Source: Halostella pelagica
GTDB lineage: Archaea; Halobacteriota; Halobacteria; Halobacteriales; Natronoarchaeaceae
Direction: 5' to 3'
Length of the DNA: 64,000 nt
Assembly (NCBI GenBank): GCA_005954745.1
Contig: CP040678.1
Span: 1,798,001 to 1,862,000, forward strand
In this document: piece by piece, positions 1-64,000 of the stretch
How positions within the stretch are numbered: the stretch's first letter is position 1
Layout: each line of letters opens with the position of its first letter
The notes under the pieces: model-generated
The model's input: the letters and a program-made list of their open reading frames with translations, nothing else
What the model was told of the DNA's origin: nothing
Databases searched by the model: none
Made by a program: the position numbers and the translations under genes

Positions 1-339
1 GATGCCGGTCACCAGGTTCGTCGCGCCGGGACCGGACGTCGCCAGGCAGACGCCCGGGTCGCCGGAGACGATGCCGAACGCGTCAGCGGCGTGGGCCGCG
101 CCCTGCTCGTGGGCCATCGTGACGTGGTTCAGGTCGGAGTAGTACAGGGCGTCGTAGACGGGCATGATCGCGCCCCCTTGGACGCCGAAGAGGTGTTCGA
201 CGCCCGCGCTTTCGAGGGTCGCGACGACCGACCCCGCGCCGGTCGATACGGCCTGTTTCGCTGCCGCTTCAGCGTCCTCGGCGTCGCTCGCTTGCGCCTC
301 CGCCTTCGTCTGAGTGGTCGGTGGAACTTGCTCGGTCAT
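1..339 (-). CDS. ilvB: Acetolactate synthase large subunit, N-terminal part (cut by window edge)
   Basis: This is the thiamine-diphosphate enzyme that joins two pyruvates, or pyruvate and 2-oxobutyrate, at the first common step of Val/Leu/Ile synthesis. The visible 113 codons give an acidic haloarchaeal extension of about 35 residues, then the conserved ThDP-binding start: VEHLFGVQGGAIMPVYDAL, the catalytic Glu in AHEQGAAHAADAFG, and ATSGPGATNLVTGI. The ATG at 339 has a strong Shine-Dalgarno (GGAGG, plus-strand complement at 345-353). That fits a transcript with a real 5' leader, unlike the many leaderless genes here. It lies downstream of leuA on the same strand but is separated by 540 bp containing its own promoter and a mini-ORF. 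Identity is secure; the C-terminal two-thirds are outside the window. Confidence 0.96.
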   Translation of the reverse strand, partial: MTEQVPPTTQTKAEAQASDAEDAEAAAKQAVSTGAGSVVATLESAGVEHLFGVQGGAIMPVYDALYYSDLNHVTMAHEQGAAHAADAFGIVSGDPGVCLATSGPGATNLVTGI

Positions 340-519
340 CTGGTCCCTCCTCCGAACGGTGTCGGTCGGTACGATCCGGACTCCGCGGTTGCTGGTTGGC
401 GGTTTGCGAGGGATGTGGTCGTCGGGCGATACTGTGTGACTGCTGTAGGTGTACTGGACATGGTTGGGGCAGGTGCTGGGTCGAAGGTCGATACGAACGC
501 CGGTCGAGAATGGAGTAGT

Positions 520-541
520 GTAGGGGCTAGTGTGCCCCTAC
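520..541 (-). promoter_or_regulatory. Hairpin overlapping the end of the ilvB leader ORF (candidate attenuator)
   Basis: A perfect 8-bp stem (GTAGGGGC / GCCCCTAC) with a 6-nt loop spans the last codons and stop of the leader ORF. The 3' arm can alternatively pair over 6 bp (AGCCCC with GGGGCT) with leader codons 15-17 (plus-strand 572-577), so two exclusive structures are possible. There is no obvious U-tract after the stem, so a bacterial-type intrinsic terminator is not evident. Confidence 0.5.
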
Positions 542-622
542 AATAATCTCGCCGAGAAGAGCTACCAGGACAGCCCCGCCGCTCCGCGACTGCACGGGAG
601 CGGAAGTCAGTGACTGTCTCAT
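527..622 (-). CDS. Putative branched-chain amino acid leader peptide of ilvB (31 aa)
   Basis: This is a 31-codon mini-ORF beginning about 29 bp downstream of a TATA box, so its transcript would be nearly leaderless and start at this ATG. Residues 17-28 read AVLVALLGEIIV: eight of the eleven residues from 18 to 28 are Val, Leu or Ile, the end products of the pathway encoded downstream. The stop codon (TAG, 527-529) lies at the edge of the loop of a perfect 8-bp hairpin, and the last codons form its 5' arm. This resembles bacterial ilv attenuator leaders. Function is inferred from composition and position only; I know of no described archaeal example. Alternative: a chance ORF or an unrelated hydrophobic microprotein. 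Confidence 0.55.
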   Translation of the reverse strand: MRQSLTSAPVQSRSGGAVLVALLGEIIVGAH

Positions 623-646
623 TGATAGTGAGGTAGTGAGTTCCGG

Positions 647-656
647 CAGTATAACT
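647..656 (-). promoter_or_regulatory. TATA box of the ilvB leader transcript
   Basis: On the minus strand the sequence AGTTATACTG is centred about 29 bp upstream of the mini-ORF ATG at 622, the normal archaeal TATA-to-start-site distance. It places the ilvB transcript start near 625 and gives a leader of about 285 nt before the ilvB ATG. Confidence 0.6.
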
Positions 657-883
657 CTTGTGCGAGTCGCAATGATTGCTCACATCGGGTGAACAGTAAC
701 ACACTTCGCGCGAGCGACGAGTTCCCCGCGGTACGTGGTGAGTCCGGCGGTGTGAGTGGTGGCTCCCTCGGTTCGAACAGGTGACCCCGAAGGGGTGATC
801 GGATGCGCCCGAGTCGCGGACTGTCCGCTGGCCGATATCGTCTACCTGCCGCTGGCGGACGGGGGCGAACCGGGCGGGCATCA

Positions 884-2123
884 TCAGGCGTGGACCTCCT
901 CCTGTTCGCGGTCGATGCCCTCCTCTCGGGCGAACTCTTTCAGGTCGGTCATGGTGACGCGCTGTTTCTCCGCGCCGTAGTCCTTGACGCGTCGAGTGAC
1001 GGCGCGTACCTCGTCGTCGCTCGGGTTGAAGCCCGCGTCCTGCAGGCGTTCTCGTACCGAGTGATTGCCGGTGTGCTTGCCCAGTACCAGTTCCCGCTGT
1101 GCACCGACCATCCCGGGCGTCATGACGCCCGGCTCGAAGGTGTCGGAGTTCTCGATGACGCCCGCGGCGTGGATGCCGCTTTCGTGGGCGAACGCGTTGT
1201 CGCCGACGACGGGCTTGTTGCCCGGTACGTCGACGCCCGACTTCTCCTCGACTAGCCGCGAGAGCGCGGTGATACCGGTCGTGTCGATGCCGGTGTCGAC
1301 CTGATAGACGCTCTCTATCGCCATCACGAACTCCTCGTAGGCTGCGTTGCCCGCGCGCTCCCCGATGGAGTTGACGCTGACCTGCGCCTGGTCGGCCCCG
1401 GCCTCGATGCCGGAGATGGCGTTCGCGGTCGCCATCCCGAAGTCGTCGTGCGTGTGCACGTCGACGCGGGCGGTCGTGTGCTCACAGACCATCTCGATCA
1501 GGTCGTGGAACCGCCGCGGCGTCGCGACACCGCAGGTGTCGGGGACGTTGATCCAGTCGGTTCCCGCCTCGGTGACGGCCTCGATTATCTCGACCAGGAA
1601 CGCCTCGTCCGTCCGCGTGGCGTCCATCGGCGAGTACATTACTTCGACGCCGGCGTCTCGCAGGCGGGAGACGGCGTCGACGGACCGTTCCATCACCTGC
1701 TCGCGGGTCGCGTGCATCGAATCCTCTATCTGCACGTCGCTGGTGGACGCGAACACGTGCACCATCTCGACGCCAGCGTCGAGGGCCGCTTCGATGTCCT
1801 TGTCGACGACGCGGGCCAGCCCGCAAACCGTCGTATCTGTGCTTTTAGCGATGTCGCTTACGGCCTCGAACTCGGCGTCGGAGTTGACGGGGAACCCGGC
1901 TTCGATGACGTGGGTTCCCATCCGGTCGAGTGCCGTGGCTATCTCGCGTTTGTCCTCGTAGGAGAATGACGTGCGCGGCGACTGCTCCCCGTCGCGGAGC
2001 GTCGTGTCGAAAACTCGTGCGCTGTCTATCTCGCTAGTGGAATCTAACGTGCCCTGGAAGAACTCGATCCCCCCGGCTTGTACCGGAGGACGAATCCATG
2101 GACTGCGTATTGCGCTCAGGCAT
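884..2123 (-). CDS. leuA: 2-isopropylmalate/(R)-citramalate synthase family, with apparent frameshift near the N-terminus
   Basis: This acyl-CoA/2-oxoacid condensing enzyme (DRE-TIM family) performs the first step of leucine synthesis or, as citramalate synthase, of isoleucine synthesis. Visible motifs are VFDTTLRDGEQSPRTSF, the metal site DVHTHDDFGMA and HESGIHAAG; length (about 410 aa) fits. The problem is the start. The only in-frame ATG (2206) lies upstream of the TATA box at 2149-2157, and no in-frame ATG, GTG or TTG follows the promoter until well inside the domain. An ATG at 2123, about 30 bp from that TATA box, opens another frame (MPERNTQSMDSSSGTSRG). That frame would join the LeuA frame at IEFFQGTLDST if the six-G run at 2069-2074 had five G. 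I therefore place the start at 2123 with a one-base frameshift, real or a sequencing error. Confidence 0.85.
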
Positions 2124-2148
2124 GGTATCTGTGTAGGGGCCCTTTCCG

Positions 2149-2157
2149 ATATATAAA
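2149..2157 (-). promoter_or_regulatory. TATA box of leuA
   Basis: TTTATATAT on the minus strand, 26-34 bp upstream of the ATG at 2123, predicts a leaderless or near-leaderless transcript. It rules out the more distal in-frame ATG at 2206 as the start of leuA. Confidence 0.7.
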
Positions 2158-2339
2158 GGTGTCCCTGTGACAGGTTTCGGCGTACATGTTTCGAACATGA
2201 TAACACAGTCGTATTCGGTAAATCGCAAGACGTAGACGGCCTTGTTTTCTACATATTCCTTATACACTACGGAAGGCACGGAGGGAGATGAACTACGTCA
2301 TCGATAGTGATATTGAATAGTTTCCGCCTAGAGCCGTAA

Positions 2340-2453
2340 AATAATCCGTGCGTGAACTCGCACGCGCTTCGAGCGGTGCAGAGTGATCAGTTGCGGACTG
2401 TCGATGACAGTCCGACCGTCACGTAGAAAACAGTCGGAGACACTCGCTCCGAC
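2340..2453 (+). other. Cluster of three stem-loops between leuA and the ferritin-like gene
   Basis: Within the 500-bp divergent gap there are three short inverted repeats: GTGCG/CGCAC near 2348-2363, a perfect 9-bp stem CGGACTGTC/GACAGTCCG with a 3-nt loop (2394-2414), and a perfect 7-bp stem GTCGGAG/CTCCGAC (2433-2453). An AT-rich TATA-like stretch (TAAAATAAT, about 2336-2345) precedes them on the plus strand. They could belong to a structured 5' leader of the downstream gene or a small RNA. No protein is convincingly encoded here. Confidence 0.35.
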
Positions 2454-2485
2454 GCTCCGGCGGAAGGACTGAATAGGGTAGGACG

Positions 2486-2550
2486 TGGCCAAACGGTGGA
2501 GGCTTGGCCAAACGGAGAGGGTTGGCCAAACGTGAGGGTTGGGCCGAACG
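2486..2550 (+). repeat. Four tandem TGGCCAAACG repeats, period 17-19 bp
   Basis: TGGCCAAACG occurs exactly at 2486-2495, 2505-2514 and 2523-2532, and in diverged form (GGGCCGAACG) at 2541-2550. The second and third copies contain the palindrome TTGGCCAA. Spacing is close to 18 bp with G-rich spacers. The array ends 75 bp before the ferritin-like gene, so an array of protein-binding sites is one reading; a decayed tandem duplication is another. Confidence 0.6.
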
Positions 2551-2625
2551 ACGAGTCCGTTTTGATTGAGCAGTTGGCCCGTTCAGGCCCGCAACTAAGC
2601 CGCTGGATGTGGTACGTCCGTGGGG

Positions 2626-3081
2626 ATGACGAGCGATCAGGTAACGCAGTTACTCAGAAAGGCGTACGGGGACGAAATCGAGACGGTGATGAACTACTTG
2701 ACCAACTCAATCGTGCTGGACGGAGTCAGCGCCGAAGAGGTCAAAGAGAGCCTGGAAGCGGACATTCAGGAGGAACTCGACCATGCTCGGATGATCGGCC
2801 AGCGACTGAAGCAACTAGACCAGCGGCCGCCGGCGTCGATGGACTTCCAGGCTAACCAACAGAGCCTCCAACCGCCCGAGGATAGCACGGACGTTCTCTC
2901 GGTTATCGAGGGGGTTCTGGAGGCCGAGGAAGACGCTATCGAAACGTATCGCTCCATCATTACCGCCACCGAGGATGCCGACGATCCGGTGACTGAGGAC
3001 CTCGCCGTCACCATCCTCGCTGACGAGGAGGCCCACCGAACCGAGTTCCGCGGGTTCCGGAAAGAGTACCGGAACGACTGA
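2626..3081 (+). CDS. Ferritin-like (rubrerythrin/DPS superfamily) protein
   Basis: A 151-aa all-helical protein with two spaced metal-ligand patterns of the ferritin-like di-iron fold: an early Glu (E17/E19), EELDH (E50, H53), then EEDAIETYRSI and DEEAHRTEF (ExxH). It probably binds iron or handles oxidative stress in the cytoplasm, but the exact class (ferritin, Dps, rubrerythrin without rubredoxin) cannot be fixed. The ATG at 2626 is preferred to the GTG at 2620. Upstream are the stem-loops and the 18-bp repeat array, which may serve in its regulation. It is a single gene; DUF5779 follows 66 bp later. Confidence 0.8.
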   Translation: MTSDQVTQLLRKAYGDEIETVMNYLTNSIVLDGVSAEEVKESLEADIQEELDHARMIGQRLKQLDQRPPASMDFQANQQSLQPPEDSTDVLSVIEGVLEAEEDAIETYRSIITATEDADDPVTEDLAVTILADEEAHRTEFRGFRKEYRND

Positions 3082-3147
3082 CCCAAATCCCCGCCGAACG
3101 GTTCTGTGGGGCGAGGATTTTTCTCATGGGGGGACGACCCCGAAGGT

Positions 3148-3447
3148 ATGAGCGACTTCAGTCTCGACCTCAGGTCGGTCGAGGACCACATCGAGGATGA
3201 AGACGACGGGATGGGGGCCGCGCGGATCGAACTCGGCGTACTCGACGGGACGACGCCGGACGAGGAGTGGATCGAAACCATCGAACAGGGAACGATACTC
3301 GTACTAAACGTCGAGGGAGACGTGAACGAACTCGCCGCCGGGTTCGCACGCGACGTGAGAGACGAGGGCGGCGAACTCGTTCACTTCAGGGGGTTCTTGC
3401 TCGCTGCGCCACCCGGCGTTCACATCGACACGGACCGGTTGGAATAG
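3148..3447 (+). CDS. DUF5779-type haloarchaeal protein
   Basis: A 99-aa acidic protein of a family I associate with DUF5779, found only in haloarchaea and of unknown function. It has a conserved core LGVLDGTTPDEEWIE followed by LVLNVEGDVNELAAGFARDV and LVHFRGFLLAAPPGV, suggesting a small alpha/beta fold. The ATG at 3148 (MSDFSLDL) is chosen over an upstream start because homologues as I recall them begin here. No signal peptide or membrane segment. No functional hint from neighbours. Confidence 0.8.
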   Translation: MSDFSLDLRSVEDHIEDEDDGMGAARIELGVLDGTTPDEEWIETIEQGTILVLNVEGDVNELAAGFARDVRDEGGELVHFRGFLLAAPPGVHIDTDRLE

Positions 3448-3582
3448 CAGTCGACCGTTCGTATCGCGACGGCGTCCGCCGATGCCTCGGTCGGACTGTC
3501 GGATTTCGGTCTCGGTCCGTGGAGCTCTGAAGCGGTGCTGTAACGTCGACGTGGTAGGGGTGTCGACAGGGAAGGAGGCGTC

Positions 3583-3630
3583 GACGTGGCAGTAGGTGAC
3601 GACGTGGCAGTAGGTGACGACGTAGTAGGA
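3583..3630 (+). repeat. 18-bp tandem repeat, 2.6 copies
   Basis: GACGTGGCAGTAGGTGAC is repeated exactly at 3583-3600 and 3601-3618, followed by a partial copy (GACGTAGTAGGA). It lies in the 250-bp gap (3448-3698) before the nucleotidyltransferase gene, where I see no other gene. Confidence 0.8.
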
Positions 3631-3698
3631 GGATCGATGCCGGGCATCACTCACGGTGTGGTTTTTTCCAGCGTCCGCGCGTTCGTGTTCGTACAGAC

Positions 3699-4409
3699 AT
3701 GGACGCCGTTGTTCTCGCCGCCGGGGAAGGGTCGAGACTCCGACCGCTGACTGACCAACGACCGAAAGGACTCGTCGATGTCGCCGGGAAACCGCTGTTG
3801 ACGCACTGTTTCGATGCGCTGGTCGACATTGGGGTCGACGAACTCGTCGTCGTCGTCGGCTATCGCAAGGCCGACGTTATTGACCACTACGGCGACCAGT
3901 ACGGCGGCGTACCGATAACGTACGTCCACCAGCGGGAACAGTTAGGACTGGCGCACGCACTGTTGCAGGCCGAACCGTACGTAGACGACGACTTCGTGTT
4001 GGTCAACGGCGATAACGTCTTTCGCGCGGATCTGACGACGGTGGTTGACCGGCATCGAGAGAGTGAGTCGGAGGCGACGCTCCTCGTCAAGGACGTTACC
4101 GAAGAGAAAGCCAAAACGACAGGTGTCGCGGAAACCGGGGCGGACGGTACGCTCGTTTCGCTGGTCGAGAAACCGGACGATCCGCCGTCGACGCTCATTC
4201 AGACCGGGTTTTTCGTCTTTTCGACCTTGATATTCCACGCCTGTCATTTAGTCCAGCCGAGCGACCGGGGGGAGTACGAACTAACCGACGCCATCGGCCT
4301 CCTGATCGGAAGCGGCAGGACGGTCGAGACGGTCGAACTCGACGGTTGGCGGGCAAACGTCAACACGGAGACCGACATCGAAGGGGTCGAACGACAACTC
4401 GGCCAGTGA
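3699..4409 (+). CDS. Sugar-1-phosphate nucleotidyltransferase
   Basis: This 236-aa enzyme activates a sugar phosphate with an NTP (glucose-1-phosphate thymidylyl- or uridylyltransferase type). Signature LAAGEGSRLRPLTDQRPKGL at the N-terminus gives the nucleotide loop; LVNGDNVF carries the metal-binding Asp; VEKPDDPPSTL is the sugar-site motif. There is only the catalytic domain, with no hexapeptide tail, unlike the two larger relatives at 20904 and 22161. It is isolated from the glycan operon and abuts the replication origin. The exact sugar and nucleotide are not determinable. Confidence 0.88.
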   Translation: MDAVVLAAGEGSRLRPLTDQRPKGLVDVAGKPLLTHCFDALVDIGVDELVVVVGYRKADVIDHYGDQYGGVPITYVHQREQLGLAHALLQAEPYVDDDFVLVNGDNVFRADLTTVVDRHRESESEATLLVKDVTEEKAKTTGVAETGADGTLVSLVEKPDDPPSTLIQTGFFVFSTLIFHACHLVQPSDRGEYELTDAIGLLIGSGRTVETVELDGWRANVNTETDIEGVERQLGQ

Positions 4410-4634
4410 CCCGACGAAGCTTTTGCTATCACGTCGTGCGCTTACACTCGTTCGACTGCTGACACTCGTTTGAGCACTCACCCCGTTCATCCGTTCGGTG
4501 CTCGGTAGATTTGTAGACGCGGCGGACCCGGACGAGTTGCTACGTTGCCTGCGGGACAGTCTCGCGGATCTGGACAAGAACACGATCTGGCCGGACACGA
4601 ACTCGAGTAGATGGCTGTGACGATCCCTCAGACA

Positions 4635-4656
4635 CCCACCCCACGTTTCCGATGCT
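4635..4656 (-). repeat. ORB-like origin repeat, inverted copy
   Basis: On the minus strand this reads AGCATCGGAAAC then GTGGGGTGGG, identical over 22 bp to the copy at 5154-5175. It is the only inverted copy and lies on the far side of the AT-rich block. Confidence 0.88.
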
Positions 4657-4732
4657 TTGAGAGAGATAGAGTGGGGGTAGCGGAGTTCTTCGGCCGGGAG
4701 TCGACGAAAGATGTTCGTTTCTAGCTTACCGC

Positions 4733-4806
4733 TGAATAATCTGCATATTATTTAGAAAATCTTTAATATGTCATCTTGGAAATAGTCCACTAGCCAAATA
4801 AAAGAG
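4733..4806. other. AT-rich probable duplex unwinding element
   Basis: About 70 bp with A/T content far above the surrounding DNA (for example ATTATTTAGAAAATCTTTAA), bracketed by ORB-like repeats of opposite orientation. Confidence 0.75.
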
Positions 4807-5062
4807 CCTAGATGAAGATCGATCTTCGTGCGGATCTGACGACGGTGTCAGTGGTTTCAGTGTTGCTTCGACGTGAGAGAATAGAGTAACTCGCGTTAAT
4901 CCGGTCGAGCAAAACACGGACGCTCTCTCGGATACCCCTCAGGTAGAAAGACGAGAATGGTGGGAAAAACGAGAGCCGATGCAGGACTATCGGGACTTAC
5001 AGGACTGAGTGTCGGTCTACTAAGCCTGATTCTCCCGCGATTGGTGGACTGATATCCTCGAA

Positions 5063-5084
5063 AGCATCGGAAACGAGGGGTGTG
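5063..5084 (+). repeat. ORB-like origin repeat, direct copy 1
   Basis: AGCATCGGAAACGAGGGGTG, with the same core and G-string as the other copies. It is 91 bp from copy 2. Confidence 0.85.
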
Positions 5085-5153
5085 ACAGTCAAGGCATTCG
5101 ATACGATGGGGATTCGTAACTGACCGATCTTCCCCCCGACCTTCTCGACCGGA

Positions 5154-5175
5154 AGCATCGGAAACGTGGGGTGGG
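5154..5175 (+). repeat. ORB-like origin repeat, direct copy 2
   Basis: AGCATCGGAAACGTGGGGTG followed by GG; identical to the inverted copy at 4635-4656. It is 59 bp from copy 3. Confidence 0.88.
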
Positions 5176-5212
5176 TGTAACTGGTTCCCGTACCCACTAT
5201 CTGTGACCCGGT

Positions 5213-5234
5213 AGCATCGGAAACACGGGGTGGG
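5213..5234 (+). repeat. ORB-like origin repeat, direct copy 3
   Basis: AGCATCGGAAACACGGGGTG followed by GG. It is 97 bp from copy 4. Confidence 0.87.
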
Positions 5235-5309
5235 CCTCCAGTTCAGGGGAAAATCCCGATCCAGAACCGATCCGAACCGTGAGATCATCCGGCGTGTTCT
5301 GTACGCCGA

Positions 5310-5331
5310 AGCATCGGAAGTCCGGGGTGGG
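5310..5331 (+). repeat. ORB-like origin repeat, direct copy 4, next to orc1 promoter
   Basis: AGCATCGGAAGTCCGGGGTG followed by GG; the most diverged copy (GAAGTC for GAAACG). It ends about 12 bp before the orc1 TATA box, so initiator bound here could repress its own gene. Confidence 0.82.
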
Positions 5332-5342
5332 CGAAACCGCGT

Positions 5343-5350
5343 AGTTTATC
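5343..5350 (+). promoter_or_regulatory. TATA box of orc1/cdc6
   Basis: AGTTTATC, centred about 29 bp upstream of the ATG at 5376, implies a leaderless transcript and supports that start over the GTG at 5352. Confidence 0.6.
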
Positions 5351-5375
5351 AGTGACCCATCGATTGAGGGATACG

Positions 5376-6611
5376 ATGGGAAGTCGAGAGTCAGCGGACA
5401 TCGCGAAGGAAGTGTTCGAGCAGGAAGACCAGATCTTCGCGAACAAGCAGCTCTTGAGCATCGGGCACGTCCCCGAACCCGACCGGATCGTCGGCCGCGA
5501 CGACGAGATCCGCGACCTGGCCGAGCAGTTGCGCGGCGCTATCGAGGGGTACTCCCCCGACAACGTCATCGTCTACGGGAAGACGGGGACCGGGAAATCG
5601 CTCGTTTCGAAATACGTGATGGGACGTGCGCAAGACCTCTCGGAGGACGACGTCTCGGTCGGAACCGCGTATCTCGACTGCTCCGAGGACAACACCGAAA
5701 CGCAGGCCGTCTCTTCGCTGGCCAACACGTTAAACGAAGAGATCGAAACGGACATTTCCGTCCCGCAGACGGGTCTCAGCACGTCGAAATACTACAAGCG
5801 CCTGTGGCAGATACTCGACCGGCGCTACGACGTGATGATGGTGATCCTGGACGAGGTCGACCTGATGGCCGACGACGACCTCCTGATGAAACTCTCCCGC
5901 GCCGAGGAGGCGAACAAGGTCGACTGCCACATCGGCGTCATCGCGATAAGTAACAAGATCCAGTACGCCGAGAACCTGAACGAACGGGTCAAATCCAGCC
6001 TTCAGCACAAGGAACTGTTCTTTCAGCCGTACGACGCGACTCAACTCCGCGAGATCATGCGAAACCGCGCGGACGCCTTTCAGGAGGACGTGCTCACCGA
6101 CGACGTGATCCCGCTCTGTGCGGCGTTCGCCGCACAGGAACACGGTGACGCCAGGAAGGCGATCGATATCCTTCGGCACGCGGGCAAGATAGCCTACAAG
6201 AACGGCTCGGACGTCGTGACCGAAGAGCACGTCCGCGACGCCCAGCAACTCGCTGAGAAGGACCGCTTCCGCGAACTCATCGACGGCGCGCCAACCCAGG
6301 CCAAAACTGCGCTCCTCTCGCTCGCTGAACTCTCTCTCAACAACGACACCGAGGCGTTTCCGACGCGTGAAGTGTTCAAACAGTACCGCGTCATCTGCGG
6401 CGAGATCGACATGGACACGCTCTCCGAGCGCCGTTTCCGCGATATCCTGAAAGAGCAGGCGTTCCTCGGCATCGTCGATGTCGAAAAACTCAACCAGGGT
6501 CTGGCCGGCGGTGTGACCCTGAAGAACCGGCTCATCGAGGATCCGGACATCGTCCGAGAGATCCTGCTCGAAGACAACCGAATGACGCAGTGGGCAGACG
6601 ACGCCGCATAA
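5376..6611 (+). CDS. orc1: Orc1/Cdc6 family replication initiator
   Basis: This is the AAA+ origin-binding protein that recognises ORB repeats and loads the MCM helicase. In its 411 residues the Walker A motif GKTGTGKS is at 68-75, Walker B VILDEVD around 157-163, the sensor-1 region follows in GVIAISNK, and sensor 2 is in HGDARKAIDILRHAG. The C-terminal third is the winged-helix DNA-binding domain. It is transcribed away from the origin repeats it probably binds. Haloarchaea often carry several orc1/cdc6 genes, so which paralogue number applies is unknown. The ATG at 5376 is favoured by TATA spacing. Confidence 0.96.
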   Translation: MGSRESADIAKEVFEQEDQIFANKQLLSIGHVPEPDRIVGRDDEIRDLAEQLRGAIEGYSPDNVIVYGKTGTGKSLVSKYVMGRAQDLSEDDVSVGTAYLDCSEDNTETQAVSSLANTLNEEIETDISVPQTGLSTSKYYKRLWQILDRRYDVMMVILDEVDLMADDDLLMKLSRAEEANKVDCHIGVIAISNKIQYAENLNERVKSSLQHKELFFQPYDATQLREIMRNRADAFQEDVLTDDVIPLCAAFAAQEHGDARKAIDILRHAGKIAYKNGSDVVTEEHVRDAQQLAEKDRFRELIDGAPTQAKTALLSLAELSLNNDTEAFPTREVFKQYRVICGEIDMDTLSERRFRDILKEQAFLGIVDVEKLNQGLAGGVTLKNRLIEDPDIVREILLEDNRMTQWADDAA

Positions 6612-6627
6612 TCACAAACCGGTCGCC

Positions 6628-6690
6628 TCCACTACTGCGACTGACAACGCGTCCACTACTGCGACTGACAACCCCTCCACCACCGCAAAC
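6628..6690 (+). repeat. 24-bp tandem repeat after orc1
   Basis: TCCACTACTGCGACTGACAA occurs exactly at 6628-6647 and 6652-6671, with a third degenerate unit (CTCCACCACCGCAAACGG) following. The gap 6612-6759 between convergent genes holds no gene. Confidence 0.75.
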
Positions 6691-6759
6691 GGACGGTTCC
6701 AAGCGAGTACCGGAGACGTCGCCGCAACACAGCTATCGCCAACACTGACCGACTGGTAG

Positions 6760-7518
6760 TCACACTTCGAACGATTCCCGGTCGAGTGCGACCTTCACGT
6801 CCCCGTCGAACCGCCCTTCGACCGCCGCTACCATCGCACCTTCCTTTCCTCTGGTCCCCGGATAGAGATGCGTCAGATACACCGTGTCGATGTTTCGTCC
6901 GGCGAGCGTCCCGGCTAACTCTGATGGTGACGCGTGGTCACCTCCACCTTCCCCGTCCGGATGCGCGCAGTCGTGCACGAGTACCGACGATCCGTCCGCG
7001 AGTTCCGCGACGCTCTCGGTCGCTCTGGTATCGCCGCTAAAGGTGATGCCGTCGGTCTCGGTATCCGACCCATCATCGTCGAACCTGTATCCTAACGTCT
7101 GCACGGAGTGGTCTGCCTCACAGGCACGCATCTGGAATCCGGCGGCGTCGAACTGCCCGGGGCCGATTTCCCGAACCGTCAGGTCGGCCCGCTCTTGGAC
7201 GTTATCGACCGCCAGTAGGTGGTCAAGCGTCTCGTCCGTTCCGTTCGGTCCGACGATCTCCAACTCCGAAACTCCGGAGAGTACTCTGGCTTTCACCAGC
7301 GAGGGGAGGTCGGCAACGTGATCGAGATGTGTGTGGGTTAACAGTACGGCGTCGACCGACTCGTATCCTGCATCTGTGTCCGCGAGGCGATGGAGAACGC
7401 CGCTCCCGCAGTCTACCAGTATCCGTCGGGACCGGTCAGCAGATTCCACAAGCGCACCGCTCTGGTATCTGTCGCCCGTCGGTAATGCGGTGCCAGTCCC
7501 CAGGAGAGTAACGCGCAT
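6760..7518 (-). CDS. Metallo-beta-lactamase fold hydrolase (RNase Z-like)
   Basis: A 252-aa MBL-fold protein with the dinuclear zinc motif THTHLDHV, then GDTR, LVHDCAH and the C-terminal LTHLYPG; the order and spacing match the RNase Z/arylsulfatase-like branch. The substrate is unknown: tRNA 3'-end processing is possible, but many paralogues act on small phosphodiesters or esters. The start at MRVTLLGTG (7518) is chosen because the beta-strand and the glycine-rich loop begin there; a longer start would add an unconserved tail. Confidence 0.88.
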   Translation of the reverse strand: MRVTLLGTGTALPTGDRYQSGALVESADRSRRILVDCGSGVLHRLADTDAGYESVDAVLLTHTHLDHVADLPSLVKARVLSGVSELEIVGPNGTDETLDHLLAVDNVQERADLTVREIGPGQFDAAGFQMRACEADHSVQTLGYRFDDDGSDTETDGITFSGDTRATESVAELADGSSVLVHDCAHPDGEGGGDHASPSELAGTLAGRNIDTVYLTHLYPGTRGKEGAMVAAVEGRFDGDVKVALDRESFEV

Positions 7519-7599
7519 GCGTTGGGTCACTTCCACGGAGACTGGCAAAAGTCTGTGGCCCCGAAACGTGTGTGTGGAAAACGCCGTTTCCTCGATCAC

Positions 7600-7663
7600 G
7601 ACTCTTCATCGGAAAACCTTAGCTCTTCATCGGAAAATCATAGCTCTTCATTGAAAACCACGG
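7600..7663 (+). repeat. 21-bp tandem repeat, three copies
   Basis: CTCTTCATCGGAAAA appears near 7602 and 7623, and as CTCTTCATTGAAAA near 7644. It sits directly upstream of the MBL gene (minus strand), so it may include regulatory sites. No gene lies in 7519-7723. Confidence 0.7.
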
Positions 7664-7723
7664 CTGAAAGAGAACGCCGACGCGGATCGCGTTTGACCGG
7701 AAGCGGTATCACACAACGGAAGT

Positions 7724-8404
7724 TCAGCAGAACTGCAAGTGGTGGTTGTCGGGGTCGGTGATCCTGACGTTCTCGCCTATCATAGTGACCTTCGAAGCGC
7801 GGTTGAGAACCGCGTCGACGGCCACGCCGGGACTGTCGTCAGTGTCGAAGCCGAGGTCAACGTGAACGCCACCGCGGCCGTCGGCGATCCCCAACTGTGG
7901 TTCCCACAGTTCGAGATCGACCGGCCCGCCGAGACGGACTCGTCTCCGGTCTTTCCCGCGGTCTACAGTCTCGAAACCAAGCGACGTGTAAAACTCCTCC
8001 GCGCGGTCGAGGTCAGCCACTTCCAGAACGACTTCGAAGATCCCGCAGATACCGTCGCCGTCGACCGGTCGCTGAGCGAGTTCGACGCAGTTACCGTCGG
8101 GATCGTACAGGTACAGTGATTTCCCCGACCCGAACTGTCGTTCCTGCAGATCGAACTCTCGACTGAGTCGGTCCCACCAGTACTGGTATTCGTCAGCGGG
8201 AATAGCGAACGCGTAGTGAGTGTGCAGGCCGCCGCGGGGTATCTCCCGCGGACGCCGGAGAATCAGAGTACTGTCTCCTGCCCGCAGTTCGACCTCGCAC
8301 TCGCCCTCGCGTTCGACCGTCATATCAAGCGCCTCGGCGTAGAACTCCCTGGCTCGGTCGATGGATTTCACTTCGAGGGCGAGCCACCGCAGTCCGCTGA
8401 GCAT
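7724..8404 (-). CDS. VOC superfamily protein with two tandem glyoxalase/dioxygenase domains
   Basis: A 226-aa protein made of two vicinal-oxygen-chelate modules (about residues 1-112 and 120-226), each with the betaalphabetabetabeta pattern: LRWLALEVKSIDRAREFYAE with SLYLYDPDGNCVEL, and FEVVLEVADLDRAEEFYTSL with VRITDPDNHHLQF. Candidate metal ligands are the Glu in each CVEL/LELWEP strand and His residues in GLHTHYAF and GGVHVDL. It could be a glyoxalase, ring-cleaving dioxygenase or resistance protein; specificity cannot be predicted. It stands alone. Confidence 0.85.
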   Translation of the reverse strand: MLSGLRWLALEVKSIDRAREFYAEALDMTVEREGECEVELRAGDSTLILRRPREIPRGGLHTHYAFAIPADEYQYWWDRLSREFDLQERQFGSGKSLYLYDPDGNCVELAQRPVDGDGICGIFEVVLEVADLDRAEEFYTSLGFETVDRGKDRRRVRLGGPVDLELWEPQLGIADGRGGVHVDLGFDTDDSPGVAVDAVLNRASKVTMIGENVRITDPDNHHLQFC

Positions 8405-8492
8405 ACCGTCACTACTTCCGGCGGTGACTTAATATCACGGCAGAGATTCAACAAGCGGCCGTTACCGGGCTGAAAGGCGATTTTGACGACCG

Positions 8493-8498
8493 TTTATA
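8493..8498 (+). promoter_or_regulatory. TATA box of the gene at 8523
   Basis: TTTATA, centred 27-28 bp before the ATG, predicts a leaderless mRNA. Confidence 0.65.
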
Positions 8499-8522
8499 CA
8501 CCTCGAATCCCTGTGTCCGTGT

Positions 8523-9206
8523 ATGTCGCCTACAGGTGACGGCCGAACGAGCGGCTTCCGAGAAACTGACCGCTGGAACGGTGGCGTCGGGTGGATCGCT
8601 CACCCCGACGAAACCATGCAACGGGCCAGTCACGCACTCGTAAACGACGGTGACGTTTGGCTCGTCGACCCAGTCGACTGTGACGGCTTGGACGACCTGA
8701 TCGCTCCGTTCGGCGACGTGGCAGGTGTCGTTGTCCTTCTCGACCGACACACGCGCGACGCCGACGCCCTCGCATCCCGCCACGACGTGTCGGTCCATCT
8801 CCCGCGAACGCTCAGCGGCGTCGCCGACGACATCCACGCGCGAACCAAAACGTTCGATAAAACGCTCGGGAACACGGATTATCACGCGATACCCGTCGTC
8901 GATAACCCGATCTGGCACGAAGTGGCGCTGTACGACGCCGATTCGCGAACGCTCGTCGTTCCGGAAGCCGTCGGGACCGTCGACTACTTCCGGACCGGGT
9001 CGAAACGCCTCGGCGTGCATCCGATGCTTCGCGCACTGCCGCCGCGTGACGCACTCAGCGGCCTGGTTATCGACCGGTTGCTCGTCGGTCACGGCGAAGG
9101 TGTGTCGAAAGACGCCGAGAAAGCTCTGGACGCCGCGCTCCGCGACGCTCGACGGACAGCGCCGGAACTCTATCTCAAAAACGCCAAGAAACTACTGCCG
9201 GTGTAA
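8523..9206 (+). CDS. Degenerate metallo-beta-lactamase-like protein
   Basis: A 227-aa cytoplasmic protein that I would place near the MBL superfamily. The N-terminal half (GDVWLVDPVDCDGLDD, GVVVLLDRHTRDADALASRH) follows the MBL beta-strand pattern, but the zinc motif HxHxDH is reduced to RHTRDA. A late segment, LLVGHGEGV, resembles the MBL 'GHG' strand. It may therefore bind ligands without a dinuclear zinc centre. Similar proteins occur in other haloarchaea as far as I recall; function is unknown. TATA spacing supports the start. Confidence 0.65.
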   Translation: MSPTGDGRTSGFRETDRWNGGVGWIAHPDETMQRASHALVNDGDVWLVDPVDCDGLDDLIAPFGDVAGVVVLLDRHTRDADALASRHDVSVHLPRTLSGVADDIHARTKTFDKTLGNTDYHAIPVVDNPIWHEVALYDADSRTLVVPEAVGTVDYFRTGSKRLGVHPMLRALPPRDALSGLVIDRLLVGHGEGVSKDAEKALDAALRDARRTAPELYLKNAKKLLPV

Positions 9207-9240
9207 CAGACGCCGTCAGGGTCCCGCGCGGCGTCTCCGA

Positions 9241-11706
9241 TTACGTCGTCGAGTTCTCTGACACTTCGACCGCCGTACCGTTTACCACCGCCGCTTCGGA
9301 GACCGTCACGGTTCGTCCACCGACCGAATACTCGCCCGGTTGGGTGACGACGACGCTGAACGTGCCGTTCTCGACCGCCGCCGTCCGTTCGTAGTCGACC
9401 GACGTTTCCCCGAGGTCGACGTCTTCCGTTCTCGAAACGTTCACAGTGTCGTTCGACGACGTCGGTCCGGTTACCGTGGCCCCGGAGACGAGCATGAAGA
9501 CCTTTCGAGTGCCGTCGTCGGTAGCGTACACCGCGCGGTAGTGGTCGGTGTCGACGCCATACTCCTCGTGAAGTCGGTAGTACATCGCGTCCTCGGAGAC
9601 GCTATCACCTATCGTTCGGTCAGCGGTAACGACGTACTGGACCCGACTGTCGAGTCGTTCGTACCACTCGGTTCCGTTCGTCGCCGCGAGGAACCCGTCG
9701 TAGTTCGAGCGTGCGAACCAGTAGGAGCGCGAATCACCGCTCGCGAACGCGTTGTACATCCGGTTCCGGTCCCACTGGCTGAACACGTATCGTTCGTTTT
9801 CCGCCAGTCCGCGCTCGGCGGCGTCGCCCTGGATCCACGTCGCCGCCTGATAGGACTCCGATTCGACAGTGAGGTCGTTCGTGAGCGGGGGCGTCAGGAA
9901 CGCGCCGAGACCCGCTATCAGCACTGTTAACGCAAGGAGTAGCCCGAGGCTACGGCCGTCGACGTTGCCGATCTGGACTGTCGAACGACTCGCATCGTTC
10001 CGGTTCTCCCCGAAGTCCGAACGGTGATTGTCTGTATCGTCGCTCCCGGAGAGACACGCGGGGCGACGTGCGAGGTCGACCACGCTCGCGAGGTGGACGA
10101 AGCCAACGCCCGCGAAGACGGCGACTGGGACCGCGAGGGCCCCCGCGAACCGGACCTGAAGGGTTCCGAGGACCAGCAACAGGCCCACGAACGTCGACGC
10201 GGCCAGCCAGTCCGGACGGTCGCGCGATCCAGCGACCCACACGCCCCAGACCGCGTAAGGCAGCGCCAGAAAGAGCACGAGTCCGAAGTAGAAGATCGGC
10301 GCGAACGGCCCGCCGAGGTCGGCGTCGAACAGCGACGCCGTCTCTACGATCTCGCTCTGGCCGGATTTCAGCGCGAGACGCTCCGTCTCCTCCCGGAACT
10401 CCGTCGCGAACTCCGGGAACTGCGTCCACGCGACGGCGAAGACGCCGACTGACCCGGCGGTCAGAGTACCGCTCGCGGCCTTCCACGAGAGGCCCGCTCT
10501 GTGACTCGCCTCGCCGACGAGCGCCGCCGCGAGCCCACCTCCGAACAGGAACACGGGCGTGAGTGCGACGTAACCCGCCTGCCACTGCCACGCCCCGTGG
10601 GCGGCCCAGACCAGTGTGGCGGCCAGGCCGGCAGCGGCGAGCGTCGGTGCGACGCCGCGAAGCGGCGACCGGCCGGCGCGCAGTTCCAGCAACGACCGGC
10701 CCAGCAGGTAGAGTCCGGCCGGCAGTATCAGGAGCGGTCCGGCGTTCCACGCCAGCACCTGCGCGGCGAGCGCTCCTCCGAGCAGAACAGTCCAGGGGGC
10801 GGCACGAGCGGTAAGCGACCGCGGCGACAGGTCCCTGTCGACGCTCGCGAGGCCGACGAGGGCGTACAGCGACACGGCGACTATCATGTAGTCGAACGCG
10901 TGGTGGTCGCCGAAGCCCACCGCAGACCGGTAGGCGTGAATCGGCATCACGGCGAGCAAGCCCGTCGCGGCGAGTCCGATCCGCGCGTCGTCCGTGAGGC
11001 GGACGGTTGCCCCGTACACGGCTAGCCCCGTGACCAGAGCGGCGACGACTGGATACCACGCGAGTACGAGGTCAACCGCGCGGGCATCACCGCCGACAGC
11101 GAGCGTCGCGGTCCAGAGGACGGCGACGAGCAGGGGCTCGCCGTTCAGGACCCCCTCGGGAACCGCGAACGGCCCCGCGCCCTCGGCGACGAGTTCGAGA
11201 AGCCAGTAGCGGTAGAAGTACGGATCGTTCGCGAGCAGAACGATGTCGCCGTCCCGGAACACGCTCGGATAGGCGACGAGACGGAAGGCGGCGACGAGAG
11301 CGAGTGCGGCGACGATCCCGACAACGGTGTTGCGCGACGGCGACGGAAGACGCTCGCGAAGCCTCGATAGCTCGTCCGCCACGCCGCGTCCGTTCGCGGC
11401 CGCGTTCGTCCCCGCAGTGGCGCGGTCTCCGGTCGACGCCGACTCCGAACGGTGCGAACCCTCTGGGGACGACTCCCCGTCCAGCGCCGTCCGGACTGCC
11501 GGCGGGTCGGCCAGTCGATACTCGTCGCCCACGCGTTCGACCACGTCCCGCGAGACGAGTTCGCCGAAAGTCCCGGAGTCGGCAGAAACGTCGTCGAACG
11601 TCCACGACTCCCGACGCTCGTCGACGTCCAATATCTCCCGGAGGGCGGACTCGAACTCGGGGCGGCCCGCGAGGAGGTCGGATATCTCCTCACGCGGAGC
11701 AGTCAT
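9241..11706 (-). CDS. STT3/AglB-related oligosaccharyltransferase-like membrane protein
   Basis: An 821-aa multi-spanning protein of the GT-C/STT3 type. Residues 1-110 form a soluble, winged-helix-like region (SWTFDDVSADSGTFGELVSR), then about a dozen membrane helices (125-600), then an extracellular domain to the end. STT3-like motifs: NDPYFYR (160-166, first acidic motif), GFGDHHAFDY (264-273, second acidic motif), SEIVETASLF (TIXE-loop position) and VRFAGALAVP. The WWDYG signature of true oligosaccharyltransferases is replaced by SQWDRN (643-648), so acceptor recognition should differ or be lost. AglJ (15153) shows N-glycosylation occurs in this organism, but this is probably a paralogue, not the main AglB. 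Confidence 0.8.
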   Translation of the reverse strand: MTAPREEISDLLAGRPEFESALREILDVDERRESWTFDDVSADSGTFGELVSRDVVERVGDEYRLADPPAVRTALDGESSPEGSHRSESASTGDRATAGTNAAANGRGVADELSRLRERLPSPSRNTVVGIVAALALVAAFRLVAYPSVFRDGDIVLLANDPYFYRYWLLELVAEGAGPFAVPEGVLNGEPLLVAVLWTATLAVGGDARAVDLVLAWYPVVAALVTGLAVYGATVRLTDDARIGLAATGLLAVMPIHAYRSAVGFGDHHAFDYMIVAVSLYALVGLASVDRDLSPRSLTARAAPWTVLLGGALAAQVLAWNAGPLLILPAGLYLLGRSLLELRAGRSPLRGVAPTLAAAGLAATLVWAAHGAWQWQAGYVALTPVFLFGGGLAAALVGEASHRAGLSWKAASGTLTAGSVGVFAVAWTQFPEFATEFREETERLALKSGQSEIVETASLFDADLGGPFAPIFYFGLVLFLALPYAVWGVWVAGSRDRPDWLAASTFVGLLLVLGTLQVRFAGALAVPVAVFAGVGFVHLASVVDLARRPACLSGSDDTDNHRSDFGENRNDASRSTVQIGNVDGRSLGLLLALTVLIAGLGAFLTPPLTNDLTVESESYQAATWIQGDAAERGLAENERYVFSQWDRNRMYNAFASGDSRSYWFARSNYDGFLAATNGTEWYERLDSRVQYVVTADRTIGDSVSEDAMYYRLHEEYGVDTDHYRAVYATDDGTRKVFMLVSGATVTGPTSSNDTVNVSRTEDVDLGETSVDYERTAAVENGTFSVVVTQPGEYSVGGRTVTVSEAAVVNGTAVEVSENSTT

Positions 11707-11846
11707 GTTCTGCCGGAGAGTTCACACTCGCATAAATCCAACTACTCCGCGTCACGACCCGCGACGGTAGTCGGCGCTCCAGTTCGGACGGTGTTCCACC
11801 CCGTATTAGGCGACACAGTGGAACCCCGACATCGTAGCCAGTTCAG

Positions 11847-12338
11847 TCACTCAGAGCCGCCAAACACGCGTCGGTTTAGCGTTACGACGACGAGGGCTAC
11901 GAAGAGCACGACGCCGAGTACGGTCGAGTCCGATGAGACGTAGAGATTCGGCGACGGCGGGTTCCACGGGACGGGGTACAGCCAGTCGCCCGCCCGTCCG
12001 TCGGCGTACTTCCGCATCCCGTCGAGGACGAGCGCAGAACAGCCACCGGCCACGAGAAGACAGTATGCGCGATATCGCCGCTCGCCGAACAGGAGCGCGA
12101 TCGCGCCGGCGACGAGGAGAACGCCACCGAGCGTTCCGACGGCACTCACGTCGAACGGGACGCCGAGTACCGTCTCGATCGTCCCGCTACCGACCACTAT
12201 CTCGACTTTGATCAGGTCGGGGATCGCCGCTCCGCCGGTGCCGACTGCGATCCACTCGTCAGTCAACCAGTCCGCCTGCCAGCTCGCGACAGTGAAGGCG
12301 GCGTACGCGACGAGGACGTGCGAGAGCAGATCAGCCAT
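11847..12338 (-). CDS. Small integral membrane protein, YdjM/DUF457-like metal-dependent hydrolase family
   Basis: A 163-aa protein with the typical family start MADLLSHVLVAYA (His in the first helix), about four hydrophobic helices, and PDLIKVEI/GMRKY loops. The family is annotated as membrane-associated putative hydrolase, without proven activity. The usual second His of the family is not obvious, so it may be a degenerate member. It lies 15 bp downstream of the gene at 12354-12836 on the same strand, probably co-transcribed. Confidence 0.65.
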   Translation of the reverse strand: MADLLSHVLVAYAAFTVASWQADWLTDEWIAVGTGGAAIPDLIKVEIVVGSGTIETVLGVPFDVSAVGTLGGVLLVAGAIALLFGERRYRAYCLLVAGGCSALVLDGMRKYADGRAGDWLYPVPWNPPSPNLYVSSDSTVLGVVLFVALVVVTLNRRVFGGSE

Positions 12339-12353
12339 CAGCGGTCCCCCCGA

Positions 12354-12836
12354 TCAATCACGGTTTCTCACCTCGAACGCGACCGTCTCCAGGTTTATCC
12401 GCCAGTGTCGGAAGAAGAGGCCGAGAACGAGCGCCGCTCCGGCGACCGAGACGGCGTACTTGTACAGTTTCGAGCCGCCGCTCTCGTTTACGACGACGGT
12501 CCGCGAGACGCGGAGCGTCCGCTCGGCTTCGAGCGTGCCGTACGCCTGCACCGTGCCGCCCGGTTCGACGGTCGTGCGAAACTCAGCCAGCGTCATCGTG
12601 AACGCCCCGCCGTCGTGATCCACCCGGAGACGCGCCGTTCCGGCGTCGCGGTCGACGCTCTCGACGGTGCCGATCAGCAACGCAGTCTCCCCGACGTGCC
12701 GGTCGTAGTCGGCATCGATATCCTCGGCCGCGGGGTAGGGGTCCCGCTGGTCCTCTGTGGCCTCGTAGTGGACGCAGAGCCCGCCGATCACCCCGACGAG
12801 GAGCAGAAACATCACTCCGCGTCGGATCGGTGACAT
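12354..12836 (-). CDS. Two-helix membrane protein with OB-like extracellular domain
   Basis: This 160-aa protein has a hydrophobic N-terminal helix (residues 6-22), a soluble middle (about 40-115) with beta-rich segments (ALLIGTVESVDRD, TARLRVDHD, GTVQAYGTLE) resembling an OB-fold 'nucleic acid-binding' protein of the outer face, and a second helix near residues 128-142 followed by a basic cytoplasmic tail. The family occurs in haloarchaea but I do not know a function. It is first of a two-gene unit with 11847-12338. Confidence 0.65.
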   Translation of the reverse strand: MSPIRRGVMFLLLVGVIGGLCVHYEATEDQRDPYPAAEDIDADYDRHVGETALLIGTVESVDRDAGTARLRVDHDGGAFTMTLAEFRTTVEPGGTVQAYGTLEAERTLRVSRTVVVNESGGSKLYKYAVSVAGAALVLGLFFRHWRINLETVAFEVRNRD

Positions 12837-12877
12837 ACCCGACGTGTCGTGAGAGTCGAAATGAGCCTGTCGGTTTC

Positions 12878-12957
12878 ATAGGGCTGTTGGAACTGTGTCA
12901 CGATATTCGTCGCCCCCGCGTCGGCGAAATACTGAACTGACGTACAACGGACCCTAT
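12878..12957 (+). repeat. ~80-bp dispersed palindromic element, family 1, copy A
   Basis: The element runs from ATAGGGCTGTTGGAACTG to GTACAACGGACCCTAT; its ends are imperfect inverted repeats (ATAGGG...CCCTAT). It aligns over its full length with copies at 32969-33047 and 49255-49333 and with the interrupted copy at 25191-25356. It touches the stop codon of uppP. Confidence 0.8.
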
Positions 12958-13775
12958 CAGAGCAGGAGCACGACGCCGCCGAGCGTCGCCAGACCGCCGA
13001 GGCCGAGACAGACGGCCCAGAAGTCGACGCGTTCGACGACGCGCATGAGGGCATCGATGGTCAGGTAGCCGACGACCGCGGCGGCCGTCAGGGCGACGAG
13101 CGCGGGGAGGGGGTCGACGCTCGGGATCCCGCCCTCGTCGAGAACCGTCAGCGCGCCAGCGCCGAGGGCGGCGGGCACGCTGAGCAGGAACGAGAGGCGG
13201 AACGACTCGGGACCGTCGTGGCCGCGCAAGAGTAACGCCCCGACGGTCGTCCCGGACCGGGAGACGCCAGGGAGGACGGCCAGCCCCTGCAGCGCGCCCA
13301 CGAGTACCGCGTCAACGAGTGTGGGGGTCGTCCGCGTACTGATCGGTTGCTCGTCGGCGAGGCGCTGGAACACTCCGGTCGCAACGAGCAAGACGCCGAC
13401 GCCCGCGACGAACAGGCCGCCGCTCAGTTCGCCGACCACGTGGTCGAGCGTGAGATACGCGAGAAGGCCCACGCAGAAGGAGGCGAACGTCGCGATCACG
13501 AGAAAGGAGAGGTCGGCAGTTTCGCCGTCGAACGCGTCGGATGCTCGCCAGTCAGGAGCGATGCGTACCGCTCCCAGTATCTCTTCGCGGTAGTAGACGG
13601 ACGCCGAGAGCGCGGTCCCGACGTGTAGGAACAGGGAAAACTGGACGGCAGCGCCCGGCGAGGAACCGACGGCGGTTAGAAAGACGGCGACGTTGCCCTC
13701 GCTCGAGATCGGCAACCACTCGAAGATCCCCTGTAGGATTCCGGCGACGAGCGCGACGAGCGTGGCGCGGTCCAT
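12957..13775 (-). CDS. uppP: Undecaprenyl-diphosphatase-family polyprenyl pyrophosphatase (UppP/BacA)
   Basis: A 272-aa polytopic membrane enzyme that removes a phosphate from polyprenyl diphosphate; in archaea it presumably recycles dolichyl diphosphate after glycan transfer. Catalytic motifs are EWLPISSEGN (residues 19-28, counterpart of the bacterial E-x-LPISSxGH) and PGVSRSGTT in the second half, with about eight helices in an inverted-repeat topology. The bacterial His after the first motif is Asn here, a variation I believe is seen in archaeal homologues. It is single, with a palindromic element at its 3' end. Confidence 0.92.
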   Translation of the reverse strand: MDRATLVALVAGILQGIFEWLPISSEGNVAVFLTAVGSSPGAAVQFSLFLHVGTALSASVYYREEILGAVRIAPDWRASDAFDGETADLSFLVIATFASFCVGLLAYLTLDHVVGELSGGLFVAGVGVLLVATGVFQRLADEQPISTRTTPTLVDAVLVGALQGLAVLPGVSRSGTTVGALLLRGHDGPESFRLSFLLSVPAALGAGALTVLDEGGIPSVDPLPALVALTAAAVVGYLTIDALMRVVERVDFWAVCLGLGGLATLGGVVLLL

Positions 13776-14007
13776 GCGCTACTCCGCTCACCCGTCGGAG
13801 AAATGTCTTCGGATCCTCGGTGAAACCGGGACATCACTTCCGACGTGGGCGCGATACCGCTTCCAATGCGTGGGGAGATCCACCGACCGCCGCGCGAGAA
13901 CACCTCTGACTGCCGCGCGATAACGCCCCTGGCCCCCGCGCGATATCACCGCCGGCGAAATCACGAACCGGCGATACATCTTTGCCGCCTGCCGTCCGAA
14001 CACGAGT

Positions 14008-14421
14008 GTGGTGTACGTTACCCGCGGTCTCGTAACGGTCCTGCTCGATATCGCCCGCGACGCGGAGCCGGGGTCCGTCACAGCGAGACTGGCGGTCACG
14101 GACGCAAGCGAATTGACGGGGGCGGACGACCTGCCGCCGGAGGCACCGGTGTTTACCGATTTCTATCTCCCGGACAGCGGCCGGTCGGTCACGGCGGTGT
14201 TCGGAGTGGACCTCTCCACGCCGTCTGGCCAGACGCAGGGCCGGTTCGTCTCGCACCCCCAGGGGGATCTCGAAGTGTCCCGAACGGACGACCTGGCACA
14301 GGTCGTGTTCGTTGCAGTCCCACCCTGGGGGGCGGAGACCCTCGCTGCGTTCGACCGCCGGGGCCGCCGCCAGGAACTGACGATCGTCGACGCAGAACCG
14401 CCGCAGGACACGATAGCGTGA
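14008..14421 (+). CDS. Haloarchaeal protein resembling a degenerate JAB/MPN domain
   Basis: A 137-aa protein starting with GTG (14008; a second GTG follows at 14011). Its pattern recalls JAB/MPN (JAMM) peptidases: a beta-strand VFTDFYLPD, then RFVSHPQGDLEVSRTDD, which parallels the metal motif HxHP...S..D of that family, but the first His is Val. If the relation is real it is a non-catalytic or altered member. No partner genes point to ubiquitin-like SAMP metabolism. The assignment to JAB is my inference; the safe call is a conserved haloarchaeal protein. Confidence 0.6.
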   Translation: MVYVTRGLVTVLLDIARDAEPGSVTARLAVTDASELTGADDLPPEAPVFTDFYLPDSGRSVTAVFGVDLSTPSGQTQGRFVSHPQGDLEVSRTDDLAQVVFVAVPPWGAETLAAFDRRGRRQELTIVDAEPPQDTIA

Positions 14422-14518
14422 CCGTCCGAGCGGGCGCAGCGTGATGCGGCGGAAGTCGGATGCGCCTTACTCCGTATAGCTGGGACCTTGATTCTCTCCA
14501 GACAGCCGAGAACCTCGT

Positions 14519-14728
14519 TCACTCCAGATAGCCGAGATCCTGTAGCTGGTCCGTTATCTCGTCGAACTCGGCCTCCGTCAGTTCCCCCTGTTGCTGGTGC
14601 TGGATGACGATGCTCCGGAGGAGAAACCGGACGAGGTCGCTCGTGCTCTGGAAACTCGTCCCCTCGATGGTCTCGTCGACGCGGTCGGCGAGGTCTTTCG
14701 GGATCGAGACGGTCGTGTAGTCAGTCAT
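14519..14728 (-). CDS. Ribbon-helix-helix (CopG/Arc type) DNA-binding protein
   Basis: A 69-aa protein beginning TTVSIPKDLADRVDETI, the beta-strand and first helix of the RHH fold, followed by SFQSTSDLVRFLLRSIV (second helix) and a Gln-rich acidic tail. RHH dimers bind short DNA palindromes as repressors. No toxin gene is adjacent, so an antitoxin role is not suggested. The ATG at 14728 begins exactly at the RHH strand; longer ORF starts give no conserved sequence. Confidence 0.87.
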   Translation of the reverse strand: MTDYTTVSIPKDLADRVDETIEGTSFQSTSDLVRFLLRSIVIQHQQQGELTEAEFDEITDQLQDLGYLE

Positions 14729-14829
14729 ACCAGAGATGCGGGTCGGCCGACCGAAAGGTTTTGCGTCCCGCAGAGGGCAGGTCCGGCGTTTCAGCGAACT
14801 TTTTTGCCGCGGCGTTCGTATCCGCGAGC

Positions 14830-15156
14830 ATGGGAGTACGACCGCCCGCGAACGACGACGGTGACGAACCCGACGCGGTCGAGTTCGGTATCGCAGCGGT
14901 CGACGCGAGACTCGACGGCGTGGACGTGACGTTCCCGGCGACCAGAGGCGACATCGTCGGTGTGCTGAATCACCCCGACGTGCCGTACGACGCGACCGGT
15001 CGCACCGTTTCGCTCGCAGACGCCATCGAGGAGACGGGCCGACGGGAGTTCGAGTCGGAGCAGGATCTCCTGAACGCTCTGCATCCGGTCTTCGAGAAAC
15101 ACCGATCGTCACCCGCGGGCATCATCGACCAGGTGAAGGCGATGCTCCCCTTCTAG
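14830..15156 (+). CDS. DUF5789-type haloarchaeal protein
   Basis: A 108-aa acidic protein which I associate with DUF5789, a haloarchaeal family of unknown function. The conserved middle (VDVTFPATRGDIVGVLNHPDVPYDA, then VSLADAIEETG) suggests a small DNA/RNA-binding-like fold such as in some DUF2795-type proteins; this is weak. Its TAG stop overlaps the aglJ stop on the other strand (CTAG at 15153-15156), so the two genes end face to face. Confidence 0.75.
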   Translation: MGVRPPANDDGDEPDAVEFGIAAVDARLDGVDVTFPATRGDIVGVLNHPDVPYDATGRTVSLADAIEETGRREFESEQDLLNALHPVFEKHRSSPAGIIDQVKAMLPF

Positions 15157-16193
15157 TCGTCTCCGGGTTCGGATTCGACGTGTTCGCCTTCAGGTTCGGA
15201 CTCGGCGTGTTCGCCCACCGGGTCCGTTCCCGTCTGTGCGGGTTCGTCACGCATCCCAGGCGACCCAGTCCGCTTTTGCTCGGTCTCGATCCGCTCTAAC
15301 CGGTGCATCTGGTCGCGATGTAGCGTCACCATCACGTCCGATAGGACGCCGAAGATGAGCAACTGGACGCCGAACAGGACGAAAAACGCGGCGACGATGG
15401 CGATCACTTCGTGGCTCACGCCTCGAGCGAACCATTCGTAGCCGACGTACGCGGCGAGGCCGCCGCCGATCAGACCCCCCGATAGCCCCACGCTGCCGAA
15501 GTAAAACAGCGGGTTGTTGGTTTTCGCGAGGCGATACAGCGTCAGGATGATCGTGCCGCCGTCCCAGAGTGGGTGGAGGTTCGTCTCGGACGATTCGGGC
15601 CGAGCAAGATAGCTGATCGGGACCTCGGTTATCTCGACGCCGTTTTTCACGCATTCTACGGCGAGTTCCGTCTCGATGCCGAACCCCTCCGAGTTCAGAC
15701 GAAGGCGGTCGACCGATTCGTGGGTGAACGCCCGGTAGCCGCTGAGGATGTCGTACTGTTCTTTCCCGTGGATGTAGTGGAACGCGCGGTCGATGATCCC
15801 GTTTCCGAACTGGTTGAGGCTAGTCATCGCTCCCTCCTCCATGTCGGCGAAGCGGTTGCCGATGACGTGTTCCGCGTCGCCCGCGAGTAACGGTTCCAGC
15901 ATCGTCGGCGCGTCCTCCGGGCGATAGGTGCCGTCACCGTCGAGCATCAGTACGTATTCGCTGTCGATGTACGAGAGCGCTTCCTGGATCGCCTGTCCCT
16001 TTCCTGACCCGGACTGCGTTACGACGCGAGCGCCGTGCTCTTCGGCGATCTCTCGGGTCCCGTCCGACGAATCGCCGTCGATGACGAGGATGGTGTCGAG
16101 TCCCTGGTCGCGAAACCCGTCGATGACCTCGCCGATAGTAGCCGCCTCGTTCAGTGTCGGGATCAGCACGCATACGTCCCGGTAGTCCGCCAT
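15153..16193 (-). CDS. aglJ: Dolichol-phosphate glycosyltransferase AglJ (N-glycan initiating)
   Basis: This family-2 glycosyltransferase adds the first sugar to dolichol phosphate for archaeal N-glycosylation of the S-layer glycoprotein. The GT-A domain starts VLIPTLNEAATIGEV; the metal-binding motif is MLDGDGTYRPED and the acceptor-side motif DILSGYRAFTHES. Two C-terminal membrane helices (around residues 230-300) anchor it to the inner face. A charged tail with a GEHAESEPEGEH-type repeat ends the protein. The start at MADYRD (16193) is chosen; 24 further upstream codons are unlike the family. With UppP and the STT3-like protein nearby it fits a cell-surface glycan theme. Confidence 0.92.
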   Translation of the reverse strand: MADYRDVCVLIPTLNEAATIGEVIDGFRDQGLDTILVIDGDSSDGTREIAEEHGARVVTQSGSGKGQAIQEALSYIDSEYVLMLDGDGTYRPEDAPTMLEPLLAGDAEHVIGNRFADMEEGAMTSLNQFGNGIIDRAFHYIHGKEQYDILSGYRAFTHESVDRLRLNSEGFGIETELAVECVKNGVEITEVPISYLARPESSETNLHPLWDGGTIILTLYRLAKTNNPLFYFGSVGLSGGLIGGGLAAYVGYEWFARGVSHEVIAIVAAFFVLFGVQLLIFGVLSDVMVTLHRDQMHRLERIETEQKRTGSPGMRDEPAQTGTDPVGEHAESEPEGEHVESEPGDD

Positions 16194-16231
16194 TACCGTG
16201 ACTCCGATCCACGGGCGCAAAAGGTTTGCTT

Positions 16232-16429
16232 TCACAGATATCGGTCGTCGGGCGAGTCCGTCCACTTCGATAGATCGCTCGGCAGTTCATCAGTAGCGCA
16301 CTCGCCGTCAGTATAGAACGTTCCTAGGCAGTCGCCCGGTGTACAATCGAACCTCGCAGAGTCGTCAGTCGTAGAACCGTCAGCTAGACAGTTACCTGTC
16401 GTACATCCGTCTGTCCGTCGTGCGGTCAC
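16232..16429 (-). CDS. Possible small Cys-rich acidic protein (65 aa)
   Basis: An open frame of 65 codons between the small protein gene (16445) and aglJ, on the same strand. It has two similar halves, DGCTTGNCLADG and FDCTPGDCLGTF, with Cys pairs separated by four residues, and ends ATDELPSDLSKWTDSPDD. Acidity suits a haloarchaeal protein, but codon use is less GC-biased than neighbours and the DNA has low-level internal repetition. It may be a zinc-binding small protein or a chance frame. Confidence 0.3.
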   Translation of the reverse strand: MTARRTDGCTTGNCLADGSTTDDSARFDCTPGDCLGTFYTDGECATDELPSDLSKWTDSPDDRYL

Positions 16430-16444
16430 CGACCGAACGTCCGG

Positions 16445-16579
16445 TCAGTCGTCCGCCGCCTCGCGACGCTCGCTCAGGTGTTCCCAGATCTCGGTACACC
16501 CGCATCCGTCGTCGACGTCGTCGAGGTGGTCGTCGACCCTGCACGCTTCCGGTTCGTCTTCGGGTGTACCGTCGGACAT
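16445..16579 (-). CDS. Small acidic haloarchaeal protein with CGC motif (44 aa)
   Basis: A 44-residue protein whose central part ACRVDDHLDDVDDGCGCTE leads into IWEHLSERREAADD, a pattern I recognise from small haloarchaeal proteins of unknown function. Three Cys suggest metal or redox use. It is divergent from trmB. Its TATA-like TTTATG (plus-strand 16617-16622) is followed by the palindrome at 16581-16601, directly before the start codon, so a TrmB-type repressor could block it. The start is the only ATG. Confidence 0.7.
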   Translation of the reverse strand: MSDGTPEDEPEACRVDDHLDDVDDGCGCTEIWEHLSERREAADD

Positions 16580-16580
16580 A

Positions 16581-16601
16581 GTTACTCAGTTCGTGAGTAA
16601 C
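16581..16601. promoter_or_regulatory. TrmB-type operator palindrome 1
   Basis: GTTACTCA-N5-TGAGTAAC, perfect 8-bp arms. It contains TACT-N8-GAGTA, the form of the site described for TrmB in Halobacterium. It lies downstream of the TATA box for the small gene on the minus strand (repressing position) and just upstream of the TATA box of the regulator on the plus strand (possibly activating). The same arms and spacing recur at 17812-17832. Confidence 0.8.
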
Positions 16602-16673
16602 AAATGTGGAGCGGGACATAAACCTTTGGGAGCAACGGCCGATTTACGTGGGATGGGTCTCAATCGGTGTCTA

Positions 16674-17522
16674 ATGGCCGCACGTGACCCAACAGAACTT
16701 CTCGAACAACTCGATCTGAAAGAGTACGAGGCGACTGCGCTGTCGCATCTGCTCTCCGCCGGCCGGACGACTGCGCCGGACATCGCGGAGGCGACGGGGA
16801 TTCCGAAGGCTCGCATCTACGGCGTGCTCGACTCGCTCGCGGAGATGGGATACATCAAGGTGTATCCCGGTCGGCCGAAGGAGTACCAGTCGAAACCGCC
16901 GGAAACGATCCTCGAACGGGTGAAGGAAAACCGTCGCCAGGAGTACGAACGGTACTGTAACGAGGTAGAGGACCTCCGCGACGAGTTCCTCGCGGAGTTC
17001 CGCCCGCGGTTCGAGCAAGCGGACCAGGACCGTTCGCCCACTGCCGAACTGTTCTACGTCGTCGACGTGGGCGAGCCAAGCGAATCGGAGACGCGGCAGC
17101 TGTACAACTCGGCGACTGACGGCGTCCACGTCATCACGAACAGCTTCGAATACTTCGACGGGATCGAATCCGCCTTCAGCGACGCGGTCGACCGCGTCGG
17201 CGTCGACGTTCTCTTCCTTCACCCGCGGCACCTCCCCGAGGAGAAACAGGAGATCCAGGCGGACATCGTCGACCGGATCGCCGAGGAGTACCCGCAGGTC
17301 GACATCCGTTTCTCCGAGGAACGGCTCCCGTGGCGCGGGACGTTCGTCGACCCTAGCATGGAGTACGACAGCGGGAAAGCCCTCTTCCTCGTCGAAGAGC
17401 GCGACGTACCGAACCACAGACGGCAGGCGGCGATCACCGAGAACGGATCGTTCGTGGCGGGAATGAAACGGTATTTCGACCTCATCTGGGAGTACGAGAG
17501 CGTCACCGAGTACCCAGAGTAG
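16674..17522 (+). CDS. TrmB-family sugar-responsive transcription regulator
   Basis: A 282-aa regulator with an N-terminal winged helix (LDLKEYEATALSHLLSAGRTTAPDIAEATGIPKARIYGVLDSL is spread over residues 10-55 in the classical TrmB arrangement), a coiled linker (about 85-115), and a C-terminal effector domain. TrmB proteins sense sugars and repress or activate sugar genes. Two identical palindromes flank the gene, one upstream of its own promoter and one over the start of the following glycan operon, so it is the natural regulator of both. The GTG at 16593 lies inside palindrome 1 and upstream of the TATA box (CATAAACC, 16617-16624), so it is excluded; 16653 is an alternative ATG. Confidence 0.88.
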   Translation: MAARDPTELLEQLDLKEYEATALSHLLSAGRTTAPDIAEATGIPKARIYGVLDSLAEMGYIKVYPGRPKEYQSKPPETILERVKENRRQEYERYCNEVEDLRDEFLAEFRPRFEQADQDRSPTAELFYVVDVGEPSESETRQLYNSATDGVHVITNSFEYFDGIESAFSDAVDRVGVDVLFLHPRHLPEEKQEIQADIVDRIAEEYPQVDIRFSEERLPWRGTFVDPSMEYDSGKALFLVEERDVPNHRRQAAITENGSFVAGMKRYFDLIWEYESVTEYPE

Positions 17523-17811
17523 CGGTCCGCACTGGTCGCATACGGAACGATTTCCCACGGACTGATTCTCGTATCGACCGCCGCAAGCGCTCGGCCGAGA
17601 GTGTCTCGACTGACGAGGTCGCATCGACTGTGGACCGTATTCCTACTGTCGAGTGTGCACCGTCTGTCGAATACGCATCGATTGCCGAGCCCGTACCGAC
17701 TGCTGGCCGTAGACCGGCTATCGAGGACGCACCGTCTGTCGTCCACTATCGGGTGATCTGCGGCCTCAGCCCTCGAAACATTGTATGGCAGACAAAAGGC
17801 TTATGAACCAA
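17523..17811. other. Intergenic region with degenerate ~20-bp repeats
   Basis: The 311-bp gap between trmB and the glycan operon contains variants of CGACTGT.GA.CGTA and CACCGTCTGTCGA about every 17-21 bp from roughly 17610 to 17745. The same frame on the minus strand reads repeated DRRC.LDSR. I see no credible gene. The TATA-like TTATGAA (17801-17807) near its end serves the operon. Confidence 0.5.
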
Positions 17812-17832
17812 GTTACTCATATCCTGAGTAAC
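17812..17832. promoter_or_regulatory. TrmB-type operator palindrome 2, over the operon start site
   Basis: GTTACTCA-N5-TGAGTAAC with arms identical to palindrome 1 and only the spacer changed (TATCC). It sits between the TATA-like TTATGAA (17801-17807) and the ATG at 17834, covering the predicted transcription start, a repressing position. Confidence 0.82.
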
Positions 17833-17833
17833 T

Positions 17834-18976
17834 ATGACGGTTCTCGTCACCGGTGCAGATGGCTACGTCGGTTGGCCGACCGCTCTCAGACTGGCGCGAC
17901 GACTCGACGAGCGAGTTGTCGGCGTTGACAACCTCGCACGGCGCGATTGGGTAGAAGACGCGGGGAGCGTCTCCGCGGTCCCTGTCGACGACCCGGAACA
18001 TCGTTTCGCAGCGGAACCGAACCTGAGTTTCGTCTACGCCGACCTGGCGGACCGTGACGAAGTGACGCAGTTGCTCGACGTTCACGAACCGCACACGGTC
18101 GTCCACGCGGCGGCCCAACCGAGCGCGCCGTACTCCCAGATCAACGGCGAACGTGCGCTGTACACGCAGCGCAACAACCTCTCGATGAACGTCAACCTGC
18201 TCTACGGCCTGAAAGAGGCCGGTCTGGAGGACACGCACTTCATCGAGACGACCACGACCGGCGTTTACGGCGCGCCCGAGTTCCCCATCCCCGAAGGCGG
18301 CGCGACGATGGAGAACCAGGGCGAGCGAGACGACGTGCCGTTCCCGGCGATGGGCGGGTCCTGGTACCACGTCACCAAGTCCTTCGACAACGCGAACGCG
18401 CGCCTCGCCAACACGCAGTGGGGACAACCCGTCAGTGACGTCCGTACCGCTATCGTCTTCGGGACCGAAACCGGGGAGACGGAGGAACTCGAACTGCCGA
18501 CCCGGTTCGACTTCGACTACTACTTTGGGACCGTGGTCAACCGCTTCTGCGCTCAGGCCGTCGCGGGCTACCCGCTCACCGTCTACGGCAAGGGCGAACA
18601 GCGCAAGCCGATGGTCGGCCTCCGCGACACGGTCGAGAGCCTCGCGACGCTCGTCGAACGCGGTCACAGTGACAGCGGCGACGTCGACGTGTACAACCAG
18701 GTCGCACGCCCCGTCTCGATCATCGAACTCGCCGAGACCATCCAGGAGGTGGGCGAGGAGTTCGACCTGGACGTGGAGATCACCCACGTCGAGAACCCGC
18801 GCGACGAGGACGAGGAACACAAGATGGAGATGGAAAACGAGGAGTTCGGTGACCTCGTCGGCGAACCGCAGTCGCTCGAAGCGGGGATCCGCGACGTGTT
18901 GACCACGCTGACCCGCCACGACGGCCGGATCACCGCACACGAGGACCGGTTCTTGCCGGAGGTGTTGCTCGATTAA
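17834..18976 (+). CDS. UDP-sulfoquinovose synthase-like NAD-dependent epimerase/dehydratase
   Basis: This 380-aa extended short-chain dehydrogenase resembles SQD1/Agl3, which convert UDP-glucose and sulfite to UDP-sulfoquinovose. Matches to that family: GADGYVGWPTALRL (NAD loop, residues 7-20), QPSAPYSQ (95-102; SAPYS is an SQD1 signature), TTTTGVYGAPEF, YxxxK at Y178-K182 (WYHVTK), ETEELELPTRFDFDYYFGT and LTVYGKGEQRKP. It heads the six-gene operon, with the TrmB-type palindrome at its start and a predicted leaderless ATG at 17834. It suggests a sulfonated sugar for glycoprotein or glycolipid. Other nucleotide-sugar epimerases remain possible. Confidence 0.83.
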   Translation: MTVLVTGADGYVGWPTALRLARRLDERVVGVDNLARRDWVEDAGSVSAVPVDDPEHRFAAEPNLSFVYADLADRDEVTQLLDVHEPHTVVHAAAQPSAPYSQINGERALYTQRNNLSMNVNLLYGLKEAGLEDTHFIETTTTGVYGAPEFPIPEGGATMENQGERDDVPFPAMGGSWYHVTKSFDNANARLANTQWGQPVSDVRTAIVFGTETGETEELELPTRFDFDYYFGTVVNRFCAQAVAGYPLTVYGKGEQRKPMVGLRDTVESLATLVERGHSDSGDVDVYNQVARPVSIIELAETIQEVGEEFDLDVEITHVENPRDEDEEHKMEMENEEFGDLVGEPQSLEAGIRDVLTTLTRHDGRITAHEDRFLPEVLLD

Positions 18977-19868
18977 CGTCCTCGTCACGGGGGGCGCAGG
19001 CTACGTCGGCAGCGCCCTGTTGCCGGTGCTGGACGAGGAGGCCCACGAGATACGGGTCCTCGACGACTTCTCGCTGTCCTCGCCGCGAAACCTGCTCGAC
19101 GCGCCCGCCGTGGAGTTCGTCCGCGGCGACGTCCGCGACGAGGAACGGGTGCGAGAGGCCATGGCGGGCATCGACGCGGTGATCCACCTCGCGGCGATCA
19201 CCGGCGCGGCCCAGACTCACGACATCCGGGAAGAGACGTTCGACGTGAACCTCGGCGGCACCGAGACGGTCCTGCGGGCGGCGGAGGACGCCGGCGTCGA
19301 CCGGGTCGTCCTCGCCAGTTCGTGCAACGTGTACGGCGAAACGTACGAGACGGACCTCGACGAGTCCTCCCCGACTGACCCCGGAAACCCCTACGCGGAG
19401 TCCAAACTCGCCGCGGAGGACGCCTGTTTCGACGCCGACGTCGAAACCGTGGCGCTCCGCCTGGCGACGAACTACGGGTGGAGTCCGGGCGTCAGGTTCA
19501 ACCTCGTCGTCAACTCCTTCGTCTTCCGCGCCACGATGGGCGAACCGTTGACCGTCTACGGCGACGGTCGGAACTGGCGGCCGTTCCTCCACGTTCAGGA
19601 CACCGCCCGCGCGTTCGCGGCTGCGCTCCACTGGCCGGAAGGCCGATACAACGTCGGCGAGGGCAACTACCGTATCGAGGACATCGCCGCGGCGGTGGCC
19701 GACGCGGTCGGTACCGAAGTGGAAACGGACTACCTCGAAGACGAGGACCCGGGGCCGTCGTACAGCGTGACGTTCGACCGCATGGCGGACCGAGAGTTCG
19801 TCCCCGAGTACTCCCTCCACGACGGCATTACGGACCTCTCGAACAGGTTCGACGGACCGGCGAACTGA
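18972..19868 (+). CDS. NAD-dependent sugar-nucleotide epimerase/dehydratase, probable ATT start
   Basis: An extended SDR of about 298 aa: NVLVTGGAGYVGSALLP is the NAD-binding loop, ASSCNVYGE and YAESK give the catalytic Ser/Tyr/Lys, and FLHVQDTARAF is typical of UDP-sugar epimerases. There is no ATG, GTG or TTG that keeps the glycine-rich loop intact; the first (TTG 19020) would delete it. An ATT codon at 18972 sits 7 nt after GGAGGTG (18958-18964), an excellent Shine-Dalgarno, and overlaps the TAA of the previous gene by one base. I take ATT as the start. It is the second gene of the operon; its substrate is unknown. Confidence 0.82.
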   Translation: MNVLVTGGAGYVGSALLPVLDEEAHEIRVLDDFSLSSPRNLLDAPAVEFVRGDVRDEERVREAMAGIDAVIHLAAITGAAQTHDIREETFDVNLGGTETVLRAAEDAGVDRVVLASSCNVYGETYETDLDESSPTDPGNPYAESKLAAEDACFDADVETVALRLATNYGWSPGVRFNLVVNSFVFRATMGEPLTVYGDGRNWRPFLHVQDTARAFAAALHWPEGRYNVGEGNYRIEDIAAAVADAVGTEVETDYLEDEDPGPSYSVTFDRMADREFVPEYSLHDGITDLSNRFDGPAN

Positions 19869-19927
19869 CGAACCGTACGACGAAAACCCACAGAAGGCCT
19901 TTCCGATACCACATTGAGAACCCATAC

Positions 19928-20872
19928 ATGACAGAAACGCACACCGTAGGCGTGACCGGGGCCGCGGGCTATATCGGCTCCCGCGTCACGAAGATACTGC
20001 TCGACGCCGGCCACGAGGTCGTCCCGATCGATGACTTCTCGACCGGCGACGTCGAGGAGATAGACGGGCTACCCGTCGAGAGCGTCGACATCCGCGACCG
20101 CGACGCGCTCCGTACCGCCTTCAGCGACACGGATGCGATCATGCATCTGGCCGGCATTAGCGGCGTTCCGGACTGCGAAGAGAACAAAGAGCGGGCGTTC
20201 GACGTCAACGTCGGCGGCACCGAAAACGTCGCGTGGCTCTGTCACGAGTGGGGGACGCCGCTCGTGTTCCCCTGCAGCATGGCGATCATCGGCGACCCGG
20301 TCGAGTTCCCCATCTCGTCCGACCATCCCCGGAACCCGCTCAACTTCTACGGGCGGAGCAAGGCGCTCTCCGAGGACGACATCCATCAGCTCGCCGACGG
20401 GCAGTTCCCCGCACACGTGTACGTCAAATCGAACCTCTACGGCCACCACGAACTCGGCGGCCGCGAGATCGGCAAGAACACCGTCATCAACATCTTCGTC
20501 GATAAGGCGCTCTCCGAGGAACCGCTGACCGTCCACGAACCCGGCACTCAGGCCCGCGACTTCATACACGTGAAAGACGTTGCCCGGGCGTACGCCCACT
20601 CGCTCGACGAACTCGTCGGGAGCGACGACGGCGCGACGACGTTCACGCTCGCGAGCGGCGACGACCGGAGCATCAAGGACATCGCGGAGGTCGTCCAGGC
20701 TACCGTCGCCGAGGAGCGCGGATACGAGGTCCCTATCGAGATGGTCGAGAACCCCCGAGAGAGCGAGACGGACGTGAGCGATTTTACCGTCGACACGAGC
20801 GAGGCCGAGACGGCTATCGGCTTCGAGGCCGAGTACGACGTGGAACGCGCGGTCCGGGAGATGATACGATGA
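19928..20872 (+). CDS. NAD-dependent sugar-nucleotide epimerase/dehydratase
   Basis: A 314-aa extended SDR: GVTGAAGYIGSRVTKILL (NAD loop), PCSMAIIG with YGRSK (active site Tyr/Lys at FYGRSK) and ARDFIHVKDVARAY. It differs from the preceding epimerase, so the two probably act in sequence on one or two UDP-sugars (UDP-glucose/UDP-GlcNAc 4-epimerase, or NDP-hexose dehydratase). The gap of 59 bp to the gene before is the largest in the operon. Its stop overlaps by ATGA a 12-codon mini-ORF that leads to the next gene. Confidence 0.88.
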   Translation: MTETHTVGVTGAAGYIGSRVTKILLDAGHEVVPIDDFSTGDVEEIDGLPVESVDIRDRDALRTAFSDTDAIMHLAGISGVPDCEENKERAFDVNVGGTENVAWLCHEWGTPLVFPCSMAIIGDPVEFPISSDHPRNPLNFYGRSKALSEDDIHQLADGQFPAHVYVKSNLYGHHELGGREIGKNTVINIFVDKALSEEPLTVHEPGTQARDFIHVKDVARAYAHSLDELVGSDDGATTFTLASGDDRSIKDIAEVVQATVAEERGYEVPIEMVENPRESETDVSDFTVDTSEAETAIGFEAEYDVERAVREMIR

Positions 20873-20907
20873 CCGTCGACCGCACAGTCCGAGAGGTGGC
20901 GCGATGA
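20869..20907 (+). other. 12-codon bridging mini-ORF (MTVDRTVREVAR)
   Basis: The ATG overlaps the TGA of the preceding epimerase gene (ATGA), and its own TGA overlaps the ATG of the next gene (ATGA). It fully bridges the 31-bp gap, so ribosomes could pass by two termination-reinitiation events. It may be translational coupling or a chance arrangement. Confidence 0.35.
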
Positions 20908-22124
20908 AAGCGGTCGTCGTCGCCGCCGGCGAGGGGACGCGGATGCGGCCGCTGACCGCGAACCGGCCGAAGCCGATGCTCCCCGTCGCGGGCAAACCCA
21001 TGCTCGAACACGTCATGGACGCCTGCGAGGGCGTCGTCGACGGCTACGTCCTCGTCGTCGGCTATCACGCCGACGCTATCCGCGAGCACGTCGGCGACGA
21101 GTTTCGCGGCCTCCCGGTCGACTACGTCGAACAGGATGAACAACTCGGAACGGCCCACGCCATCGGGACAGCCGAACCGCACGTCGACGAGCGGTTCCTC
21201 GCGCTGAACGGCGACGTCGTCTTCGACCCCGGCCTCGTCCGACGCCTCGCGGAGACCGGGACGACGACCATCGCCACGATGCGCGTCGACGACCCCACCT
21301 CGTACGGCGTGGTCGGACTGGACGGCACCGGTGAGGACGGTCTCAGGCGCGCCGACAGCATCGTCGAGAAACCCGACGACCCGCCGTCTAACCTGGCGAA
21401 CCTCGGCCTGTACGCGTTCGACCCGGCTATCTTCGACTACATCGAGCGGACCGGAATGAGCCAGCGCGGCGAGTACGAGATAACCGAATCGCTGGAGATG
21501 CTGCTGGATGATGACCATCAGGTCGCCGTCGTCGAACACGACGACCGCTGGCTAGACGTCGGCCGTCCGTGGGAGTTGCTTGACGCCACCGAGGCGAAAC
21601 TCGACGACCTGGAGGGCCGGATCGACGGCGAGGTCGAGGAACGAGCGACGCTGAAAGGCCCCGTCGTCGTCGAGGAAGGGGCTCGCGTTCGCGACGGCGC
21701 GTACGTCGAAGGGCCGGTGATCATCCAGTCCGGTGCCGACGTCGGGCCGAACGCCTACGTTCGCGGCGCGAGCGTCATCGGGCCGGACGTCCGCGTCGGC
21801 AACGCCGTCGAGGTGAAAAACTCCATCCTGATGGCCGGCGCGTCCGCCGGCCACCTCTCGTACGTGGGCGATTCGGTGGTCGGCCGCGACGCGAACTTCG
21901 GGGCCGGGACGACCGTCGCCAACCTCCGGCACGACGACGACAACGTGAAGATGACGGTCAAGGGCGAACGCGTCGACACCGGCCGTCGCAAGCTCGGCGT
22001 CGTCTTCGGCGACGGGGTAAAAACCGGTATCAACACGAGTCTCAACCCCGGGACGAAACTCGGTGCCGGCGCGATGACGCGGCCGGGGGAGTCCGTCATG
22101 GAAGACAGAGGTGATTCGATATGA
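20904..22124 (+). CDS. Bifunctional sugar-1-phosphate nucleotidyltransferase/acetyltransferase (GlmU-like)
   Basis: A 406-aa protein with an N-terminal nucleotidyltransferase (VVAAGEGTRMRPLTANRPKP; LALNGDVVF metal site; VEKPDDPPSN) and, from about residue 230, a left-handed beta-helix of hexapeptide repeats (VVVEEGARVRDGAYVEGPV, GHLSYVGDSVVG, FGAGTTVANLRHD) as in GlmU. The latter region carries the acetyl-CoA-type loop and conserved His in GHLSYVGD. With glmS in the same operon, it likely makes UDP-GlcNAc from GlcN-1-P. Paralogous to the following gene. Confidence 0.86.
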   Translation: MKAVVVAAGEGTRMRPLTANRPKPMLPVAGKPMLEHVMDACEGVVDGYVLVVGYHADAIREHVGDEFRGLPVDYVEQDEQLGTAHAIGTAEPHVDERFLALNGDVVFDPGLVRRLAETGTTTIATMRVDDPTSYGVVGLDGTGEDGLRRADSIVEKPDDPPSNLANLGLYAFDPAIFDYIERTGMSQRGEYEITESLEMLLDDDHQVAVVEHDDRWLDVGRPWELLDATEAKLDDLEGRIDGEVEERATLKGPVVVEEGARVRDGAYVEGPVIIQSGADVGPNAYVRGASVIGPDVRVGNAVEVKNSILMAGASAGHLSYVGDSVVGRDANFGAGTTVANLRHDDDNVKMTVKGERVDTGRRKLGVVFGDGVKTGINTSLNPGTKLGAGAMTRPGESVMEDRGDSI

Positions 22125-22164
22125 ATCCGACCGGTGAGTCACAATGAGAGGGACCGTGCTATGA
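22121..22164 (+). other. Relay of two mini-ORFs (8 and 6 codons) between nucleotidyltransferase genes
   Basis: ATGA at 22121-22124 joins the end of the GlmU-like gene to MNPTGESQ; ATGA at 22144-22147 joins its end to MRGTVL; ATGA at 22161-22164 joins that end to the next gene. The 36-bp gap is thus crossed by three successive start-stop overlaps. Confidence 0.4.
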
Positions 22165-23327
22165 AAGCAGTTATCCTCGCGGCCGGGGAGGGCCAGCGGC
22201 TCGAACCGCTGACGAACCGCCGACCGAAGCCGATGGTTCCCATCGCCAACCAGCCGCTTCTGGAGTACGTCATCGAAGCCGTTTCAGACGCGGGGATCGA
22301 CGAGATAGTCCTCGTAGTCGGGTACAAGCGCGAACGCATCCAGACGTACTTCGGCGACGGCCACCGCTGGGGCGTCGACATCGAGTACGCGACTCAGGGG
22401 AAACAGCTCGGGACCGGTCACGCCGTTTTGCAGGCCGAACCGGCCGTCGGCGACGATTTTCTGGTACTCAACGGCGACCGGATCATCACCGCCGGTCTGG
22501 TCGAACGGCTGGTCGAAAACCACGCCGAGACGGACGGGACGCTGATGGCCGTCACGCCCGCCGACGACCCGAGCGAGTACGGCGTCGTCACGCTGGACGG
22601 GGACGGCGTCTCAGGGATCACGGAGAAACCGCGCGCGGCCGCCGTCCCGTCCGATATCGTCAACGCCGGCGTGTACGCCTTCGACCAGTCCGTGTTCGAG
22701 TATATCCGCGCTATCGACCCTGGTTCCGACGGCGAGCGTGCGCTCACCGCCGCGATAGAGGCCATGATCGGCGACCGTCCGGTACGCGCAGTCCGATACC
22801 GCGGCCTCTGGGTCGACGTCTCCTATCTCTGGGACGTTACGGCCGTCACGGCGCAGGTTCTCGATGCGATGGACGACCCGGTACAGAACGGCACCGTCGA
22901 GGCGGGCGCCCACGTCGCAGATAACGTTCGGATCGGGTCGGGGACCCGCGTCGGTTCCAACGCGACCATCAGGCGGGGAACCGCGCTCGGAAACAACGTC
23001 ACTGTCGGCGCGAACGCCGTCCTCTCGAACGTCGTCGCGTTCGACGACGCCACTATCCACGACGGCGCGGTCCTCCGCGACTGCGTCGTCGCGGAGAACG
23101 CGACTGTGGGGCCGAATTCCACGTCCCCCGGCGGTCCCGCGGACGTGATCGTCGACGGCACGTACTTCGAGGATGTCGACCTCGGGGCCGTCGTCGGGGA
23201 CAACGCAAGCGTCGGGGCGGGCGTCGTCCTGGACGAGGGAACGGTCATTGGCGACGGCGCGCGCGTCGGAGACGGGGTCACCGTCTCCGGGCGCGTTCCG
23301 CCCGACGCGGAGGTGCGGGGGGGATAG
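22161..23327 (+). CDS. Sugar-1-phosphate nucleotidyltransferase with hexapeptide C-terminal domain
   Basis: A 388-aa paralogue of the gene before it. Its nucleotidyltransferase (LAAGEGQRLEPLTNRRPKPM, LNGDRIITAG, ITEKPRAAA) is followed by a beta-helix (VEAGAHVADNVRIGSGTRVG, VVGDNASVGAGVVLDEGTVIG). It lacks the GHLSYVGD and NLRHD acetyltransferase features of its neighbour, so the second domain may be structural or have another acceptor. It is likely a UTP- or dTTP-dependent glucose-1-phosphate or related transferase. Start at MKAVILAAG; the upstream GTG (22134) would add nine unconserved residues. Confidence 0.86.
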   Translation: MKAVILAAGEGQRLEPLTNRRPKPMVPIANQPLLEYVIEAVSDAGIDEIVLVVGYKRERIQTYFGDGHRWGVDIEYATQGKQLGTGHAVLQAEPAVGDDFLVLNGDRIITAGLVERLVENHAETDGTLMAVTPADDPSEYGVVTLDGDGVSGITEKPRAAAVPSDIVNAGVYAFDQSVFEYIRAIDPGSDGERALTAAIEAMIGDRPVRAVRYRGLWVDVSYLWDVTAVTAQVLDAMDDPVQNGTVEAGAHVADNVRIGSGTRVGSNATIRRGTALGNNVTVGANAVLSNVVAFDDATIHDGAVLRDCVVAENATVGPNSTSPGGPADVIVDGTYFEDVDLGAVVGDNASVGAGVVLDEGTVIGDGARVGDGVTVSGRVPPDAEVRGG

Positions 23328-23328
23328 C

Positions 23329-25125
23329 ATGTGTGGAATCATCGGCTACGTCGGCGATACGTCCCCCATCTCGGTCGTCGCGACCGGCCTGAAGAACCTG
23401 GAGTACCGCGGCTACGACTCCGCGGGGGTCGCCCTCAACGACGGTGCCATCGAGGTGTACAAGCAGCAAGGCGAGATCGACGACCTCCAACTGCCCGAGT
23501 CGACGGACGCGAAACTGGGTATCGGCCACACGCGCTGGTCGACTCACGGCGAACCGACCGACGAGAACGCCCACCCGCACACCGACTGCGAGGGGCGGAT
23601 CGCCGTGGTCCACAACGGGATCATCGAGAACTACGACAGCCTGCAGGACGAACTCTCGGACCACGAGTTCACCAGCGAAACCGACACGGAAGTCATCCCG
23701 CACTTGCTGGAAGAGGTGTACGTCGGCGACGACCTGGTCGGCGCGGTACAGGCCGTTCTCGACCGACTGGAAGGGAGCTACGCCTTCGCGGTTACGGCGG
23801 TCGGCCACGACGGCATGGTCGCCGCACGGATGGACAGCCCGCTCGTCGTCGGCCACGGAGAGGACGGAAACTTCCTCGCCAGCGACGTCACCGCGTTCCT
23901 CGAACACACCCGCGAGGTGTCCTATGTCGAGGACGGCGACGTCGTCTCGGCCTCGGCCGACGGCATCACGGTGTACGGCGACGAGGGTGTCGTCGACCGG
24001 GCCGTCCGGACGGTCGACTGGGAAGCCGAAGCGGCGGAGAAGGGCGGCTACGACCACTACATGCTGAAGGAGATCCACGAGCAGCCCCGCTCGCTCCGCC
24101 AGACGCTCTCGGGTCGGGTCGACGCGGTCGGCGGAGATGTCGACCTCGAACTCGACATGCCCGAGCAGTATCTCCAGTCCGTCGAGGAGGTACAGGTCGT
24201 CGCCTGTGGCACGTCCTATCACGCCGGCCTGTACGCCCAGCAGTTGATCGAGGAACTGGCGGACGTTCGCGTCTCCGTGAAGGTTGCGAGCGAGTACGAG
24301 TTCACCGGCGGGCGCGACCCGTGGCGGACGCTCGTCGTCGCCGTCACCCAGAGCGGCGAGACGGCCGACACGCTCTCGGCGATGCGCGAGGCCGCCCGCG
24401 CCGGCGCTCGGACGATGGCGGTTACGAACACCGTCGGAAGCACGGCCGCCCGCGAGGCCGACGACGCTATCTACATCCGTGCCGGCCCGGAGATCGGCGT
24501 GGCGGCGACGAAGACGTTCGCCGCGCAGGTGACGACGCTGTCGCTTCTGTCCGTCTATCTCGGGCGCGAACGCGGCATGCTGGCGGCCGACGACGCGAGC
24601 GAACTGCTCGAAAACGCTCGCGGCCTCCCCGGGGCTATCCAGCAGATCCTGGACGTCGAAGACGAGATCCGCGAGGTGGCGGAGGAGTACGTAGACGGCG
24701 AGGCGTTTTTCTTCGTCGGCCGAAAACTCGGCTGTCCGGTCGCGCTGGAAGGCGCGCTGAAACTCAAAGAGATATCCTACGCCCACGCGGAGGGGTTCGC
24801 CGCGGGCGAACTGAAACACGGCACCCTCGCGCTGGTGACGCCGAACACGCCTGTGCTTGCGGTTCTCACGGAGGGGGCGAACCCGAAGGCGACGCTCAAC
24901 AACGTAAAGGAGGTCGAATCCCGCGGCGCGCCCGTCATCGGCATCTCCTCGTATGAGGGAGCCGAAAAGTTCCTCGATGCGACGTTCGACGTGCCCGAAC
25001 TCGGGCGACTGGAACCGCTCCTGGCGAACGTCTACCTGCAATTGTTCGCCTACCACGTGGCGAAGATCATGGGGCGCTCTATCGACAAGCCACGGAACCT
25101 CGCGAAAAGCGTCACAGTCGAGTAG
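23329..25125 (+). CDS. glmS: Glutamine--fructose-6-phosphate aminotransferase (isomerizing)
   Basis: This 598-aa enzyme makes glucosamine-6-phosphate from fructose-6-phosphate and glutamine, committing carbon to amino sugars. The start MCGIIGYVGD gives the catalytic N-terminal Cys after Met removal; GHTRWSTHGEPTDENAHPH, the glutamine-binding region, follows, then the linker and two SIS domains (VVACGTSYHAGL, VTQSGETADTL; ALEGALKLKEISYAHAEGF). C-terminal LAKSVTVE is the family end. Last gene of the TrmB-linked operon, 1 nt after the preceding stop. No phosphoglucosamine mutase is present in the window. Confidence 0.96.
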   Translation: MCGIIGYVGDTSPISVVATGLKNLEYRGYDSAGVALNDGAIEVYKQQGEIDDLQLPESTDAKLGIGHTRWSTHGEPTDENAHPHTDCEGRIAVVHNGIIENYDSLQDELSDHEFTSETDTEVIPHLLEEVYVGDDLVGAVQAVLDRLEGSYAFAVTAVGHDGMVAARMDSPLVVGHGEDGNFLASDVTAFLEHTREVSYVEDGDVVSASADGITVYGDEGVVDRAVRTVDWEAEAAEKGGYDHYMLKEIHEQPRSLRQTLSGRVDAVGGDVDLELDMPEQYLQSVEEVQVVACGTSYHAGLYAQQLIEELADVRVSVKVASEYEFTGGRDPWRTLVVAVTQSGETADTLSAMREAARAGARTMAVTNTVGSTAAREADDAIYIRAGPEIGVAATKTFAAQVTTLSLLSVYLGRERGMLAADDASELLENARGLPGAIQQILDVEDEIREVAEEYVDGEAFFFVGRKLGCPVALEGALKLKEISYAHAEGFAAGELKHGTLALVTPNTPVLAVLTEGANPKATLNNVKEVESRGAPVIGISSYEGAEKFLDATFDVPELGRLEPLLANVYLQLFAYHVAKIMGRSIDKPRNLAKSVTVE

Positions 25126-25190
25126 CCAGTAGTCCCCGCGGTCGGTGGGGACTGAGGCGGTTCGCGCCCCTTCCGACGCGGTCGGCCACT

Positions 25191-25356
25191 GATAGGGACT
25201 GCTGTGAGTCATTTCGGCATCGACCGCACGTTCTCGTGCGGTCGTAGCGGGAAACAGTTATAGTAGCGCTTGCAACTGTTTACAGATCCGATCGCACGCA
25301 GTCGTGCGATCGAGTGTGTGATGACTTGCAAGCGCTACTATACAGTAGTTCCTCTC
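25191..25356 (-). repeat. Family-1 ~80-bp palindromic element, interrupted copy
   Basis: When the inner element (25261-25340) and one TA are removed, the flanks align end to end with the reverse complement of the copy at 49255-49333: GTCATTTCGG, the central G/C-rich palindrome, then CGGGAAACAGTTACAGTAGT against CGGGACACAGTTACAACAGT. It fills most of the 353-bp gap after glmS, where no gene is seen. Confidence 0.75.
25261..25340 (+). mobile_element. 80-bp MITE-like element (family 2) nested in family-1 repeat
   Basis: Perfect 15-bp terminal inverted repeats (TAGTAGCGCTTGCAA / TTGCAAGCGCTACTA) with an inner perfect 10-bp hairpin CGATCGCACG/CGTGCGATCG. It is flanked on both sides by TA (25259-25260, 25341-25342), consistent with a TA target duplication as made by IS630/mariner-type transposases. 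No coding capacity. A diverged relative is at 55138-55216. Confidence 0.75.
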
Positions 25357-25478
25357 AGACGGCGAGACAACCGAAAGGCGGACCCGAACTGTCGGATTCG
25401 TCCGAAGCTAGCTACGTTGCACACCGGCGCTCGAACTGCCGACAAGATTTTTCACCCTTCCGCGTGAGGGTCCCTTTC

Positions 25479-25658
25479 ATGGAGGAAGCGTTTGTCCAGT
25501 TGGTCTGTCCTGAATGTACCAAAGATTGGGAGTCGTCGCCGAGCGAACTGCCTCGCTACGACAGTATGTTCCACTGCCCGAACTGTCACGCCACTCGACG
25601 CACGGCAGAGTTCGCGCGGACCAATCGCGACCTGGAGACGTTGAAATCGCTCCAGTAG
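25479..25658 (+). CDS. Small two-CxxC zinc-binding protein (59 aa)
   Basis: A 59-residue haloarchaeal protein with two Cys pairs, LVCPECTKDW and FHCPNCHATR, spaced to bind one zinc as a ribbon, and a Ser/Pro-rich loop between (ESSPSELPRYDS). I recognise the family (MEEAFVQLVCPECTKDWE start), annotated elsewhere as a putative zinc-binding DUF; function is unknown. Its TAG abuts the TGA of the convergent aIF2-beta gene. Confidence 0.85.
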   Translation: MEEAFVQLVCPECTKDWESSPSELPRYDSMFHCPNCHATRRTAEFARTNRDLETLKSLQ

Positions 25659-26063
25659 TCACGAACTGGTCGCCGAGCGCGCGCCGCAAGCCTCACACCG
25701 GAGAACCGGGACGCCCTGTTCGCGTTCGATCCGCGTATCGGGTAGGCCGCACTCGTCGCAGAGAACGAACTCCTCAGTGTACTCGTCGACGGCATCTGCG
25801 ATCCGGTCCTGGCCGAACTCACCGGTCAGTCTGGCCCGGCCGCTCTCGTCGATGTGGCCGCTGGTTCCGAGTTCGTCCTGCAGATATTTCACGACGTGGT
25901 CGTCGTCCCTGCCGAGCGTGTCGACCGTGTCCTGGAAGTTCTCGTACACGGTCGATTTCCCCTCTTGGCGTACGTCGGGTTCCGGAACGTCGAACCGGTC
26001 GCTGCTCCCCTCTATCTCCGGTGTCTTTTCGATGGCACGGTTCAGTTGATCGTCGTAATCCAT
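25659..26063 (-). CDS. Translation initiation factor aIF2 subunit beta
   Basis: A 134-aa factor of the aIF2 heterotrimer that delivers initiator Met-tRNA to the small ribosomal subunit. The order of domains is typical: N-terminal helix (MDYDDQLNRAIEKTPEI), the central alpha-beta domain (VKYLQDELGTSGHIDESGRARLTG) and the C-terminal zinc ribbon (EFVLCDECGLPDTRI ... VLRCEACGA; four Cys). Length matches archaeal homologues. Convergent, abutting the small zinc protein gene. Start at MDYDDQLN. Confidence 0.95.
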   Translation of the reverse strand: MDYDDQLNRAIEKTPEIEGSSDRFDVPEPDVRQEGKSTVYENFQDTVDTLGRDDDHVVKYLQDELGTSGHIDESGRARLTGEFGQDRIADAVDEYTEEFVLCDECGLPDTRIEREQGVPVLRCEACGARSATSS

Positions 26064-26361
26064 ACGCGTACAATGCCGATTCCTGAACAAATTACTGTCG
26101 GCTTTCCTCAATTGAGGGTGCTGATGGCCCCTGCATGGGGGCAATGGCGTCACTCGGGCCGGAGAAGTTGCACCCTCTTTGAGTAATATCACCGTCAGAT
26201 CACTTCGTCGTCCAGGGCTTTGAACTGCAACGTACTTCGGGTTACATCTACAATCCGATCCGTGCAGAATCATTGGTATTAAGCCTCATACTCCGGCTAT
26301 AGAGAGATATGTGTTAACGGGACTCAAGATAATAATATAACCCTCCAGTCGTAAGCAGTGG
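26064..26361. other. Intergenic region with an inverted repeat
   Basis: No gene is evident. GAGGGTGC (26114-26121) and GCACCCTC (26170-26177) form a perfect 8-bp inverted repeat enclosing a short inner stem GCCCC...GGGGC. The right part is AT-rich and ends in the TATA box of the next gene. A tRNA or box C/D fold could not be made. Confidence 0.4.
26331..26340 (+). promoter_or_regulatory. TATA box of the UPF0058 gene
   Basis: AATAATATAA, centred about 27 bp upstream of the ATG at 26362; predicts a leaderless transcript. Confidence 0.65.
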
Positions 26362-26607
26362 ATGTCTATGAAAAAGCAGGAGCTCATCCACCTTCACGGC
26401 CTGCTTGCAGAGGTTTCCAATCACCACGAAGAGCGACACGAGGTTACCGTCGATCTGAGTGAATACGAGGCTCTCGGTGTACGACCGACATCGATTCACA
26501 AATCAAAAACAGACCACAAGGCCGCAGTCTTTGCACTGGCAAACGGCATTACTTCTCAGATGGAAGGCGACGAAGAGTCGGAAACGGTCCACGCAACCGC
26601 CGACTGA
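26362..26607 (+). CDS. UPF0058 family protein
   Basis: An 81-aa archaeal protein of the UPF0058 family, with the conserved KKQELIHLHGLLAEVSNHHE and GVRPTSIHKSKTDHKAAVFA segments; His and Lys clusters suggest nucleic-acid or metal contact, but no function is known to me. Widely conserved in Halobacteria, usually single-copy or in small paralogue sets. The leaderless TATA spacing supports ATG 26362, although the family consensus begins at the second Met (26368). Confidence 0.88.
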   Translation: MSMKKQELIHLHGLLAEVSNHHEERHEVTVDLSEYEALGVRPTSIHKSKTDHKAAVFALANGITSQMEGDEESETVHATAD

Positions 26608-26762
26608 ACGGTAACTCGCGTGCGTTCTGTGGCTCACTACACCCCGTAGCTACTGCGTTCCAGTAGAACTCACGTTCTCTTTCGTTCTCACTGCTACTGC
26701 TCGACGTTCGGGAAAACTGCAGAAATGTCGTTTCGTCGACGAGCGGTTCGGAACGACCTGCG

Positions 26763-27239
26763 TTACTCGATGAGGTCCTCGAACTCGGGGAGAACCTCGT
26801 CGTCGTCGCTCTCGGACGCCGCCTCCTCGTCCGTGTCGGCGTTGTCGGTGGTCTGTTCCTCCGAATCCTCGTCGGCCGATTCGTCTTCGATGACTTCGAC
26901 CTCGATTACCTCCAGCGGGATGTTCTCCAGTCGCTGCCCTATCTCCTTTCGGGCGATGCGAGAGGCGTGCTCTTCGCGCTCGACGTTGAACACCGTCATT
27001 TCGAGCTCCAGCGCGACGAGGCTCTCGTCGGCCGCGATGAACGCAGGGTCCTGTCCCTCACCGCAGTGGGGGCAGGTCCGTTCTCCCATATTTATTTCGA
27101 CGTAGTTGAGATCCGGATTCAACATCTCACCCGTTTTCGAGATGGCAATCCGGACGGCTTCGTCCGAACTCCCTACGTCGTACACCGGCACTGCCGCCTC
27201 AACGACAACTCTGCAGTTCATCTGTATATTGTTCTTCAT
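26763..27239 (-). CDS. UPF0212 (DUF555) family protein
   Basis: A 158-aa protein with the archaeal UPF0212 core: CRVVVEAAVPVYDV, AVRIAISKTGEMLNPDLNYV, a CPHCGE half zinc knuckle, and ESLVALELEMTVFNVEREEH. The last 45 residues are an Asp/Glu/Ser-rich tail, a haloarchaeal addition. Function unknown; the CxxC and paired strands suggest metal or RNA binding. The family start is MNCRVV (27221); I list the longer frame from 27239, and the shorter start is at least as likely. Confidence 0.88.
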   Translation of the reverse strand: MKNNIQMNCRVVVEAAVPVYDVGSSDEAVRIAISKTGEMLNPDLNYVEINMGERTCPHCGEGQDPAFIAADESLVALELEMTVFNVEREEHASRIARKEIGQRLENIPLEVIEVEVIEDESADEDSEEQTTDNADTDEEAASESDDDEVLPEFEDLIE

Positions 27240-27312
27240 TGGCCAACAGTAAGAAGCTTAGCCCTCCCCGAACTCGAAACCGACAAGCCCCGTCCCGCCC
27301 TGTACACGACCG

Positions 27313-28245
27313 ATGGAATCGGGTGTTATCGACGTGGCGGCGCTCCCCGGCGGCTTCGATCTGCAATCGACTGTCGAGAGCGGTCAATCGTATCTCTGGC
27401 GGCGTGAAGACGGACGGATGTACGAGACCGACGACCCCTACGGCGGGTCGGATCAGTATTACACCGTGGTCGACGGCGAGGTGATCCGGGCGCGCCAGGA
27501 GGGGACCGAACTACGGTGGGAATCGACGACCGACGCCGAACCGTACCTGTTCGACCTCCTTCGACTCGACGACGACCTGGAGGCTATCGTCGCGGCGTCG
27601 CCCAACGACGACCTGATCCGCGAGGCGTACGACACCTACCGCGGGCTGAGACTCGTCCGGGACCCCCCGTTCGGCTGTCTCGTCTCCTTTATCTGCTCGG
27701 CACAGATGCGCGTCTCTCGCATCCACTCGATGGTGACTGCACTCGCCGAGGCCTACGGCACTCCCGTCGAGTTCGACGGCGGGACGTATTACGCCTTCCC
27801 GACGCCGGAGCAACTCGCGGGCGCGACCGAGGCGGAACTCCGGGACCTCGGACTGGGCTACCGTGCACCCTACGTCCAGCGCACCGCCGAAATGGTCGCC
27901 GACGGCGAGGCACACCCCGCCGACGCGCGGGACCTACCGTACGAGGAGGCCCGCGACTACCTCACGCAGTTCGTCGGCGTCGGAGACAAGGTGGCCGACT
28001 GCGTCTTGCTGTTCTCGCTCGACTTCCTCGAAGCCGTTCCGCTCGACACCTGGATCCGATCGACTATCGAGGAGTACTACCCCGAGGCCGACCGCGGGAA
28101 CTACGCGGACACCTCGCGCGCGATCCGCCAACGCTTCGGCGCACCGGCAAGCGCCGCGGACGGCGGTTCGTCAGGGTCGGCCGGCGAGGGGACGTACGCC
28201 GGTTACGTCCAGACCTACGTATTTCATCATCTCCGGACGGCGTGA
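27313..28245 (+). CDS. 8-oxoguanine DNA glycosylase/AP lyase family (OGG1/AlkA type)
   Basis: A 310-aa base-excision repair enzyme. It has the OGG N-terminal domain (VESGQSYLWRR, the 'Gln-Ser' oxoG entry strand) and the helix-hairpin-helix GPD module: FVGVGDKVADCVLLFSLDF with the nucleophilic Lys, then the catalytic Asp in VPLDTWIRSTI. That combination supports a bifunctional 8-oxoguanine glycosylase. A low-complexity Gly/Ser insert (SAADGGSSGSAGEG) precedes the last helix. It is divergent from UPF0212. Alternative: DNA-3-methyladenine glycosylase annotation. Confidence 0.9.
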   Translation: MESGVIDVAALPGGFDLQSTVESGQSYLWRREDGRMYETDDPYGGSDQYYTVVDGEVIRARQEGTELRWESTTDAEPYLFDLLRLDDDLEAIVAASPNDDLIREAYDTYRGLRLVRDPPFGCLVSFICSAQMRVSRIHSMVTALAEAYGTPVEFDGGTYYAFPTPEQLAGATEAELRDLGLGYRAPYVQRTAEMVADGEAHPADARDLPYEEARDYLTQFVGVGDKVADCVLLFSLDFLEAVPLDTWIRSTIEEYYPEADRGNYADTSRAIRQRFGAPASAADGGSSGSAGEGTYAGYVQTYVFHHLRTA

Positions 28246-28326
28246 GCGACGAGGACAACGGACGCCTGTCTCGAACCCCGATCTGGACGCGATAGCTTCT
28301 TACTATGTGCAGTCGATACGCCAGCC

Positions 28327-28605
28327 ATGAGCGACCGCTCGCGCGCACACGTGTTCGTCTCGGGCCGGGTTCAGGGCGTCTACTTCCGCGCGACCACCCG
28401 GGACACCGCCCGGGAGAACGGCGTCGACGGCTGGGTTCGTAACCTGCAAGACGGCCGCGTCGAGGCCGTCTTCGAGGGTCCCGAGGACGCCGTCGAGGAG
28501 ATGGTCGAGTTCTGTCACGAGGGCAGTTCGAGCGCCGACGTGGAAACAGTCGAGGTAGAGTACGAGGAACCGGAGAGCGAGGACGGGTTCCGGATACGGC
28601 GGTAG
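28327..28605 (+). CDS. acyP: Acylphosphatase
   Basis: A 92-aa enzyme hydrolysing carboxyl-phosphate bonds. The signature GRVQGVYFRATTRDTA contains the catalytic Arg and GWVRNLQDGRVEAVFEG the catalytic Asn, both intact. Length is standard. It is acidic, as expected for a halophile. It stands between the OGG gene and the convergent DUF2270 gene. Confidence 0.95.
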   Translation: MSDRSRAHVFVSGRVQGVYFRATTRDTARENGVDGWVRNLQDGRVEAVFEGPEDAVEEMVEFCHEGSSSADVETVEVEYEEPESEDGFRIRR

Positions 28606-28631
28606 CGGGTCGTGACACCGGCTGTGACCGT

Positions 28632-29342
28632 TCACTGGTTTTTCCACTCTCCGGGCTCCTCACCGTGTATTTCGCCCTTTGCTTCGCGGTCGCTCGGCCA
28701 CTTTGCGATCACGACGATACTGAGGTAAAACGCGCCGAGAATCACGGCCACGACGACTCCGCTAACGCCCGGTAATTCTGCCGCCTCGGTCCACCGCGCC
28801 TCCGGTGTGAACATCGTGACCTTCGCGACCCACCCGATGCCGAGAATGCCGAACAAGAGCCCGTATACGCGGTGAACGCGCCGAGACAACGCTTCGGTCA
28901 CCGTCACTTTGAACGTCGGGTTTCGGAGGTCGTCACTCAACTCTTCGCGCCAGTTCGAATGCTCGACGCCTGTCGGTTCTAACGCGTTCGCGTAAACGTT
29001 CTCTTCCACGAACCGGACGCGCGAACGGTACAGGTCGAAAAAGCGGTAGCGACGCACTTCGTACGAGAGGAAGACACACAGTATGACGATCCCCACTATT
29101 AGCAGATACGCCGGCATATCCGGGCTTGAAAACACGACCGATAGCAGTGCGGCGATGAGGGTTATCGCCCAGTTCGTCGTCTGGTCGATCCGGTTCTGAT
29201 TGCTGGTCGCCTGGCTGATCCCGCCCCTGTAAAAATCGGAGAGGAGCGTGAGGAGAGTTTCAGTGTCGTCGGCGATTTCGGCGGCGATATCCTCGTCCTC
29301 TCGATGAAGCGGTCTATCCGTGTGCTCGTCGTCAGCAGCCAT
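28632..29342 (-). CDS. DUF2270 membrane protein
   Basis: A 236-aa integral membrane protein, DUF2270 as I recognise it. It has an acidic soluble N-terminus, a conserved FYRGGISQATSNQNRIDQTTNWAI segment leading into two helices, a charged cytosolic loop (RRYRFFDLYRSRVRFVEENV), then two further helices and a short tail. Function unknown. The start MAADDEHTD (29342) leaves room for the divergent rnp3 promoter; the longer frame adds nine residues. Confidence 0.85.
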   Translation of the reverse strand: MAADDEHTDRPLHREDEDIAAEIADDTETLLTLLSDFYRGGISQATSNQNRIDQTTNWAITLIAALLSVVFSSPDMPAYLLIVGIVILCVFLSYEVRRYRFFDLYRSRVRFVEENVYANALEPTGVEHSNWREELSDDLRNPTFKVTVTEALSRRVHRVYGLLFGILGIGWVAKVTMFTPEARWTEAAELPGVSGVVVAVILGAFYLSIVVIAKWPSDREAKGEIHGEEPGEWKNQ

Positions 29343-29499
29343 GCGACGACTGTCCACGGCCACAGCCATAGTTCCCGAACTCCCCGTGGCCGACGAGTCC
29401 GGCGGTTCCGTTCGGTACGGACCGGATGAAACGAACAGGTTGGGCCAGCCTCGGCTGGCTTTCGCAACTGCAAAGACCCGTCGCCGCCGTTATCGTGGC

Positions 29500-30204
29500 A
29501 TGTACGAGGCGGTCCACGCCCACCCGGACGGCGACAGCACCGTCGCCAGGCTCGCCCGAACGGCCGGCGAGTACGGCTACGACGGCGTGGTCGTCCGCAA
29601 CCGGAGCGACGCACGCCCCGACTACGACGCCGACCGCATCGACGACGAGTACGGCGTCGACGTGGTCGACGGGCTGGAAATCCGCGCCGACGGCCCAGAG
29701 CAGGCGAGTGGGTACGTCGGAAACTACCGCCGCGACGTGACCGTTCTCCTCTTGGAGGGCGGAACGCCCGAACTGAACCGCTTCGCAGTCGAACAGCCAC
29801 GCGTCGACGTACTTGCGCGGCCGATGGCCGGTGACGGCGATTTCAACCACGTGCTGGCGAAGGCCGCCCGCGAAAATGGCGTCCGCGTCGAGTTCGACTT
29901 CTCGCCGGTCCTGGGCCTCACCGGCGGCCCGCGCGTGCAGGCGCTCTCCGACATGCGGAAACTCCGGGAGGTTGTCGACCAGTACGACGCGCCGTACGTC
30001 GTCAGCGCGAACCCCTATTCGCACTTACAGCTCCGCGCGCCACGAGAACTGATCGCGGTCGGCGAACTGGTCGGGTTCTCTCGGGAGTGGATGGCGGACG
30101 GCCTCCGGGAGTGGCTCCGTCTCGCGGAGCGCAATCGGGAGCGCCAGTCCGAGTCATTCATTGAACCCGGAGTCAAACGAGGTACGTATGAAAAAGAGCC
30201 TTGA
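29500..30204 (+). CDS. rnp3: RNase P protein component 3 (Rpp30)
   Basis: A 234-aa TIM-barrel-like subunit of archaeal RNase P, which matures tRNA 5' ends. The start MYEAVHAHPDGD, the LEIRADGPEQ strand, DVLARPMAGDGDFNHVLAKAARENGVRVEFDFSPVL region and PYVVSANPYSHLQLRAPREL are typical of haloarchaeal Rpp30. It opens a tight cluster: it overlaps the following methyltransferase gene by 17 nt, which in turn overlaps rnp2 by 4 nt. Confidence 0.93.
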   Translation: MYEAVHAHPDGDSTVARLARTAGEYGYDGVVVRNRSDARPDYDADRIDDEYGVDVVDGLEIRADGPEQASGYVGNYRRDVTVLLLEGGTPELNRFAVEQPRVDVLARPMAGDGDFNHVLAKAARENGVRVEFDFSPVLGLTGGPRVQALSDMRKLREVVDQYDAPYVVSANPYSHLQLRAPRELIAVGELVGFSREWMADGLREWLRLAERNRERQSESFIEPGVKRGTYEKEP

Positions 30205-30901
30205 GGAACACGCAGCGCGGTTCAGCGAGATAGCCGACGAGTACGACGACGATAACTCGCCGGAGTACCGCGCCTGTGCGGACCTTGTGGTCGAACACGC
30301 CGCTCCCGAGGCTGACGACACCGTGCTCGACCTCGGTTGTGGAACCGGCGCTATCGCACTGGCGCTTGCCTCCGACGAAAGCGACTCCGGGGCACCGAAC
30401 GGTCAGTCGGGAACCGCCCCGGCCGGCCGCGTGATCGGCCGCGACATCAGCGAGGGGATGCTCGAACAGGCCGAGTCCAAGGCCGACGAACGCGGCCTCG
30501 GCAACGTCGAGTTCGGGGAGGGACGCTTTCGAGACCCTAACGCCCCCGCCGACGCGGACGTGGATGTCGTGACAACCAACTTCGCCATGCACCATCTGAG
30601 CGACGACGAGAAGCGAGAGGGGATCGCCGCGATCGCCGACTTGGAGCCGCGACGCGTCGTCATCGGCGACGTGATGTTCTTCAGGGAACCGAACCCGGAC
30701 GTGCCGTTTTACAGCCCCGAGGTTGACGACCCCGCGACGGTCGGCGTCCTCGCTGACGCACTGACCGACTCCGGGTTCGCGCTGACGGCCGTCGAGATGG
30801 TCCACGACCAGGTCGGCGTCCTCGCCGCGGAACGCGTCCCGGGCGTGGCGGCCGACACTGACGGCGTCCCGTCTATCGACGAGCCTGACCGGGGCGCATG
30901 A
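30188..30901 (+). CDS. SAM-dependent class I methyltransferase between RNase P subunit genes
   Basis: A 237-aa Rossmann methyltransferase: VLDLGCGTGAIALALA (motif I), an unusual insertion of about 20 residues after it (DESDSGAPNGQSGTAPAG), VIGRDISEGMLEQAE (motif II) and VVTTNFAMHHLSDDEK (motif IV). The overlap with rnp3 and rnp2 implies co-translation with RNase P, so an RNA or tRNA substrate is attractive but unproven; generic UbiE-like sequence would also allow small molecules. Confidence 0.86.
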   Translation: MKKSLEEHAARFSEIADEYDDDNSPEYRACADLVVEHAAPEADDTVLDLGCGTGAIALALASDESDSGAPNGQSGTAPAGRVIGRDISEGMLEQAESKADERGLGNVEFGEGRFRDPNAPADADVDVVTTNFAMHHLSDDEKREGIAAIADLEPRRVVIGDVMFFREPNPDVPFYSPEVDDPATVGVLADALTDSGFALTAVEMVHDQVGVLAAERVPGVAADTDGVPSIDEPDRGA

Positions 30902-31377
30902 AGCACCTCCCGAAACATCTCAGACCGAAATGGCGCTACCTCGCAGTCGGCATCGAGACCTGGCCCGACGGCGAGGTAGAGCGCGGCCCGTTCCAGCGCG
31001 AACTGTGGTACGCCGCCCAGAACCTCGTCGGCGATGCCGGGAGCGCGGACGCGGATCTGACGCTGCTCGACTTCGAGTTCGAGGACGGGTACGGCGAGAC
31101 CATCGTCCGCGTCCGCCACGGTCACACGGACGAGGCGCGGGCGGCGATCGCCTGTATCGACGAGGTCGACGGTCACCCCGTCGGCGTCGTCGTTCGGGGG
31201 ATGAGTGGGACCATTCGCGCCTGTGAAGAAAAGTATTTAGGACGGCGTGGGGAATTCTCAGCCCAGAGAACGGTCGCGTTCGAGAACCAGGAACGGACTG
31301 CCGTCGTTCGGAACGGCACCTACGACGTTCGAACCGACGGATCGTTTTCGGGCGCGACGGAACTCGATTTCGAGTGA
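30898..31377 (+). CDS. rnp2: RNase P protein component 2 (Pop5)
   Basis: A 159-aa RRM-like subunit of RNase P that partners Rpp30. Start MKHLPKHLRPKWRYLAVGIE and the block TIVRVRHGHTDEARAAIACI...VVVRGMSGTIRACEEKYL are diagnostic. The C-terminal 30 residues (TAVVRNGTYDVRTDGSF) are the usual haloarchaeal extension. ATGA overlap with the methyltransferase gene and 4 nt before psmA indicate one operon. Confidence 0.94.
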   Translation: MKHLPKHLRPKWRYLAVGIETWPDGEVERGPFQRELWYAAQNLVGDAGSADADLTLLDFEFEDGYGETIVRVRHGHTDEARAAIACIDEVDGHPVGVVVRGMSGTIRACEEKYLGRRGEFSAQRTVAFENQERTAVVRNGTYDVRTDGSFSGATELDFE

Positions 31378-31381
31378 TACT

Positions 31382-32173
31382 ATGCAGGGACAAGCTAAAC
31401 AGCAGGCCTACGACCGCGGAATCACTATCTTCTCACCGGACGGCCGTCTGTATCAGGTCGAGTACGCTCGCGAGGCTGTCAAGCGAGGGACGGCGAGTAT
31501 CGGCGTTCGGACGGCGGACGGCGTCGTTCTCGCCGTCGACAAGCGCATCCGCTCGCCGCTCATCGAGGGAACGAGCGTCGAGAAACTGCACAAGGTCGAC
31601 GATCACGTCGGCATCGCGAGCGCCGGCCACGTCGCCGACGCGCGTCAGCTCATCGACTTCGCCCGACGCCGCGCACAGGTCAACCAGTTGCGCTACGGCG
31701 AACCGATCGGCGTCGAGATGCTGACGAAAGACGTTACCGACCACATACAGCAGTACACGCAGGTCGGCGGCGCTCGCCCGTTCGGCGTCGCCCTCATCGT
31801 CGGCGGTATCGAGAACGGCGAACCGCGCCTGTTCGAGACGGACCCGTCGGGAACTCCCTACGAGTGGAAGGCGCTCGCCGTCGGCGCTGACCGCGGCGAG
31901 ATCCAGGAGTACCTCGAAGAGAACTACGAAGAGGACGGTGATCTCGACGGCGGCATCACGCTGGCGCTCGAAGCGCTCGCTACCGCCAACGACGGCGAAC
32001 TCTCGCCGCAGCGGCTCGGTCTCGCGACGGTCGACGCTGAATCGGAGTCGTACATCGAACTTACCGACGACGAGATAACCGAGTACCTTTCGGAGCACGA
32101 CCTGCTTGCCGACGAGACCGGCGACGAACCCGCCGACGGCGAGGAGTCCGACGACGACGGCAGCGAGGAGTAA
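31382..32173 (+). CDS. psmA: 20S proteasome alpha subunit
   Basis: A 263-aa alpha-type subunit that forms the outer rings and gate of the proteasome. The start GQAKQQAYDRGITIFSPDGR and LYQVEYAREAVKRGTASIG are the gating helix and first strands; the body follows to ALEALATANDGELSP. The last ~30 residues are an acidic tail. The position after rnp2 follows the conserved archaeal exosome/proteasome gene order. Whether haloarchaeal alpha1 or alpha2 is meant cannot be told from one copy. Confidence 0.96.
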   Translation: MQGQAKQQAYDRGITIFSPDGRLYQVEYAREAVKRGTASIGVRTADGVVLAVDKRIRSPLIEGTSVEKLHKVDDHVGIASAGHVADARQLIDFARRRAQVNQLRYGEPIGVEMLTKDVTDHIQQYTQVGGARPFGVALIVGGIENGEPRLFETDPSGTPYEWKALAVGADRGEIQEYLEENYEEDGDLDGGITLALEALATANDGELSPQRLGLATVDAESESYIELTDDEITEYLSEHDLLADETGDEPADGEESDDDGSEE

Positions 32174-32243
32174 TCTCGCTCGCTTTCGTCAGAGAGTTCT
32201 CTCGCGGGAAACACCTTTTAACCGGGCCGCGTTACTGACGGAT

Positions 32244-32969
32244 ATGATTTCGCTAGAGGACGCGGTGACGGCGCGGCTCGAGTCCCACGGGGCGCGCTTC
32301 GAGGTACTCGTCGACCCCGACGCTGCCCTCGAGATCAAACGAGACGAGTTCGAGGGTGAACTGGAGGACGTTATCGCCGCGGAGGACGTCTTCGAAAACG
32401 CGAGCAGGGGAGACCGTCCCGCGGAAGCCGACCTCGAAGAGGTGTTCGGAACGACAGACCCGCTGGAGATCATCCCCGAGGTGATACAGCGCGGAGAGAT
32501 CCAGATCACCGCCGACCAGCGTCGGGAGATGCAAGAGCAAAAGCACAAACAACTCGTTCAGCGCATCGCGCGCAACGCGGTCAACCCCCAGATGGACGAC
32601 GCTCCCCATCCTCCCGACCGCATCGAGAACGCGCTGGAGGAAGCCGGTTTCACCGTCGATCCGATGGAACCCGTCGAGAACCAGGTCGACGAGGCGCTCG
32701 ACGACCTCCGCCCGATCATTCCGATCCGGTTCGACGAGGTGACTGTCGCGGTCAGCGTTCCGGCGGACCACGCGGGGAGCGCGCAGGCAAAGATCCGCGA
32801 GTACGGCGACTTAGAGCGCGAAGAGTGGCAACCTGACGGGTCGTGGATAGGCGTGCTGACGTTCCCGGCCGGACTCCAGAACGACTTCTACGACACTGTG
32901 AACGAACTGACGAGCGGCGAGGCGGAAACTCAGATCGTCCGTGACGAAGACGAGATCAGCACGCGCTGA
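32244..32969 (+). CDS. Ribosome maturation factor SBDS
   Basis: A 241-aa homologue of human SBDS/yeast Sdo1, acting in release of aIF6 from the 60S-type subunit. FYSH domain at the N-terminus (ARLESHGARFEVLVDPDAALEIK), helical domain with KHKQLVQRIARNAVNPQ, and C-terminal ferredoxin-like domain (PIIPIRFDEVTVAVSVPADHAG). TATA-like CTTTTAACC (32215-32223), 26 bp ahead of ATG 32244, suggests its own leaderless transcript in addition to read-through from psmA. Confidence 0.95.
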   Translation: MISLEDAVTARLESHGARFEVLVDPDAALEIKRDEFEGELEDVIAAEDVFENASRGDRPAEADLEEVFGTTDPLEIIPEVIQRGEIQITADQRREMQEQKHKQLVQRIARNAVNPQMDDAPHPPDRIENALEEAGFTVDPMEPVENQVDEALDDLRPIIPIRFDEVTVAVSVPADHAGSAQAKIREYGDLEREEWQPDGSWIGVLTFPAGLQNDFYDTVNELTSGEAETQIVRDEDEISTR

Positions 32970-33047
32970 GAGGGACTATCGTAATTCAGTTCGGTTTTTC
33001 GACGACGCGGTGACGGCGAATACCGGTACACAGTTGCAACGGTCCTT
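32969..33047 (-). repeat. ~80-bp palindromic element, family 1, copy C
   Basis: The reverse complement aligns with the copies at 12878 and 49255: AACTGTGTACCGGTATTCGC in the left half and complementary ends. It starts at the SBDS stop codon, as copies A and B also touch gene 3' ends. The remaining intergenic DNA to 33156 shows nothing else. Confidence 0.78.
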
Positions 33048-33156
33048 ACGAGACGCCGACAGCGTACCGCGAGACGGTGGGAACCGCACGTAGACGCAGA
33101 AAAGTTCGGGGTCCGTTCGAACGACTCCTCTCGGTTTCGAATTCCTTCTGAGCGGA

Positions 33157-33468
33157 CTACCCCTTCTTGAATCCGACCAGGAAGCCGCCGGTGAATCCGA
33201 CGCCGAGAGAGAGCGTGGAGATGATCGGCTGAATCCAGTCGTTTGTGTTCTCGACCGTGTCGCCTGTTTTCAGCAGACCCGCGGAGAGGCGGTTCCAGTC
33301 GACGAACAGGATACCCTTCGCTTCGAGGAACTTGAAAAGCGCCAGCTGGACGCCGACGATGACCGCGAGGATCTTGGCTATTTTCTTGGCCGCGAAGCCG
33401 ATGACCGCGCCGATAAAGGCCCCGCTTCCAAACTCCAGACCCAGCTGTTGTGGGTCGAGTTCTATCAT
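33157..33468 (-). CDS. FUN14 family membrane protein
   Basis: A 103-aa protein of the FUN14 family: glycine-rich helix GSGAFIGAVIGFAAKKIAKI, a second helix VIVGVQLALFKFLEAKG and a last helix ISTLSLGVGFTGGFLVGFKKG. Eukaryotic FUNDC1 is a mitophagy receptor; archaeal members have no known role. No operon partner. Start at MIELDPQQLG. Confidence 0.85.
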   Translation of the reverse strand: MIELDPQQLGLEFGSGAFIGAVIGFAAKKIAKILAVIVGVQLALFKFLEAKGILFVDWNRLSAGLLKTGDTVENTNDWIQPIISTLSLGVGFTGGFLVGFKKG

Positions 33469-33682
33469 GTTCGATACGACGAGCGCTAGTAGTTATGAGC
33501 TTTGTGCCATGAATCGACAGGAACGGAACCCTGCCGGCAGGTATCCGTCACTGCAGATACATCAGCACCAGTATCTCTTGGTCTCTGAACGCATCGCCAC
33601 GGGGCGGACCGGGTTTAAATGGGTCGAGCGCGTACTCCCGACAAAGGGTGACAGCGATATCGCACGCACCAGCGGACACACG

Positions 33683-34978
33683 ATGAAGGCCATAATCGCC
33701 AAGCGCGTCGACTCAGGGACCGCAGACACCGAGGAGATCGCCGACCTGGCACGCGCTGGAGGATACACCGTCGTCGACGAAGTAACCCAGACCCGCGAGG
33801 AGGATTCCGCGCTGGAACTCGGGGAGGGGAAAGTCGAGGAACTCGCGGCGAAGGCGAGACGGACCGGAGCAGAGACCGTTATCTTCGACAACCGACTCGG
33901 CCCCTACCAGACGTTCAATCTCGGGAAGAAACTCCCCGGTGGGGTCGAAGTCGTCGACCGCTTCACGCTCATTCTGGACATCTTCGGCCAGCGAGCGCAA
34001 ACGCGAAAGGCCCAACTTCAGGTCGAACTGGCCGAACTGCGGTACGAACTCCCGCGGGCCGAGGCGAAAGCCAGCCTCGCAAAGCGGGAGGAACGGCCCG
34101 GGTTCATGGGTCTCGGCGAGTACGACGAGAGCCGCGAACAGGACCTCAAGGCCCAGATAAGCCGTATCAAGGACGAGCTAGCGAAGATAGAACAGACCGA
34201 GAAACACCGGCGTGACCAGCGACGCGAGTCCGGGTTCGACCTCGTCGCTCTCGCCGGCTACACGAACGCCGGCAAGTCGACGCTGATGCGCCGCCTGGCG
34301 GAAGACCTAGACGTCGATGAGAACGAGGACCTCCACCCCGACCTCGACGAGACCGCGGAGTCGGAGGACCAGCTGTTTACCACTCTCGGCACGACGACAC
34401 GCCGAATGGACATGAAACGGCGCGACGTGTTGCTCACGGACACCGTCGGATTCATCAGCGACCTCCCGCACTGGCTCGTCGAATCGTTCAAATCCACGCT
34501 CGACGAGGTGTATCAGGCCGACCTCGTTCTGCTCGTCGTCGACGTGAGCGAACCGGTCGCGGACATTCGCGAGAAACTCGTCACCAGTCACGACACCCTC
34601 TACGAGCGCAACCAGGCGCCGATCGTCACGGTGTTGAACAAGGTCGACATCGTCGACGACGAGGAACTCGACGAGAAGCGCGAAGCGCTGTCGGCACTGG
34701 CTCCGAACCCGATCCCCGTAAGCGGCAAGGAGGGTATCGACATCGACCGCCTCCGCGAGCGCATCGACAGCGAACTCCCGGACTGGGAACACGAGACGCT
34801 CGTCATGCCGATGACCGACGACACGATGAGCGTCGTCTCGTGGCTCCACGACCACGCCCGCGTTCAGGACGTGACCTACGGCGATGGCGACGTGGTTATC
34901 GAGTTCGAGGCCCGTCCCGCCGTCGTCGAACAGTCCCGCGCGAAGGCGTCCGACCTCTCGGTCGTCGAGTCGGCGTAG
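33683..34978 (+). CDS. hflX: GTPase HflX, ribosome-associated
   Basis: A 431-aa TRAFAC GTPase that binds and can split ribosomes under stress. N-terminal HflX domain (LELGEGKVEELAAKA, ETVIFDNRLGPYQTFNL), coiled linker, then the G domain: G1 AGYTNAGKSTLMRR, G2/G3 FTTLGTTTRRM and LTDTVGFISDLPHWLVE, G4 NKVD, G5 SGKEG. A TATA-like TTTAAAT at 33613 predicts a short leader. The ATG at 33683 is the family start; the long upstream open frame is not conserved. Its stop is followed directly by the convergent thioesterase gene. Confidence 0.95.
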   Translation: MKAIIAKRVDSGTADTEEIADLARAGGYTVVDEVTQTREEDSALELGEGKVEELAAKARRTGAETVIFDNRLGPYQTFNLGKKLPGGVEVVDRFTLILDIFGQRAQTRKAQLQVELAELRYELPRAEAKASLAKREERPGFMGLGEYDESREQDLKAQISRIKDELAKIEQTEKHRRDQRRESGFDLVALAGYTNAGKSTLMRRLAEDLDVDENEDLHPDLDETAESEDQLFTTLGTTTRRMDMKRRDVLLTDTVGFISDLPHWLVESFKSTLDEVYQADLVLLVVDVSEPVADIREKLVTSHDTLYERNQAPIVTVLNKVDIVDDEELDEKREALSALAPNPIPVSGKEGIDIDRLRERIDSELPDWEHETLVMPMTDDTMSVVSWLHDHARVQDVTYGDGDVVIEFEARPAVVEQSRAKASDLSVVESA

Positions 34979-35419
34979 TTACTCGTTCTCGCCCGCTTTA
35001 GCGTCCCGTAGCAGACGTTCGCCGCGGTCGCTTTCGACGGTGAGGTCCGGGACCGTCGTCGGGGTTCCGTTCTCGTCGACGGCGACGAAGACGAACTGCG
35101 ATTCCGTGGTCTGTTCGCGTTCCCCAGTCCGGGGGTTCTCACGGAACGCCCGGACCCGCGTCCGGACGCTCGTTCGCCCTGACCCGTGAACGTACGCCTC
35201 GATGGCGACGGTGTCGCCAGTCGGTACAGGGTTGCGAAAGTCCATGTTGTCGATGCTCGCGGTGACACAGGACTCTCCCGCGAAACGCATCGCCGACATC
35301 GCGCCGATCTCGTCCATCCACTTCATGACGTTTCCCCCGTGGACCGTCCCATAATTGTTGGCGTGGTTCGGCTGCACTCGACTCCGGTTCTCGATATACG
35401 TGTCTATCAGCGTCGGCAT
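34979..35419 (-). CDS. Acyl-CoA thioesterase, hotdog fold
   Basis: A 146-aa YciA-type thioesterase: the N-terminal strand PNHANNYGTVHGGNVMKWMDE carries the HGG and catalytic-type Asp, followed by SIDNMDFRNPVPTGD and EAYVHGSGRTSVRTRVRAF. It would release CoA from acyl-CoA esters. It ends one base past the hflX stop on the other strand. Confidence 0.9.
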   Translation of the reverse strand: MPTLIDTYIENRSRVQPNHANNYGTVHGGNVMKWMDEIGAMSAMRFAGESCVTASIDNMDFRNPVPTGDTVAIEAYVHGSGRTSVRTRVRAFRENPRTGEREQTTESQFVFVAVDENGTPTTVPDLTVESDRGERLLRDAKAGENE

Positions 35420-35465
35420 GGGACCGCGTTCGGTCGGGGGGTCAAAGAGCCTTCGTCTCCCGTCT

Positions 35466-36473
35466 TCAGCGGCGCAAGCCAGCGGCTCGGTCTATCGCCG
35501 ACTCCGTCTCGGCCACCAGTTGCTCGACGACATCGTCAGCCGACAACACGTCGTCAGTCAGACCTGCACTCTGCCCGGCAAACAGCGCCATCTCGTCGAT
35601 ATCGCCGGAGACATCTGGAGTCGCTAGCGCTTCCGAGTACCGCTCTATCGACGTACCGTCCGCGGACTCGGCGACGACAGCGTCCTCGCCTGGGCGGTCC
35701 CCCGGTTCAGGTTCGTCTGCTGCTCGCCATTGCCGGACGGTGTCGTTTTCGACGACACGGTGGGACATTCCCGGCCACCCCTTGTCGAACAGATCCGTGT
35801 AGACGGTTTCAGTTTCGTCGACCGCAGTTACCCGTTCGCGGTACCCGCGGTGCACGTTCGCCTCCTCCGTGGCCAGGAAACGGGTGCCGAGCCATGCCGC
35901 GTCCGCCCCGAGCGACAGGGCGGCGGCGACCCCTCGGCCGTCGGCGATGCCGCCGGCCGCAACGACCGGAACGTCGACGGCATCGACCACCCGCGGTACC
36001 AGCGGAAGCGTCGCCACCTCGCTCTGCACGTGGCCGCCGGCTTCCCAGCCCTGCGTCACGACTGCGTCGACGCCCGCCGCCTGAGCCGTTCGCGCTTCCG
36101 CAGCGCTCCCGACCGTCTGGAGGACCAGACCGTCCGAGTCGTGGACCTGATCGACGTACGGTTCGGCGTCACCGAACGATAGCGAGACGATCCGCGCACC
36201 CGCGCCGAGACAGACCGACAGATGTTCGTCGGTCGGTCGCTCCCTCGTCGCATCGTCGAGGACGAGATTAACGGCGAACGGACGGTCCGTCAAGGCACTC
36301 GTTCGCTCGATCGCCCGCTGTGTTTCCTCCCGGTCGCGCCAGGTGACTGCGAGGTGGCCGAGACCGCCGGCGTTCGACACTGCAGCGGCGAGTTCGGGAC
36401 ACGTCGCGCTCCCGATTGGTGCCTGTACGACGGGGTGTTCGACCCCTGCCAGTCCCGTGAACGCTGTTTCCAT
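35466..36473 (-). CDS. Nitronate monooxygenase family FMN protein
   Basis: A 335-aa TIM-barrel flavoprotein of the 2-nitropropane dioxygenase/enoyl-reductase FabK group: PIGSATCPELAAAVSNAGGLG (FMN site), VTQGWEAGGHVQSEV (GxEAGGH signature), VVAAGGIADGRGVAAALSLGA and GTRFLATEEANVH. It oxidises alkyl nitronates or is a related oxidoreductase; true substrate unknown. The start at METAFTG (36473) is four codons after an alternative GKH start. TATA-like TGTATAAAC (minus, about 36530) allows a leader of about 30 nt. Confidence 0.88.
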   Translation of the reverse strand: METAFTGLAGVEHPVVQAPIGSATCPELAAAVSNAGGLGHLAVTWRDREETQRAIERTSALTDRPFAVNLVLDDATRERPTDEHLSVCLGAGARIVSLSFGDAEPYVDQVHDSDGLVLQTVGSAAEARTAQAAGVDAVVTQGWEAGGHVQSEVATLPLVPRVVDAVDVPVVAAGGIADGRGVAAALSLGADAAWLGTRFLATEEANVHRGYRERVTAVDETETVYTDLFDKGWPGMSHRVVENDTVRQWRAADEPEPGDRPGEDAVVAESADGTSIERYSEALATPDVSGDIDEMALFAGQSAGLTDDVLSADDVVEQLVAETESAIDRAAGLRR

Positions 36474-36658
36474 GTGTTTTCCCACAGGGTTCCGAGACGA
36501 GTATTTTCCGGCAATCCGTCCATCAGTTTATACACCAGTACGGGGATACCGCCCACTGTGATCTGAGAACTGCCGCGGGACGAAACGCGGTTGCGCGACA
36601 CGGCGTCCCGCGAACACGAGTGTCGCCTGTTCGCCCAGAACGGAGACCGAGGACGGCC

Positions 36659-37138
36659 CTACTCCAGCGGTCGCTTTGCCTTCTCGACGACGCTAACGTC
36701 ATCGATTCCCGTATCCGGATACCCCCCGTCGTCGTCCTTCTCGGCGGCTTTCACCATGTCCCAGACGACGTTCAGGCCCGTCGTCACCCCTTCCAGCGCC
36801 TCCATCTCGCATCCGGTCTTCCCCGTCGTCTCCACTGCGACCGTCAGTTCGATACTATCCTCGCTCACGTCGAACTCGGTGTCGACGTTCGTGATCGGGA
36901 TCTGGTGACACATCGGGAGCGTCTCCCAGGTGTGCTTGACGGCCTGAACCGCGCCCACGCGGGCCGTCGCTAACACGTCGCCTTTCCCGATCTCGTCCTC
37001 GCGGACGGCGTCGACGGTCGACGCCTGAAGGCGAATCCGGCCACGGGCGACGGCCCGCCGCGCGGTATCCGGTTTGTCGCCAACGTCGACCATCTGTACG
37101 TCACCCTCGTCGTCGGTGTGAGTCAGTTCGTCAGTCAT
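36659..37138 (-). CDS. moaC: Cyclic pyranopterin monophosphate synthase MoaC
   Basis: A 159-aa enzyme of molybdenum cofactor synthesis step 1: VDVGDKPDTARRAVARGRI at the N-terminus, the catalytic-loop segment LPMCHQIPITNV, and GKTGCEMEALEGVTTGLNVVWDMVKA near the end, as in all MoaC. It overlaps the NAD(P)HX repair gene by 4 nt (ATGA), and is second of the two genes. No moaA or moaE in this window. Confidence 0.96.
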   Translation of the reverse strand: MTDELTHTDDEGDVQMVDVGDKPDTARRAVARGRIRLQASTVDAVREDEIGKGDVLATARVGAVQAVKHTWETLPMCHQIPITNVDTEFDVSEDSIELTVAVETTGKTGCEMEALEGVTTGLNVVWDMVKAAEKDDDGGYPDTGIDDVSVVEKAKRPLE

Positions 37139-38571
37139 TCGTCGTCACCCCACATCGCCGGAGGGATGCGATCTAACAGGTCCGTCGGGAGTATTCCGTA
37201 CTCCCGGTCCCCGACCGCGAGATCGCCAGCCCGTCCGTTGACAAAGGCCGCGATGCCTGCTGCTGTCAGGGTGTCGTGTCCGCTCGCCAGCGCACCGGTG
37301 ATACCGGCGAGAACGTCACCGGTGCCGCCGACTGTCATCCCCGGATTGCCCGTTCTCCCTACGCGAGTCTCTTCGCCGTCCGAAATGATATCGTGAGCGC
37401 CTTTCACCAGCAGAGTCACGTCCAGTTCGTCGGCGTAGTTCTCGACGAGACTCATCCGTTCGCGCCAGTCGTCAGCGGTTTCGCCGCCCATCGATTCGAG
37501 TTCGCCCTGGTGCGGCGTGCAGATCAGGTCGGCGTCAGTATCGACCTTCGGAACTTCGCGAAGCGGGTTGGCGTCGACGACGCACGTCCCGTCGTAGGCG
37601 GAGAGGAACTCCCGGGCGGCCGCGTTCGTCTCTTCGGCGTGGCCGAGGCCGGGACCGAACACGACGGCGTCGTGGTCGGCCGCCAGTTCGAGCAGTCGGT
37701 CGACGTGGCCCGGCTGTACTCTGTCGCCCGGTAACTCGCGGACGATGAGGCTCTCTTCGTACCCCTGGATCTCTCGGACGACGGTTTCTGGCGCCGCGAC
37801 CCGGACGAGGTCCGCACCCGCTCGAAGCGCCGCCTGTGCCGAAAGCGCCGGCGCGCCAGTGTACGGTCCACCCCCGACGACGAGCACCTCTCCGTGGTCG
37901 CCCTTGTGACTCTGCGGGTCTCGCGAAAGCGCCAGGAGGTCGCCGCGTTCGACGAACAGTTCGGCGGCGTCGGGGATACCGATGTCAGCGATGCGTACCG
38001 CCGCGTCGAGACCGGCCAATCCTGGCTTCCGGTCGTGGAACGTGACGACGCGGTCGGCGTCGACGGCGACGCCGTTGGTTTCGCCGGTGTCCGCGTCAAC
38101 TCCCGAGGGAACGTCGACGGCGACGACCGTCGCGTCGCTTTCGTTTATCGCCCGGGCCGCCGTCGCTTCGGGTTCGCGGAGGGCCCCCGTCGCACCGGTG
38201 CCGAGCATCCCGTCGACGATAACGTCACAGTCGGGGATATCGACTGCCACCGAGTCGGTGAACTGGCGTGTGTCGCACTCGACCCGTTGTAACGCCTCCC
38301 AGTTCTCGCGGGCGATCTCGGTGCCGATGGTGTCGGCGCGGCCGAGGAGAACGGTCGTCACGTCGTACTCGTCGAGAAAGCGGGCCGCGACGAACGCGTC
38401 GCCGCCGTTGTTCCCACGTCCCGCGACGAGAACGACACTGTCGCCTCGTTCCGCGATATCACGAACTTCGCGGGCGACAGCGTTGCCGCTCGACTCCATG
38501 AGTTGCTTTCGCGGTACGCCCAACGCCTCTGCGTTCGCGTCGATGGCGGCCATCCTGTCGCTCTGTATCAT
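37135..38571 (-). CDS. nnr: Bifunctional NAD(P)H-hydrate epimerase/ADP-dependent dehydratase
   Basis: This 478-aa fusion repairs hydrated NAD(P)H. The N-terminal YjeF_N/NnrE domain (residues 1-215) has VVLVAGRGNNGGDAFVAARFL and DCDVIVDGMLGTG; the C-terminal ribokinase-like NnrD part has KGDHGEVLVVGGGPYTGAPALSAQAAL and NPGMTVGGTGDVLAGITGA with the catalytic Asp. Typical length. It shares ATGA with moaC downstream, so both are translated from one mRNA. Confidence 0.95.
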   Translation of the reverse strand: MIQSDRMAAIDANAEALGVPRKQLMESSGNAVAREVRDIAERGDSVVLVAGRGNNGGDAFVAARFLDEYDVTTVLLGRADTIGTEIARENWEALQRVECDTRQFTDSVAVDIPDCDVIVDGMLGTGATGALREPEATAARAINESDATVVAVDVPSGVDADTGETNGVAVDADRVVTFHDRKPGLAGLDAAVRIADIGIPDAAELFVERGDLLALSRDPQSHKGDHGEVLVVGGGPYTGAPALSAQAALRAGADLVRVAAPETVVREIQGYEESLIVRELPGDRVQPGHVDRLLELAADHDAVVFGPGLGHAEETNAAAREFLSAYDGTCVVDANPLREVPKVDTDADLICTPHQGELESMGGETADDWRERMSLVENYADELDVTLLVKGAHDIISDGEETRVGRTGNPGMTVGGTGDVLAGITGALASGHDTLTAAGIAAFVNGRAGDLAVGDREYGILPTDLLDRIPPAMWGDDE

Positions 38572-38634
38572 ACGCTGCAGTTCGACAGCCGCGGGCGTTA
38601 ACGTTGCGGGACCGGTCCCGTCTCCCGCGAATCG

Positions 38635-39045
38635 CTACTCACAGGGCATGTCTTCGTCTTCGGAGACGTCCCCGACGAGTACGAGGCCGCACATCGTTCC
38701 CCCGCCGTGGTTCGAACAGTAGTACTCGTATATCCCCTCGAAGTCGAAACTGTGGGCGGCGTTCCCATCGGGCGCTAACTGGAGCGTCGCGTCCCACGAC
38801 TCGGCATCGTCGTGAAACTCGGCGCTCGTCACCGTGTGCCTCGTCGGTTTCGTTGACCCACTCGACGGTCGCACCTTCGGCGGTGCAGAGAACCGGACCG
38901 GGTCGAACGATTCGTCGGTTGTCGTGACCGTCTCGTCGGCAACGTCCTCTTCGCCGTCGCTTCCGTCGCTGTTGCCGTCACCACAGCCAGCGACCAGGGG
39001 AGTCGATAGCGCGGCCGTGGCCGAAAGGAATTTTCGTCGGTTCAT
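38635..39045 (-). CDS. Halocyanin-like blue-copper lipoprotein with two compensating frameshifts
   Basis: A 136-aa Tat-type lipoprotein (MNRRKFLSATAALSTPLVAGCGD) with a plastocyanin-like domain: FDPVRFS, then RHTVTSAEFHDDAESWD and YEYYCSNHGGGTMCGLVLVGD (copper ligands His, Cys, His, Met all visible). Residues between, VRPSSGSTKP, are unlike the family; the same DNA read in the +1 frame (about 38830-38880) gives AEGATVEWVNETDE, exactly the expected halocyanin strand. So one base seems lost near the GCACCG at 38880 and one gained near 38839. The protein is either really altered over about 14 residues, or the sequence carries two errors. Confidence 0.85.
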   Translation of the reverse strand: MNRRKFLSATAALSTPLVAGCGDGNSDGSDGEEDVADETVTTTDESFDPVRFSAPPKVRPSSGSTKPTRHTVTSAEFHDDAESWDATLQLAPDGNAAHSFDFEGIYEYYCSNHGGGTMCGLVLVGDVSEDEDMPCE

Positions 39046-39130
39046 TGTAGCGTCGCCGTATTCGCGGCCTAGAACGGTCCCAAGCGACGCTCCTTAGTGG
39101 TATGTGGGCGACAGGACGAAAGCGATCCGG

Positions 39131-39559
39131 TCAGTCCCCGTTGGTCAGCGCCTCCCGCACGTTCTCGACGGCGGCCTCCTTCTTGGCCGGGTAGGCCTCA
39201 ACTTTCGCCCGGAACGTGATCCCCTCGCCGAGTGCGGCGTCACCGCCGAACGCCGCCTGTTTATCGAGATGCATGAACAGTTCCGTGTTCTCGGTGACGC
39301 GTTCGTCGAGTTCGTCGACGACTGTCTCTATCTCGCTGAGTTCCATGATCCGGTCGAGGGCGTGGCGGATGTCGTCAGCGTTCTCGATGCGGGCCGACAA
39401 CACGATGATTCGGTCGCCGTGGTGGCCTTCGCTCTCCGCTCGCTCGACTGGGAACTCCTCGGGCAGGAACGTCCGCAACGCTTCCTCGACGCGCTTCTCG
39501 TCCTCGGTCGCGTAGCAGAACGTACGGAGGTCGACGTAGTGAAACGGGACGTTCGACAT
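39131..39559 (-). CDS. RNA-binding protein of the COG1325 (exosome-associated) family
   Basis: A 142-aa protein, recognised as the archaeal COG1325-type predicted RNA-binding protein: VDLRTFCYATEDEKRVEEALRTFLP at the N-terminus, SEGHHGDRIIVLSARIEN, LDERVTENTELFMHLDKQAAFGG and FRAKVEAYPAKKEAAVENV. Proposed to associate with RNA processing; activity unproven. It lies 11 nt upstream of DUF1918 gene in reading direction from it, same strand, so likely co-transcribed with 39571-39753. Confidence 0.85.
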   Translation of the reverse strand: MSNVPFHYVDLRTFCYATEDEKRVEEALRTFLPEEFPVERAESEGHHGDRIIVLSARIENADDIRHALDRIMELSEIETVVDELDERVTENTELFMHLDKQAAFGGDAALGEGITFRAKVEAYPAKKEAAVENVREALTNGD

Positions 39560-39570
39560 CGAACTGCTGC

Positions 39571-39753
39571 TTACTCCTCTACGGATTCGAGCGAATCCTC
39601 AGGGACACCCGTCTCCTGACCGTCCTCGAAGCTGACGGTGTACGTGCTATCGCCGAACATCGTGTCCATCACCTGGGTGACTGTCCCCTCCTCGCCGTCG
39701 TGTTCGCTGTGCTCGTCGTGCAGGACCACGCGGTCGTCCTCTTCGAAGCTCAT
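39571..39753 (-). CDS. DUF1918 domain protein (60 aa)
   Basis: A 60-aa beta-rich protein, related to DUF1918: EDDRVVLHDEHSEHDGEEGTVTQV and STYTVSFEDGQETGVPEDSLE form an SH3-like barrel pattern. Haloarchaeal; function unknown. ATG 39753 chosen because the longer frame is unconserved and overlaps no promoter. It precedes the RNA-binding protein gene by 11 nt. Confidence 0.8.
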   Translation of the reverse strand: MSFEEDDRVVLHDEHSEHDGEEGTVTQVMDTMFGDSTYTVSFEDGQETGVPEDSLESVEE

Positions 39754-39815
39754 ACGAGTCCGTTCCCTCGGCGTCGACAAAAAGGGATTGATCCGTCCGC
39801 CGATTCCGTCGCGGT

Positions 39816-41123
39816 TCAGTCGCCCGGAACCCCGTTCGAGTCCTCTCGGGGGACGTCGAGCGTCCACACCCTGTAGCTGACGCAGACACTGACCACGATC
39901 AGAAGACCGTACAGGGTGACGGTGGCGGTCGTCAACACTGGCGTGACGACGCTCATGACGCCTGCCCTGACGGGATCGAGCGTATCAGCCATCGCGAGCA
40001 CCCGGTCGATCTGGGCGGGGAGTACCGGAAACAGCATTGCCAGGGTGCCGATACAGAGGGTGCGCCGGATCGCGGGCTGTTTGATGCCGTACAACAGCGG
40101 AAGAAGCGGGACTAGGAGGTAGACAGCGTGATGGATCATCGTCGCCGGCGTGACGAGCAGACTCGCTGTCAGCGTCACGAGGAACGCTACCAGCCGGTCG
40201 ATGACTGTGACGGTACGCATGAAACAGACCACTATCACGGGAAGGAACGCGATAACGGCGATCGCGACGTAGGCGTTCGGTGATAGCTCGGGGAACAGAA
40301 CTGACAGCGGCCGGTGGAGCGTCAGCGACGAGTAGTTGGGATCGATCCCCGACGCGGCAGTTTCCAGACGGCTCCGCTCGTACAGCACGAAGTGGAGATA
40401 CCTGCGGTGTGTCTCGACCCCGAAAACGGCGAAACTCGCGACGATCGCCCCGACACCAGTTGCTACGGCGGCGGCGACCGCGCGGTACGCGCGTCGGTAG
40501 AGCAACCACGCGCCCACCACTACGGGGAATAGCTTGATCACAGCCGCGACGGCGAACAGGACGCCAGCCCGTGTCTCACGCCCGCTCTCGAGGGCGAGAA
40601 AGCCCCCGGCGAGCGTCACACAGACGAGCGGATCGATCTGCCCCTGGCCGATGACGACCGCGGAAAACGTGTTCGTGACGATGAACAACGTCAGGAGGAG
40701 GCGGTCGACGCGGGAGAGACGCTCCCGCCGGACCCGTTCGACGATCCGGATCACCAGACGAGCCGTGAGTACGAGGAGGCCGATGTTTACGATGGTGGCG
40801 GCCGCATACGCACCTGTCAAGGTCGGGAAGGCGGCGAATGGAACGAACAGCAGTACGACTATCGGTGGGTACACCCACCTCCCTCCGCCGACGGAGGGGC
40901 TCGCTCCGATGAACGGTTCACCGGAAACGAACAGTTCGGCGGCGTGTCGGTACGCCCGGAAGTCCCATGCGAGCGGTGTCGTATCCGCAAGGAGGAGGTA
41001 ATACAGGGGGACGAGCGTTCCGCCGACGATGCCGGCGAGCAACACGGCACGTACGAGCGTGTAGTCGGCGAGGCGGTCACGGATCGGCCGGGAGTCCACA
41101 TCGAGGTCAGTTATCGTCGTCAT
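39816..41123 (-). CDS. Glycosyltransferase family 87-type (DUF2029) membrane protein
   Basis: A 435-aa protein with about ten helices. The first loop has the GT-C acidic motif AWDFRAYRHAAELF (WDF...Y); WVYPPIVVLLFVPFAAFP, QGQIDPLVCVTLAGGFLAL and IKLFPVVVGAWLLYRRAYRA are hallmarks of the mannosyltransferase GT87/DUF2029 group. It probably transfers a sugar from a polyprenyl-phosphate donor on the outer face. Substrate unknown. TATA-like TTTATTATAC (about 41180-41190) lies 60 bp upstream. Confidence 0.85.
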   Translation of the reverse strand: MTTITDLDVDSRPIRDRLADYTLVRAVLLAGIVGGTLVPLYYLLLADTTPLAWDFRAYRHAAELFVSGEPFIGASPSVGGGRWVYPPIVVLLFVPFAAFPTLTGAYAAATIVNIGLLVLTARLVIRIVERVRRERLSRVDRLLLTLFIVTNTFSAVVIGQGQIDPLVCVTLAGGFLALESGRETRAGVLFAVAAVIKLFPVVVGAWLLYRRAYRAVAAAVATGVGAIVASFAVFGVETHRRYLHFVLYERSRLETAASGIDPNYSSLTLHRPLSVLFPELSPNAYVAIAVIAFLPVIVVCFMRTVTVIDRLVAFLVTLTASLLVTPATMIHHAVYLLVPLLPLLYGIKQPAIRRTLCIGTLAMLFPVLPAQIDRVLAMADTLDPVRAGVMSVVTPVLTTATVTLYGLLIVVSVCVSYRVWTLDVPREDSNGVPGD

Positions 41124-41456
41124 CTTGGAGGCGGCTACGTGTCGTGGAGTTGGGGGACGTTTTCTCGGACACGATTTACCGTATAATAAACCCTACCAAG
41201 ACACGTCTTTTCAACTTTTCGCAATGTTACCGGAGTAGTACGGTCTCACGATCCGACTCCGAGGGGTCAGGATTCCTCACAGGGACAGAACACGTCGCCT
41301 GTCCGATGACGGTCAATAGGCCGACCGAACAGTCGTCTCATGCTCTGACCGACGGGTAGATGGTCGCCTACGGTGGCGGAACGGAGCGCTACCCTGTCGT
41401 ATCAGCGGTTCACACACCGTAGCTGGATCACACGGCGATCTGATGGGTATCGGGTT
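41124..41456. other. Intergenic region, no gene seen
   Basis: A 333-bp gap between the promoter of the GT87 gene and the end of 41457-42293. Apart from the TATA-like AT-rich patch near 41185 I see no ORF with convincing codon use, repeat or RNA fold. Confidence 0.5.
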
Positions 41457-42293
41457 TCACTGGTTACCTTCGGTGCCGTAACTGACGCCGTCCTTGGCGT
41501 CCGCCCGCATCCGGCGAAGGGTCGCCTGCGCGTTGCTGGCGTCGTAGCCGAAGAGGACGGATTCGCCGTACTCGTCGGCGACTTTGGCAGCGTGGACCAA
41601 GTTGTCGATGTCGACGTCGACGGCGTACAGTTCGACGCTGAACGGACGGTCCAGCGCGTCCTCGAACCCGCTGGCTATCGTTTCGAGCCAGTAGGTCGTC
41701 TCGTAGGCCATGTCGTACAGGGGGACGACGAACTCGTCGACGTGTTCCGCGAGCGCGTCGAGGTCCAGTCCCGCCCGCTCGTAGAGATGGCCCGGATACG
41801 GGTCCGGGTAGAGCGTGAAGTAGGTCGTTCCCGGGATCCGGTCTGCGGCCTCGGCGACGAAGTCCGTGATGACCTCGGCCCGCCAGGCGAACCGGTCGTC
41901 GTGGTCGCTTTCCGCGAACCGCTCGTTACACACCTCGCAGTAGCAGTATTCGGGCCGGGGGAACCCAACGTCGTCTAGACGCACGTCGGGATTGACCGCG
42001 GCGCAGTCCTCGACCATCTCCAGTAACCCCTCGCGGTACTTCTCGCGGGAGGGGCAGACGTACCCCCAGTCAAAGTACGTCCGCTCGCGAGTCGCGAGGT
42101 CTCCATCCTCGCTGACTGGAACGAGATCAGAGTCGGCCTCGCCCGCCGCGGTGTCGCCGAAGCAGGAGATCATGTTCACACCTTCGGCGACGGGTTCCGC
42201 CGCCCGGCCAGTAACGTCTTTGACCTCGTAGAATCCGCGGTCGAACTCCGACCACGCGAGTTCTTCTTCGTTGCGCGTGACGACGCCGTACAT
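41457..42293 (-). CDS. Haloarchaeal conserved protein, possible TIM-barrel hydrolase-like
   Basis: A 278-aa acidic protein beginning MYGVVTRNEEELAWSEFDRG. It has the Cys cluster YCYCEVCNERFAESDHDDRF, an aromatic TTYFTLYPDPYPGHLYERAG, and DEFVVPLYDMAYETTYW, with alternating strand-helix spacing that recalls glycoside-hydrolase-like barrels. I do not recognise a defined family. No signal peptide. The ATG at 42293 is preceded by GGTGAG; a GTG two codons earlier is the alternative. Confidence 0.7.
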   Translation of the reverse strand: MYGVVTRNEEELAWSEFDRGFYEVKDVTGRAAEPVAEGVNMISCFGDTAAGEADSDLVPVSEDGDLATRERTYFDWGYVCPSREKYREGLLEMVEDCAAVNPDVRLDDVGFPRPEYCYCEVCNERFAESDHDDRFAWRAEVITDFVAEAADRIPGTTYFTLYPDPYPGHLYERAGLDLDALAEHVDEFVVPLYDMAYETTYWLETIASGFEDALDRPFSVELYAVDVDIDNLVHAAKVADEYGESVLFGYDASNAQATLRRMRADAKDGVSYGTEGNQ

Positions 42294-42347
42294 ACTCACC
42301 TGTACTGACCGAACTGGGTAAGGCGTTCCGCTCCGCTTCGAGAAGCG

Positions 42348-42455
42348 CTAGTCTTCTTCGTACTCTATCTCTGTCGGTGTGCTGTCGGTTGACAGCATCT
42401 TGAACGCGATCATAACCAGTGCCACGGCCAACAGGACCTTTACTTTCCTGGACAT
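42348..42455 (-). CDS. Single-helix membrane microprotein (35 aa)
   Basis: A 35-codon gene: basic start MSRKVK, one hydrophobic helix VLLAVALVMIAFKML, then a short acidic tail TPTEIEYEED. Its TATA box TTCTATATAC (plus-strand 42476-42485) is 26 bp ahead of the ATG, so a leaderless transcript is predicted, strong support for so small a gene. I recall similar haloarchaeal microproteins without function. It is isolated between 41457 and pyrI. Confidence 0.72.
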   Translation of the reverse strand: MSRKVKVLLAVALVMIAFKMLSTDSTPTEIEYEED

Positions 42456-42503
42456 ACCCTTTGTTACGTTCCGAAAGTATATAGAATTTCTGGGGCGTAT
42501 CCG

Positions 42504-42965
42504 CTAGGCTGATCCGATGTGATCCGGAATCTTCTCGCGGATGATCGTCTCGCAGTACTCACAACGTACGCCGTCGGGAAGTACTTCGAACTTCGAGTCG
42601 ACGGGTTCCTCGTCCGTAGTGATGCAGTTCCGGTTCGGACACGAGAGGACGCCGCGGACGTGATCGGGACGTTCTAACCGGTGTTTGTCGATCACTTCGT
42701 AATCCCGGACGATGTTGATAGTCGCATCCGGGGCGATGAGCGACAGTACGTCGACCTCGTCCTGACTGAGTTCTCGCCCTTCGACCTTGACGATGTCCTT
42801 GCGGCCGAGGCGGTCGCTGGGGACGTTCATTCCGATACTGACCTGTTCGCCGCCCGTTCCGTCGATGTCGAGGATGACGAGCACGTTCAACGCCTGGCCG
42901 CCGGGGACGTGGTCGATGACGGTACCGTCGCGGATCTTGCTGACGCGGAGTTCGTGGTCGCTCAT
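42504..42965 (-). CDS. pyrI: Aspartate carbamoyltransferase regulatory subunit
   Basis: A 153-aa regulatory chain binding CTP/ATP allosterically and zinc. N-terminal allosteric part ([24 protein letters not shown]), then the four-Cys zinc domain: [16 protein letters not shown] with CEYCETII. Length is standard. It overlaps pyrB by 4 nt (ATGA-type), the archaeal order pyrB-pyrI. Confidence 0.96.
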
Positions 42966-43876
42966 TCGGAATCACCGAGGAGGAGATCGAGCAGTGCCAT
43001 GCGTACCGGCACGCCGTTGTGCGCCTGCTCGAAGTATTTCGCGTGGTCGGTGTCGTCGACGTCGGCCGCGATCTCGTCGACGCGCGGCAGGGGGTGCATC
43101 ACGGTCAGGTCGTCGCTCGCCGCCTCCAGCGTCTCGGCGTCGATCTGATACTCGCCGGCCACGGCGTGGTACTCGTTCTCGTCGGGGAACCGCTCGCGCT
43201 GGATACGGGTGACGTACAGCACGTCTAGTTCCGGCAGGATATCCGTCAGGTCGGTGTGCTCGCGGACCATCGCTCCCGACTCGTGCAGGTCGTATCGGAC
43301 GCTCCGGGGGATCTGGAGGCTCTCGGGGCTGATGAAGTGCTGGTGCGCGTCGAAGTTCGTCAGTGCGTGGGCAAGCGAGTGGACCGTCCGACCGTACTTC
43401 AGGTCGCCCATGATACCGATCGTCAGGTCGTCGAGTCCGGCGTTTTCGCGGATGGTGTACAGGTCGAGCAGCGTCTGTGTGGGGTGGTGGCCAGCCCCGT
43501 CGCCGGCGTTCAGCAGCGGGACGTCGACGTACTCGCCGGTCAGTTTGGCCGCGCCCTGTCGGGGGTGCCGGAGGACGAGCGCGTCGGCGTACCCTTCGAT
43601 CACCCGCACGGTGTCGGCGAGACTCTCGCCTTTCTTGACGCTCGAAGACTCGACCGATCCCATGTCGACGACGTCACCGCCGAGTCGTTTCATCGCCGTC
43701 TCGAAGCTCATCTTCGTCCGGGTACTCGGTTCGAAAAAGAGCAGGCCTAACAGCGCTCCGGGGTGGCGGTCGCCGTACGCCGCCGGGTCAGCGTCAAACT
43801 CCGCGGCCCGGTCGAGGACGGTTTCGATGTCCGCCCGCGACAGTTGTCGTGCCGTGATGAGATGGTCGTGCCGCAT
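42962..43876 (-). CDS. pyrB: Aspartate carbamoyltransferase catalytic subunit
   Basis: A 304-aa enzyme joining carbamoyl phosphate and aspartate at the start of pyrimidine synthesis. Motifs [24 protein letters not shown] (carbamoyl-phosphate loop), [27 protein letters not shown] and HPLPRVDEI are all intact. First gene of the pyrB-pyrI unit. Divergent from the MinD-like gene at 43960, with 83 bp between. Confidence 0.97.
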
Positions 43877-43959
43877 CGTGTAGGCTGGGACGCCCCGGCC
43901 TATTCAATTCTCCCCATCGGCTCCGGAGGTTGATAGGGGATGACGCGGCGAGGTGCCGT

Positions 43960-44592
43960 ATGCTCGCTATCGCCGGGGGGAAAGGTGGCTGTGGGAAGAC
44001 GACGACGGCGCTCGGCCTGGCACGGGCGCTGGGGCGGGCGGGTCGAACGGCTCTCGCCGTCGACGCGGACCGTGAAATGCCGAACCTGCACGCACTTGCC
44101 GGCGTTCCTGACGAGCCGTCAGTCACGGACGTTTCGGCGACGGCCGACCCCGCAGCCATCGCGCACCAGGACCCCGCCACCGCGGGCGTCAGGATCCTCC
44201 CTGCGGCCGGCCGAGACGACTCGGACGCGGCGCAGTCGCTTCGTCACCTCTCTCGGTGCGAGCGCCGCGTCTTGCTCGACTGTCCCGCCGGTGCAGGTCC
44301 CGACGCCGCCGACCCGCTACGCGTCGCCGACCGCGCTATCGTCGTTTCGTTACCGACTGAGGAGAGCCTGCGGGACGCCGCAAAAACCGCCGCGATGGCT
44401 CGCGCACTGGACACCGCCGTCGTCGCGGGGGCTGTCGTCCGTACCGACGAAATCCCCGAGAGCGTCAACCGACTGCTCGGGACGGATGCGGTCGTCGCGG
44501 TTCCCGATGGCGGCGACGACCCGCTCCGGTCCTCGGCGACCGCGAGGGCGTACCGGCGACTGAACGTAAAAGCCGGCCTCGCAGGCGACTGA
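43960..44592 (+). CDS. MinD/ParA family ATPase
   Basis: A 210-aa deviant Walker ATPase: MLAIAGGKGGCGKTTTALGL contains the KGGxGKT motif with the signature Lys at residue 8; VDADREMPNLHALAG (switch I) and VLLDCPAGAG (switch II) follow. There is no obvious C-terminal amphipathic helix, so membrane targeting like bacterial MinD is not evident. Haloarchaea have several such paralogues for positioning; this one may be orphan. The start is fixed by the P-loop. Confidence 0.88.
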   Translation: MLAIAGGKGGCGKTTTALGLARALGRAGRTALAVDADREMPNLHALAGVPDEPSVTDVSATADPAAIAHQDPATAGVRILPAAGRDDSDAAQSLRHLSRCERRVLLDCPAGAGPDAADPLRVADRAIVVSLPTEESLRDAAKTAAMARALDTAVVAGAVVRTDEIPESVNRLLGTDAVVAVPDGGDDPLRSSATARAYRRLNVKAGLAGD

Positions 44593-44649
44593 CCGGCCCG
44601 GGTGCGGTCGGCGTTCTCCGCTGGAACACGCTGTCTAGCCAAAGTATTA

Positions 44650-44655
44650 TTTATA
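44650..44655 (+). promoter_or_regulatory. TATA box of the RAD55-like gene
   Basis: TTTATA, centred about 28 bp before the ATG at 44681; predicts a leaderless transcript. Confidence 0.65.
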
Positions 44656-44680
44656 CCCTGTCCAATTACTTCCCAGTTGA

Positions 44681-45307
44681 ATGGCTGGCCGACTAGAGAC
44701 CGGAATCGACGTCCTCGACCGGAAACTGAACGGCGGCGTCCCGCCCGGATCTATCGTTGCCCTCACGGCGTCACCGGCTAGCCAGGCGGAACTTCTGTTG
44801 TACGAACTCACCGCCGCGCGGGGAACGCTGTATCTCACGACGCAACGCTCCGATCAGGCCGTCAGAGACGCGGTGGAGGGGACGAACACCCAGGTCGGAA
44901 GCCCGACAGTCAGAGACGTGGGGGGAAGCGAACCGCTCGACGAGGCCAACCGACTGATCCGCGCGCTCCCCGAAGGCGCGAACCTCATCATCGACCCGGT
45001 GGACACACTGGAACGCCGCGAACCCGCGCGTTACCGGAACTTCCTCAACGAACTCCAGACCCACATGGTAAACACCGGCTCTATCGCCGTGTTGCACTGT
45101 CTGGACGGCCAAAACCCCCCCGAAAACAGGGATTCGACCCAGCATATGGCCGATCTGGTTTTCGACCTCGACACGCGCGTCGAGGGGACCGATATGGTGA
45201 ACCGCCTCGCCGTTCCGAAGTTCCGGGGCGGCCGCGCGCTCACGGAGACGATCAAACTCGAACTGACCGAGGAAGTCGCCATCGACACCAGCCGCGACAT
45301 CGCGTGA
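44681..45307 (+). CDS. RAD55/RecA-superfamily protein lacking Walker A
   Basis: A 208-aa protein with the KaiC/RAD55-type layout: LETGIDVLDRKLNGGVPPGS precedes what should be the P-loop, but ALTASPASQAELLLYELT has no GKT/S, so nucleotide binding by the normal motif is lost. A Walker B-like ANLIIDPVDTLE and RYRNFLNELQTHMVNTGSIAVLHC remain. It is probably a non-hydrolysing regulator derived from RAD55 ATPases. Function unknown. The 3' end meets a 16-bp inverted repeat element. Confidence 0.75.
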   Translation: MAGRLETGIDVLDRKLNGGVPPGSIVALTASPASQAELLLYELTAARGTLYLTTQRSDQAVRDAVEGTNTQVGSPTVRDVGGSEPLDEANRLIRALPEGANLIIDPVDTLERREPARYRNFLNELQTHMVNTGSIAVLHCLDGQNPPENRDSTQHMADLVFDLDTRVEGTDMVNRLAVPKFRGGRALTETIKLELTEEVAIDTSRDIA

Positions 45308-45310
45308 GTT

Positions 45311-45391
45311 ATACTGTCGGCTGTACTCCCTTGAAGAATATCGGACTCCCCGGAAGCCCGAGTATCGTTCCGAAGGTACAGCCGACAGTAT
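45311..45391. repeat. 81-bp element with perfect 16-bp terminal inverted repeats
   Basis: ATACTGTCGGCTGTAC (45311-45326) and its exact complement (45376-45391) enclose 49 bp with weaker internal symmetry. It lies between two convergent stop codons, the right end overlapping the TAA of the next gene. It resembles in size the other palindromic elements but not their sequence. It may be a MITE-like element or a bidirectional terminator. Confidence 0.75.
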
Positions 45392-46164
45392 TAGTCCGAC
45401 CGCGGGCCGCGGGTCCGCTGGTGGACGAACCGCATCACGCCAGTCGAGAAGGCCAGTCCGACTCGTGCAGTTACCGCCGCCGCGACCAGAATGCCGACAG
45501 GCCCGGCGTTCACCGCCATCAGCGTCGTCGGGATCGATAGCACGAGGACAGCGGCGAGATACTGGAGCGCGAACTCGAAGTAGGGACCGCCGTCGACCGC
45601 CCGGGCGTAACTTTCCCTCAGCGCGGCGACCACGGAGGTGTCGCGCGCGACGATCAGGTACGGCGTCGCGAAAAACAGGTAGTTCAACAGGAGAAAGAGA
45701 GGGAACAGGAGGAGGACGAGCGGTCCGGTGAGGACGCCGAGAACGACTGCCGCGAACACGACGGTCCACACCAGCGCGTTGTAGGCGACCAACCGGACGA
45801 AGTACCGTTCGACGGCGGCCGCGAAGTCGTACCGGCCGTCGTCGAGTCCGTCGCTGATACTGCCGAGGTACCCCGCCGCCAGCACGCTGTGGACGACGAA
45901 GATGATCGGAAGCAGCCACAGGGGCGACGTGACGCGGACGCCCGGTCCCACGGACGGCAGACTCACGAACGACCAGAGGTCGACGACGACAGCAGGAAAT
46001 CGGATCGCGACGCCGGCGTGGAATCTGCCGGGGCCGGCCACGCTCAACGCCTGTTGGACCTTTTCGAACGCCAGCAACGCCGTGACCAGCGGGACGACCG
46101 CCAGGTGGATGAGGCGCTCGGACCGCCGCCACGCGTCGGCGAACCAGGTCGGGATGCTACCCAC
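45391..46164 (-). CDS. Haloarchaeal polytopic membrane protein
   Basis: A 257-aa protein with roughly six hydrophobic segments, reminiscent of DUF4013-type membrane proteins: a start MGSIPTWFADAWRRSERLIH, FVVHSVLAAGYLGSISDGLDDGRYDF, then LFPLFLLLNYLFFATPYLIVARDTSVVAALRESYARA. The last repeats resemble the first in layout. No catalytic motif. Its stop codon lies in the inverted repeat element. Function unknown. Confidence 0.75.
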   Translation of the reverse strand: MGSIPTWFADAWRRSERLIHLAVVPLVTALLAFEKVQQALSVAGPGRFHAGVAIRFPAVVVDLWSFVSLPSVGPGVRVTSPLWLLPIIFVVHSVLAAGYLGSISDGLDDGRYDFAAAVERYFVRLVAYNALVWTVVFAAVVLGVLTGPLVLLLFPLFLLLNYLFFATPYLIVARDTSVVAALRESYARAVDGGPYFEFALQYLAAVLVLSIPTTLMAVNAGPVGILVAAAVTARVGLAFSTGVMRFVHQRTRGPRSD

Positions 46165-46305
46165 GGTTCACACCTACGGCGGTCGGACAGCGCGGTTCGA
46201 CGGCTATCGGCCGGTTGGAGCGAGTGGTTGACATAGGTTTTCCCCGTGTGTCTGGTGAGAAAAACCTGCTGGTAGGAGCGGAGAAAACAGAAAAGCGCCG
46301 CGGCG

Positions 46306-47259
46306 TTACTCTTCGGCGTCTTCGAGTTCGTCGACTATCTCGTCGGCGTCGACATCGGCGTCTTCGAGGGCGTCCTCGATGTCGCCGCCGCCCATGCCTC
46401 CGCCCATCATGCCGCCCAGGCCGCCCATCATACCGGCACCCTCGCCGAGAGTCTCCTGTACGATGATGCGGTCGAGGTCGAGACGGTCGACCACGTCCTG
46501 TGCGACCTGCTGTTTCGACATCATCCACTGCTGGTTCATCGCCAACTGGGGCGTGGACTCGATGTAGAGCGTCTCCTTCTCGACGGTCTGCGTCTCGAAC
46601 TCGGGTTCGGAGTCATCGTCGTCGTCCTCGTCGTCGACCTGGACCTCCTCTTCCACTTCGTCGGTCTCGATCCACATGTCGAGGTCGACGTCGACGTACA
46701 TGCCGATCAGGCCTTTCGCCTGCTCGACGCGGTCCTCGACGAGGTCGAGAATCTCGTACTCGTAGTCGACGGCTTCGCCGGCGAGCGGGTGGTTGAAGTC
46801 GACGCGTGCGCGGCCGCCGATGATCGTCTCGACGTGGCCGTGTTCGCCGTCGATGTTGACGTGCGCGCCGGGGTAGCGCTCGTCCTCGGGGAGCTTCTCG
46901 GCGCTGACGGTGCGGACCTCCTCGTCGTCGCGCTCGCCGAACGCCTCCTCGGCGGGGACGGTCACGCTACCGGAATCGCCGACTTCCTTGCCGTAGATGT
47001 CCTCCTCCACCGCGGCGAAGATGTGGCCCTCGCCCAGCACCACGACGCGCGGTTCGAACGTCTGGTCCTGGTCGTCGACGCCCTCTTCCTCGGCGACTTC
47101 GGGGTCGGTCGTATCGACGAGCTGGCCGTCTTCGGTGCGAGCGGTGTAATCGAGACGGACGAAATCACCTTGCTGCAGTCCCTCCTCCTGTTCTACTTCC
47201 TCTTCGCTCTCGGTGGCGTCCGCTTCATCGGCCTGTTCGGCCTCTGGTTCTTCGCTCAT
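46306..47259 (-). CDS. FKBP-type peptidyl-prolyl isomerase (SlyD-like, long archaeal form)
   Basis: A 317-aa chaperone/isomerase with an acidic N-terminus (residues 1-27), FKBP core (GDFVRLDYTARTEDGQLVDTTD, VVVLGEGHIFAAVEEDIYG), inserted-flap domain (VTVPAEEAFGERDD ... HVNIDGEHGHVETIIGGRARVDFNHPLAGEAV spread over 115-165), and a long C-terminal domain. It ends with a Met/Gly-rich segment (GGMMGGGMGGGD) and helix. The start MSEEPEAE (47259) is used. Confidence 0.92.
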   Translation of the reverse strand: MSEEPEAEQADEADATESEEEVEQEEGLQQGDFVRLDYTARTEDGQLVDTTDPEVAEEEGVDDQDQTFEPRVVVLGEGHIFAAVEEDIYGKEVGDSGSVTVPAEEAFGERDDEEVRTVSAEKLPEDERYPGAHVNIDGEHGHVETIIGGRARVDFNHPLAGEAVDYEYEILDLVEDRVEQAKGLIGMYVDVDLDMWIETDEVEEEVQVDDEDDDDDSEPEFETQTVEKETLYIESTPQLAMNQQWMMSKQQVAQDVVDRLDLDRIIVQETLGEGAGMMGGLGGMMGGGMGGGDIEDALEDADVDADEIVDELEDAEE

Positions 47260-47422
47260 ACATTGTACGTCTCTCGGTCGGCATTTAAGAACCACGTTTT
47301 CACCGCGTCAGCGGTCCCGTCGGTCGCGCGAGACGTGGTGGAACTTCGAAACGACGCTCGATCAGGGTCTATCGCCGTCTCCGTAAGCAACCCTTTTTAG
47401 CGGCCTCGCCCTCTCCGGGGGT

Positions 47423-47983
47423 ATGTTCGAGGTCGAAGTGAAGGTCCGGGCCGACCACGATGCCGTCCGCGACCGACTGGAGGCGGTCGGCGCGGAATCG
47501 GTCGGATCCGTCGTTCAGGAGGACACGTATTACGACGCCCCGCACCGAAGTTTCGCCGAGACGGACGAGGCGCTTCGTATCCGCCGCGAACGGTCGCCCG
47601 AGGCCGAGGCCGAGACCGCGCGCGTCACCTACAAGGGACCGCTCGTCGACAGAGCGTCCAAGACGCGCGAGGAGTTCGAGACCGGAGTCGACGACGGCGA
47701 GACGATGGCTGCTATCCTCGACGGCCTCGGTTTCGACCCGGCCGCGACGGTCAGCAAGGGCCGAGACCGATACACCGTCGACGGCTACGCCGTTACGCTC
47801 GACGCGGTCGACGGTCTCGGCGAGTTCGTGGAGGTCGAGACCGAAACGGACGAGGCGGGCGTCGAGACGGCCAGGGAGGGCGCGTACGACGTACTTCGGC
47901 GACTCGGACTCGACCCCGAGACGCAGATACGAACGTCGTATCTGGGACTGCTTCTCGAAGAGCCGAACGCGGGGGATAACTGA
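47423..47983 (+). CDS. CYTH-domain protein, class IV adenylate cyclase-like
   Basis: A 186-aa CYTH triphosphate tunnel enzyme. The defining ExExK is EVEVK at residues 3-7, then EDTYYDAPH, LRIRRER and VTYKGPLVDRASKTREEFE give the basic and acidic tunnel residues. Members are CyaB adenylate cyclases, thiamine triphosphatases or inorganic triphosphatases; which applies is unknown. Acidic C-terminus. A TATA-like TTTTTAG (47393-47399) is 27 bp ahead of the ATG. Confidence 0.9.
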   Translation: MFEVEVKVRADHDAVRDRLEAVGAESVGSVVQEDTYYDAPHRSFAETDEALRIRRERSPEAEAETARVTYKGPLVDRASKTREEFETGVDDGETMAAILDGLGFDPAATVSKGRDRYTVDGYAVTLDAVDGLGEFVEVETETDEAGVETAREGAYDVLRRLGLDPETQIRTSYLGLLLEEPNAGDN

Positions 47984-48015
47984 TGAACATTACCGGTGTG
48001 TCGTAGGTTTCCGCA

Positions 48016-48023
48016 AGTTATAG
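48016..48023 (+). promoter_or_regulatory. TATA box of the S-adenosylmethionine synthetase gene
   Basis: AGTTATAG, centred 30 bp upstream of the ATG at 48050; supports that start over any earlier one. Confidence 0.55.
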
Positions 48024-48049
48024 AACAGCCGACAGTGAAATTTGGTGCA

Positions 48050-49255
48050 ATGACCGAGCGGAACATCACCGTCGAGTCCATCGAGCGACTCGCAATCGAG
48101 GACCAGGAGGTTGAGATCGTCGAGCGGAAAGGTATCGGCCACCCCGATTCGATCTGTGACGGCGTCGCGGAGAGCGTCTCTAGCGCCCTCGCCCAGGCGT
48201 ATCTCGACCGCGTTGGGAAGGTGTTACACTACAACACGGACGAGACACAGCTAGTCGCCGGCAACGCCGCGCCGGCGTTCGGCGGCGGCGAAGTGATCGA
48301 GCCTATCTACCTGCTCATCGTCGGTCGTGCGACGAAAGAGTACGGTGATGTGCGGATCCCGGCCGAGACCATCGCGCTCGAGGCCGCCCGCGACTATCTG
48401 AACGAGAACATCCCCGAACTCGACGTCGGAACGGACATCGTCGTCGACGTGAAACTCGGCGAGGGAAGCGGCGACCTTCAGGAAGTGTTCGGCGAGGAGG
48501 GACAGACGGTCCCGATGGCCAACGACACTTCCTTCGGCGTCGGCCACGCGCCCCTGACCGAGACGGAGCAGATCGTCCGCGAAGCCGAACGCAGCCTCAC
48601 CGGCGAGTACGCCGACGAGAACCCCGAGGTCGGCCCGGACGTGAAGATCATGGGCAAACGCGAGGGCGACCACATCGACGTGACCGTCGCCGCGGCCATC
48701 GTCGACGAGTACGTTGCTGATCTCGATGAGTACGACGCTACCGTCAACGCCATCCGCGAGCACGTTCAGCGTCTCGCGGCGGACTACACCGACCGCGACG
48801 TGACGGTCCACGTAAACACCGCCGACGACTACGAGGACGGCTCTATCTACCTCACCGTCACCGGCACCTCGGCCGAACAGGGCGACGACGGCTCCGTCGG
48901 CCGCGGGAACCGCGCGAACGGGCTCATCACGCCGAACCGCTCGATGAGCATGGAGGCGACGAGCGGCAAGAACCCCGTCAACCACATCGGAAAGATATAC
49001 AACCTGCTGTCGACGGACATCGCCGAGAGCGTCGTCGCGGAAGTGGACGGCATCCGCGACCTGCGAGTCCGACTGCTCAGCCAGATCGGCCGCCCCATCG
49101 ACCGCCCCCACGTCGCCGACGCCCAGGTCGTCACTGAGGAGGGCATCTCCGTCGAGGACATCGAGGACGACGTCGCCGCTATCGTCGAGGAGAAACTCGC
49201 GAACGTCACCGACATCACCGAGCGAGTGATCGACGGCGAACTCTCTACCTTCTGA
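48050..49255 (+). CDS. mat: S-adenosylmethionine synthetase, archaeal type
   Basis: A 401-aa archaeal MAT making SAM from Met and [19 protein letters not shown] and [10 protein letters not shown] cover the Met/ATP site, [18 protein letters not shown] and [32 protein letters not shown] (in pieces spanning residues 283-315) the phosphate and metal loop. The sequence is the archaeal PF01941 form, unlike bacterial MetK. A family-1 palindromic element begins at the stop codon. Confidence 0.97.
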
Positions 49256-49333
49256 GAGGGACTGTTGTAACTGTGTCCCGGTATTCGCCGACCCCGTGTC
49301 GGCGAGCTACCGAAATGACGGACAATAGCCCTT
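49255..49333 (+). repeat. ~80-bp palindromic element, family 1, copy B
   Basis: AGAGGGACTGTTGTAACTGT...GACAATAGCCCTTA, abutting the mat stop codon. It shares ACTGTGT, GTATTCG.CG..CCCG.GTCGGCGA and the terminal symmetry with copies A, C and the interrupted copy at 25191. Confidence 0.8.
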
Positions 49334-49401
49334 ATGACCGTAGATGACGGGTGCGCCCGTCGCCCGAAGGCTGTTTATCTCCCCGCGGTCAACTGGTCGA
49401 T

Positions 49402-50583
49402 ATGAAACCCCCGGGAGCGGACACCGTCGTCGTGCGGTACGGCGACATCAACCAGAAGAGCGGTAACGTCCAGCGCGACATGGCGGGACGCCTCGTGGAG
49501 AACGTCGAGGCGTTGCTGTCAGACCGCGACATCGCCGCCGAGGTCGAACACCGATGGACGCGTCCGCTCGTTCACACCGCCGAGTCCCAGGTCGAGGCGG
49601 CGACCGACGCCGTCAGCGACGCGTTCGGCGTCGTCTCCGCCAGCCCCGCGCTCGTCGTGTCGGCCGAGCGGGCGGCCATCGAGGACGCGCTGGCTCGCGC
49701 CGCACGGGAGCACTACGACGGGGGAACGTTCGCCGTCGACGCACGCAGGGCGGGCGATTCACTTCCGTTCACCAGCAAGGACGTCGAGGAGTTCGGCGGC
49801 CAGGCGGTCTGGGAGTCGGTCGAGGACGAGTTCGCGCCCGAGGTCGACCTCGACGACCCTGACCTCACCTTCTTCGTCGAGTGCCGCAAGGAGGGCGACG
49901 CGTTCGTCTTTCTGGAAAAGCGGGCGGGGCCGGGCGGACTGCCGCTCGGCAGTCAGGCCCCGGTCGTCGCACTCGTCAGCGGCGGCATCGACTCGCCGGT
50001 GGCCGCCTACGAGGTGATGAAACGCGGCGCGCCGATAGTTCCCGTCTACGTGGACCTGGGCGACTACGGCGGCCCGGACCACGAGGCGCGGGCGATGGAG
50101 ACGGTCAGAACGCTCGCGGAGCGCGCGCCGAACTTCGATTTCCGCGTCCGGCGCGTTCCCGCGGGCGACACCGTCTCCCTGCTGGTCGACGAACTCGAAC
50201 AGGGCCGGATGCTCGCGTTCCGACGGTTCATCTACCGCGTCGCCGAACGCGTCGCGGAGCGCGAGGGTGCCCACGGCATCGTCACGGGCGAGGCGCTCGG
50301 ACAGAAGTCGAGCCAGACCGCCCGAAACTTCGGCGTGACGAGTCGGGCGACGGACCTTCCGGTTCACCGCCCGCTCCTCTCGCTCGACAAAAACGAGATC
50401 ACGGAACGGGCGAGGCGGATCGGCACGTTCAGCGACTCGACGATACCCGCGGGCTGTAACCGCTTCGCGCCGGACCAGGCGGAGACGAACGCCCGGATCG
50501 AACCCCTCCGCGAGGCGGAGCCAGACGACCTGTTCGAGCGCGCGGAACGTGCCGCCGAGGCGTCAGAGTACGTCGACCCCTAA
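49402..50583 (+). CDS. thiI: tRNA 4-thiouridine synthase ThiI
   Basis: A 393-aa sulfurtransferase for 4-thiouridine in tRNA (and thiamine thiazole sulfur). It has the NFLD-like and THUMP domains (VVVRYGDINQKSGNVQRDMAG; VECRKEGDAFVFLEKR), then the PP-loop VVALVSGGIDSPVAAYEVMKRG and VTGEALGQKSSQTARNFGVT. There is no C-terminal rhodanese domain, as usual in archaea. Start by the first ATG after a weak leader. Confidence 0.95.
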   Translation: MKPPGADTVVVRYGDINQKSGNVQRDMAGRLVENVEALLSDRDIAAEVEHRWTRPLVHTAESQVEAATDAVSDAFGVVSASPALVVSAERAAIEDALARAAREHYDGGTFAVDARRAGDSLPFTSKDVEEFGGQAVWESVEDEFAPEVDLDDPDLTFFVECRKEGDAFVFLEKRAGPGGLPLGSQAPVVALVSGGIDSPVAAYEVMKRGAPIVPVYVDLGDYGGPDHEARAMETVRTLAERAPNFDFRVRRVPAGDTVSLLVDELEQGRMLAFRRFIYRVAERVAEREGAHGIVTGEALGQKSSQTARNFGVTSRATDLPVHRPLLSLDKNEITERARRIGTFSDSTIPAGCNRFAPDQAETNARIEPLREAEPDDLFERAERAAEASEYVDP

Positions 50584-50623
50584 CGGCCGCCGCAGCGGTC
50601 GCGTTCCTCGCGTCCGCCCGCTC

Positions 50624-51172
50624 TCACGCCTGCTGACTGATCGCGTACGGATGATCGACCTTCAGGTCGACGTATGCGAGCGCCAGATGCACCAGTACCG
50701 CCAGCATCAGCAGACCTTCGTTCCACCACGGCGAGTCGTACCAGACCAGGTCGATGAAGTACGGCCTGTCGAAGAACGGCCAGAACGGTTCGAGCGGTTT
50801 CGCGATGTCCGGCGCGGACAACGTGTCGGCGAAGAGGTGGCTCATCCCGCCGAGAAACAGGCCGCCTGCGACGAACAGAAACAGCGCACCCGGCGAAGCG
50901 CTGTACCCTCGCTCTTTCAGGAACAGTCGGTCGAGACGCTCTTTCAGCGCGTACTCGGTGATCGCGCCGACTATCACTGCGACACCGGTTACGAACACGA
51001 TAGTATGTGTCACACCGTGGTGCGGAACCGGTAGGTACAGGTCGAGGTCGGGTAGATTTGCCGTCGCGACTGTGAAGCCGATGAACGCGAGGCTCACTCT
51101 CCCGTCCCAGAGCAACCAGGCCGGAACGGCAAACAGCAATGCCATTCCGAGGTGTCCAAGCGGAGCAACCAT
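50624..51172 (-). CDS. YdjM-type membrane-bound putative metal-dependent hydrolase
   Basis: A 182-aa protein with the LexA-binding inner-membrane (PF04307/YdjM) pattern: first-helix His (APLGHLGMALLFA), NLPDLDLYLPVPHHGVTHTIVFV with the metal-type His/Asp cluster, and GGMSHLFADTLS. Four helices. In bacteria a role in membrane phospholipid metabolism is proposed, no proof. The TATA-like TTATTAAG (minus, about 51196-51205) favours a nearly leaderless ATG 51172. Compare 11847, a weaker relative. Confidence 0.85.
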   Translation of the reverse strand: MVAPLGHLGMALLFAVPAWLLWDGRVSLAFIGFTVATANLPDLDLYLPVPHHGVTHTIVFVTGVAVIVGAITEYALKERLDRLFLKERGYSASPGALFLFVAGGLFLGGMSHLFADTLSAPDIAKPLEPFWPFFDRPYFIDLVWYDSPWWNEGLLMLAVLVHLALAYVDLKVDHPYAISQQA

Positions 51173-51271
51173 TGATCTGAACGCTGTACAACGCCGAAGC
51201 TTAATAACCGTCGCCGAAACGCTGCGGCCGAGGCGAAATTCACATTACTGCGCGAGGCGGATCAACGGACA

Positions 51272-51724
51272 GTGACCCGCGTCTGTCTCGTCGGTTCCGA
51301 CGGCGTCGACCTCCGCTTCGAACTCCTCTCCAGGGAGACCGCTCGCGAAGCGCTGGCGACGTACGACCTCACCCGACCGTACGAGAACACGCTCGCGCTT
51401 GAAACCGTCTCGGTCGGCGCGGCCGTCTCTCTGCTCAACGACCTCAACTGGTATCTCGTCCGCTTCGCCGACGCGGCCCTCGTCAGGGACCCGAGCGTCA
51501 GCGAGTCGGAGTGGCTCTCTCGCGACCTGGCGGAGGCGCTCCGCAACGACAGAGTGTCGCCCGACGCGACCGACAAGTATCTCCGCCTGTACGGCGTCGA
51601 CGACGGCGAACTCGTCGAACCGCTGTTCGTCACGCGGACGGACGGCGAGACCCCCGAGTACGACCTGCGCGACGTGACCGAGACGGTCACAGTGCGCGTA
51701 ACGGAGACAGAGTTCGGCCGATGA
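51272..51724 (+). CDS. DUF5804-type haloarchaeal protein
   Basis: A 150-aa acidic protein, which I identify as DUF5804: start MTRVCLVGSDGVDLRFELLSRETAREALATYDL, SLLNDLNWYLVRFADAALV, then short strands. Haloarchaea-specific; function unknown. The start is a GTG; its stop overlaps the ATG of the alpha/beta hydrolase gene by 4 nt, so both are likely translated together. Confidence 0.82.
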   Translation: MTRVCLVGSDGVDLRFELLSRETAREALATYDLTRPYENTLALETVSVGAAVSLLNDLNWYLVRFADAALVRDPSVSESEWLSRDLAEALRNDRVSPDATDKYLRLYGVDDGELVEPLFVTRTDGETPEYDLRDVTETVTVRVTETEFGR

Positions 51725-52602
51725 TCACCAACGAACACGTCCCCGCTGCCGATTCGCTGTACGTCACCGTCGACGACCGCCGTCTCCACTACCTGCGGGC
51801 CGGCGACTCGGGGCCGCCGCTGGTTTTCCTCCACGGCGGCGGCGTCGACGACGCGACTGTGTCGTGGAAACACGCCGTGCCGTATTTCGCCGAGAGGTAT
51901 CAGGTGTACGCTCTGGACTGGCCCGGGTACGGAGAGAGCGACGACGCCGGGGTGACTCCGACGACGGAGTTCTACACCGAGACGCTCGCCGGGTTCCTCG
52001 ACGCCGTCGGTCTGGACTCGGCGACCCTGGTGGGGATCTCGATGGGCGGCGCGGCGGCGCTCACGCTTGCCGTCCGCGATCCGGCCCGGGTCGACCGCCT
52101 CGCACTGGTCGACAGTTACGGCCTCAGCGACGCCGTCCCAGGCGGTATCGGGTCGTACTTCCTCGCGAACGCGCCGTTTGCAAACACGTTCGGTCGGTTC
52201 GCCTTCGGTGCTAACCGCGCCGCGGCGCGGACGGCGCTGCGAAACATCGTCTACGACGCCGACGCCGTCGACGGGGAGTTCGTCGACGACGTCCGCGACC
52301 GCATCCGCCGGCCCGACTCCGGCGAAGATTTCGTCGCTTACCTTCGCCACGAGTTCTCTCCGAGCGGCGTCCGAACCAGTCACGAGACGAACTTCGCGTC
52401 GGTTCGGATCCCGACGCTCGTGGCCCACGGCCGCGAGGATCCGTTGCTTCCGGTCGAGTGGTCCGAAGCGGCCGCTCAGTCGCTCCCGAACGGGGAACTC
52501 GCCGTCTTCGAGGAGTGTGGTCACTGGCCGCCGCGGGAGCGTCCGGGACAGTTCAACGAGACGCTCGCGGACTTTCTCGCGCGGACTTCTCCGCAACCGT
52601 AG
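51721..52602 (+). CDS. Alpha/beta-fold hydrolase
   Basis: A 293-aa soluble serine hydrolase. Oxyanion HGGG-type loop FLHGGGVDD, nucleophile elbow GISMGGA (Ser), acid in HGREDPLLP and His in ECGHWPPRE give a complete catalytic triad. Similar to 2-hydroxymuconate semialdehyde hydrolases or prolyl/aryl esterases; the substrate is unknown. ATGA overlap with the DUF5804 gene places both in one transcript. Confidence 0.9.
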   Translation: MITNEHVPAADSLYVTVDDRRLHYLRAGDSGPPLVFLHGGGVDDATVSWKHAVPYFAERYQVYALDWPGYGESDDAGVTPTTEFYTETLAGFLDAVGLDSATLVGISMGGAAALTLAVRDPARVDRLALVDSYGLSDAVPGGIGSYFLANAPFANTFGRFAFGANRAAARTALRNIVYDADAVDGEFVDDVRDRIRRPDSGEDFVAYLRHEFSPSGVRTSHETNFASVRIPTLVAHGREDPLLPVEWSEAAAQSLPNGELAVFEECGHWPPRERPGQFNETLADFLARTSPQP

Positions 52603-52761
52603 CGATACCTGCAGGCGTCGTCCGAGTCCGCTCCCAACCGACAACGTCTCCAGAATACGGGAACGAGCGCCGATACGGCCCTTCTCCCCGATAGATCGAA
52701 TCTACCGACCAAACATTTTACCGACCACCCTTAGGTCCCCGAGGCGGTAAGACAGAACTGA

Positions 52762-53223
52762 GTGAACACTCACAGTGATCGAAACCCTAGCTCTCCGGTA
52801 GACATCCTACTCGTCGAGGACAACCCCGGCGACGTTCGGCTCACGCGGGAGGCGTTCGACACGGCTGACTTCGAGGTGACGATTGACGCAGTCAGCGACG
52901 GAGCCGACGCACTGGAGTATCTGAACGACCGCGAGGGAACGGATTCGTCGCCGTATCCGGACCTGATCCTTCTGGACCTGAACCTGCGCCGTATGGACGG
53001 GTTCGAAGTTCTTGAAAACATCAGAGACGACCCAGTTCTCTCGCGGCTTCCGGTACTCGTCTTGACTAGTTCTGAAGCCCAAGAAGACATCATACGGAGC
53101 TACGAGCTTTCGGCGAACGCGTATCTCACGAAACCGAGCGGCCCGGACGAGTTCGTCTCGCTGGTGCGGGCGGTCAGAGATTTCTGGGTCGAGGCAGTGC
53201 ATCTTCCGTGCGTCGATCCGTAG
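52762..53223 (+). CDS. Response regulator receiver-only protein (Rcp1-like)
   Basis: A 153-aa two-component receiver without output domain. Acidic pocket E19 D20, phospho-acceptor D72 in LILLDLNLRR, the Thr in LVLTSSEAQED and Lys in AYLTKPSG; the loop DREGTDSSPYP before the acceptor is that of phytochrome-type Rcp1 regulators, which serve many haloarchaeal sensor kinases. No histidine kinase adjacent, so the partner is elsewhere. Start is a GTG; the start codon is uncertain by a few residues. Confidence 0.9.
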   Translation: MNTHSDRNPSSPVDILLVEDNPGDVRLTREAFDTADFEVTIDAVSDGADALEYLNDREGTDSSPYPDLILLDLNLRRMDGFEVLENIRDDPVLSRLPVLVLTSSEAQEDIIRSYELSANAYLTKPSGPDEFVSLVRAVRDFWVEAVHLPCVDP

Positions 53224-53275
53224 CCTCCGGTCGACGACCGACGCGGCGGTCCGTCGCCGTCTGCTTCGGACAGCC

Positions 53276-54292
53276 TCAGTCGAACAGACCCGTCGTGAGA
53301 TACCGCTCGCCGCTGTCCCAAAACACCGTGACGACGAGCGGGCAGTCGTCGTAGTCCGCGGACCCCCCGCTTCCCGCCCGACCGGTCGACGAACGCGGTT
53401 CGCCCCCGTCGGACTGGACGGAGGGACCCGTCGCACCGGTCGGGGCGGGCGGGCAGTTCCGCTCCGGTTCAGCGATACGTTCCGCGACCCGCTTTGCGGC
53501 GATGCTCGTCGCGCCGCTCGACTGGCCGACGAGGATCCCCTCCTCACGGGCAAGGCGGCGACACTCCGCCTCGGCGTCTTCGAGCGGCACCGTCTCGACG
53601 TCGTCGACGAGACTCAGATCCAGGTTCTCGCTGACGAAGCCGGGACCCATCCCCTGGTAGTCGTCGTCGCCGGATTCGCCGGTCGATAGAACGGCGTTTT
53701 TCTCGGGTTCGACGGCGACTATCTCCACGTCCGGGAACTCTTCGCGGAGGCGTTTCCCGGTACCCGACAGCGTTCCGCCCGTTCCGACGCCTGCGACGAA
53801 CGCGTCGATATCTCGGTCCTCGATCTGTTCCAGTATCTCCGCGCCGGTCGTCTCGTAATGGGACTGGGGGTTCGCCGGGTTCTCGAACTGTCCCAACTGA
53901 ACCGCGCCGGTTTCGGCGACTAACTCGTCGGCACGCTCTCGGGCCGTTTCCATCTCGCCGTCGACGAGTTCGAGTTCAGCGCCGTACGCTTGCATGATCC
54001 GACGACGCTCCGGCGATTTCGAGGCGGGCAGTACGATAGTGATGTCGTAGCCCCGCGCGGCGGCGACCAGGGAGAGGCCGATACCGGTGTTGCCGCTCGT
54101 CGGTTCGACGAGGTGGTCGCCGGGTTCGATCAACCCCTCGCGTTCGGCGGCCTGCACCATCGCCAGCGCCGGCCGGTCCTTGGCGGACCCCCCCGGGTTG
54201 AACGATTCGACCTTCGCCGCGACGGTCGCCCCCTCGGGGGATCCGATCTGGACGAGGGGGGAGCCGATAGCGTCCAGAATGCTCTCTTTCAT
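53276..54292 (-). CDS. cysK: Cysteine synthase, with a haloarchaeal insertion
   Basis: A 338-aa PLP enzyme that makes cysteine from O-acetylserine and sulfide. K38 in NPGGSAKDRP binds PLP; PTSGNTGIGLS and GVGTGGTLSGTGK hold the substrate and phosphate loops. About 39 residues (279-317: CPPAPTGATG... to GGSADYDDC) rich in Gly, Ser and Pro, with Cys at each end, are inserted before the last strand TVFWDSGERYLTTGLFD, which is otherwise normal. It may be O-phosphoserine- or cystathionine beta-synthase-like in substrate choice. Single gene. Confidence 0.92.
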   Translation of the reverse strand: MKESILDAIGSPLVQIGSPEGATVAAKVESFNPGGSAKDRPALAMVQAAEREGLIEPGDHLVEPTSGNTGIGLSLVAAARGYDITIVLPASKSPERRRIMQAYGAELELVDGEMETARERADELVAETGAVQLGQFENPANPQSHYETTGAEILEQIEDRDIDAFVAGVGTGGTLSGTGKRLREEFPDVEIVAVEPEKNAVLSTGESGDDDYQGMGPGFVSENLDLSLVDDVETVPLEDAEAECRRLAREEGILVGQSSGATSIAAKRVAERIAEPERNCPPAPTGATGPSVQSDGGEPRSSTGRAGSGGSADYDDCPLVVTVFWDSGERYLTTGLFD

Positions 54293-54390
54293 TGCACAGT
54301 CCTAGGGAACTCCACGGTAAACTACTGCCGGACTCCGGCAGGACGTGCCGCCGCCAGCCCTCGGGAACCGGGCACGTTTCGACGTTGCCG

Positions 54391-54552
54391 CTACAGTTCG
54401 ACAGCCCCGATCCATCGCTCGTTCCCCTCCACGTCACACCAGTCCGTGTGCGCATCGGCACAGCGGTCGTGGAGCAGTCGACCGCAGTGACACAGGACGC
54501 GCTCTTCCCCCGACCCTATCACCTTTCGACAGAGCGTACATCGCTGTTGCAT
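54391..54552 (-). CDS. Small RING/zinc-knuckle-like protein (53 aa)
   Basis: A 53-aa protein beginning MQQRCTLCRKVIGSGEERVL, with Cys/His ligands CTLC, CHCGRLLHDRC and HTDWC spaced as a treble-clef or cross-brace zinc site. I recall the same start in other haloarchaea. Role unknown; probably protein-protein or nucleic-acid binding. TATA-like GATTTATTG (minus, about 54590) is about 40 bp upstream of the ATG, giving a short leader. Confidence 0.75.
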   Translation of the reverse strand: MQQRCTLCRKVIGSGEERVLCHCGRLLHDRCADAHTDWCDVEGNERWIGAVEL

Positions 54553-54668
54553 CGTTTGTGGTGTACAGTTTGCACCGCAATAAATCGTGTAACGATTCTC
54601 TCGACAGGTGGCCCGGCGCAAGAAATAGGAATATATTGCCGGATTTCGGGGTTCGCAGGGAGCGCGGC

Positions 54669-54676
54669 GGTTAAAT
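54669..54676 (+). promoter_or_regulatory. TATA box of the thioredoxin-like gene
   Basis: GGTTAAAT, about 28 bp before the ATG at 54700; supports that start as leaderless. Confidence 0.5.
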
Positions 54677-54699
54677 CGCTGGAACGCCAACTGCGGTGT

Positions 54700-55134
54700 A
54701 TGGAACTCGACACGATGCAGCCGACTCCGACGTTCGACGAGACGGCGTACGAGGACACCGTCGACACACTGGCGGCTCACGACGACCTGACGTACAAAGT
54801 GTGGGGCGGCGACTGGTGCAAGGACTGTCGCGCCGCACTTCCCGACTTCGCCGCCGCGCTGGACGCTGCCGGGATACCTGACGACCGGATCGAACACTAC
54901 CCCGTCGAGCGCGAAGACGGCGAGAAGGTCGGTCCACTGGTCGAGGAGTACGGGATCGAACTCATCCCCACGATCATCGTCGAGCGAAACTCGACGGACA
55001 GTCAGAACTCCTCGGCCGCCGATGACGCCGTCGAACGCGATGGCGACGAGGTCGCCCGTTTCGTCGAAGAAGAGGACCGCCCCGCCGCCACGTTCATCGC
55101 CGAACAGTTAGAGGAACTCGAAACGTCGCCGTAA
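54700..55134 (+). CDS. Thioredoxin-fold protein
   Basis: A 144-aa thioredoxin-like protein: KVWGGDWCKDCRAALPDFAAAL with the WCxxC redox pair, an acidic YPVEREDGEKVGPLVEEYGIELIPTIIV (cis-Pro loop), and an extended C-terminal loop (ERNSTDSQNSSAADDAVERD) before the last helix. It could be a general disulfide reductase. Start taken at MELDTM (54700) from TATA spacing; MQPTPT (54715) is the alternative. An 80-bp repeat follows its stop. Confidence 0.9.
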   Translation: MELDTMQPTPTFDETAYEDTVDTLAAHDDLTYKVWGGDWCKDCRAALPDFAAALDAAGIPDDRIEHYPVEREDGEKVGPLVEEYGIELIPTIIVERNSTDSQNSSAADDAVERDGDEVARFVEEEDRPAATFIAEQLEELETSP

Positions 55135-55137
55135 CTA

Positions 55138-55216
55138 CAGTAGCCAGTGAAAGTCATTGCACACTCGATCGCCTGCTATCGGGCGATCACTGTGTGAACC
55201 GTTTCACCGGCTACTA
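55138..55216 (-). mobile_element. MITE-like ~80-bp element, family 2, diverged copy
   Basis: Imperfect inverted ends CAGTAGCCAGTGAAA / TTTCACCGGCTACTA with an inner hairpin GATCGCC...GGCGATC. Read on the minus strand, GCGATCGAGTGTGCAATGACT matches GCGATCGAGTGTGTGATGACT of the element at 25261-25340, so these two are copies of one family. It fills the gap after the thioredoxin-like gene. Confidence 0.7.
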
Positions 55217-55268
55217 CACCGCCCGGCACTGTCGGCCGGATCCGACCCCTTCTCTCTGGTCCGCGTGC

Positions 55269-55520
55269 CTACTTCTCTTCCGTGATAGTGAGGATGCCGT
55301 CGTTGACGGTCACGTCGGAAGCGTCGTCCGGTACGTCGAACTCGAACTGGCTCCCGTCCACGACGACGATGGCCGTGCCGTCGACGATGTCGACTACCGG
55401 TTTGTCACCCGTCGGTCCGAAATCGACGACGACGACGCTCTCGTCGTCGTACTCGCGTTTGCCGATCTCGATGGCGTCCCGTTCCCCGGCTACTTCTTCG
55501 AGTGCTGCTGGTGTCTCCAT
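55269..55520 (-). CDS. DUF7127-type small Hsp20-like protein
   Basis: An 83-aa beta-rich protein: IEIGKREYDDESVVVVDFGPTGDKPVVDIVDGTAIVVV, ending SDVTVNDGILTITEEK. The last strand recalls the Hsp20 beta-sandwich end (N-D-G-I-L-T-I). I associate it with DUF7127, related to small heat-shock proteins and GvpH. Likely a cytosolic chaperone-like protein, unproven. The ATG at 55520 is taken; MSLTGV upstream is possible. Confidence 0.75.
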   Translation of the reverse strand: METPAALEEVAGERDAIEIGKREYDDESVVVVDFGPTGDKPVVDIVDGTAIVVVDGSQFEFDVPDDASDVTVNDGILTITEEK

Positions 55521-55612
55521 ACCGAATGGAAAGGGATTGACGCCCGTAAGCGACATCCCAAAACAGTTGCCTCCCACCCGCCTTCGGGGCCCGAACCGAC
55601 CTACCGTTCGCT

Positions 55613-57850
55613 CTACACTCCGTCTCCGTCGCCTGTATCCGCCGTTCCCGGCGCGAGATCCTCCGCCCACTCCATCGCCGCGTCCACGTCGGTCTGGGGC
55701 GGCGAACAGGTGAACGAGCGGCAGACGTACAGCGTCGCCTGTCCGCCGTCCTCAGTGCGATTCGCCCAGATCGGCGGCGCGTCGTCGAGGTCTAACTCGT
55801 CCAACCACTCTGCGAGGCCGTCCTCGGTCGGCGGGCGGCGAGACAGGATCCGGTTCGGGAGGTACTCGCCGGCGAACCGGGCGCGCCAGGACTCGGGCAC
55901 GTCGTCGGCGACGACCGTAAGTTCGAGGCCGCCCGCCTCCACGCGGTCGGCGGCCATCGCCAGCGAGGAGTACTCGACCGGACTCGACCGTATCCGGTCG
56001 CCGTGCGTGCCGACGACCGCCTCGGCTATCTCCGCGAAGTCGCCGTGCGGGACGAAGTGGTCGAGCGAGAGCAGGAGGTCGAGCGCCACGCCGACGCTCG
56101 AAGGCGTCGACTGGTCGCGGAGTTCCTGCGGGCGCGTGACCAGTTCCTCGCCGCTCTCCGGCGTGTAGTACAGCGTCTCCGCGTCCCCGTCCCAGAACTC
56201 CGCCTCGATCGCTCGGGCAAGGTCGAGCGCGAACCGGAGATACTGCACGTCGCCGGTCGCCTCGTACAGGACGAACGCGCCGCGGCCGAGGAAAGCGTAA
56301 TCCTCCAGGTAGCCGTCGCCTTTGACGTCCCCACCGGGAGACTCCGTCTCCTGAGCCTCCGAGTCCGCGGACTCGGAGACGTCCTTGTACCGACGGCTCA
56401 GCCGCCCCGTCTCCTCGTCCCAGAGATGCTGGCGGACGAACGACAGCGCGTCCTCGGCGAGCGTCGCGTACGCCTCGTCCAGCACGATGCCGCCTTCGGC
56501 GAGCGCGGCGATCATCAGGCCGTTCCACCCCGCCAGCACCTTCTCGTCGCGGCGGGGGCGCGGCCGGTCGGCGCGGGCCCGAAACAGTTCGTCGGTTCCC
56601 ACGTCGAGTTGCTTCTCCACGGCGTCGGGGTCGAGGTCGTACTCGTCGGCGAGGCTCTCGACGCTCTCGGTGATCGTCAGCACCGTTGTTCCCCCCTCGA
56701 AGTTGCCCGACGGCGTGATCCCGTAGCGGTCGCAGATCAGGTCCGCCGTCTGCTCGTCGAGGACGGCCCGGACTTCCGCCGGCGTCCAGACGTAGAACGC
56801 GCCCTCCTCGTCGCCCGGTTCGTCGTCGCGTTCGTCGGCGTCCGGAACCCGACTCTGGGGGACGGCGCTCTGGGCGTCGAGCGTGCTGAAGAACCCACCT
56901 TCCGGGTGGGTCAGCTCCCGTTCCACGAACGCGAACGTCTCGCGGGCCACCTCGGCGTACCGCTCCTCTCCGGTCACCTGGTAGCCGGCGAGATACGCCC
57001 GCGGGAGCTCCGCGTTGTCGTACAGCATCTTCTCGAAGTGAGGCACTGTCCAGTCGGCGTCCGTCGCGTAGCGGTGAAATCCGCCGCCGACGTGGTCGTA
57101 CACGCCCCCGTCCGCCATCGCGTCGAGCGTCTCCTCGACGACCTCTCGATACGTGTCTCGACCGGTCCGGGCGTGCGCCCGCAGGAGGAGGTCGATGCGC
57201 TGTGGCTGCGGGAACTTCGGTCCTCCGGAGCCGAATCCGCCGTGTTCGCGGTCGGCGTTGCGGAGCACGGCGTCGGCGGCCGTCTCTAGTATCTCACTCC
57301 CCGGCGCAGCCCCGCCCGCACCCGGCGTCTCCTCCAGTCGGTCCGTCGCCGCATCGGTCCACTGCTGTGCCCGGTTTTCCATCTCCTCGCGGTCCGTCTC
57401 CCAGGAGTTCGCGATGTTATCCAGCAGGTCGCCGAACCCGGGCATCCCGCGCTTTTCCTCTCTCGGGAAGTACGTCCCGACGTAGAACGGCTTTCCCTCC
57501 GGCGTCAGCCAGACGGAGAGCGGCCACCCGCCGCGCCCGCTGACGAGTTGGCAGACAGTCTGGTAGATGCTGTCCAGGTCGGGCCGCTCCTCGCGGTCGA
57601 CCTTTATCGGGACGAAGTCCTCGTTGAGCATGTCGGCTATCTCTCCGTCCTCGAAGCTCTCCTCCTCCATCACGTGACACCAGTGGCAGGCGGAGTAGCC
57701 GACCGAGAGGAAGATTGGAACGTCTCGCTCTTTCGCCGCTTCCAGAGCCTGTTCGTCCCAGGGCTGCCAGTTCACGGGGTTGTCCGCGTGCTGGCGCAAG
57801 TACGGGCTCTCCTCCTCGTCGAGGCGGTTGCGGTCCGTCGGTGCGCTCAT
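55613..57850 (-). CDS. DUF255 thioredoxin-domain protein (YyaL/SSP411 family)
   Basis: A 745-aa protein: N-terminal thioredoxin-like DUF255 (residues 1-165) with the signature FLSVGYSACHWCHVMEEESF, then a long (alpha/alpha)6 barrel related to N-acylglucosamine 2-epimerases and glycosyl hydrolases: PHFEKMLYDNAELPRAY, VLAGWNGLMIAALAE. C-terminal CRSFTCSPPQTDVD. The biochemical role is unknown; a redox and sugar function is speculative. Length is typical. Start MSAPTDRNR (57850). Confidence 0.93.
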   Translation of the reverse strand: MSAPTDRNRLDEEESPYLRQHADNPVNWQPWDEQALEAAKERDVPIFLSVGYSACHWCHVMEEESFEDGEIADMLNEDFVPIKVDREERPDLDSIYQTVCQLVSGRGGWPLSVWLTPEGKPFYVGTYFPREEKRGMPGFGDLLDNIANSWETDREEMENRAQQWTDAATDRLEETPGAGGAAPGSEILETAADAVLRNADREHGGFGSGGPKFPQPQRIDLLLRAHARTGRDTYREVVEETLDAMADGGVYDHVGGGFHRYATDADWTVPHFEKMLYDNAELPRAYLAGYQVTGEERYAEVARETFAFVERELTHPEGGFFSTLDAQSAVPQSRVPDADERDDEPGDEEGAFYVWTPAEVRAVLDEQTADLICDRYGITPSGNFEGGTTVLTITESVESLADEYDLDPDAVEKQLDVGTDELFRARADRPRPRRDEKVLAGWNGLMIAALAEGGIVLDEAYATLAEDALSFVRQHLWDEETGRLSRRYKDVSESADSEAQETESPGGDVKGDGYLEDYAFLGRGAFVLYEATGDVQYLRFALDLARAIEAEFWDGDAETLYYTPESGEELVTRPQELRDQSTPSSVGVALDLLLSLDHFVPHGDFAEIAEAVVGTHGDRIRSSPVEYSSLAMAADRVEAGGLELTVVADDVPESWRARFAGEYLPNRILSRRPPTEDGLAEWLDELDLDDAPPIWANRTEDGGQATLYVCRSFTCSPPQTDVDAAMEWAEDLAPGTADTGDGDGV

Positions 57851-58008
57851 GGCCGGACGTAGTGTCCGGAGACTCGTAAACCCCAAGTCGCCGGTACGAC
57901 TGCCGCGTATCGGCGGCGTCGGCAGTTCCCGTGTTATATCCACGGACATGCATTATACCCCCTGCGCGAAAAGAAAACTTTACACCTCCGTGCTCACCAC
58001 CAACGTCT

Positions 58009-59301
58009 ATGACGGAGACTGTCCTGCTGGTCGGCGGCGGCGGCCGCGAACACGCTATTGCTCGCTCGCTGTCGGAGTCGGACTGCGACCTGTACGCCTG
58101 CGCGGGCAACCGCAACCCCGGCATCACGCGCATCGCCGACGGGTTCGAGAGCCTGGACACGACGAACGTCGACGCGGTGGCCGACTACGCGGAGTCGGTC
58201 GACGCGACGCTCGCGGTTATCGGCCCGGAGACGCCGCTCGCCGCGGGCGTCGTCGACGCCCTCGAAGACGTCGGCGTGTACGCGTTCGGCCCGAAACGGG
58301 CCGAGGCGCGCATCGAGACGGACAAGCAGTTCCAGCGGGAGTTCATGGCCGACCACGATATCCCCGGCTGTCCGGATTTCGCAACGTTCGACGACCCCGA
58401 GGACGCGGCGGCGTACATCGACGAGTACGACGGCCACCTCGCGGTCAAGCCCACCGGACTGACGGGCGGGAAGGGCGTCCGCGTTACGGGCGACCAGATC
58501 ACGAAGGCCGAGGCGATGGAGTACGTCCGCGAGAGCGAGTACGAGGAGTTCGTCCTCGAAGAGCGTCTCGTCGGCGAGGAGTTCACTCTGCAGGCGTTCG
58601 TCGCGAACGGCGAGGTACGTACCACGCCCGCCGTGCAGGACCACAAGCGCGCCTACGAGGGCGACGAGGGGCCGAACACCGGCGGTATGGGGAGTTACAG
58701 CGACTCGATCCCGCAACTCCCGTTCATGAACGAGGCCGATTACCGCGAGGCAGTCCGGATCATCGAGGCGACTGTCGACGCGCTGGACGGCTACCGCGGC
58801 GTCCTCTACGGCCAGTTCATGCTCGGTGCGGACGGGCCGCGCGTCGTCGAGTTCAACGCCCGGTTCGGCGACCCCGAGGCGATGAACACGCTACCGGTCC
58901 TCGAAACCGACTTCCTCGACGTGCTGACCGCCGCGCGCGACGACGAGTCCCTGCCAGACCTCGATTTCGCCGAAAAGGCGACGGTCTGCAAGTACGCCGT
59001 CCCCGAGGGGTACCCGACGGACCCGAAATCCGGTGCGAAAGTCCGGGTCGACGAAGAGAGCGCCGGGGAGGCGTTGCTGTACTACGCTTCAGTGGATGCA
59101 CGTGATGACGGTATCTACACCACGACGTCCCGGTCGTTCGCCGTCGTCGGCGTCGGCGACACCATCGCCGACGCGGAGGAGATAGCGGAGGACGCGCTCG
59201 CCGTCGCCGGCGAGGAGGGTCTGCGGATCCGCCACGACATCGGCACGGCCGACCTCGTTCAGAAGCGCATCGACCACGTGAACGACCTCCGCGGGGCGTA
59301 A
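58009..59301 (+). CDS. purD: Phosphoribosylamine--glycine ligase
   Basis: A 430-aa ATP-grasp enzyme, second step of purine synthesis. VLLVGGGGREHAIARSL at the start, HLAVKPTGLTGGKGVRV as the ATP loop, RAYEGDEGPNTGGMGSYSDS, and VVEFNARFGDPEAMNTLPVL as the metal/PRA site are all intact. Divergent from the DUF255 gene with 158 bp between, whose TATA-like AAACTTTACA (57977-57986) is 27 bp ahead. Confidence 0.97.
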   Translation: MTETVLLVGGGGREHAIARSLSESDCDLYACAGNRNPGITRIADGFESLDTTNVDAVADYAESVDATLAVIGPETPLAAGVVDALEDVGVYAFGPKRAEARIETDKQFQREFMADHDIPGCPDFATFDDPEDAAAYIDEYDGHLAVKPTGLTGGKGVRVTGDQITKAEAMEYVRESEYEEFVLEERLVGEEFTLQAFVANGEVRTTPAVQDHKRAYEGDEGPNTGGMGSYSDSIPQLPFMNEADYREAVRIIEATVDALDGYRGVLYGQFMLGADGPRVVEFNARFGDPEAMNTLPVLETDFLDVLTAARDDESLPDLDFAEKATVCKYAVPEGYPTDPKSGAKVRVDEESAGEALLYYASVDARDDGIYTTTSRSFAVVGVGDTIADAEEIAEDALAVAGEEGLRIRHDIGTADLVQKRIDHVNDLRGA

Positions 59302-59328
59302 GCCGCCCTGCGGAACGCCCCAGGTGCG

Positions 59329-59336
59329 TTTATATC
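59329..59336 (+). promoter_or_regulatory. TATA box of the acyltransferase gene
   Basis: TTTATATC, centred 27 bp before the GTG at 59359; predicts a leaderless GTG-start transcript. Confidence 0.7.
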
Positions 59337-59358
59337 CCGCCGGGACGAACGCCGAGCC

Positions 59359-59910
59359 GTGACCGACGACGACACCGAGACGCCGGCGGAGCCTCAGGGG
59401 ACCGCGACCCGCCACGACCGCGTCACCGCACACGCGACACCCGGCCCCTTGAACTCCCTCCAGCACTGGCCCGAGGCGAAACCGTTCCTGCGGGTCGCGC
59501 TGAACTACGTCGTGATCTGGATCTGTCGGGTGTCGCCGAGTCTCAGGCTGAAGAACTGGCTGCTCCGTCGGATCGGCGTCACCGTCGGCGAAGGCGTCTC
59601 GTGGGGGCTGGAGTCGACTCCGGACGTGTTCTGGCCCGAACTGATCACCGTTCGCGACCACGCTATCGTCGGCTACGACGTCACCGTCCTCTGTCACGAG
59701 TTCCTGCAAGACGAGTACCGCACGGGCGAGGTCGTCGTCGGCGAACGGGCGATGATCGGGGCCGGTGCGATCCTCCTCCCGGGCGTCCGGGTCGGCGAGG
59801 GTGCAAGCGTCGCAGCTAACTCGCTTGTCACCGAAGACGTACCGCCGGGCGAGACGGTGGCTGGGGTGCCGGCGCGGCCGATGAACGGCGACCAGTTGGG
59901 CGACGATTAG
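59359..59910 (+). CDS. Hexapeptide-repeat acyltransferase (leaderless GTG start)
   Basis: A 183-aa CoA-dependent acyltransferase of the left-handed beta-helix type: IGVTVGEGVSWGLESTPDVFWPE, VLCHEFLQDEYRTGEVVVGE (His), then AMIGAGAILLPGVRVGEGASVAANSLVTED and VPARPMNGDQLG. Acts on small-molecule or sugar amines/hydroxyls; substrate unknown. The start is GTG, directly positioned by the TATA box, with no SD. It overlaps the 3' end of the convergent MscS gene by 4 nt. Confidence 0.88.
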   Translation: MTDDDTETPAEPQGTATRHDRVTAHATPGPLNSLQHWPEAKPFLRVALNYVVIWICRVSPSLRLKNWLLRRIGVTVGEGVSWGLESTPDVFWPELITVRDHAIVGYDVTVLCHEFLQDEYRTGEVVVGERAMIGAGAILLPGVRVGEGASVAANSLVTEDVPPGETVAGVPARPMNGDQLGDD

Positions 59911-60674
59911 TTTCGCATCCGGACGATACCTTCCTCCAGCACGCGACTGTTCGGGACGATGAACTCCTCCTCGTCGTTCTCGATATGGGTGACGAACACG
60001 TCGACCTCTTGGACGATTCCCTCGTGTTTGCCGATCCGAACGTTGTCGCCGATGCCGTACGGTTCGTTCAGTAGCAGATAGACGCCCGCCGCCCCGGAAG
60101 CGAGGAAGTCCTTGAACGCGAGACCGCCGAGAAAGACCAGGCCGAACACGTACACTGCGAGCAGGACGATGAGCGCGTCGGTGTTGACCCCGATCTGGCC
60201 GAGCGCGACCAGCGAGGCGATGTAGAGGACGCTGTACTTGACAACTTTCGGCAGGATCGACACTTCGGGAAGCTTGACGCCCCGGAGCCGCTCGCTGATG
60301 ACCAGTTCCGCCTTGTCGGCGACGACGAACCCGACGATCAACACGAGCGCCGCGATGAACAGCTGCGGGACGAAGGAGGTAACGCGTAGCCAGAACGTCT
60401 GTGCATTGACAAGCCGCGCGATGTGGATGGCCGTCAGGACGGCGACGCCGTAAACGAACCAGGAACTCAGTCGCGCGACGATGGTGACCGTCGACGTTCC
60501 GAGACTCTGGGCGGTCCGCTCGAACGGCGTTCCCTCGATCGCACCCGGGACGCCCGCGGCGGTGAGCAGGCGCTTGTTGAGTTTCCCGACCAGATACCCG
60601 AGTAGGATACCGACAGCGAGTACCGCGGCCGCCAGCGCCGCCGGCTGGTCGGCGACCATTCGCCACTCGACCAT
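59907..60674 (-). CDS. MscS-family mechanosensitive ion channel
   Basis: A 255-aa membrane protein with four to five helices; the pore helix/beta-domain boundary reads FLGGLAFKDFLASGAAGVYLLLNEPYGIGDNVRIGKHEGIVQEVDVFVTH (in sections), the MscS beta-domain signature, and EEFIVPNSRVLEE closes it. There is no long C-terminal domain. The start codon ATG overlaps the dacZ stop by one base (TGATG), so the two are co-translated, linking the channel to c-di-AMP and osmotic control. Confidence 0.92.
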   Translation of the reverse strand: MVEWRMVADQPAALAAAVLAVGILLGYLVGKLNKRLLTAAGVPGAIEGTPFERTAQSLGTSTVTIVARLSSWFVYGVAVLTAIHIARLVNAQTFWLRVTSFVPQLFIAALVLIVGFVVADKAELVISERLRGVKLPEVSILPKVVKYSVLYIASLVALGQIGVNTDALIVLLAVYVFGLVFLGGLAFKDFLASGAAGVYLLLNEPYGIGDNVRIGKHEGIVQEVDVFVTHIENDEEEFIVPNSRVLEEGIVRMRN

Positions 60675-61486
60675 CAGTAGTCCTCCGGATCGAGTTCGAG
60701 CACTAGTTCGCCTCCTTTGAACGCGCGAACGAGCCCGTCGCTCTCGCTCAGGACGATAGCGGTCGCGTTCGTGTCACGGGTGACGGCACCGCCGGCCATG
60801 TGGCGCGCGCCGAGGCCTTTCGGGATGTCGACCCCCTCCGCGGAGGGTTCGAGATAGCGATACGCCGACACTATCTTCCCTGAGTCGCTGATGACGAACG
60901 CCCCGTCGAGCCGTGAGAACTCCTTGAGCATCACGTTCACGATGGGGTCGCCGACGTGGACGTGAGACTTCTCGAACGGGTTGTACGACAGGGGGCGGGA
61001 TTTGTTCATCACCTTCCCCGCGTCGCCGACGACAAACAGCGCGCCGACCGGTTTGCCTTTCTGGCCTTTCTGCCCCAGTTCGATAGCCAGTTCCAGCACG
61101 GCGCGAATGACGCTCGCCTCGGCCCGGGAGTCCGAAAATAGGTTGTAAATCCCCGACTCCATGGTCTCGTCGACGCGGACGCGTGTGACCGTATCTATCT
61201 CGTCGCTGAACATGCTTACCGCGCAGGCGACCACGTCGCCGTCCTCGACCAACCCCTGTTCGAGCGCTCCCTCGATGCCGAACCGTATCCTGTCTGCCAC
61301 GTCGTCGAACTCAAGCGGGAGTTCGACGAACTCCTCGGCACCAACGGCGTTCTCGTCGGACACGACAAGCACCGGCACTTGCGCGTCGGCAATCACGTCT
61401 TCGTAGTACGAGCCGCTGGGCGAGAACAGCACGACGGCGTCGACGTCCGGCAACAACTCCGCGAACAACTCGCTTGCCTCCGGCAT
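60674..61486 (-). CDS. dacZ: Diadenylate cyclase DacZ
   Basis: A 270-aa enzyme that makes c-di-AMP from two ATP. An N-terminal regulatory half (about 1-130) is followed by the DAC domain: the DGA motif in EFSRLDGAFVISDSGKIVSAYRYLEP and GLGARHMAGGAVTRDTNATAIVLSES, in which RHM replaces the bacterial RHR/RHRA. Haloferax DacZ is known as the essential c-di-AMP synthase of haloarchaea and carries the same arrangement. Start MPEASEL (61486) chosen; eight residues upstream are possible. Operon with the MscS gene. Confidence 0.92.
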   Translation of the reverse strand: MPEASELFAELLPDVDAVVLFSPSGSYYEDVIADAQVPVLVVSDENAVGAEEFVELPLEFDDVADRIRFGIEGALEQGLVEDGDVVACAVSMFSDEIDTVTRVRVDETMESGIYNLFSDSRAEASVIRAVLELAIELGQKGQKGKPVGALFVVGDAGKVMNKSRPLSYNPFEKSHVHVGDPIVNVMLKEFSRLDGAFVISDSGKIVSAYRYLEPSAEGVDIPKGLGARHMAGGAVTRDTNATAIVLSESDGLVRAFKGGELVLELDPEDY

Positions 61487-61565
61487 TGCTTGATTCAACT
61501 CACCCTCCACGAAAAAGGTTTGCGTCGCGTCATCCGCCCGTCAGACGCCGTTCTCCCGACATCTG

Positions 61566-62423
61566 TCAGGCCATATCGGCGGTGACAGTCTTATCAGCTA
61601 GCTGTCGTAACGGCGCTTCCACGACGTATCCCGGTGTTTCGACGACGATGGGGTCGCTCAGGTCGACATCGATAAACCGGAGCGTGACGCTAAAGCGGCC
61701 GTCGGAATCGATGCTCGTCGCCTCGCGCTGTCCGGACGGCTCGTGGCGGGCCCAGATGTCCTCGCCGCCGTACCGGGCGTCGGTTCGCCCCCGCACGGCA
61801 TATCCGAACGGCGTCTCGGAGAGGTCGTTCCCCGCCATCGCGTAGTCGCGTTCGTGCCACTCCCAGAACCCTTCGTCGATGACGTACACCTCCTCGTAGC
61901 CAGCGTCGATGAGCGACGCGGCGCGGACAGAAGACAGGTGATGCGGACACCCGCAGTAACAGACGATCCGGTCGCCTTCGGGCCAGTCGCGCACCGGGTC
62001 GGAATCGTCCTGGTTCCACGCCGGTGACAGCGCCGCACCGTACACGTGGGAGGTGTCGAACTGCTGTTCGCCGCGGGCGTCGGCGATCCGCGCTTCGCCG
62101 CGCCGGTACCAGTAGTTGACGACGTCGATGGGCGCGAGCGGTACGTCCACGCCGTTTTGCGTGTTCGTCTCGAAGGCATCGGTGTCGATGGACCGTTCGT
62201 TCGGTACGTCGTCGAACTCCGGCGGATAGCCGTCTGCAGGGTCCTCGTCGGGCGGGAAGTCACCGTTCGTTTCGTACTCGCCGTTTCTCTCTGTCGATGC
62301 GGTCGTCTCGGTGTTCGTATCGTCGGTCGACGTGTCGCCGGTTGACGTATCGTCGTCCGTCCCGAGACAACCCGCGAGGCTGGCGGTAAACGCCGCGCTC
62401 GCGAGAAACGTTCGTCGTCTCAT
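61566..62423 (-). CDS. Exported rhodanese-domain lipoprotein
   Basis: A 285-aa protein with a Tat/lipobox signal (MRRRTFLASAAFTASLAGC, Cys 19), a low-complexity Asp/Thr linker (about 20-60), and a rhodanese-like domain with the active-site loop RIVCYCGCPHHLSS. The C-terminal section VTLRFIDVDLSDPIVVETPGYVV is extra. It may transfer sulfur or act on a persulfide outside the membrane; the Cys loop CYCGCP with three Cys is unusual. Upstream gene is the DyP-like Tat protein. Confidence 0.85.
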   Translation of the reverse strand: MRRRTFLASAAFTASLAGCLGTDDDTSTGDTSTDDTNTETTASTERNGEYETNGDFPPDEDPADGYPPEFDDVPNERSIDTDAFETNTQNGVDVPLAPIDVVNYWYRRGEARIADARGEQQFDTSHVYGAALSPAWNQDDSDPVRDWPEGDRIVCYCGCPHHLSSVRAASLIDAGYEEVYVIDEGFWEWHERDYAMAGNDLSETPFGYAVRGRTDARYGGEDIWARHEPSGQREATSIDSDGRFSVTLRFIDVDLSDPIVVETPGYVVEAPLRQLADKTVTADMA

Positions 62424-62504
62424 ACAGTTTCTTGTCGGATCATATCTGTTTAATCTTCTGCTCGTAGTTCGGTCGAAACTGACCCGCGAAGGCAGTCTCG
62501 CCGG

Positions 62505-63806
62505 TTACTCCGGTCGAGGCCTCGGAAGCGCGCGGTGTCGGCGCGGCGGAACCAGGAAGTTCCCGCGATGTTTCACGAAGATGTACTCCAGGATCCCGTT
62601 GTTCACTCGCTGACGAACCGAGGGGCTGTCGACGTCGGTTCCGTTCATGGCCTGACGGACCCGTTCGAACTGGGCGATATCTTGCTGAAGCGACGGGAAG
62701 TGAAGGCTCACTTCGTCGTTGTCAGTCGATTCGACGTGGCGGCGGAGCAACAGGGGATTTCCGTCGTCGTCACGGTTCGCACGGGCCATCTTCTGTGCGT
62801 GCCCGACCCGGCCGAACTCGCGGGCGTGGTCCGGCATCGCCTCGGTCGTCTCGGGCGTGACTCCGCTGTGGTCTCCCAGTTCGTGTCCGGTCGACTCGAC
62901 CAACCCTTCCTCCGAGTGGAGCGGACTGAACATCTTCTGAGTGCGTTCCTCGAAATCGTTCTCGACGTACCAGTCGCTGAGCCGCTGGCGGATCGTGGCC
63001 AGGTGTTTCGTCGTCCCCTCGGCAAAGGGGCCCTCGTCGATGCTCACGTACTCCTCGGTCGCCTGGTTGCCGACGAAGCCGGCTTTGAACCCCATAAACA
63101 GCGGCGACTCCTCGGGGACCGGCTTACTGTCAGGAATTCCCTTAACGTCCTGGCGCTCGGCCGGCATGCCGTCGCCGATGAACCCCGTCCGGCGGTCAGC
63201 GTCCGTGACGACATCGAACAGGGGCGTTTCCATCTCGACGCCGTTGGCCTCGACGTTCCCGCGAAGCGCCTCCTCCGCTTCGAGAACCACGTCCGCGCGG
63301 TCGCTCGACATGTGTAACAGGGCGTCCTGCGTATCGAGTTCCGGTTCCTCGAACGACGAGAGCCGTCTCGGCTCGGGCAGGTTCACGCTGTCCGGGAGCG
63401 ACTCGTCGAATCGGTCGAAGTACGACGGTGAATACGCCACGGAGTAAATGAGCCCCTCGTTCGAGCGCTCGTACGCCCGGTCGAGCGTAGCGAGAGCGGA
63501 CGCGACCGTCTCGCGGGCCTCCTCGCTCGGTTCGCCCGACTCGTCGAGGTTCAGATAGAGGAAGACGTGGTGTCGGGGTAACACGGCGTTGCCGTGTTCG
63601 TCTTCGGGCAACTGGTCGTTCCAGCCGTGCTGGCTGGCTGGGAGGTCGGCGGGGTCGTCGACCCCGGAGGGAACCGGTCCGGCCGTCGTCTCCGACTCGC
63701 CCGACTCGTCATCGCGGTCGAGACACGCGGACAGGGCCGACGCCCCTCCCATCGCGACGGCCGCTTTCATGAACTCGCGGCGCGACTGGTCCGGGGACAG
63801 CGTCAT
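62505..63806 (-). CDS. Tat-exported DyP-like (heme peroxidase fold) lipoprotein
   Basis: A 433-aa protein with a twin-Arg signal and lipobox (SRREFMKAAVAMGGASALSAC). The mature part has features of dye-decolourising peroxidases: FMGFKAGFVGNQATEEYVSI corresponds to the GFxDG loop, then HLATIRQRL, and a late RRHVESTDNDEVSLHFPSLQQDIAQFERVRQ. The usual DyP Asp (GxxDG) is not obvious (GFKAG), so heme peroxidase activity is uncertain. I associate it with the haloarchaeal DUF7405 group. It is 75 bp after the partial gene at the window end. Confidence 0.8.
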   Translation of the reverse strand: MTLSPDQSRREFMKAAVAMGGASALSACLDRDDESGESETTAGPVPSGVDDPADLPASQHGWNDQLPEDEHGNAVLPRHHVFLYLNLDESGEPSEEARETVASALATLDRAYERSNEGLIYSVAYSPSYFDRFDESLPDSVNLPEPRRLSSFEEPELDTQDALLHMSSDRADVVLEAEEALRGNVEANGVEMETPLFDVVTDADRRTGFIGDGMPAERQDVKGIPDSKPVPEESPLFMGFKAGFVGNQATEEYVSIDEGPFAEGTTKHLATIRQRLSDWYVENDFEERTQKMFSPLHSEEGLVESTGHELGDHSGVTPETTEAMPDHAREFGRVGHAQKMARANRDDDGNPLLLRRHVESTDNDEVSLHFPSLQQDIAQFERVRQAMNGTDVDSPSVRQRVNNGILEYIFVKHRGNFLVPPRRHRALPRPRPE

Positions 63807-63882
63807 CGTCGCCCCCTTGGGTCCCCGAGCAAATGGGGGTTCTGGTGCGATTCTCGAAGGGGGATCCCGCGCTCTCCAACGG

Positions 63883-64000
63883 TCATCGCCGTCTCACCGC
63901 CAGTAGCAGTCCCAGCAGTACGGCGACGACCGTTCCAACGACGCCGACTGCGGGCGTATCCGTTTCCTCGCCGCCCGACGTGCCGTCGTTCGCGTCATCG
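63883..64000 (-). CDS. C-terminal end of a surface protein with membrane anchor (partial)
   Basis: Only 38 codons and a stop are visible. They end with an acidic linker (TSGGEETDTP), a hydrophobic helix AVGVVGTVVAVLLGLLLAV and RRR: the C-terminal anchor type of haloarchaeal exported proteins, close to PGF-CTERM but without that tripeptide. The N-terminal part lies beyond 64000; it is upstream of the DyP-like gene and perhaps in one unit with it. Confidence 0.75.
   Translation of the reverse strand, partial: DDANDGTSGGEETDTPAVGVVGTVVAVLLGLLLAVRRR

Follow-up and report, generated by a model that had tools for sequence, protein, structure and literature searches.

A conserved leader ORF and hairpin upstream of ilvB in Halobacteria: a candidate ribosome-sensing control of branched-chain amino-acid supply

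Bacteria provide the textbook case of attenuation in which the ribosome acts as the sensor. In the enterobacterial ilv and leu attenuators, stalling at leader codons sets the folding of the RNA, and a mutually exclusive antiterminator and a U-run terminator are required. The region upstream of ilvB in the haloarchaeon Halostella pelagica raises the question whether an archaeon may sense its supply of branched-chain amino acids (BCAA) in a comparable way. We studied this region in a window of 64,000 nucleotides (GCA_005954745.1, contig CP040678.1, positions 1,798,001 to 1,862,000) and compared it with the corresponding loci of other Halobacteria. The reading that we favour, and hold to be probable, is a ribosome-sensing leader for BCAA supply, with termination as its most likely output, coupling to ilvB through a second small ORF, and a similar copy before valS.

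The interval between leuA and ilvB

On the minus strand, a TATA box, two small ORFs, a hairpin and a Shine-Dalgarno sequence lie between leuA and a gene which we take, from its sequence, to be ilvB (Table 1). The anatomy in the original prediction holds: a 31-codon ORF (uORF1) follows a TATA box by about 29 bp, 8 of its 11 residues from 18 to 28 are Val, Leu or Ile, and ilvB begins some 190 nt after its stop (187 nt by our count) behind a strong Shine-Dalgarno sequence. The hairpin is perfect over 8 bp, and the TAG stop of uORF1 (529-527) takes up part of its loop and the first base of its 3′ arm. The element consists of a near-leaderless mini-ORF that ends in Ile-Val-Gly-Ala/Val, with the stop in the hairpin loop. 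A second small ORF, uORF2, which overlaps the ilvB start, was absent from that prediction.

Table 1. Features of the leuA-ilvB region of Halostella pelagica, in window coordinates
Feature	Position	Strand	Remarks	Basis
Palindrome GCAATCATTGC	669..679	-	5′ of the leader TATA box; may be an operator of a DNA-binding regulator	sequence
TATA box TTATA, leader promoter (predicted)	650..654	-	about 30 nt 5′ of the uORF1 ATG	sequence
uORF1, 31-codon leader peptide MRQSLTSAPVQSRSGGAVLVALLGEIIVGAH	527..622	-		sequence, ORF list, relatives
Putative sensor codons ATT ATT GTA	539..547	-	Ile-Ile-Val	codon usage and leader comparison
Hairpin GTAGGGGC-ACACTA-GCCCCTAC	520..541	-	perfect 8-bp stem	sequence, folding, relatives
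G-poor C/U tract	502..521	-	immediately 3′ of the hairpin	C/G ratio by position bin
uORF2, 41 codons	336..461	-	TGA overlaps the ilvB ATG (ATGA)	ORF list, relatives
Shine-Dalgarno sequence GGAGGAGGG of ilvB	345..353	-		sequence
ilvB, 5′ end	1..339	-	acetolactate synthase large subunit; truncated by the window edge	sequence
leuA leader ORF MPERNTQSMDSSSGTSRGDRVLPGHVRFH	2123-2034	-	0 frame; overlaps leuA, which extends to 884; CTTC at 2060-2057

The palindrome GCAATCATTGC lies outside the core element and is a possible transcription-factor site. A looser form of it occurs in none of 18 valS loci, and the strict form GCAA-N2..4-TTGC in 15 of 102 ilvB loci, where shuffles would give 0.16.

Conservation and codon content of the leader

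An unselected set of 78 haloarchaeal ilvB loci, in which some genomes occur twice, was fetched by the IlvB N-terminus alone, and 77 were assessable after L038, with too little upstream sequence, was left out. GTAGGGG with CCCC shortly after it was found in 76 of the 77. The remaining locus (L073) carries the variant ATT ATT GGG GTT CAC GCC TAG AACCCC, in which a GGGGUU/AACCCC stem follows a peptide ending in AVVAIVAIIGVHA. A larger set of 102 ilvB and 18 valS leaders was chosen by GTAGGGG[CT]...CCCC with an in-frame ATG; because the motif was used for selection, the invariance of GTA-GGG within this set is by construction, and the unselected figure is the one that counts.

A covariance model built from 69 sequences matches 380 of 391 Halobacteria genomes (E ≤0.5), the place before ilvB being checked in the fetched loci. 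Nine of the 11 misses and four weak matches were followed up. One missed genome (G345) has the exact motif with an Arg codon before Val; three (G010, G220, G182) keep the Ile and Val codons with the stem rebuilt as GGGCC/GGCCC; and the leader of G123 (locus L215), whose stem is unrelated, may be of the leuA type. GTAGGGG was not found before ilvB in G021, G217, G382 and G285, where a putative leuA coding sequence, judged by eye, extends up to ilvB. An IlvB-protein search gave no ilvB match in G186 and G342. All four weakly matching genomes (G001, G017, G030, G173) contain GTAGGGG.

Outside the order, 3 of 163 genomes in a sample of the phylum match at E ≤0.05 (best 0.0068), which is the chance level, and the model gave no match in plasmid records with ilvB. 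GTAGGGG is absent from the 700 nt upstream of ileS matches (0 of 10 loci) and of archaeal-type leuS (0 of 3 loci, the leuS model having matched only 3 of 10 genomes). Fifteen weak extra matches of the model were also fetched; six lie before valS, and no amino-acid gene was recognised by eye at the other nine.

Selection by the motif alone gave 106 ilvB loci, and in 103 of these an ATG opens the frame of the motif without an intervening stop. Frame 2 is open in this way in 8, and the 0 for frame 1 means little, since the motif itself contains a TAG in that frame. The conservation of the mini-ORF in haloarchaea, which had been proposed as a check, is borne out. TATA-like matches were found in 88 of 102 ilvB loci, and 85 start 31-33 nt before the leader ATG (where there were several matches, the one nearest to 31 nt was taken). 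The codon immediately before GTA (-1) is Ile in 100 of 102 ilvB leaders (ATT 79, ATC 21; Arg in L070 and Val in L071). Val instead of Ile is found at this codon in L209 and L212. At least one Ile stands among the last six codons of 101 of the 102 leaders. In L049 (Haloferax massiliensis) the leader peptide has the C-terminus RSLIIVGA.

In the 32 long ORFs of the window, ATT makes up 4.5% of Ile and GTA 5.7% of Val codons. Codons -5 to -1 that encode Ile, Leu or Val belong to the rare set in 156 of 289 cases in ilvB leaders and in 24 of 29 in valS leaders, against roughly 16% expected, a figure derived by hand from the codon usage of the window; Leu codons are only mildly enriched in the leaders. 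Differences in the N-terminal part of uORF1 are not concentrated at third positions (765, 699 and 628 at positions 1, 2 and 3); this part therefore gives no support for selection on the peptide.

The covariance model finds a second copy of the element in many genomes, which, where fetched and clear, lies before valS. The gene was recognised by eye from the ValS-like sequence IDTPPPTVSG.LHMGH, and the loci are L145, L162-L172, L176, L177, L179, L182, L203 and L206. The codon before GTA is never Ile in these 18 leaders (Arg 7, Phe 7, Val 4), codon -2 is Val in 14, and Ile is missing from the last six codons in all of them; the leader of L172 reads MHSGSVVAAVVVGAS. Ten unselected valS loci comprise six with the element, two with a different short Val leader (by eye) and two in which none was seen. 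These counts support the view that the leader codons are tuned to the downstream gene, Ile and Val before ilvB and Val only before valS. The outer partners of GTA in the valS stem are mostly missing (A.U 2/18, U.A 3/18); pairing alone therefore leaves the retention of GTA unexplained there, in loci that were chosen by the motif. A second type of valS, in L199 and L200, follows the leaders MSVASSVVRR and MSAIRSVVR, which have Val-Val and are without the GGGG hairpin.

Such constancy could also arise at the nucleotide level, if a regulator that binds RNA or DNA recognised GUAGGGGC...GCCCC and the reading frame were incidental. The sequence is palindromic, and the wobble positions of GTAGGGG hardly vary across the unselected ilvB loci. 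This explanation is nevertheless quite unlikely, since Ile precedes Val in ilvB leaders and never in valS leaders, ATT and ATC vary synonymously, the motif frame is open almost throughout, four loci (L073, L214, L210, L213) lose the motif and keep Ile/Val codons and a stem, and the distance between GGGG and CCCC is variable.

TnaC is an arrest peptide that stalls at its stop codon and senses a metabolite. A similar arrest, with a C-terminal I-V-G-A stalling the ribosome at the stop, would fit the conserved pattern of residues close to the stop codon, yet we regard it as very improbable: the stop is anywhere from the third to the eighth codon after Val (in loci read by eye), the residue before Val becomes R, F or V in valS leaders, and the rest of the peptide bears no sign of selection. 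The constancy of Gly-Ala/Val follows from the sequence of the stem. Taken on the sequence comparisons, the evidence supports the ribosome as the putative sensor of Ile- and Val-tRNA charging.

Hairpin, spacer and probable output

The stop codon lies within the loop in 97 of 102 ilvB and 14 of 18 valS elements, and otherwise after the 3′ arm; because of this position the 3′ arm is mostly non-coding, yet it is conserved. Stems are 5-9 bp long in the main set, and for 93 of the 102 ilvB loci chosen by the motif, a stem as strong as the real one arose in no more than 5 of 100 mononucleotide shuffles. The predicted pairing probability of the hairpin exceeds 0.5 in 85% of 68 loci and is 0.5 or lower in 15%. 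GGGG and CCCC are 5-9 nt apart in ilvB elements, a variation more readily accommodated by an RNA loop than by a DNA dyad. In three loci in which CCCC is followed by GA (L010, L024, L053), the hairpin seems by eye to carry GTA as a bulge and to be lengthened by an outer stem, GGTATC/GATACC, which is imperfect in L024.

A co-varying hairpin in relatives had been named as possible support. The hairpin is kept, and in diverged lineages stems are rebuilt by other bases as GGGCC/GGCCC (L214, L210, L213) and GGGGUU/AACCCC (L073). The four GGGG/CCCC core pairs have zero double changes among the 69 aligned sequences. Covariation at pair 8 is no higher than in shuffles, and at pair 9 it is weak (33 of 2000 shuffles reached the same level). 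Because the core pairs never change on both sides, support from covariation comes from a few diverged lineages. L215, with the leader MPHIEGTSVVPADRVLPRAA and a GAGCCG/CGGCTC stem that has the stop in its loop, was dropped from this evidence; it resembles a leuA leader and may be non-homologous.

Downstream of the stem, the interval from +20 to +40 relative to GTA is rich in C and poor in G, with C/G ratios of 6.7 in ilvB (n = 102) and 4.3 in valS (n = 18) loci, against 0.7-1.7 in the remaining 20-nt bins.

The attenuator was originally envisaged as sensitive to ribosome position, and several of its parts stand, namely a conserved leader of BCAA codons, a hairpin that overlaps it, a near-leaderless start and a promoter-proximal place. 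The classical two-structure form is not supported. The suggested pairing between leader codons 15-17 and the 3′ arm can be drawn in the window (leader GGGGC), and was rejected as a general antiterminator because an upstream GGGG within 90 nt occurs in 13 of 74 loci. A U-run terminator was likewise not found: T-runs of at least 5 occur in 0 of 74 loci within 120 nt downstream, the longest being 1-4. When the 5′ arm was blocked in folding of 68 loci, C's of the 3′ arm stayed unpaired in 62; they paired within the ilvB start region in 16 loci and at other places in 18, where a locus may count more than once. Sequestration of the Shine-Dalgarno sequence was also rejected, as blocking the 5′ arm moves its predicted accessibility from 0.463 to 0.449; a change above 0.1 was obtained in 9 of 68 loci (3 up, 6 down).

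What follows is the scheme that we infer for the start of transcription, for translation and stalling in the leader, and for the direction and output of the control. Transcription would begin just before the leaderless uORF1, the last codons of which, including the rare ATT and GTA, enter the 5′ arm of a GC-rich hairpin. If charged Ile- and Val-tRNA were ample, the ribosome would complete uORF1 and depart, the hairpin would form, and hairpin and untranslated C/U tract would reduce ilvB expression, most likely via premature transcription termination that is either hairpin- or FttA-dependent. If charged tRNA were short, the ribosome would stall at the Ile/Val codons and mask the 5′ arm, and transcription would continue. 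Timing would matter, because a terminating ribosome would cover the hairpin as well. uORF2 would deliver ribosomes to ilvB through termination-reinitiation, and the valS copy would act in the same mode with Val as its only signal. That ilvB and valS would rise in shortage is expected from pathway logic.

Because the alternative pairing is unconserved and no U-run terminator was found, the output step is one that we infer only. Termination is our best guess, since in H. volcanii 503 termination sites have hairpins upstream of them, the one hairpin tested there terminated 59% of transcripts in vivo (PMC7237163), and archaeal polarity has been attributed to FttA (PMC12548453). FttA is described as preferring U-rich RNA (PMC11616081), and the C-rich tract found here counts against FttA-dependent termination.

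The same leader and the same sensing ribosome could instead act on translation or mRNA stability, by setting access to uORF2 and hence to ilvB. An ORF ending on the NTGA of ilvB is found in 59 of 70 distinct loci, and 68 of 76 spacer ATGs are in the frame that ends there, ilvB-frame ATGs having been excluded through the choice of the ilvB start; four of the 70 loci have a spacer ORF in the other frame. The overlap is seen by eye in some valS loci as well (e.g. L163/L201), translational coupling by such overlaps and by termination-reinitiation has been reported in H. volcanii (PMC12548453), and the missing U-run terminator would also fit. Set against this are the lack of conserved Shine-Dalgarno sequestration, the highly variable length of the spacer, the eight of 70 loci that keep the hairpin without any spacer ATG, and five of nine loci with spacers below 110 nt that keep it without an ORF open to the start. 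We consider an output of this kind unlikely, although less so than the nucleotide-level element, and retain premature termination as the preferred reading.

The uORF2 peptides of the window and its relatives appear by eye to have many Arg, Thr and Pro residues and a Tyr-Arg pattern that recurs (QYRP, RRYR). A similar string, CAGTATCGACC, is seen by eye before valS in the genome of the window, without an ATG.

Known systems and a possible frameshift in leuA

Several features of leader-peptide attenuators are present in the haloarchaeal element: a short ORF rich in codons for the regulated amino acids lies 5′ of ilvB, codon identity tracks the downstream gene (Ile-Val for ilvB, Val without Ile for valS), and a conserved hairpin extends over the stop and the sensor codon, where a ribosome is predicted to be able to cover it. 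The antiterminator and the U-run of the enterobacterial ilv and leu attenuators were not found, and because these two features fail the element is not filed as a classical attenuator. Their failure weakens class membership and leaves the claim of the ribosome as sensor standing.

In single-hairpin leaders such as those of pyrBI and ampC, which respond to other signals (UTP, growth rate), the ribosome blocks a terminator, with no antiterminator involved. The haloarchaeal element resembles them in that the position of the ribosome would block one hairpin; their signals and their U-run terminators are their own. T-box riboswitches control aminoacyl-tRNA synthetase and ilv genes, bind tRNA directly and respond to its charging. 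Gene classes are shared with these, whereas the haloarchaeal element has a conserved ORF and no T-box match: no Rfam family scored over its gathering threshold in the window, and between 300 and 720 there was only a weak match to a cyanobacterial sRNA (E 2.2). The known ilvB RNA motifs gave no Rfam match here either, and published motifs may be missing from that release.

Actinobacterial ilvB leaders with terminators, described in 2005, contain short ORFs with runs of Ile, Val and Leu codons, and ileS T-boxes are mentioned in the same report (PMC1262725). As in the haloarchaeal element, an ORF of BCAA codons overlaps a hairpin before ilvB; according to the passages on these leaders, the actinobacterial hairpins are followed by poly-U, which is missing here, and the two differ in domain, leaderless start, stop in the loop, valS copy and uORF2 (PMC1262725). 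Codon changes in the ilvB leader of S. coelicolor are reported there as without effect (PMC1262725). The ilvB-II, ilvB-OMG and ilvB RNA motifs, published in 2023 from bacterial lineages, likewise have uORFs rich in BCAA codons before ilvB, for which attenuation was proposed; the stem, the motif and the association with valS have no counterpart in the passages on these motifs (PMC10272879).

The statement that no described archaeal case was known agrees with our searches of Rfam and of the literature: no archaeal leader-peptide attenuator appeared in titles, abstracts and passages among the matches listed, and an earlier notice is possible. Transcription attenuation was speculated for two Pyrococcus ncRNAs, in a passage that mentions no leader peptide (PMC3124441). 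The element looks like a built-in amino-acid sensor of the bacterial kind, of which we found no archaeal description. If this is true, a conserved archaeal counterpart would mean that Archaea regulate genes through the coupling of transcription to translation. The group concerned is genetically tractable, and the element would offer a direct assay for quality control of this coupling by FttA, a hypothesis described as awaiting test (PMC11616081). A wider proposal has, in our view, about an even chance of being right: codon-specific ribosome-sensing attenuation would be native to Archaea, working with a single hairpin and factor-dependent termination and without a U-run or antiterminator, and the ilvB leader of nearly all Halobacteria, the Val-tuned valS leader and a +1 frameshift at a rare Leu codon, needed for LeuA synthesis, would form one decoding-based BCAA circuit.

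The leuA part of this proposal starts from the reading frame of LeuA, for which a usable start codon is often missing in relatives. Another frame (...RVLPGH...), which overlaps leuA, is opened by an ATG behind a TATA box, and the window is alike by eye. From 59 distinct loci, 15 that were too short and L085, with GTTCTCC instead of GTTCTTC, were set aside, leaving 43. In all 43, LeuA is in the +1 frame relative to GTT CTT, with a 0-frame ATG within 120 nt. In thirty of them, the stretch that begins 15 nt upstream of the leader ATG offers LeuA no in-frame ATG, GTG or TTG; the other 13 have at least one LeuA-frame start candidate, which in 3 includes an ATG. A programmed +1 frameshift at CUU-C, on a Leu codon, would be the simplest reading of these frames. 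No report of a leuA frameshift was found among the literature matches listed. Such a frameshift would point to a decoding theme that leuA shares with the ilvB leader. In-frame LeuA start candidates occur farther upstream, before the TATA box, in some loci, and the window has a GTG at 2206.

Follow-up and report, generated by a model that had tools for sequence, protein, structure and literature searches.

A probable recent pair of compensatory frameshifting mutations in an archaeal halocyanin-like gene

Compensated Frameshifts in Other Systems

Pairs of compensatory frameshifting mutations (pCFMs) have been described in vertebrates and insects (Biba, Klink and Bazykin 2022, PMC8935012). Such pairs are expected to pass via an uncompensated intermediate and are found in less conserved genes. 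They span 7-99 bases, and the six high-confidence pairs are composed of a 2-base and a 1-base deletion, in either order, or of a 1-base deletion and a 1-base insertion. For RNA viruses, PMC8127213 describes compensation in which a first indel is succeeded by a second one close by, which restores the frame. Among the first ten matches listed for compensatory pairs in bacteria and archaea, within literature covered in part, there was no archaeal case.

The locus described here lies in a stretch of 64,000 nucleotides, referred to as the window, which corresponds to C1:1798001-1862000 of a 3.94-Mb genome in four contigs. As reconstructed below, it resembles the animal pCFMs in that two indels of 1-2 bases would cancel over a short span (here about 47 bases) in a less conserved gene, and the segment between them is unlike the ancestral one. 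It differs from them in being archaeal, in consisting of a +2/-2 pair, and in that no second species shares the shift. With the viral cases it has in common the nearby secondary indel that restores the frame, although it concerns a cellular DNA gene and not an RNA genome with a high mutation rate.

The Gene and Its Product

The gene reads as 136 codons without a stop on the minus strand of the window (Table 1). Its product shares a lipoprotein-like signal, the cupredoxin fold and the H...C-x2-H-x4-M ligand pattern with the halocyanin domain proteins (TIGR03102) and the plastocyanin-azurin family (PF00127). All four type 1 copper ligand positions (H70, C110, H113 and M118) are kept, in columns that are invariant in the orthologues of two congeners, G001 and G004. 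The structure model matches 5fc9, pseudoazurins and plastocyanins with E-values of 1e-7 to 1e-6, although the alignment itself biases the model toward this fold.

The family match is nevertheless incomplete. The window protein scores 18.2 bits against PF00127, below the cut-off of 21.2, and the match covers the C-terminal half (residues 86-124), whereas the orthologues and a homologue lie above the cut-off (35.7, 30.8 and 42 bits), the G001 orthologue (35.7 bits) with the full domain at residues 45-124. The shortfall arises because the frameshifted strand stops matching. The TIGR03102 cut-off is not reached by the orthologues either. In AlphaFold models, the pLDDT of residues 51-70 is 76-81 in the window protein versus 97-98 in the orthologue (the alignment consisting of the same 28 sequences for both), and the strand at residues 58-64 is cut to 61-64. 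The product is presumably altered or impaired, but it is probably still a cupredoxin.

Table 1. Features of the halocyanin-like gene, in window positions.
Feature	Positions	Strand	Remarks
Halocyanin/plastocyanin-like gene	38635..39045	(-)	136 aa; N-terminal RR signal peptide, lipobox-like LVAGC; cupredoxin domain; fold matches cupredoxins
Segment read outside the ancestral frame, residues 54-69 APPKVRPSSGSTKPTR	38839..38886	(-)	+2 frame reads AEGATVEWVNETDEA
Peptide stretch across the segment			VRPSSGSTKPTR
Ancestral single-frame reading through the segment			SAAEGATVEWVNETDEAHTVTS
Inferred 2-base insertion	38876..38891	(-)	best AC at 38884-38885 (TCTGC[AC]CGCC); alternative CT/TC duplication in TTCTCT; placement ambiguous
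Inferred 2-base deletion	38832..38840	(-)	GGCACACGG, probably from GGCACACACGG, one AC unit lost
H70 codon, first copper ligand position	38836..38838	(-)	frame restored here; column invariant in G001, G004
C110-x2-H113-x4-M118, other copper ligands	38692..38718	(-)	intact, in frame

A Segment Read out of Frame

About 15 residues directly before the first copper ligand stand in the wrong frame, while the remainder of the protein is normal. In the +2 frame, the DNA of this segment encodes AEGATVEWVNETDEAH, the strand that is conserved in orthologues. Over a longer stretch, the annotated frame reads ...ESFDPVRFSAPPKVRPSSGSTKPTRHTVTSAEF..., and these bases give ...CTAEGATVEWVNETDEAHGD... when read in the +2 frame; it is the alternate-frame peptide, and not the annotated one, that matches the orthologues. 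At the same locus between the same neighbours, the G001 orthologue reads RRLDVDEGTEVEWVNETDTDHTIVS, and the corresponding strands of the two congeners are ESFDPRRLDVDEGTEVEWVNETDTDHTIVSGRF (G001) and DAFDPQRVEVDESATVEWVDESDTDHAIVSGRF (G004). An earlier note on this DNA had proposed two compensating frameshifts inside a halocyanin-like gene, and its reading frame, strand and coordinates are borne out, as is the match of the alternate frame to orthologues; the frame that encodes the conserved strand is, however, the gene strand's +2 frame, equivalent to -1, and not the +1 frame that it named.

The alignment with halocyanin-like proteins that the same note had called for gives a consistent picture. 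A VRPSSGS-like strand occurs in none of the approximately 28 homologues of the order in this alignment. These homologues encode the ancestral strand, and the ancestral frame is therefore present in outgroups. Nearly all of them are without gaps here, and in the window protein, too, SFDP and H are separated by 20 residues. Two residues of the strand, V60 and W62, are at least 90% conserved in an alignment that includes the window protein; they appear exactly in the alternate frame and are lost from the annotated-frame protein.

A frame-aware protein-to-DNA alignment, with a penalty of 16 for each frameshift, gains 33, 27 and 37 BLOSUM units against three homologues after two frameshifts have been paid for. 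When the codon order was shuffled within the segment, none of 1000 shuffles reached the gain of 33 against G001, the best being 22. Under synonymous recoding, a stricter null, the best of 300 replicates was 25 for G001 (0/300 reach 33) and 27 for G004, where one of 300 ties the observed 27; this null errs on the conservative side, since it leaves codon positions 1 and 2, and hence part of the signal, unchanged. Codon usage, which makes no use of homologues and was modelled on 53,935 codons of neighbouring genes, favours frame 0 as far as about 38910 and once more from 38838 onward; between them, 12-codon stretches with starts from 38901 to 38847 favour frame 2, by up to 11 nats (0 -> 2 -> 0). 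In the upstream signal-peptide region this phase test is less clear-cut. When the pair is undone, the score against G001 rises from 329 to 391 and the identities from 60 to 69.

The Two Indels

The distance from the D-P of SFDP to GAAGGT is 20 bases versus 18 in homologues, and that from GAAGGT to the CAC of H70 is 34 bases versus 36. Each of the three alignments accordingly has 2 bases inserted upstream and 2 bases deleted downstream, about 47 bases apart, and the indels are most simply explained as +2/-2. A single-base -1/+1 pair was considered and rejected: it is chosen by the aligner for none of the three homologues, and the spacings that it requires, 7 and 11 residues, depart from the 6 and 12 of nearly all homologues. 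For the insertion, the exact position may vary by up to about 15 bases. The simplest ancestral change would be TCTGC-CGCC to TCTGCACCGCC (38884-38885) together with GGCACACACGG to GGCACACGG (38832-38840), and the sequence restored by undoing both indels is VRFSAAEGATVEWVNETDEAHTVTS. Two features of a pair of compensatory frameshifting mutations, namely indels not divisible by three with the net frame restored and an ancestral frame in outgroups, are found here.

The deletion looks like AC-repeat slippage, in which (AC)3 would have lost one AC, while the insertion has no repeat-slippage origin of this kind. The inferred insertion completes a 5-bp inverted repeat, GCACC-GCCGAA-GGTGC (38871-38886, minus strand). 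Such a stem is formed by about 8% of random 2-base insertions and is therefore only a hint at templated mutation, and quasi-palindrome templating of the insertion was set aside as evidence on this ground.

Origin of the Shift

The explanation that we favour, with a probability of roughly 0.75, is that two mutually compensatory frameshifting mutations really occurred, and recently, in this halocyanin-like lipoprotein gene, which is dispensable and evolves fast. An insertion and a deletion of 2 bases each, one of the two presumably the slippage event described above, would cancel each other and restore the frame, and the annotated frame would be translated throughout. In that case the GATVEWVNE strand would be replaced by KVRPSSGST, while the beta-strands further downstream and all four ligand positions would be preserved. 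The change would be genomic, rather than an error, and redundancy among blue-copper proteins may have let the intermediate survive. Against this explanation, it is a rare event for a single branch to acquire two indels within one short gene.

The surroundings of the gene bear on its dispensability. It is flanked by nnr on one side and a small RNA-binding-like gene on the other, an order that is the same in G001, while in two further congeners, G002 and G003, nnr directly follows the RNA-binding-like gene without a halocyanin gene. Identity to the G001 orthologue is 44%, compared to 85-88% for the neighbours, and 59 of the 119 residues outside the segment are identical; the genome also has 13 other PF00127 places. 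Given its absence from G002 and G003, this low identity and the 13 other places, the gene is dispensable and fast-evolving, with possible substitutes. Within the one genus, the halocyanin-like gene is cleanly present or absent between its two syntenic neighbours (interval 38572-39130 of the window): it is present in G000 (the genome of the window), G001 and G004 and absent from G002 and G003.

A narrower form of the favoured explanation, not exclusive of it, is that this is a decaying copy heading to loss and that the shift is neutral decay, as opposed to a change tolerated in a functioning protein. The absence of the gene from two congeners, the loss of the nearly invariant V60 and W62 and the drop in AlphaFold confidence across the segment are all consistent with decay. 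However, the frame returns just before H70, the ligand positions, the other parts of the domain and the codon usage are intact, and the open reading frame has no stop codon; decay is therefore a tentative suggestion, and less probable than not.

Mutation or Sequencing Error

Sequencing or assembly error, in which the genome has the ancestral frame and both indels exist in the deposited sequence only, is an unlikely alternative to a real mutation pair. The shift is known from one genome only, which counts both for an error and against a real pair. A protein search of genome contigs for a chromosome of the same species or a closer relative gave no match, the alignment-based search of genome contigs returned the known congener and distant relatives alone, and the plasmid collection gave no match. 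In addition, the codon usage and the peptide of the other frame are undegraded in the segment, and a shifted segment without later change fits a recent event and an error equally well.

The accuracy of the assembly can be judged from plasmids. Plasmid CP046868.1 of Salinibaculum litoreum HD8-45 matches a 3.2-kb piece of contig C4 at 100% identity, and CP046867.1, a plasmid from the same source, matches a piece of contig C3 at 99.9%; the genome therefore belongs to this salt-loving species or to a very close one (Haloarculaceae). Compared with the window's assembly, CP046868.1 has one substitution and 23 single-base indels over its 100 kb, and nearly all of these indels fall in short homopolymers. 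At each of the 24 differences, the longer open reading frame is the one in the window's assembly, though marginally so at two (examples are 670 versus 395, 606 versus 399 and 356 versus 120 codons), and the false indels therefore sit in CP046868.1. A plasmid record of this species that is full of false indels indicates that such errors happen in sequencing this organism. However, these are single-base errors, mostly in short homopolymers and in another record, whereas the gene studied here has two 2-base indels outside homopolymers. The plasmid test is carried over to the chromosome by extrapolation. Many of the 23 indels lie in the last 2.5 kb of CP046868.1, and genes called from this record will come out broken.

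On the chromosome, no second well-supported compensated shift was found among 211 orthologous pairs with G001 (63,933 codons, 400 kb). The other conserved genes of the 400 kb show no clear internal frame break, which argues against error, and single frame switches are almost confined to the 5' extensions of stop-to-stop open reading frames. A scan of the same 400 kb by codon usage only is too noisy, since it is dominated by non-coding 5' extensions of this kind and by wrongly picked open reading frames. Close to their 5' ends, the open reading frames at G000:C1:1868398 and G000:C1:1878791 switch frame versus G001, and codon usage on either side supports the switch weakly; extended start sites or genuine N-terminal frameshifts may account for them.

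Two details of the earlier note fall away. It placed possible sequence errors at G/C runs, but the flanks of the breakpoints, TTCTCTGCACCGCC and GAGGCACACGG, contain no run of three or more. It also took leuA (884-2206, minus strand) for a second frameshift case; this gene aligns at 93% to its G001 orthologue with a score of 2068 with and without frameshifts, and thus gives no corroboration of an error-prone sequence. Two 2-base errors outside homopolymers and within 50 bases of each other are unlikely, because the plasmid comparison, the 211-pair scan and leuA are without such errors. Of the two possibilities between which that note did not choose, a recent natural double mutation is favoured; sequence errors lose ground with an assembly that is more accurate than CP046868.1.

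Other Explanations

A bolder version of the real mutation pair is that the shift swapped the strand before the first ligand of a type 1 copper site in an archaeal blue copper protein that would still be working and may have been retuned. The two changes may even be one complex event, since one site gains an AC, which completes the inverted repeat described above, and another, 47 bases away, loses one. This version is improbable.

Ordinary substitutions without any frameshift, with a coincidental match in the alternate frame, are very improbable. The gene is certainly fast-evolving outside the segment as well, and the annotated frame is open, but the codon shuffles never attain the observed gain, the frame preferred by codon usage changes at these same positions, and the near-invariant V60 and W62 sit exactly in the alternate frame. 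Programmed ribosomal frameshifting that restores the conserved strand in translation has in its favour solely that the conserved peptide is still encoded, and is hardly credible given that two opposite shifts would be needed within 50 bases, that neither breakpoint has an obvious slippery heptamer and that no homologue appears to need it.

Implications

The mutation pair is an ordinary, though neat, fresh instance of an already-known type, and the finding leaves the view of the organism's biology unchanged. Alignment of annotated-frame proteins may hide such events, which the codon-usage phase test exposes. The cupredoxin fold allows a simple colour or copper-binding assay of the result. If confirmed by reads, this gene would be a clean and young archaeal case of a protein replacing a stretch of its sequence in two steps while the frame is kept.
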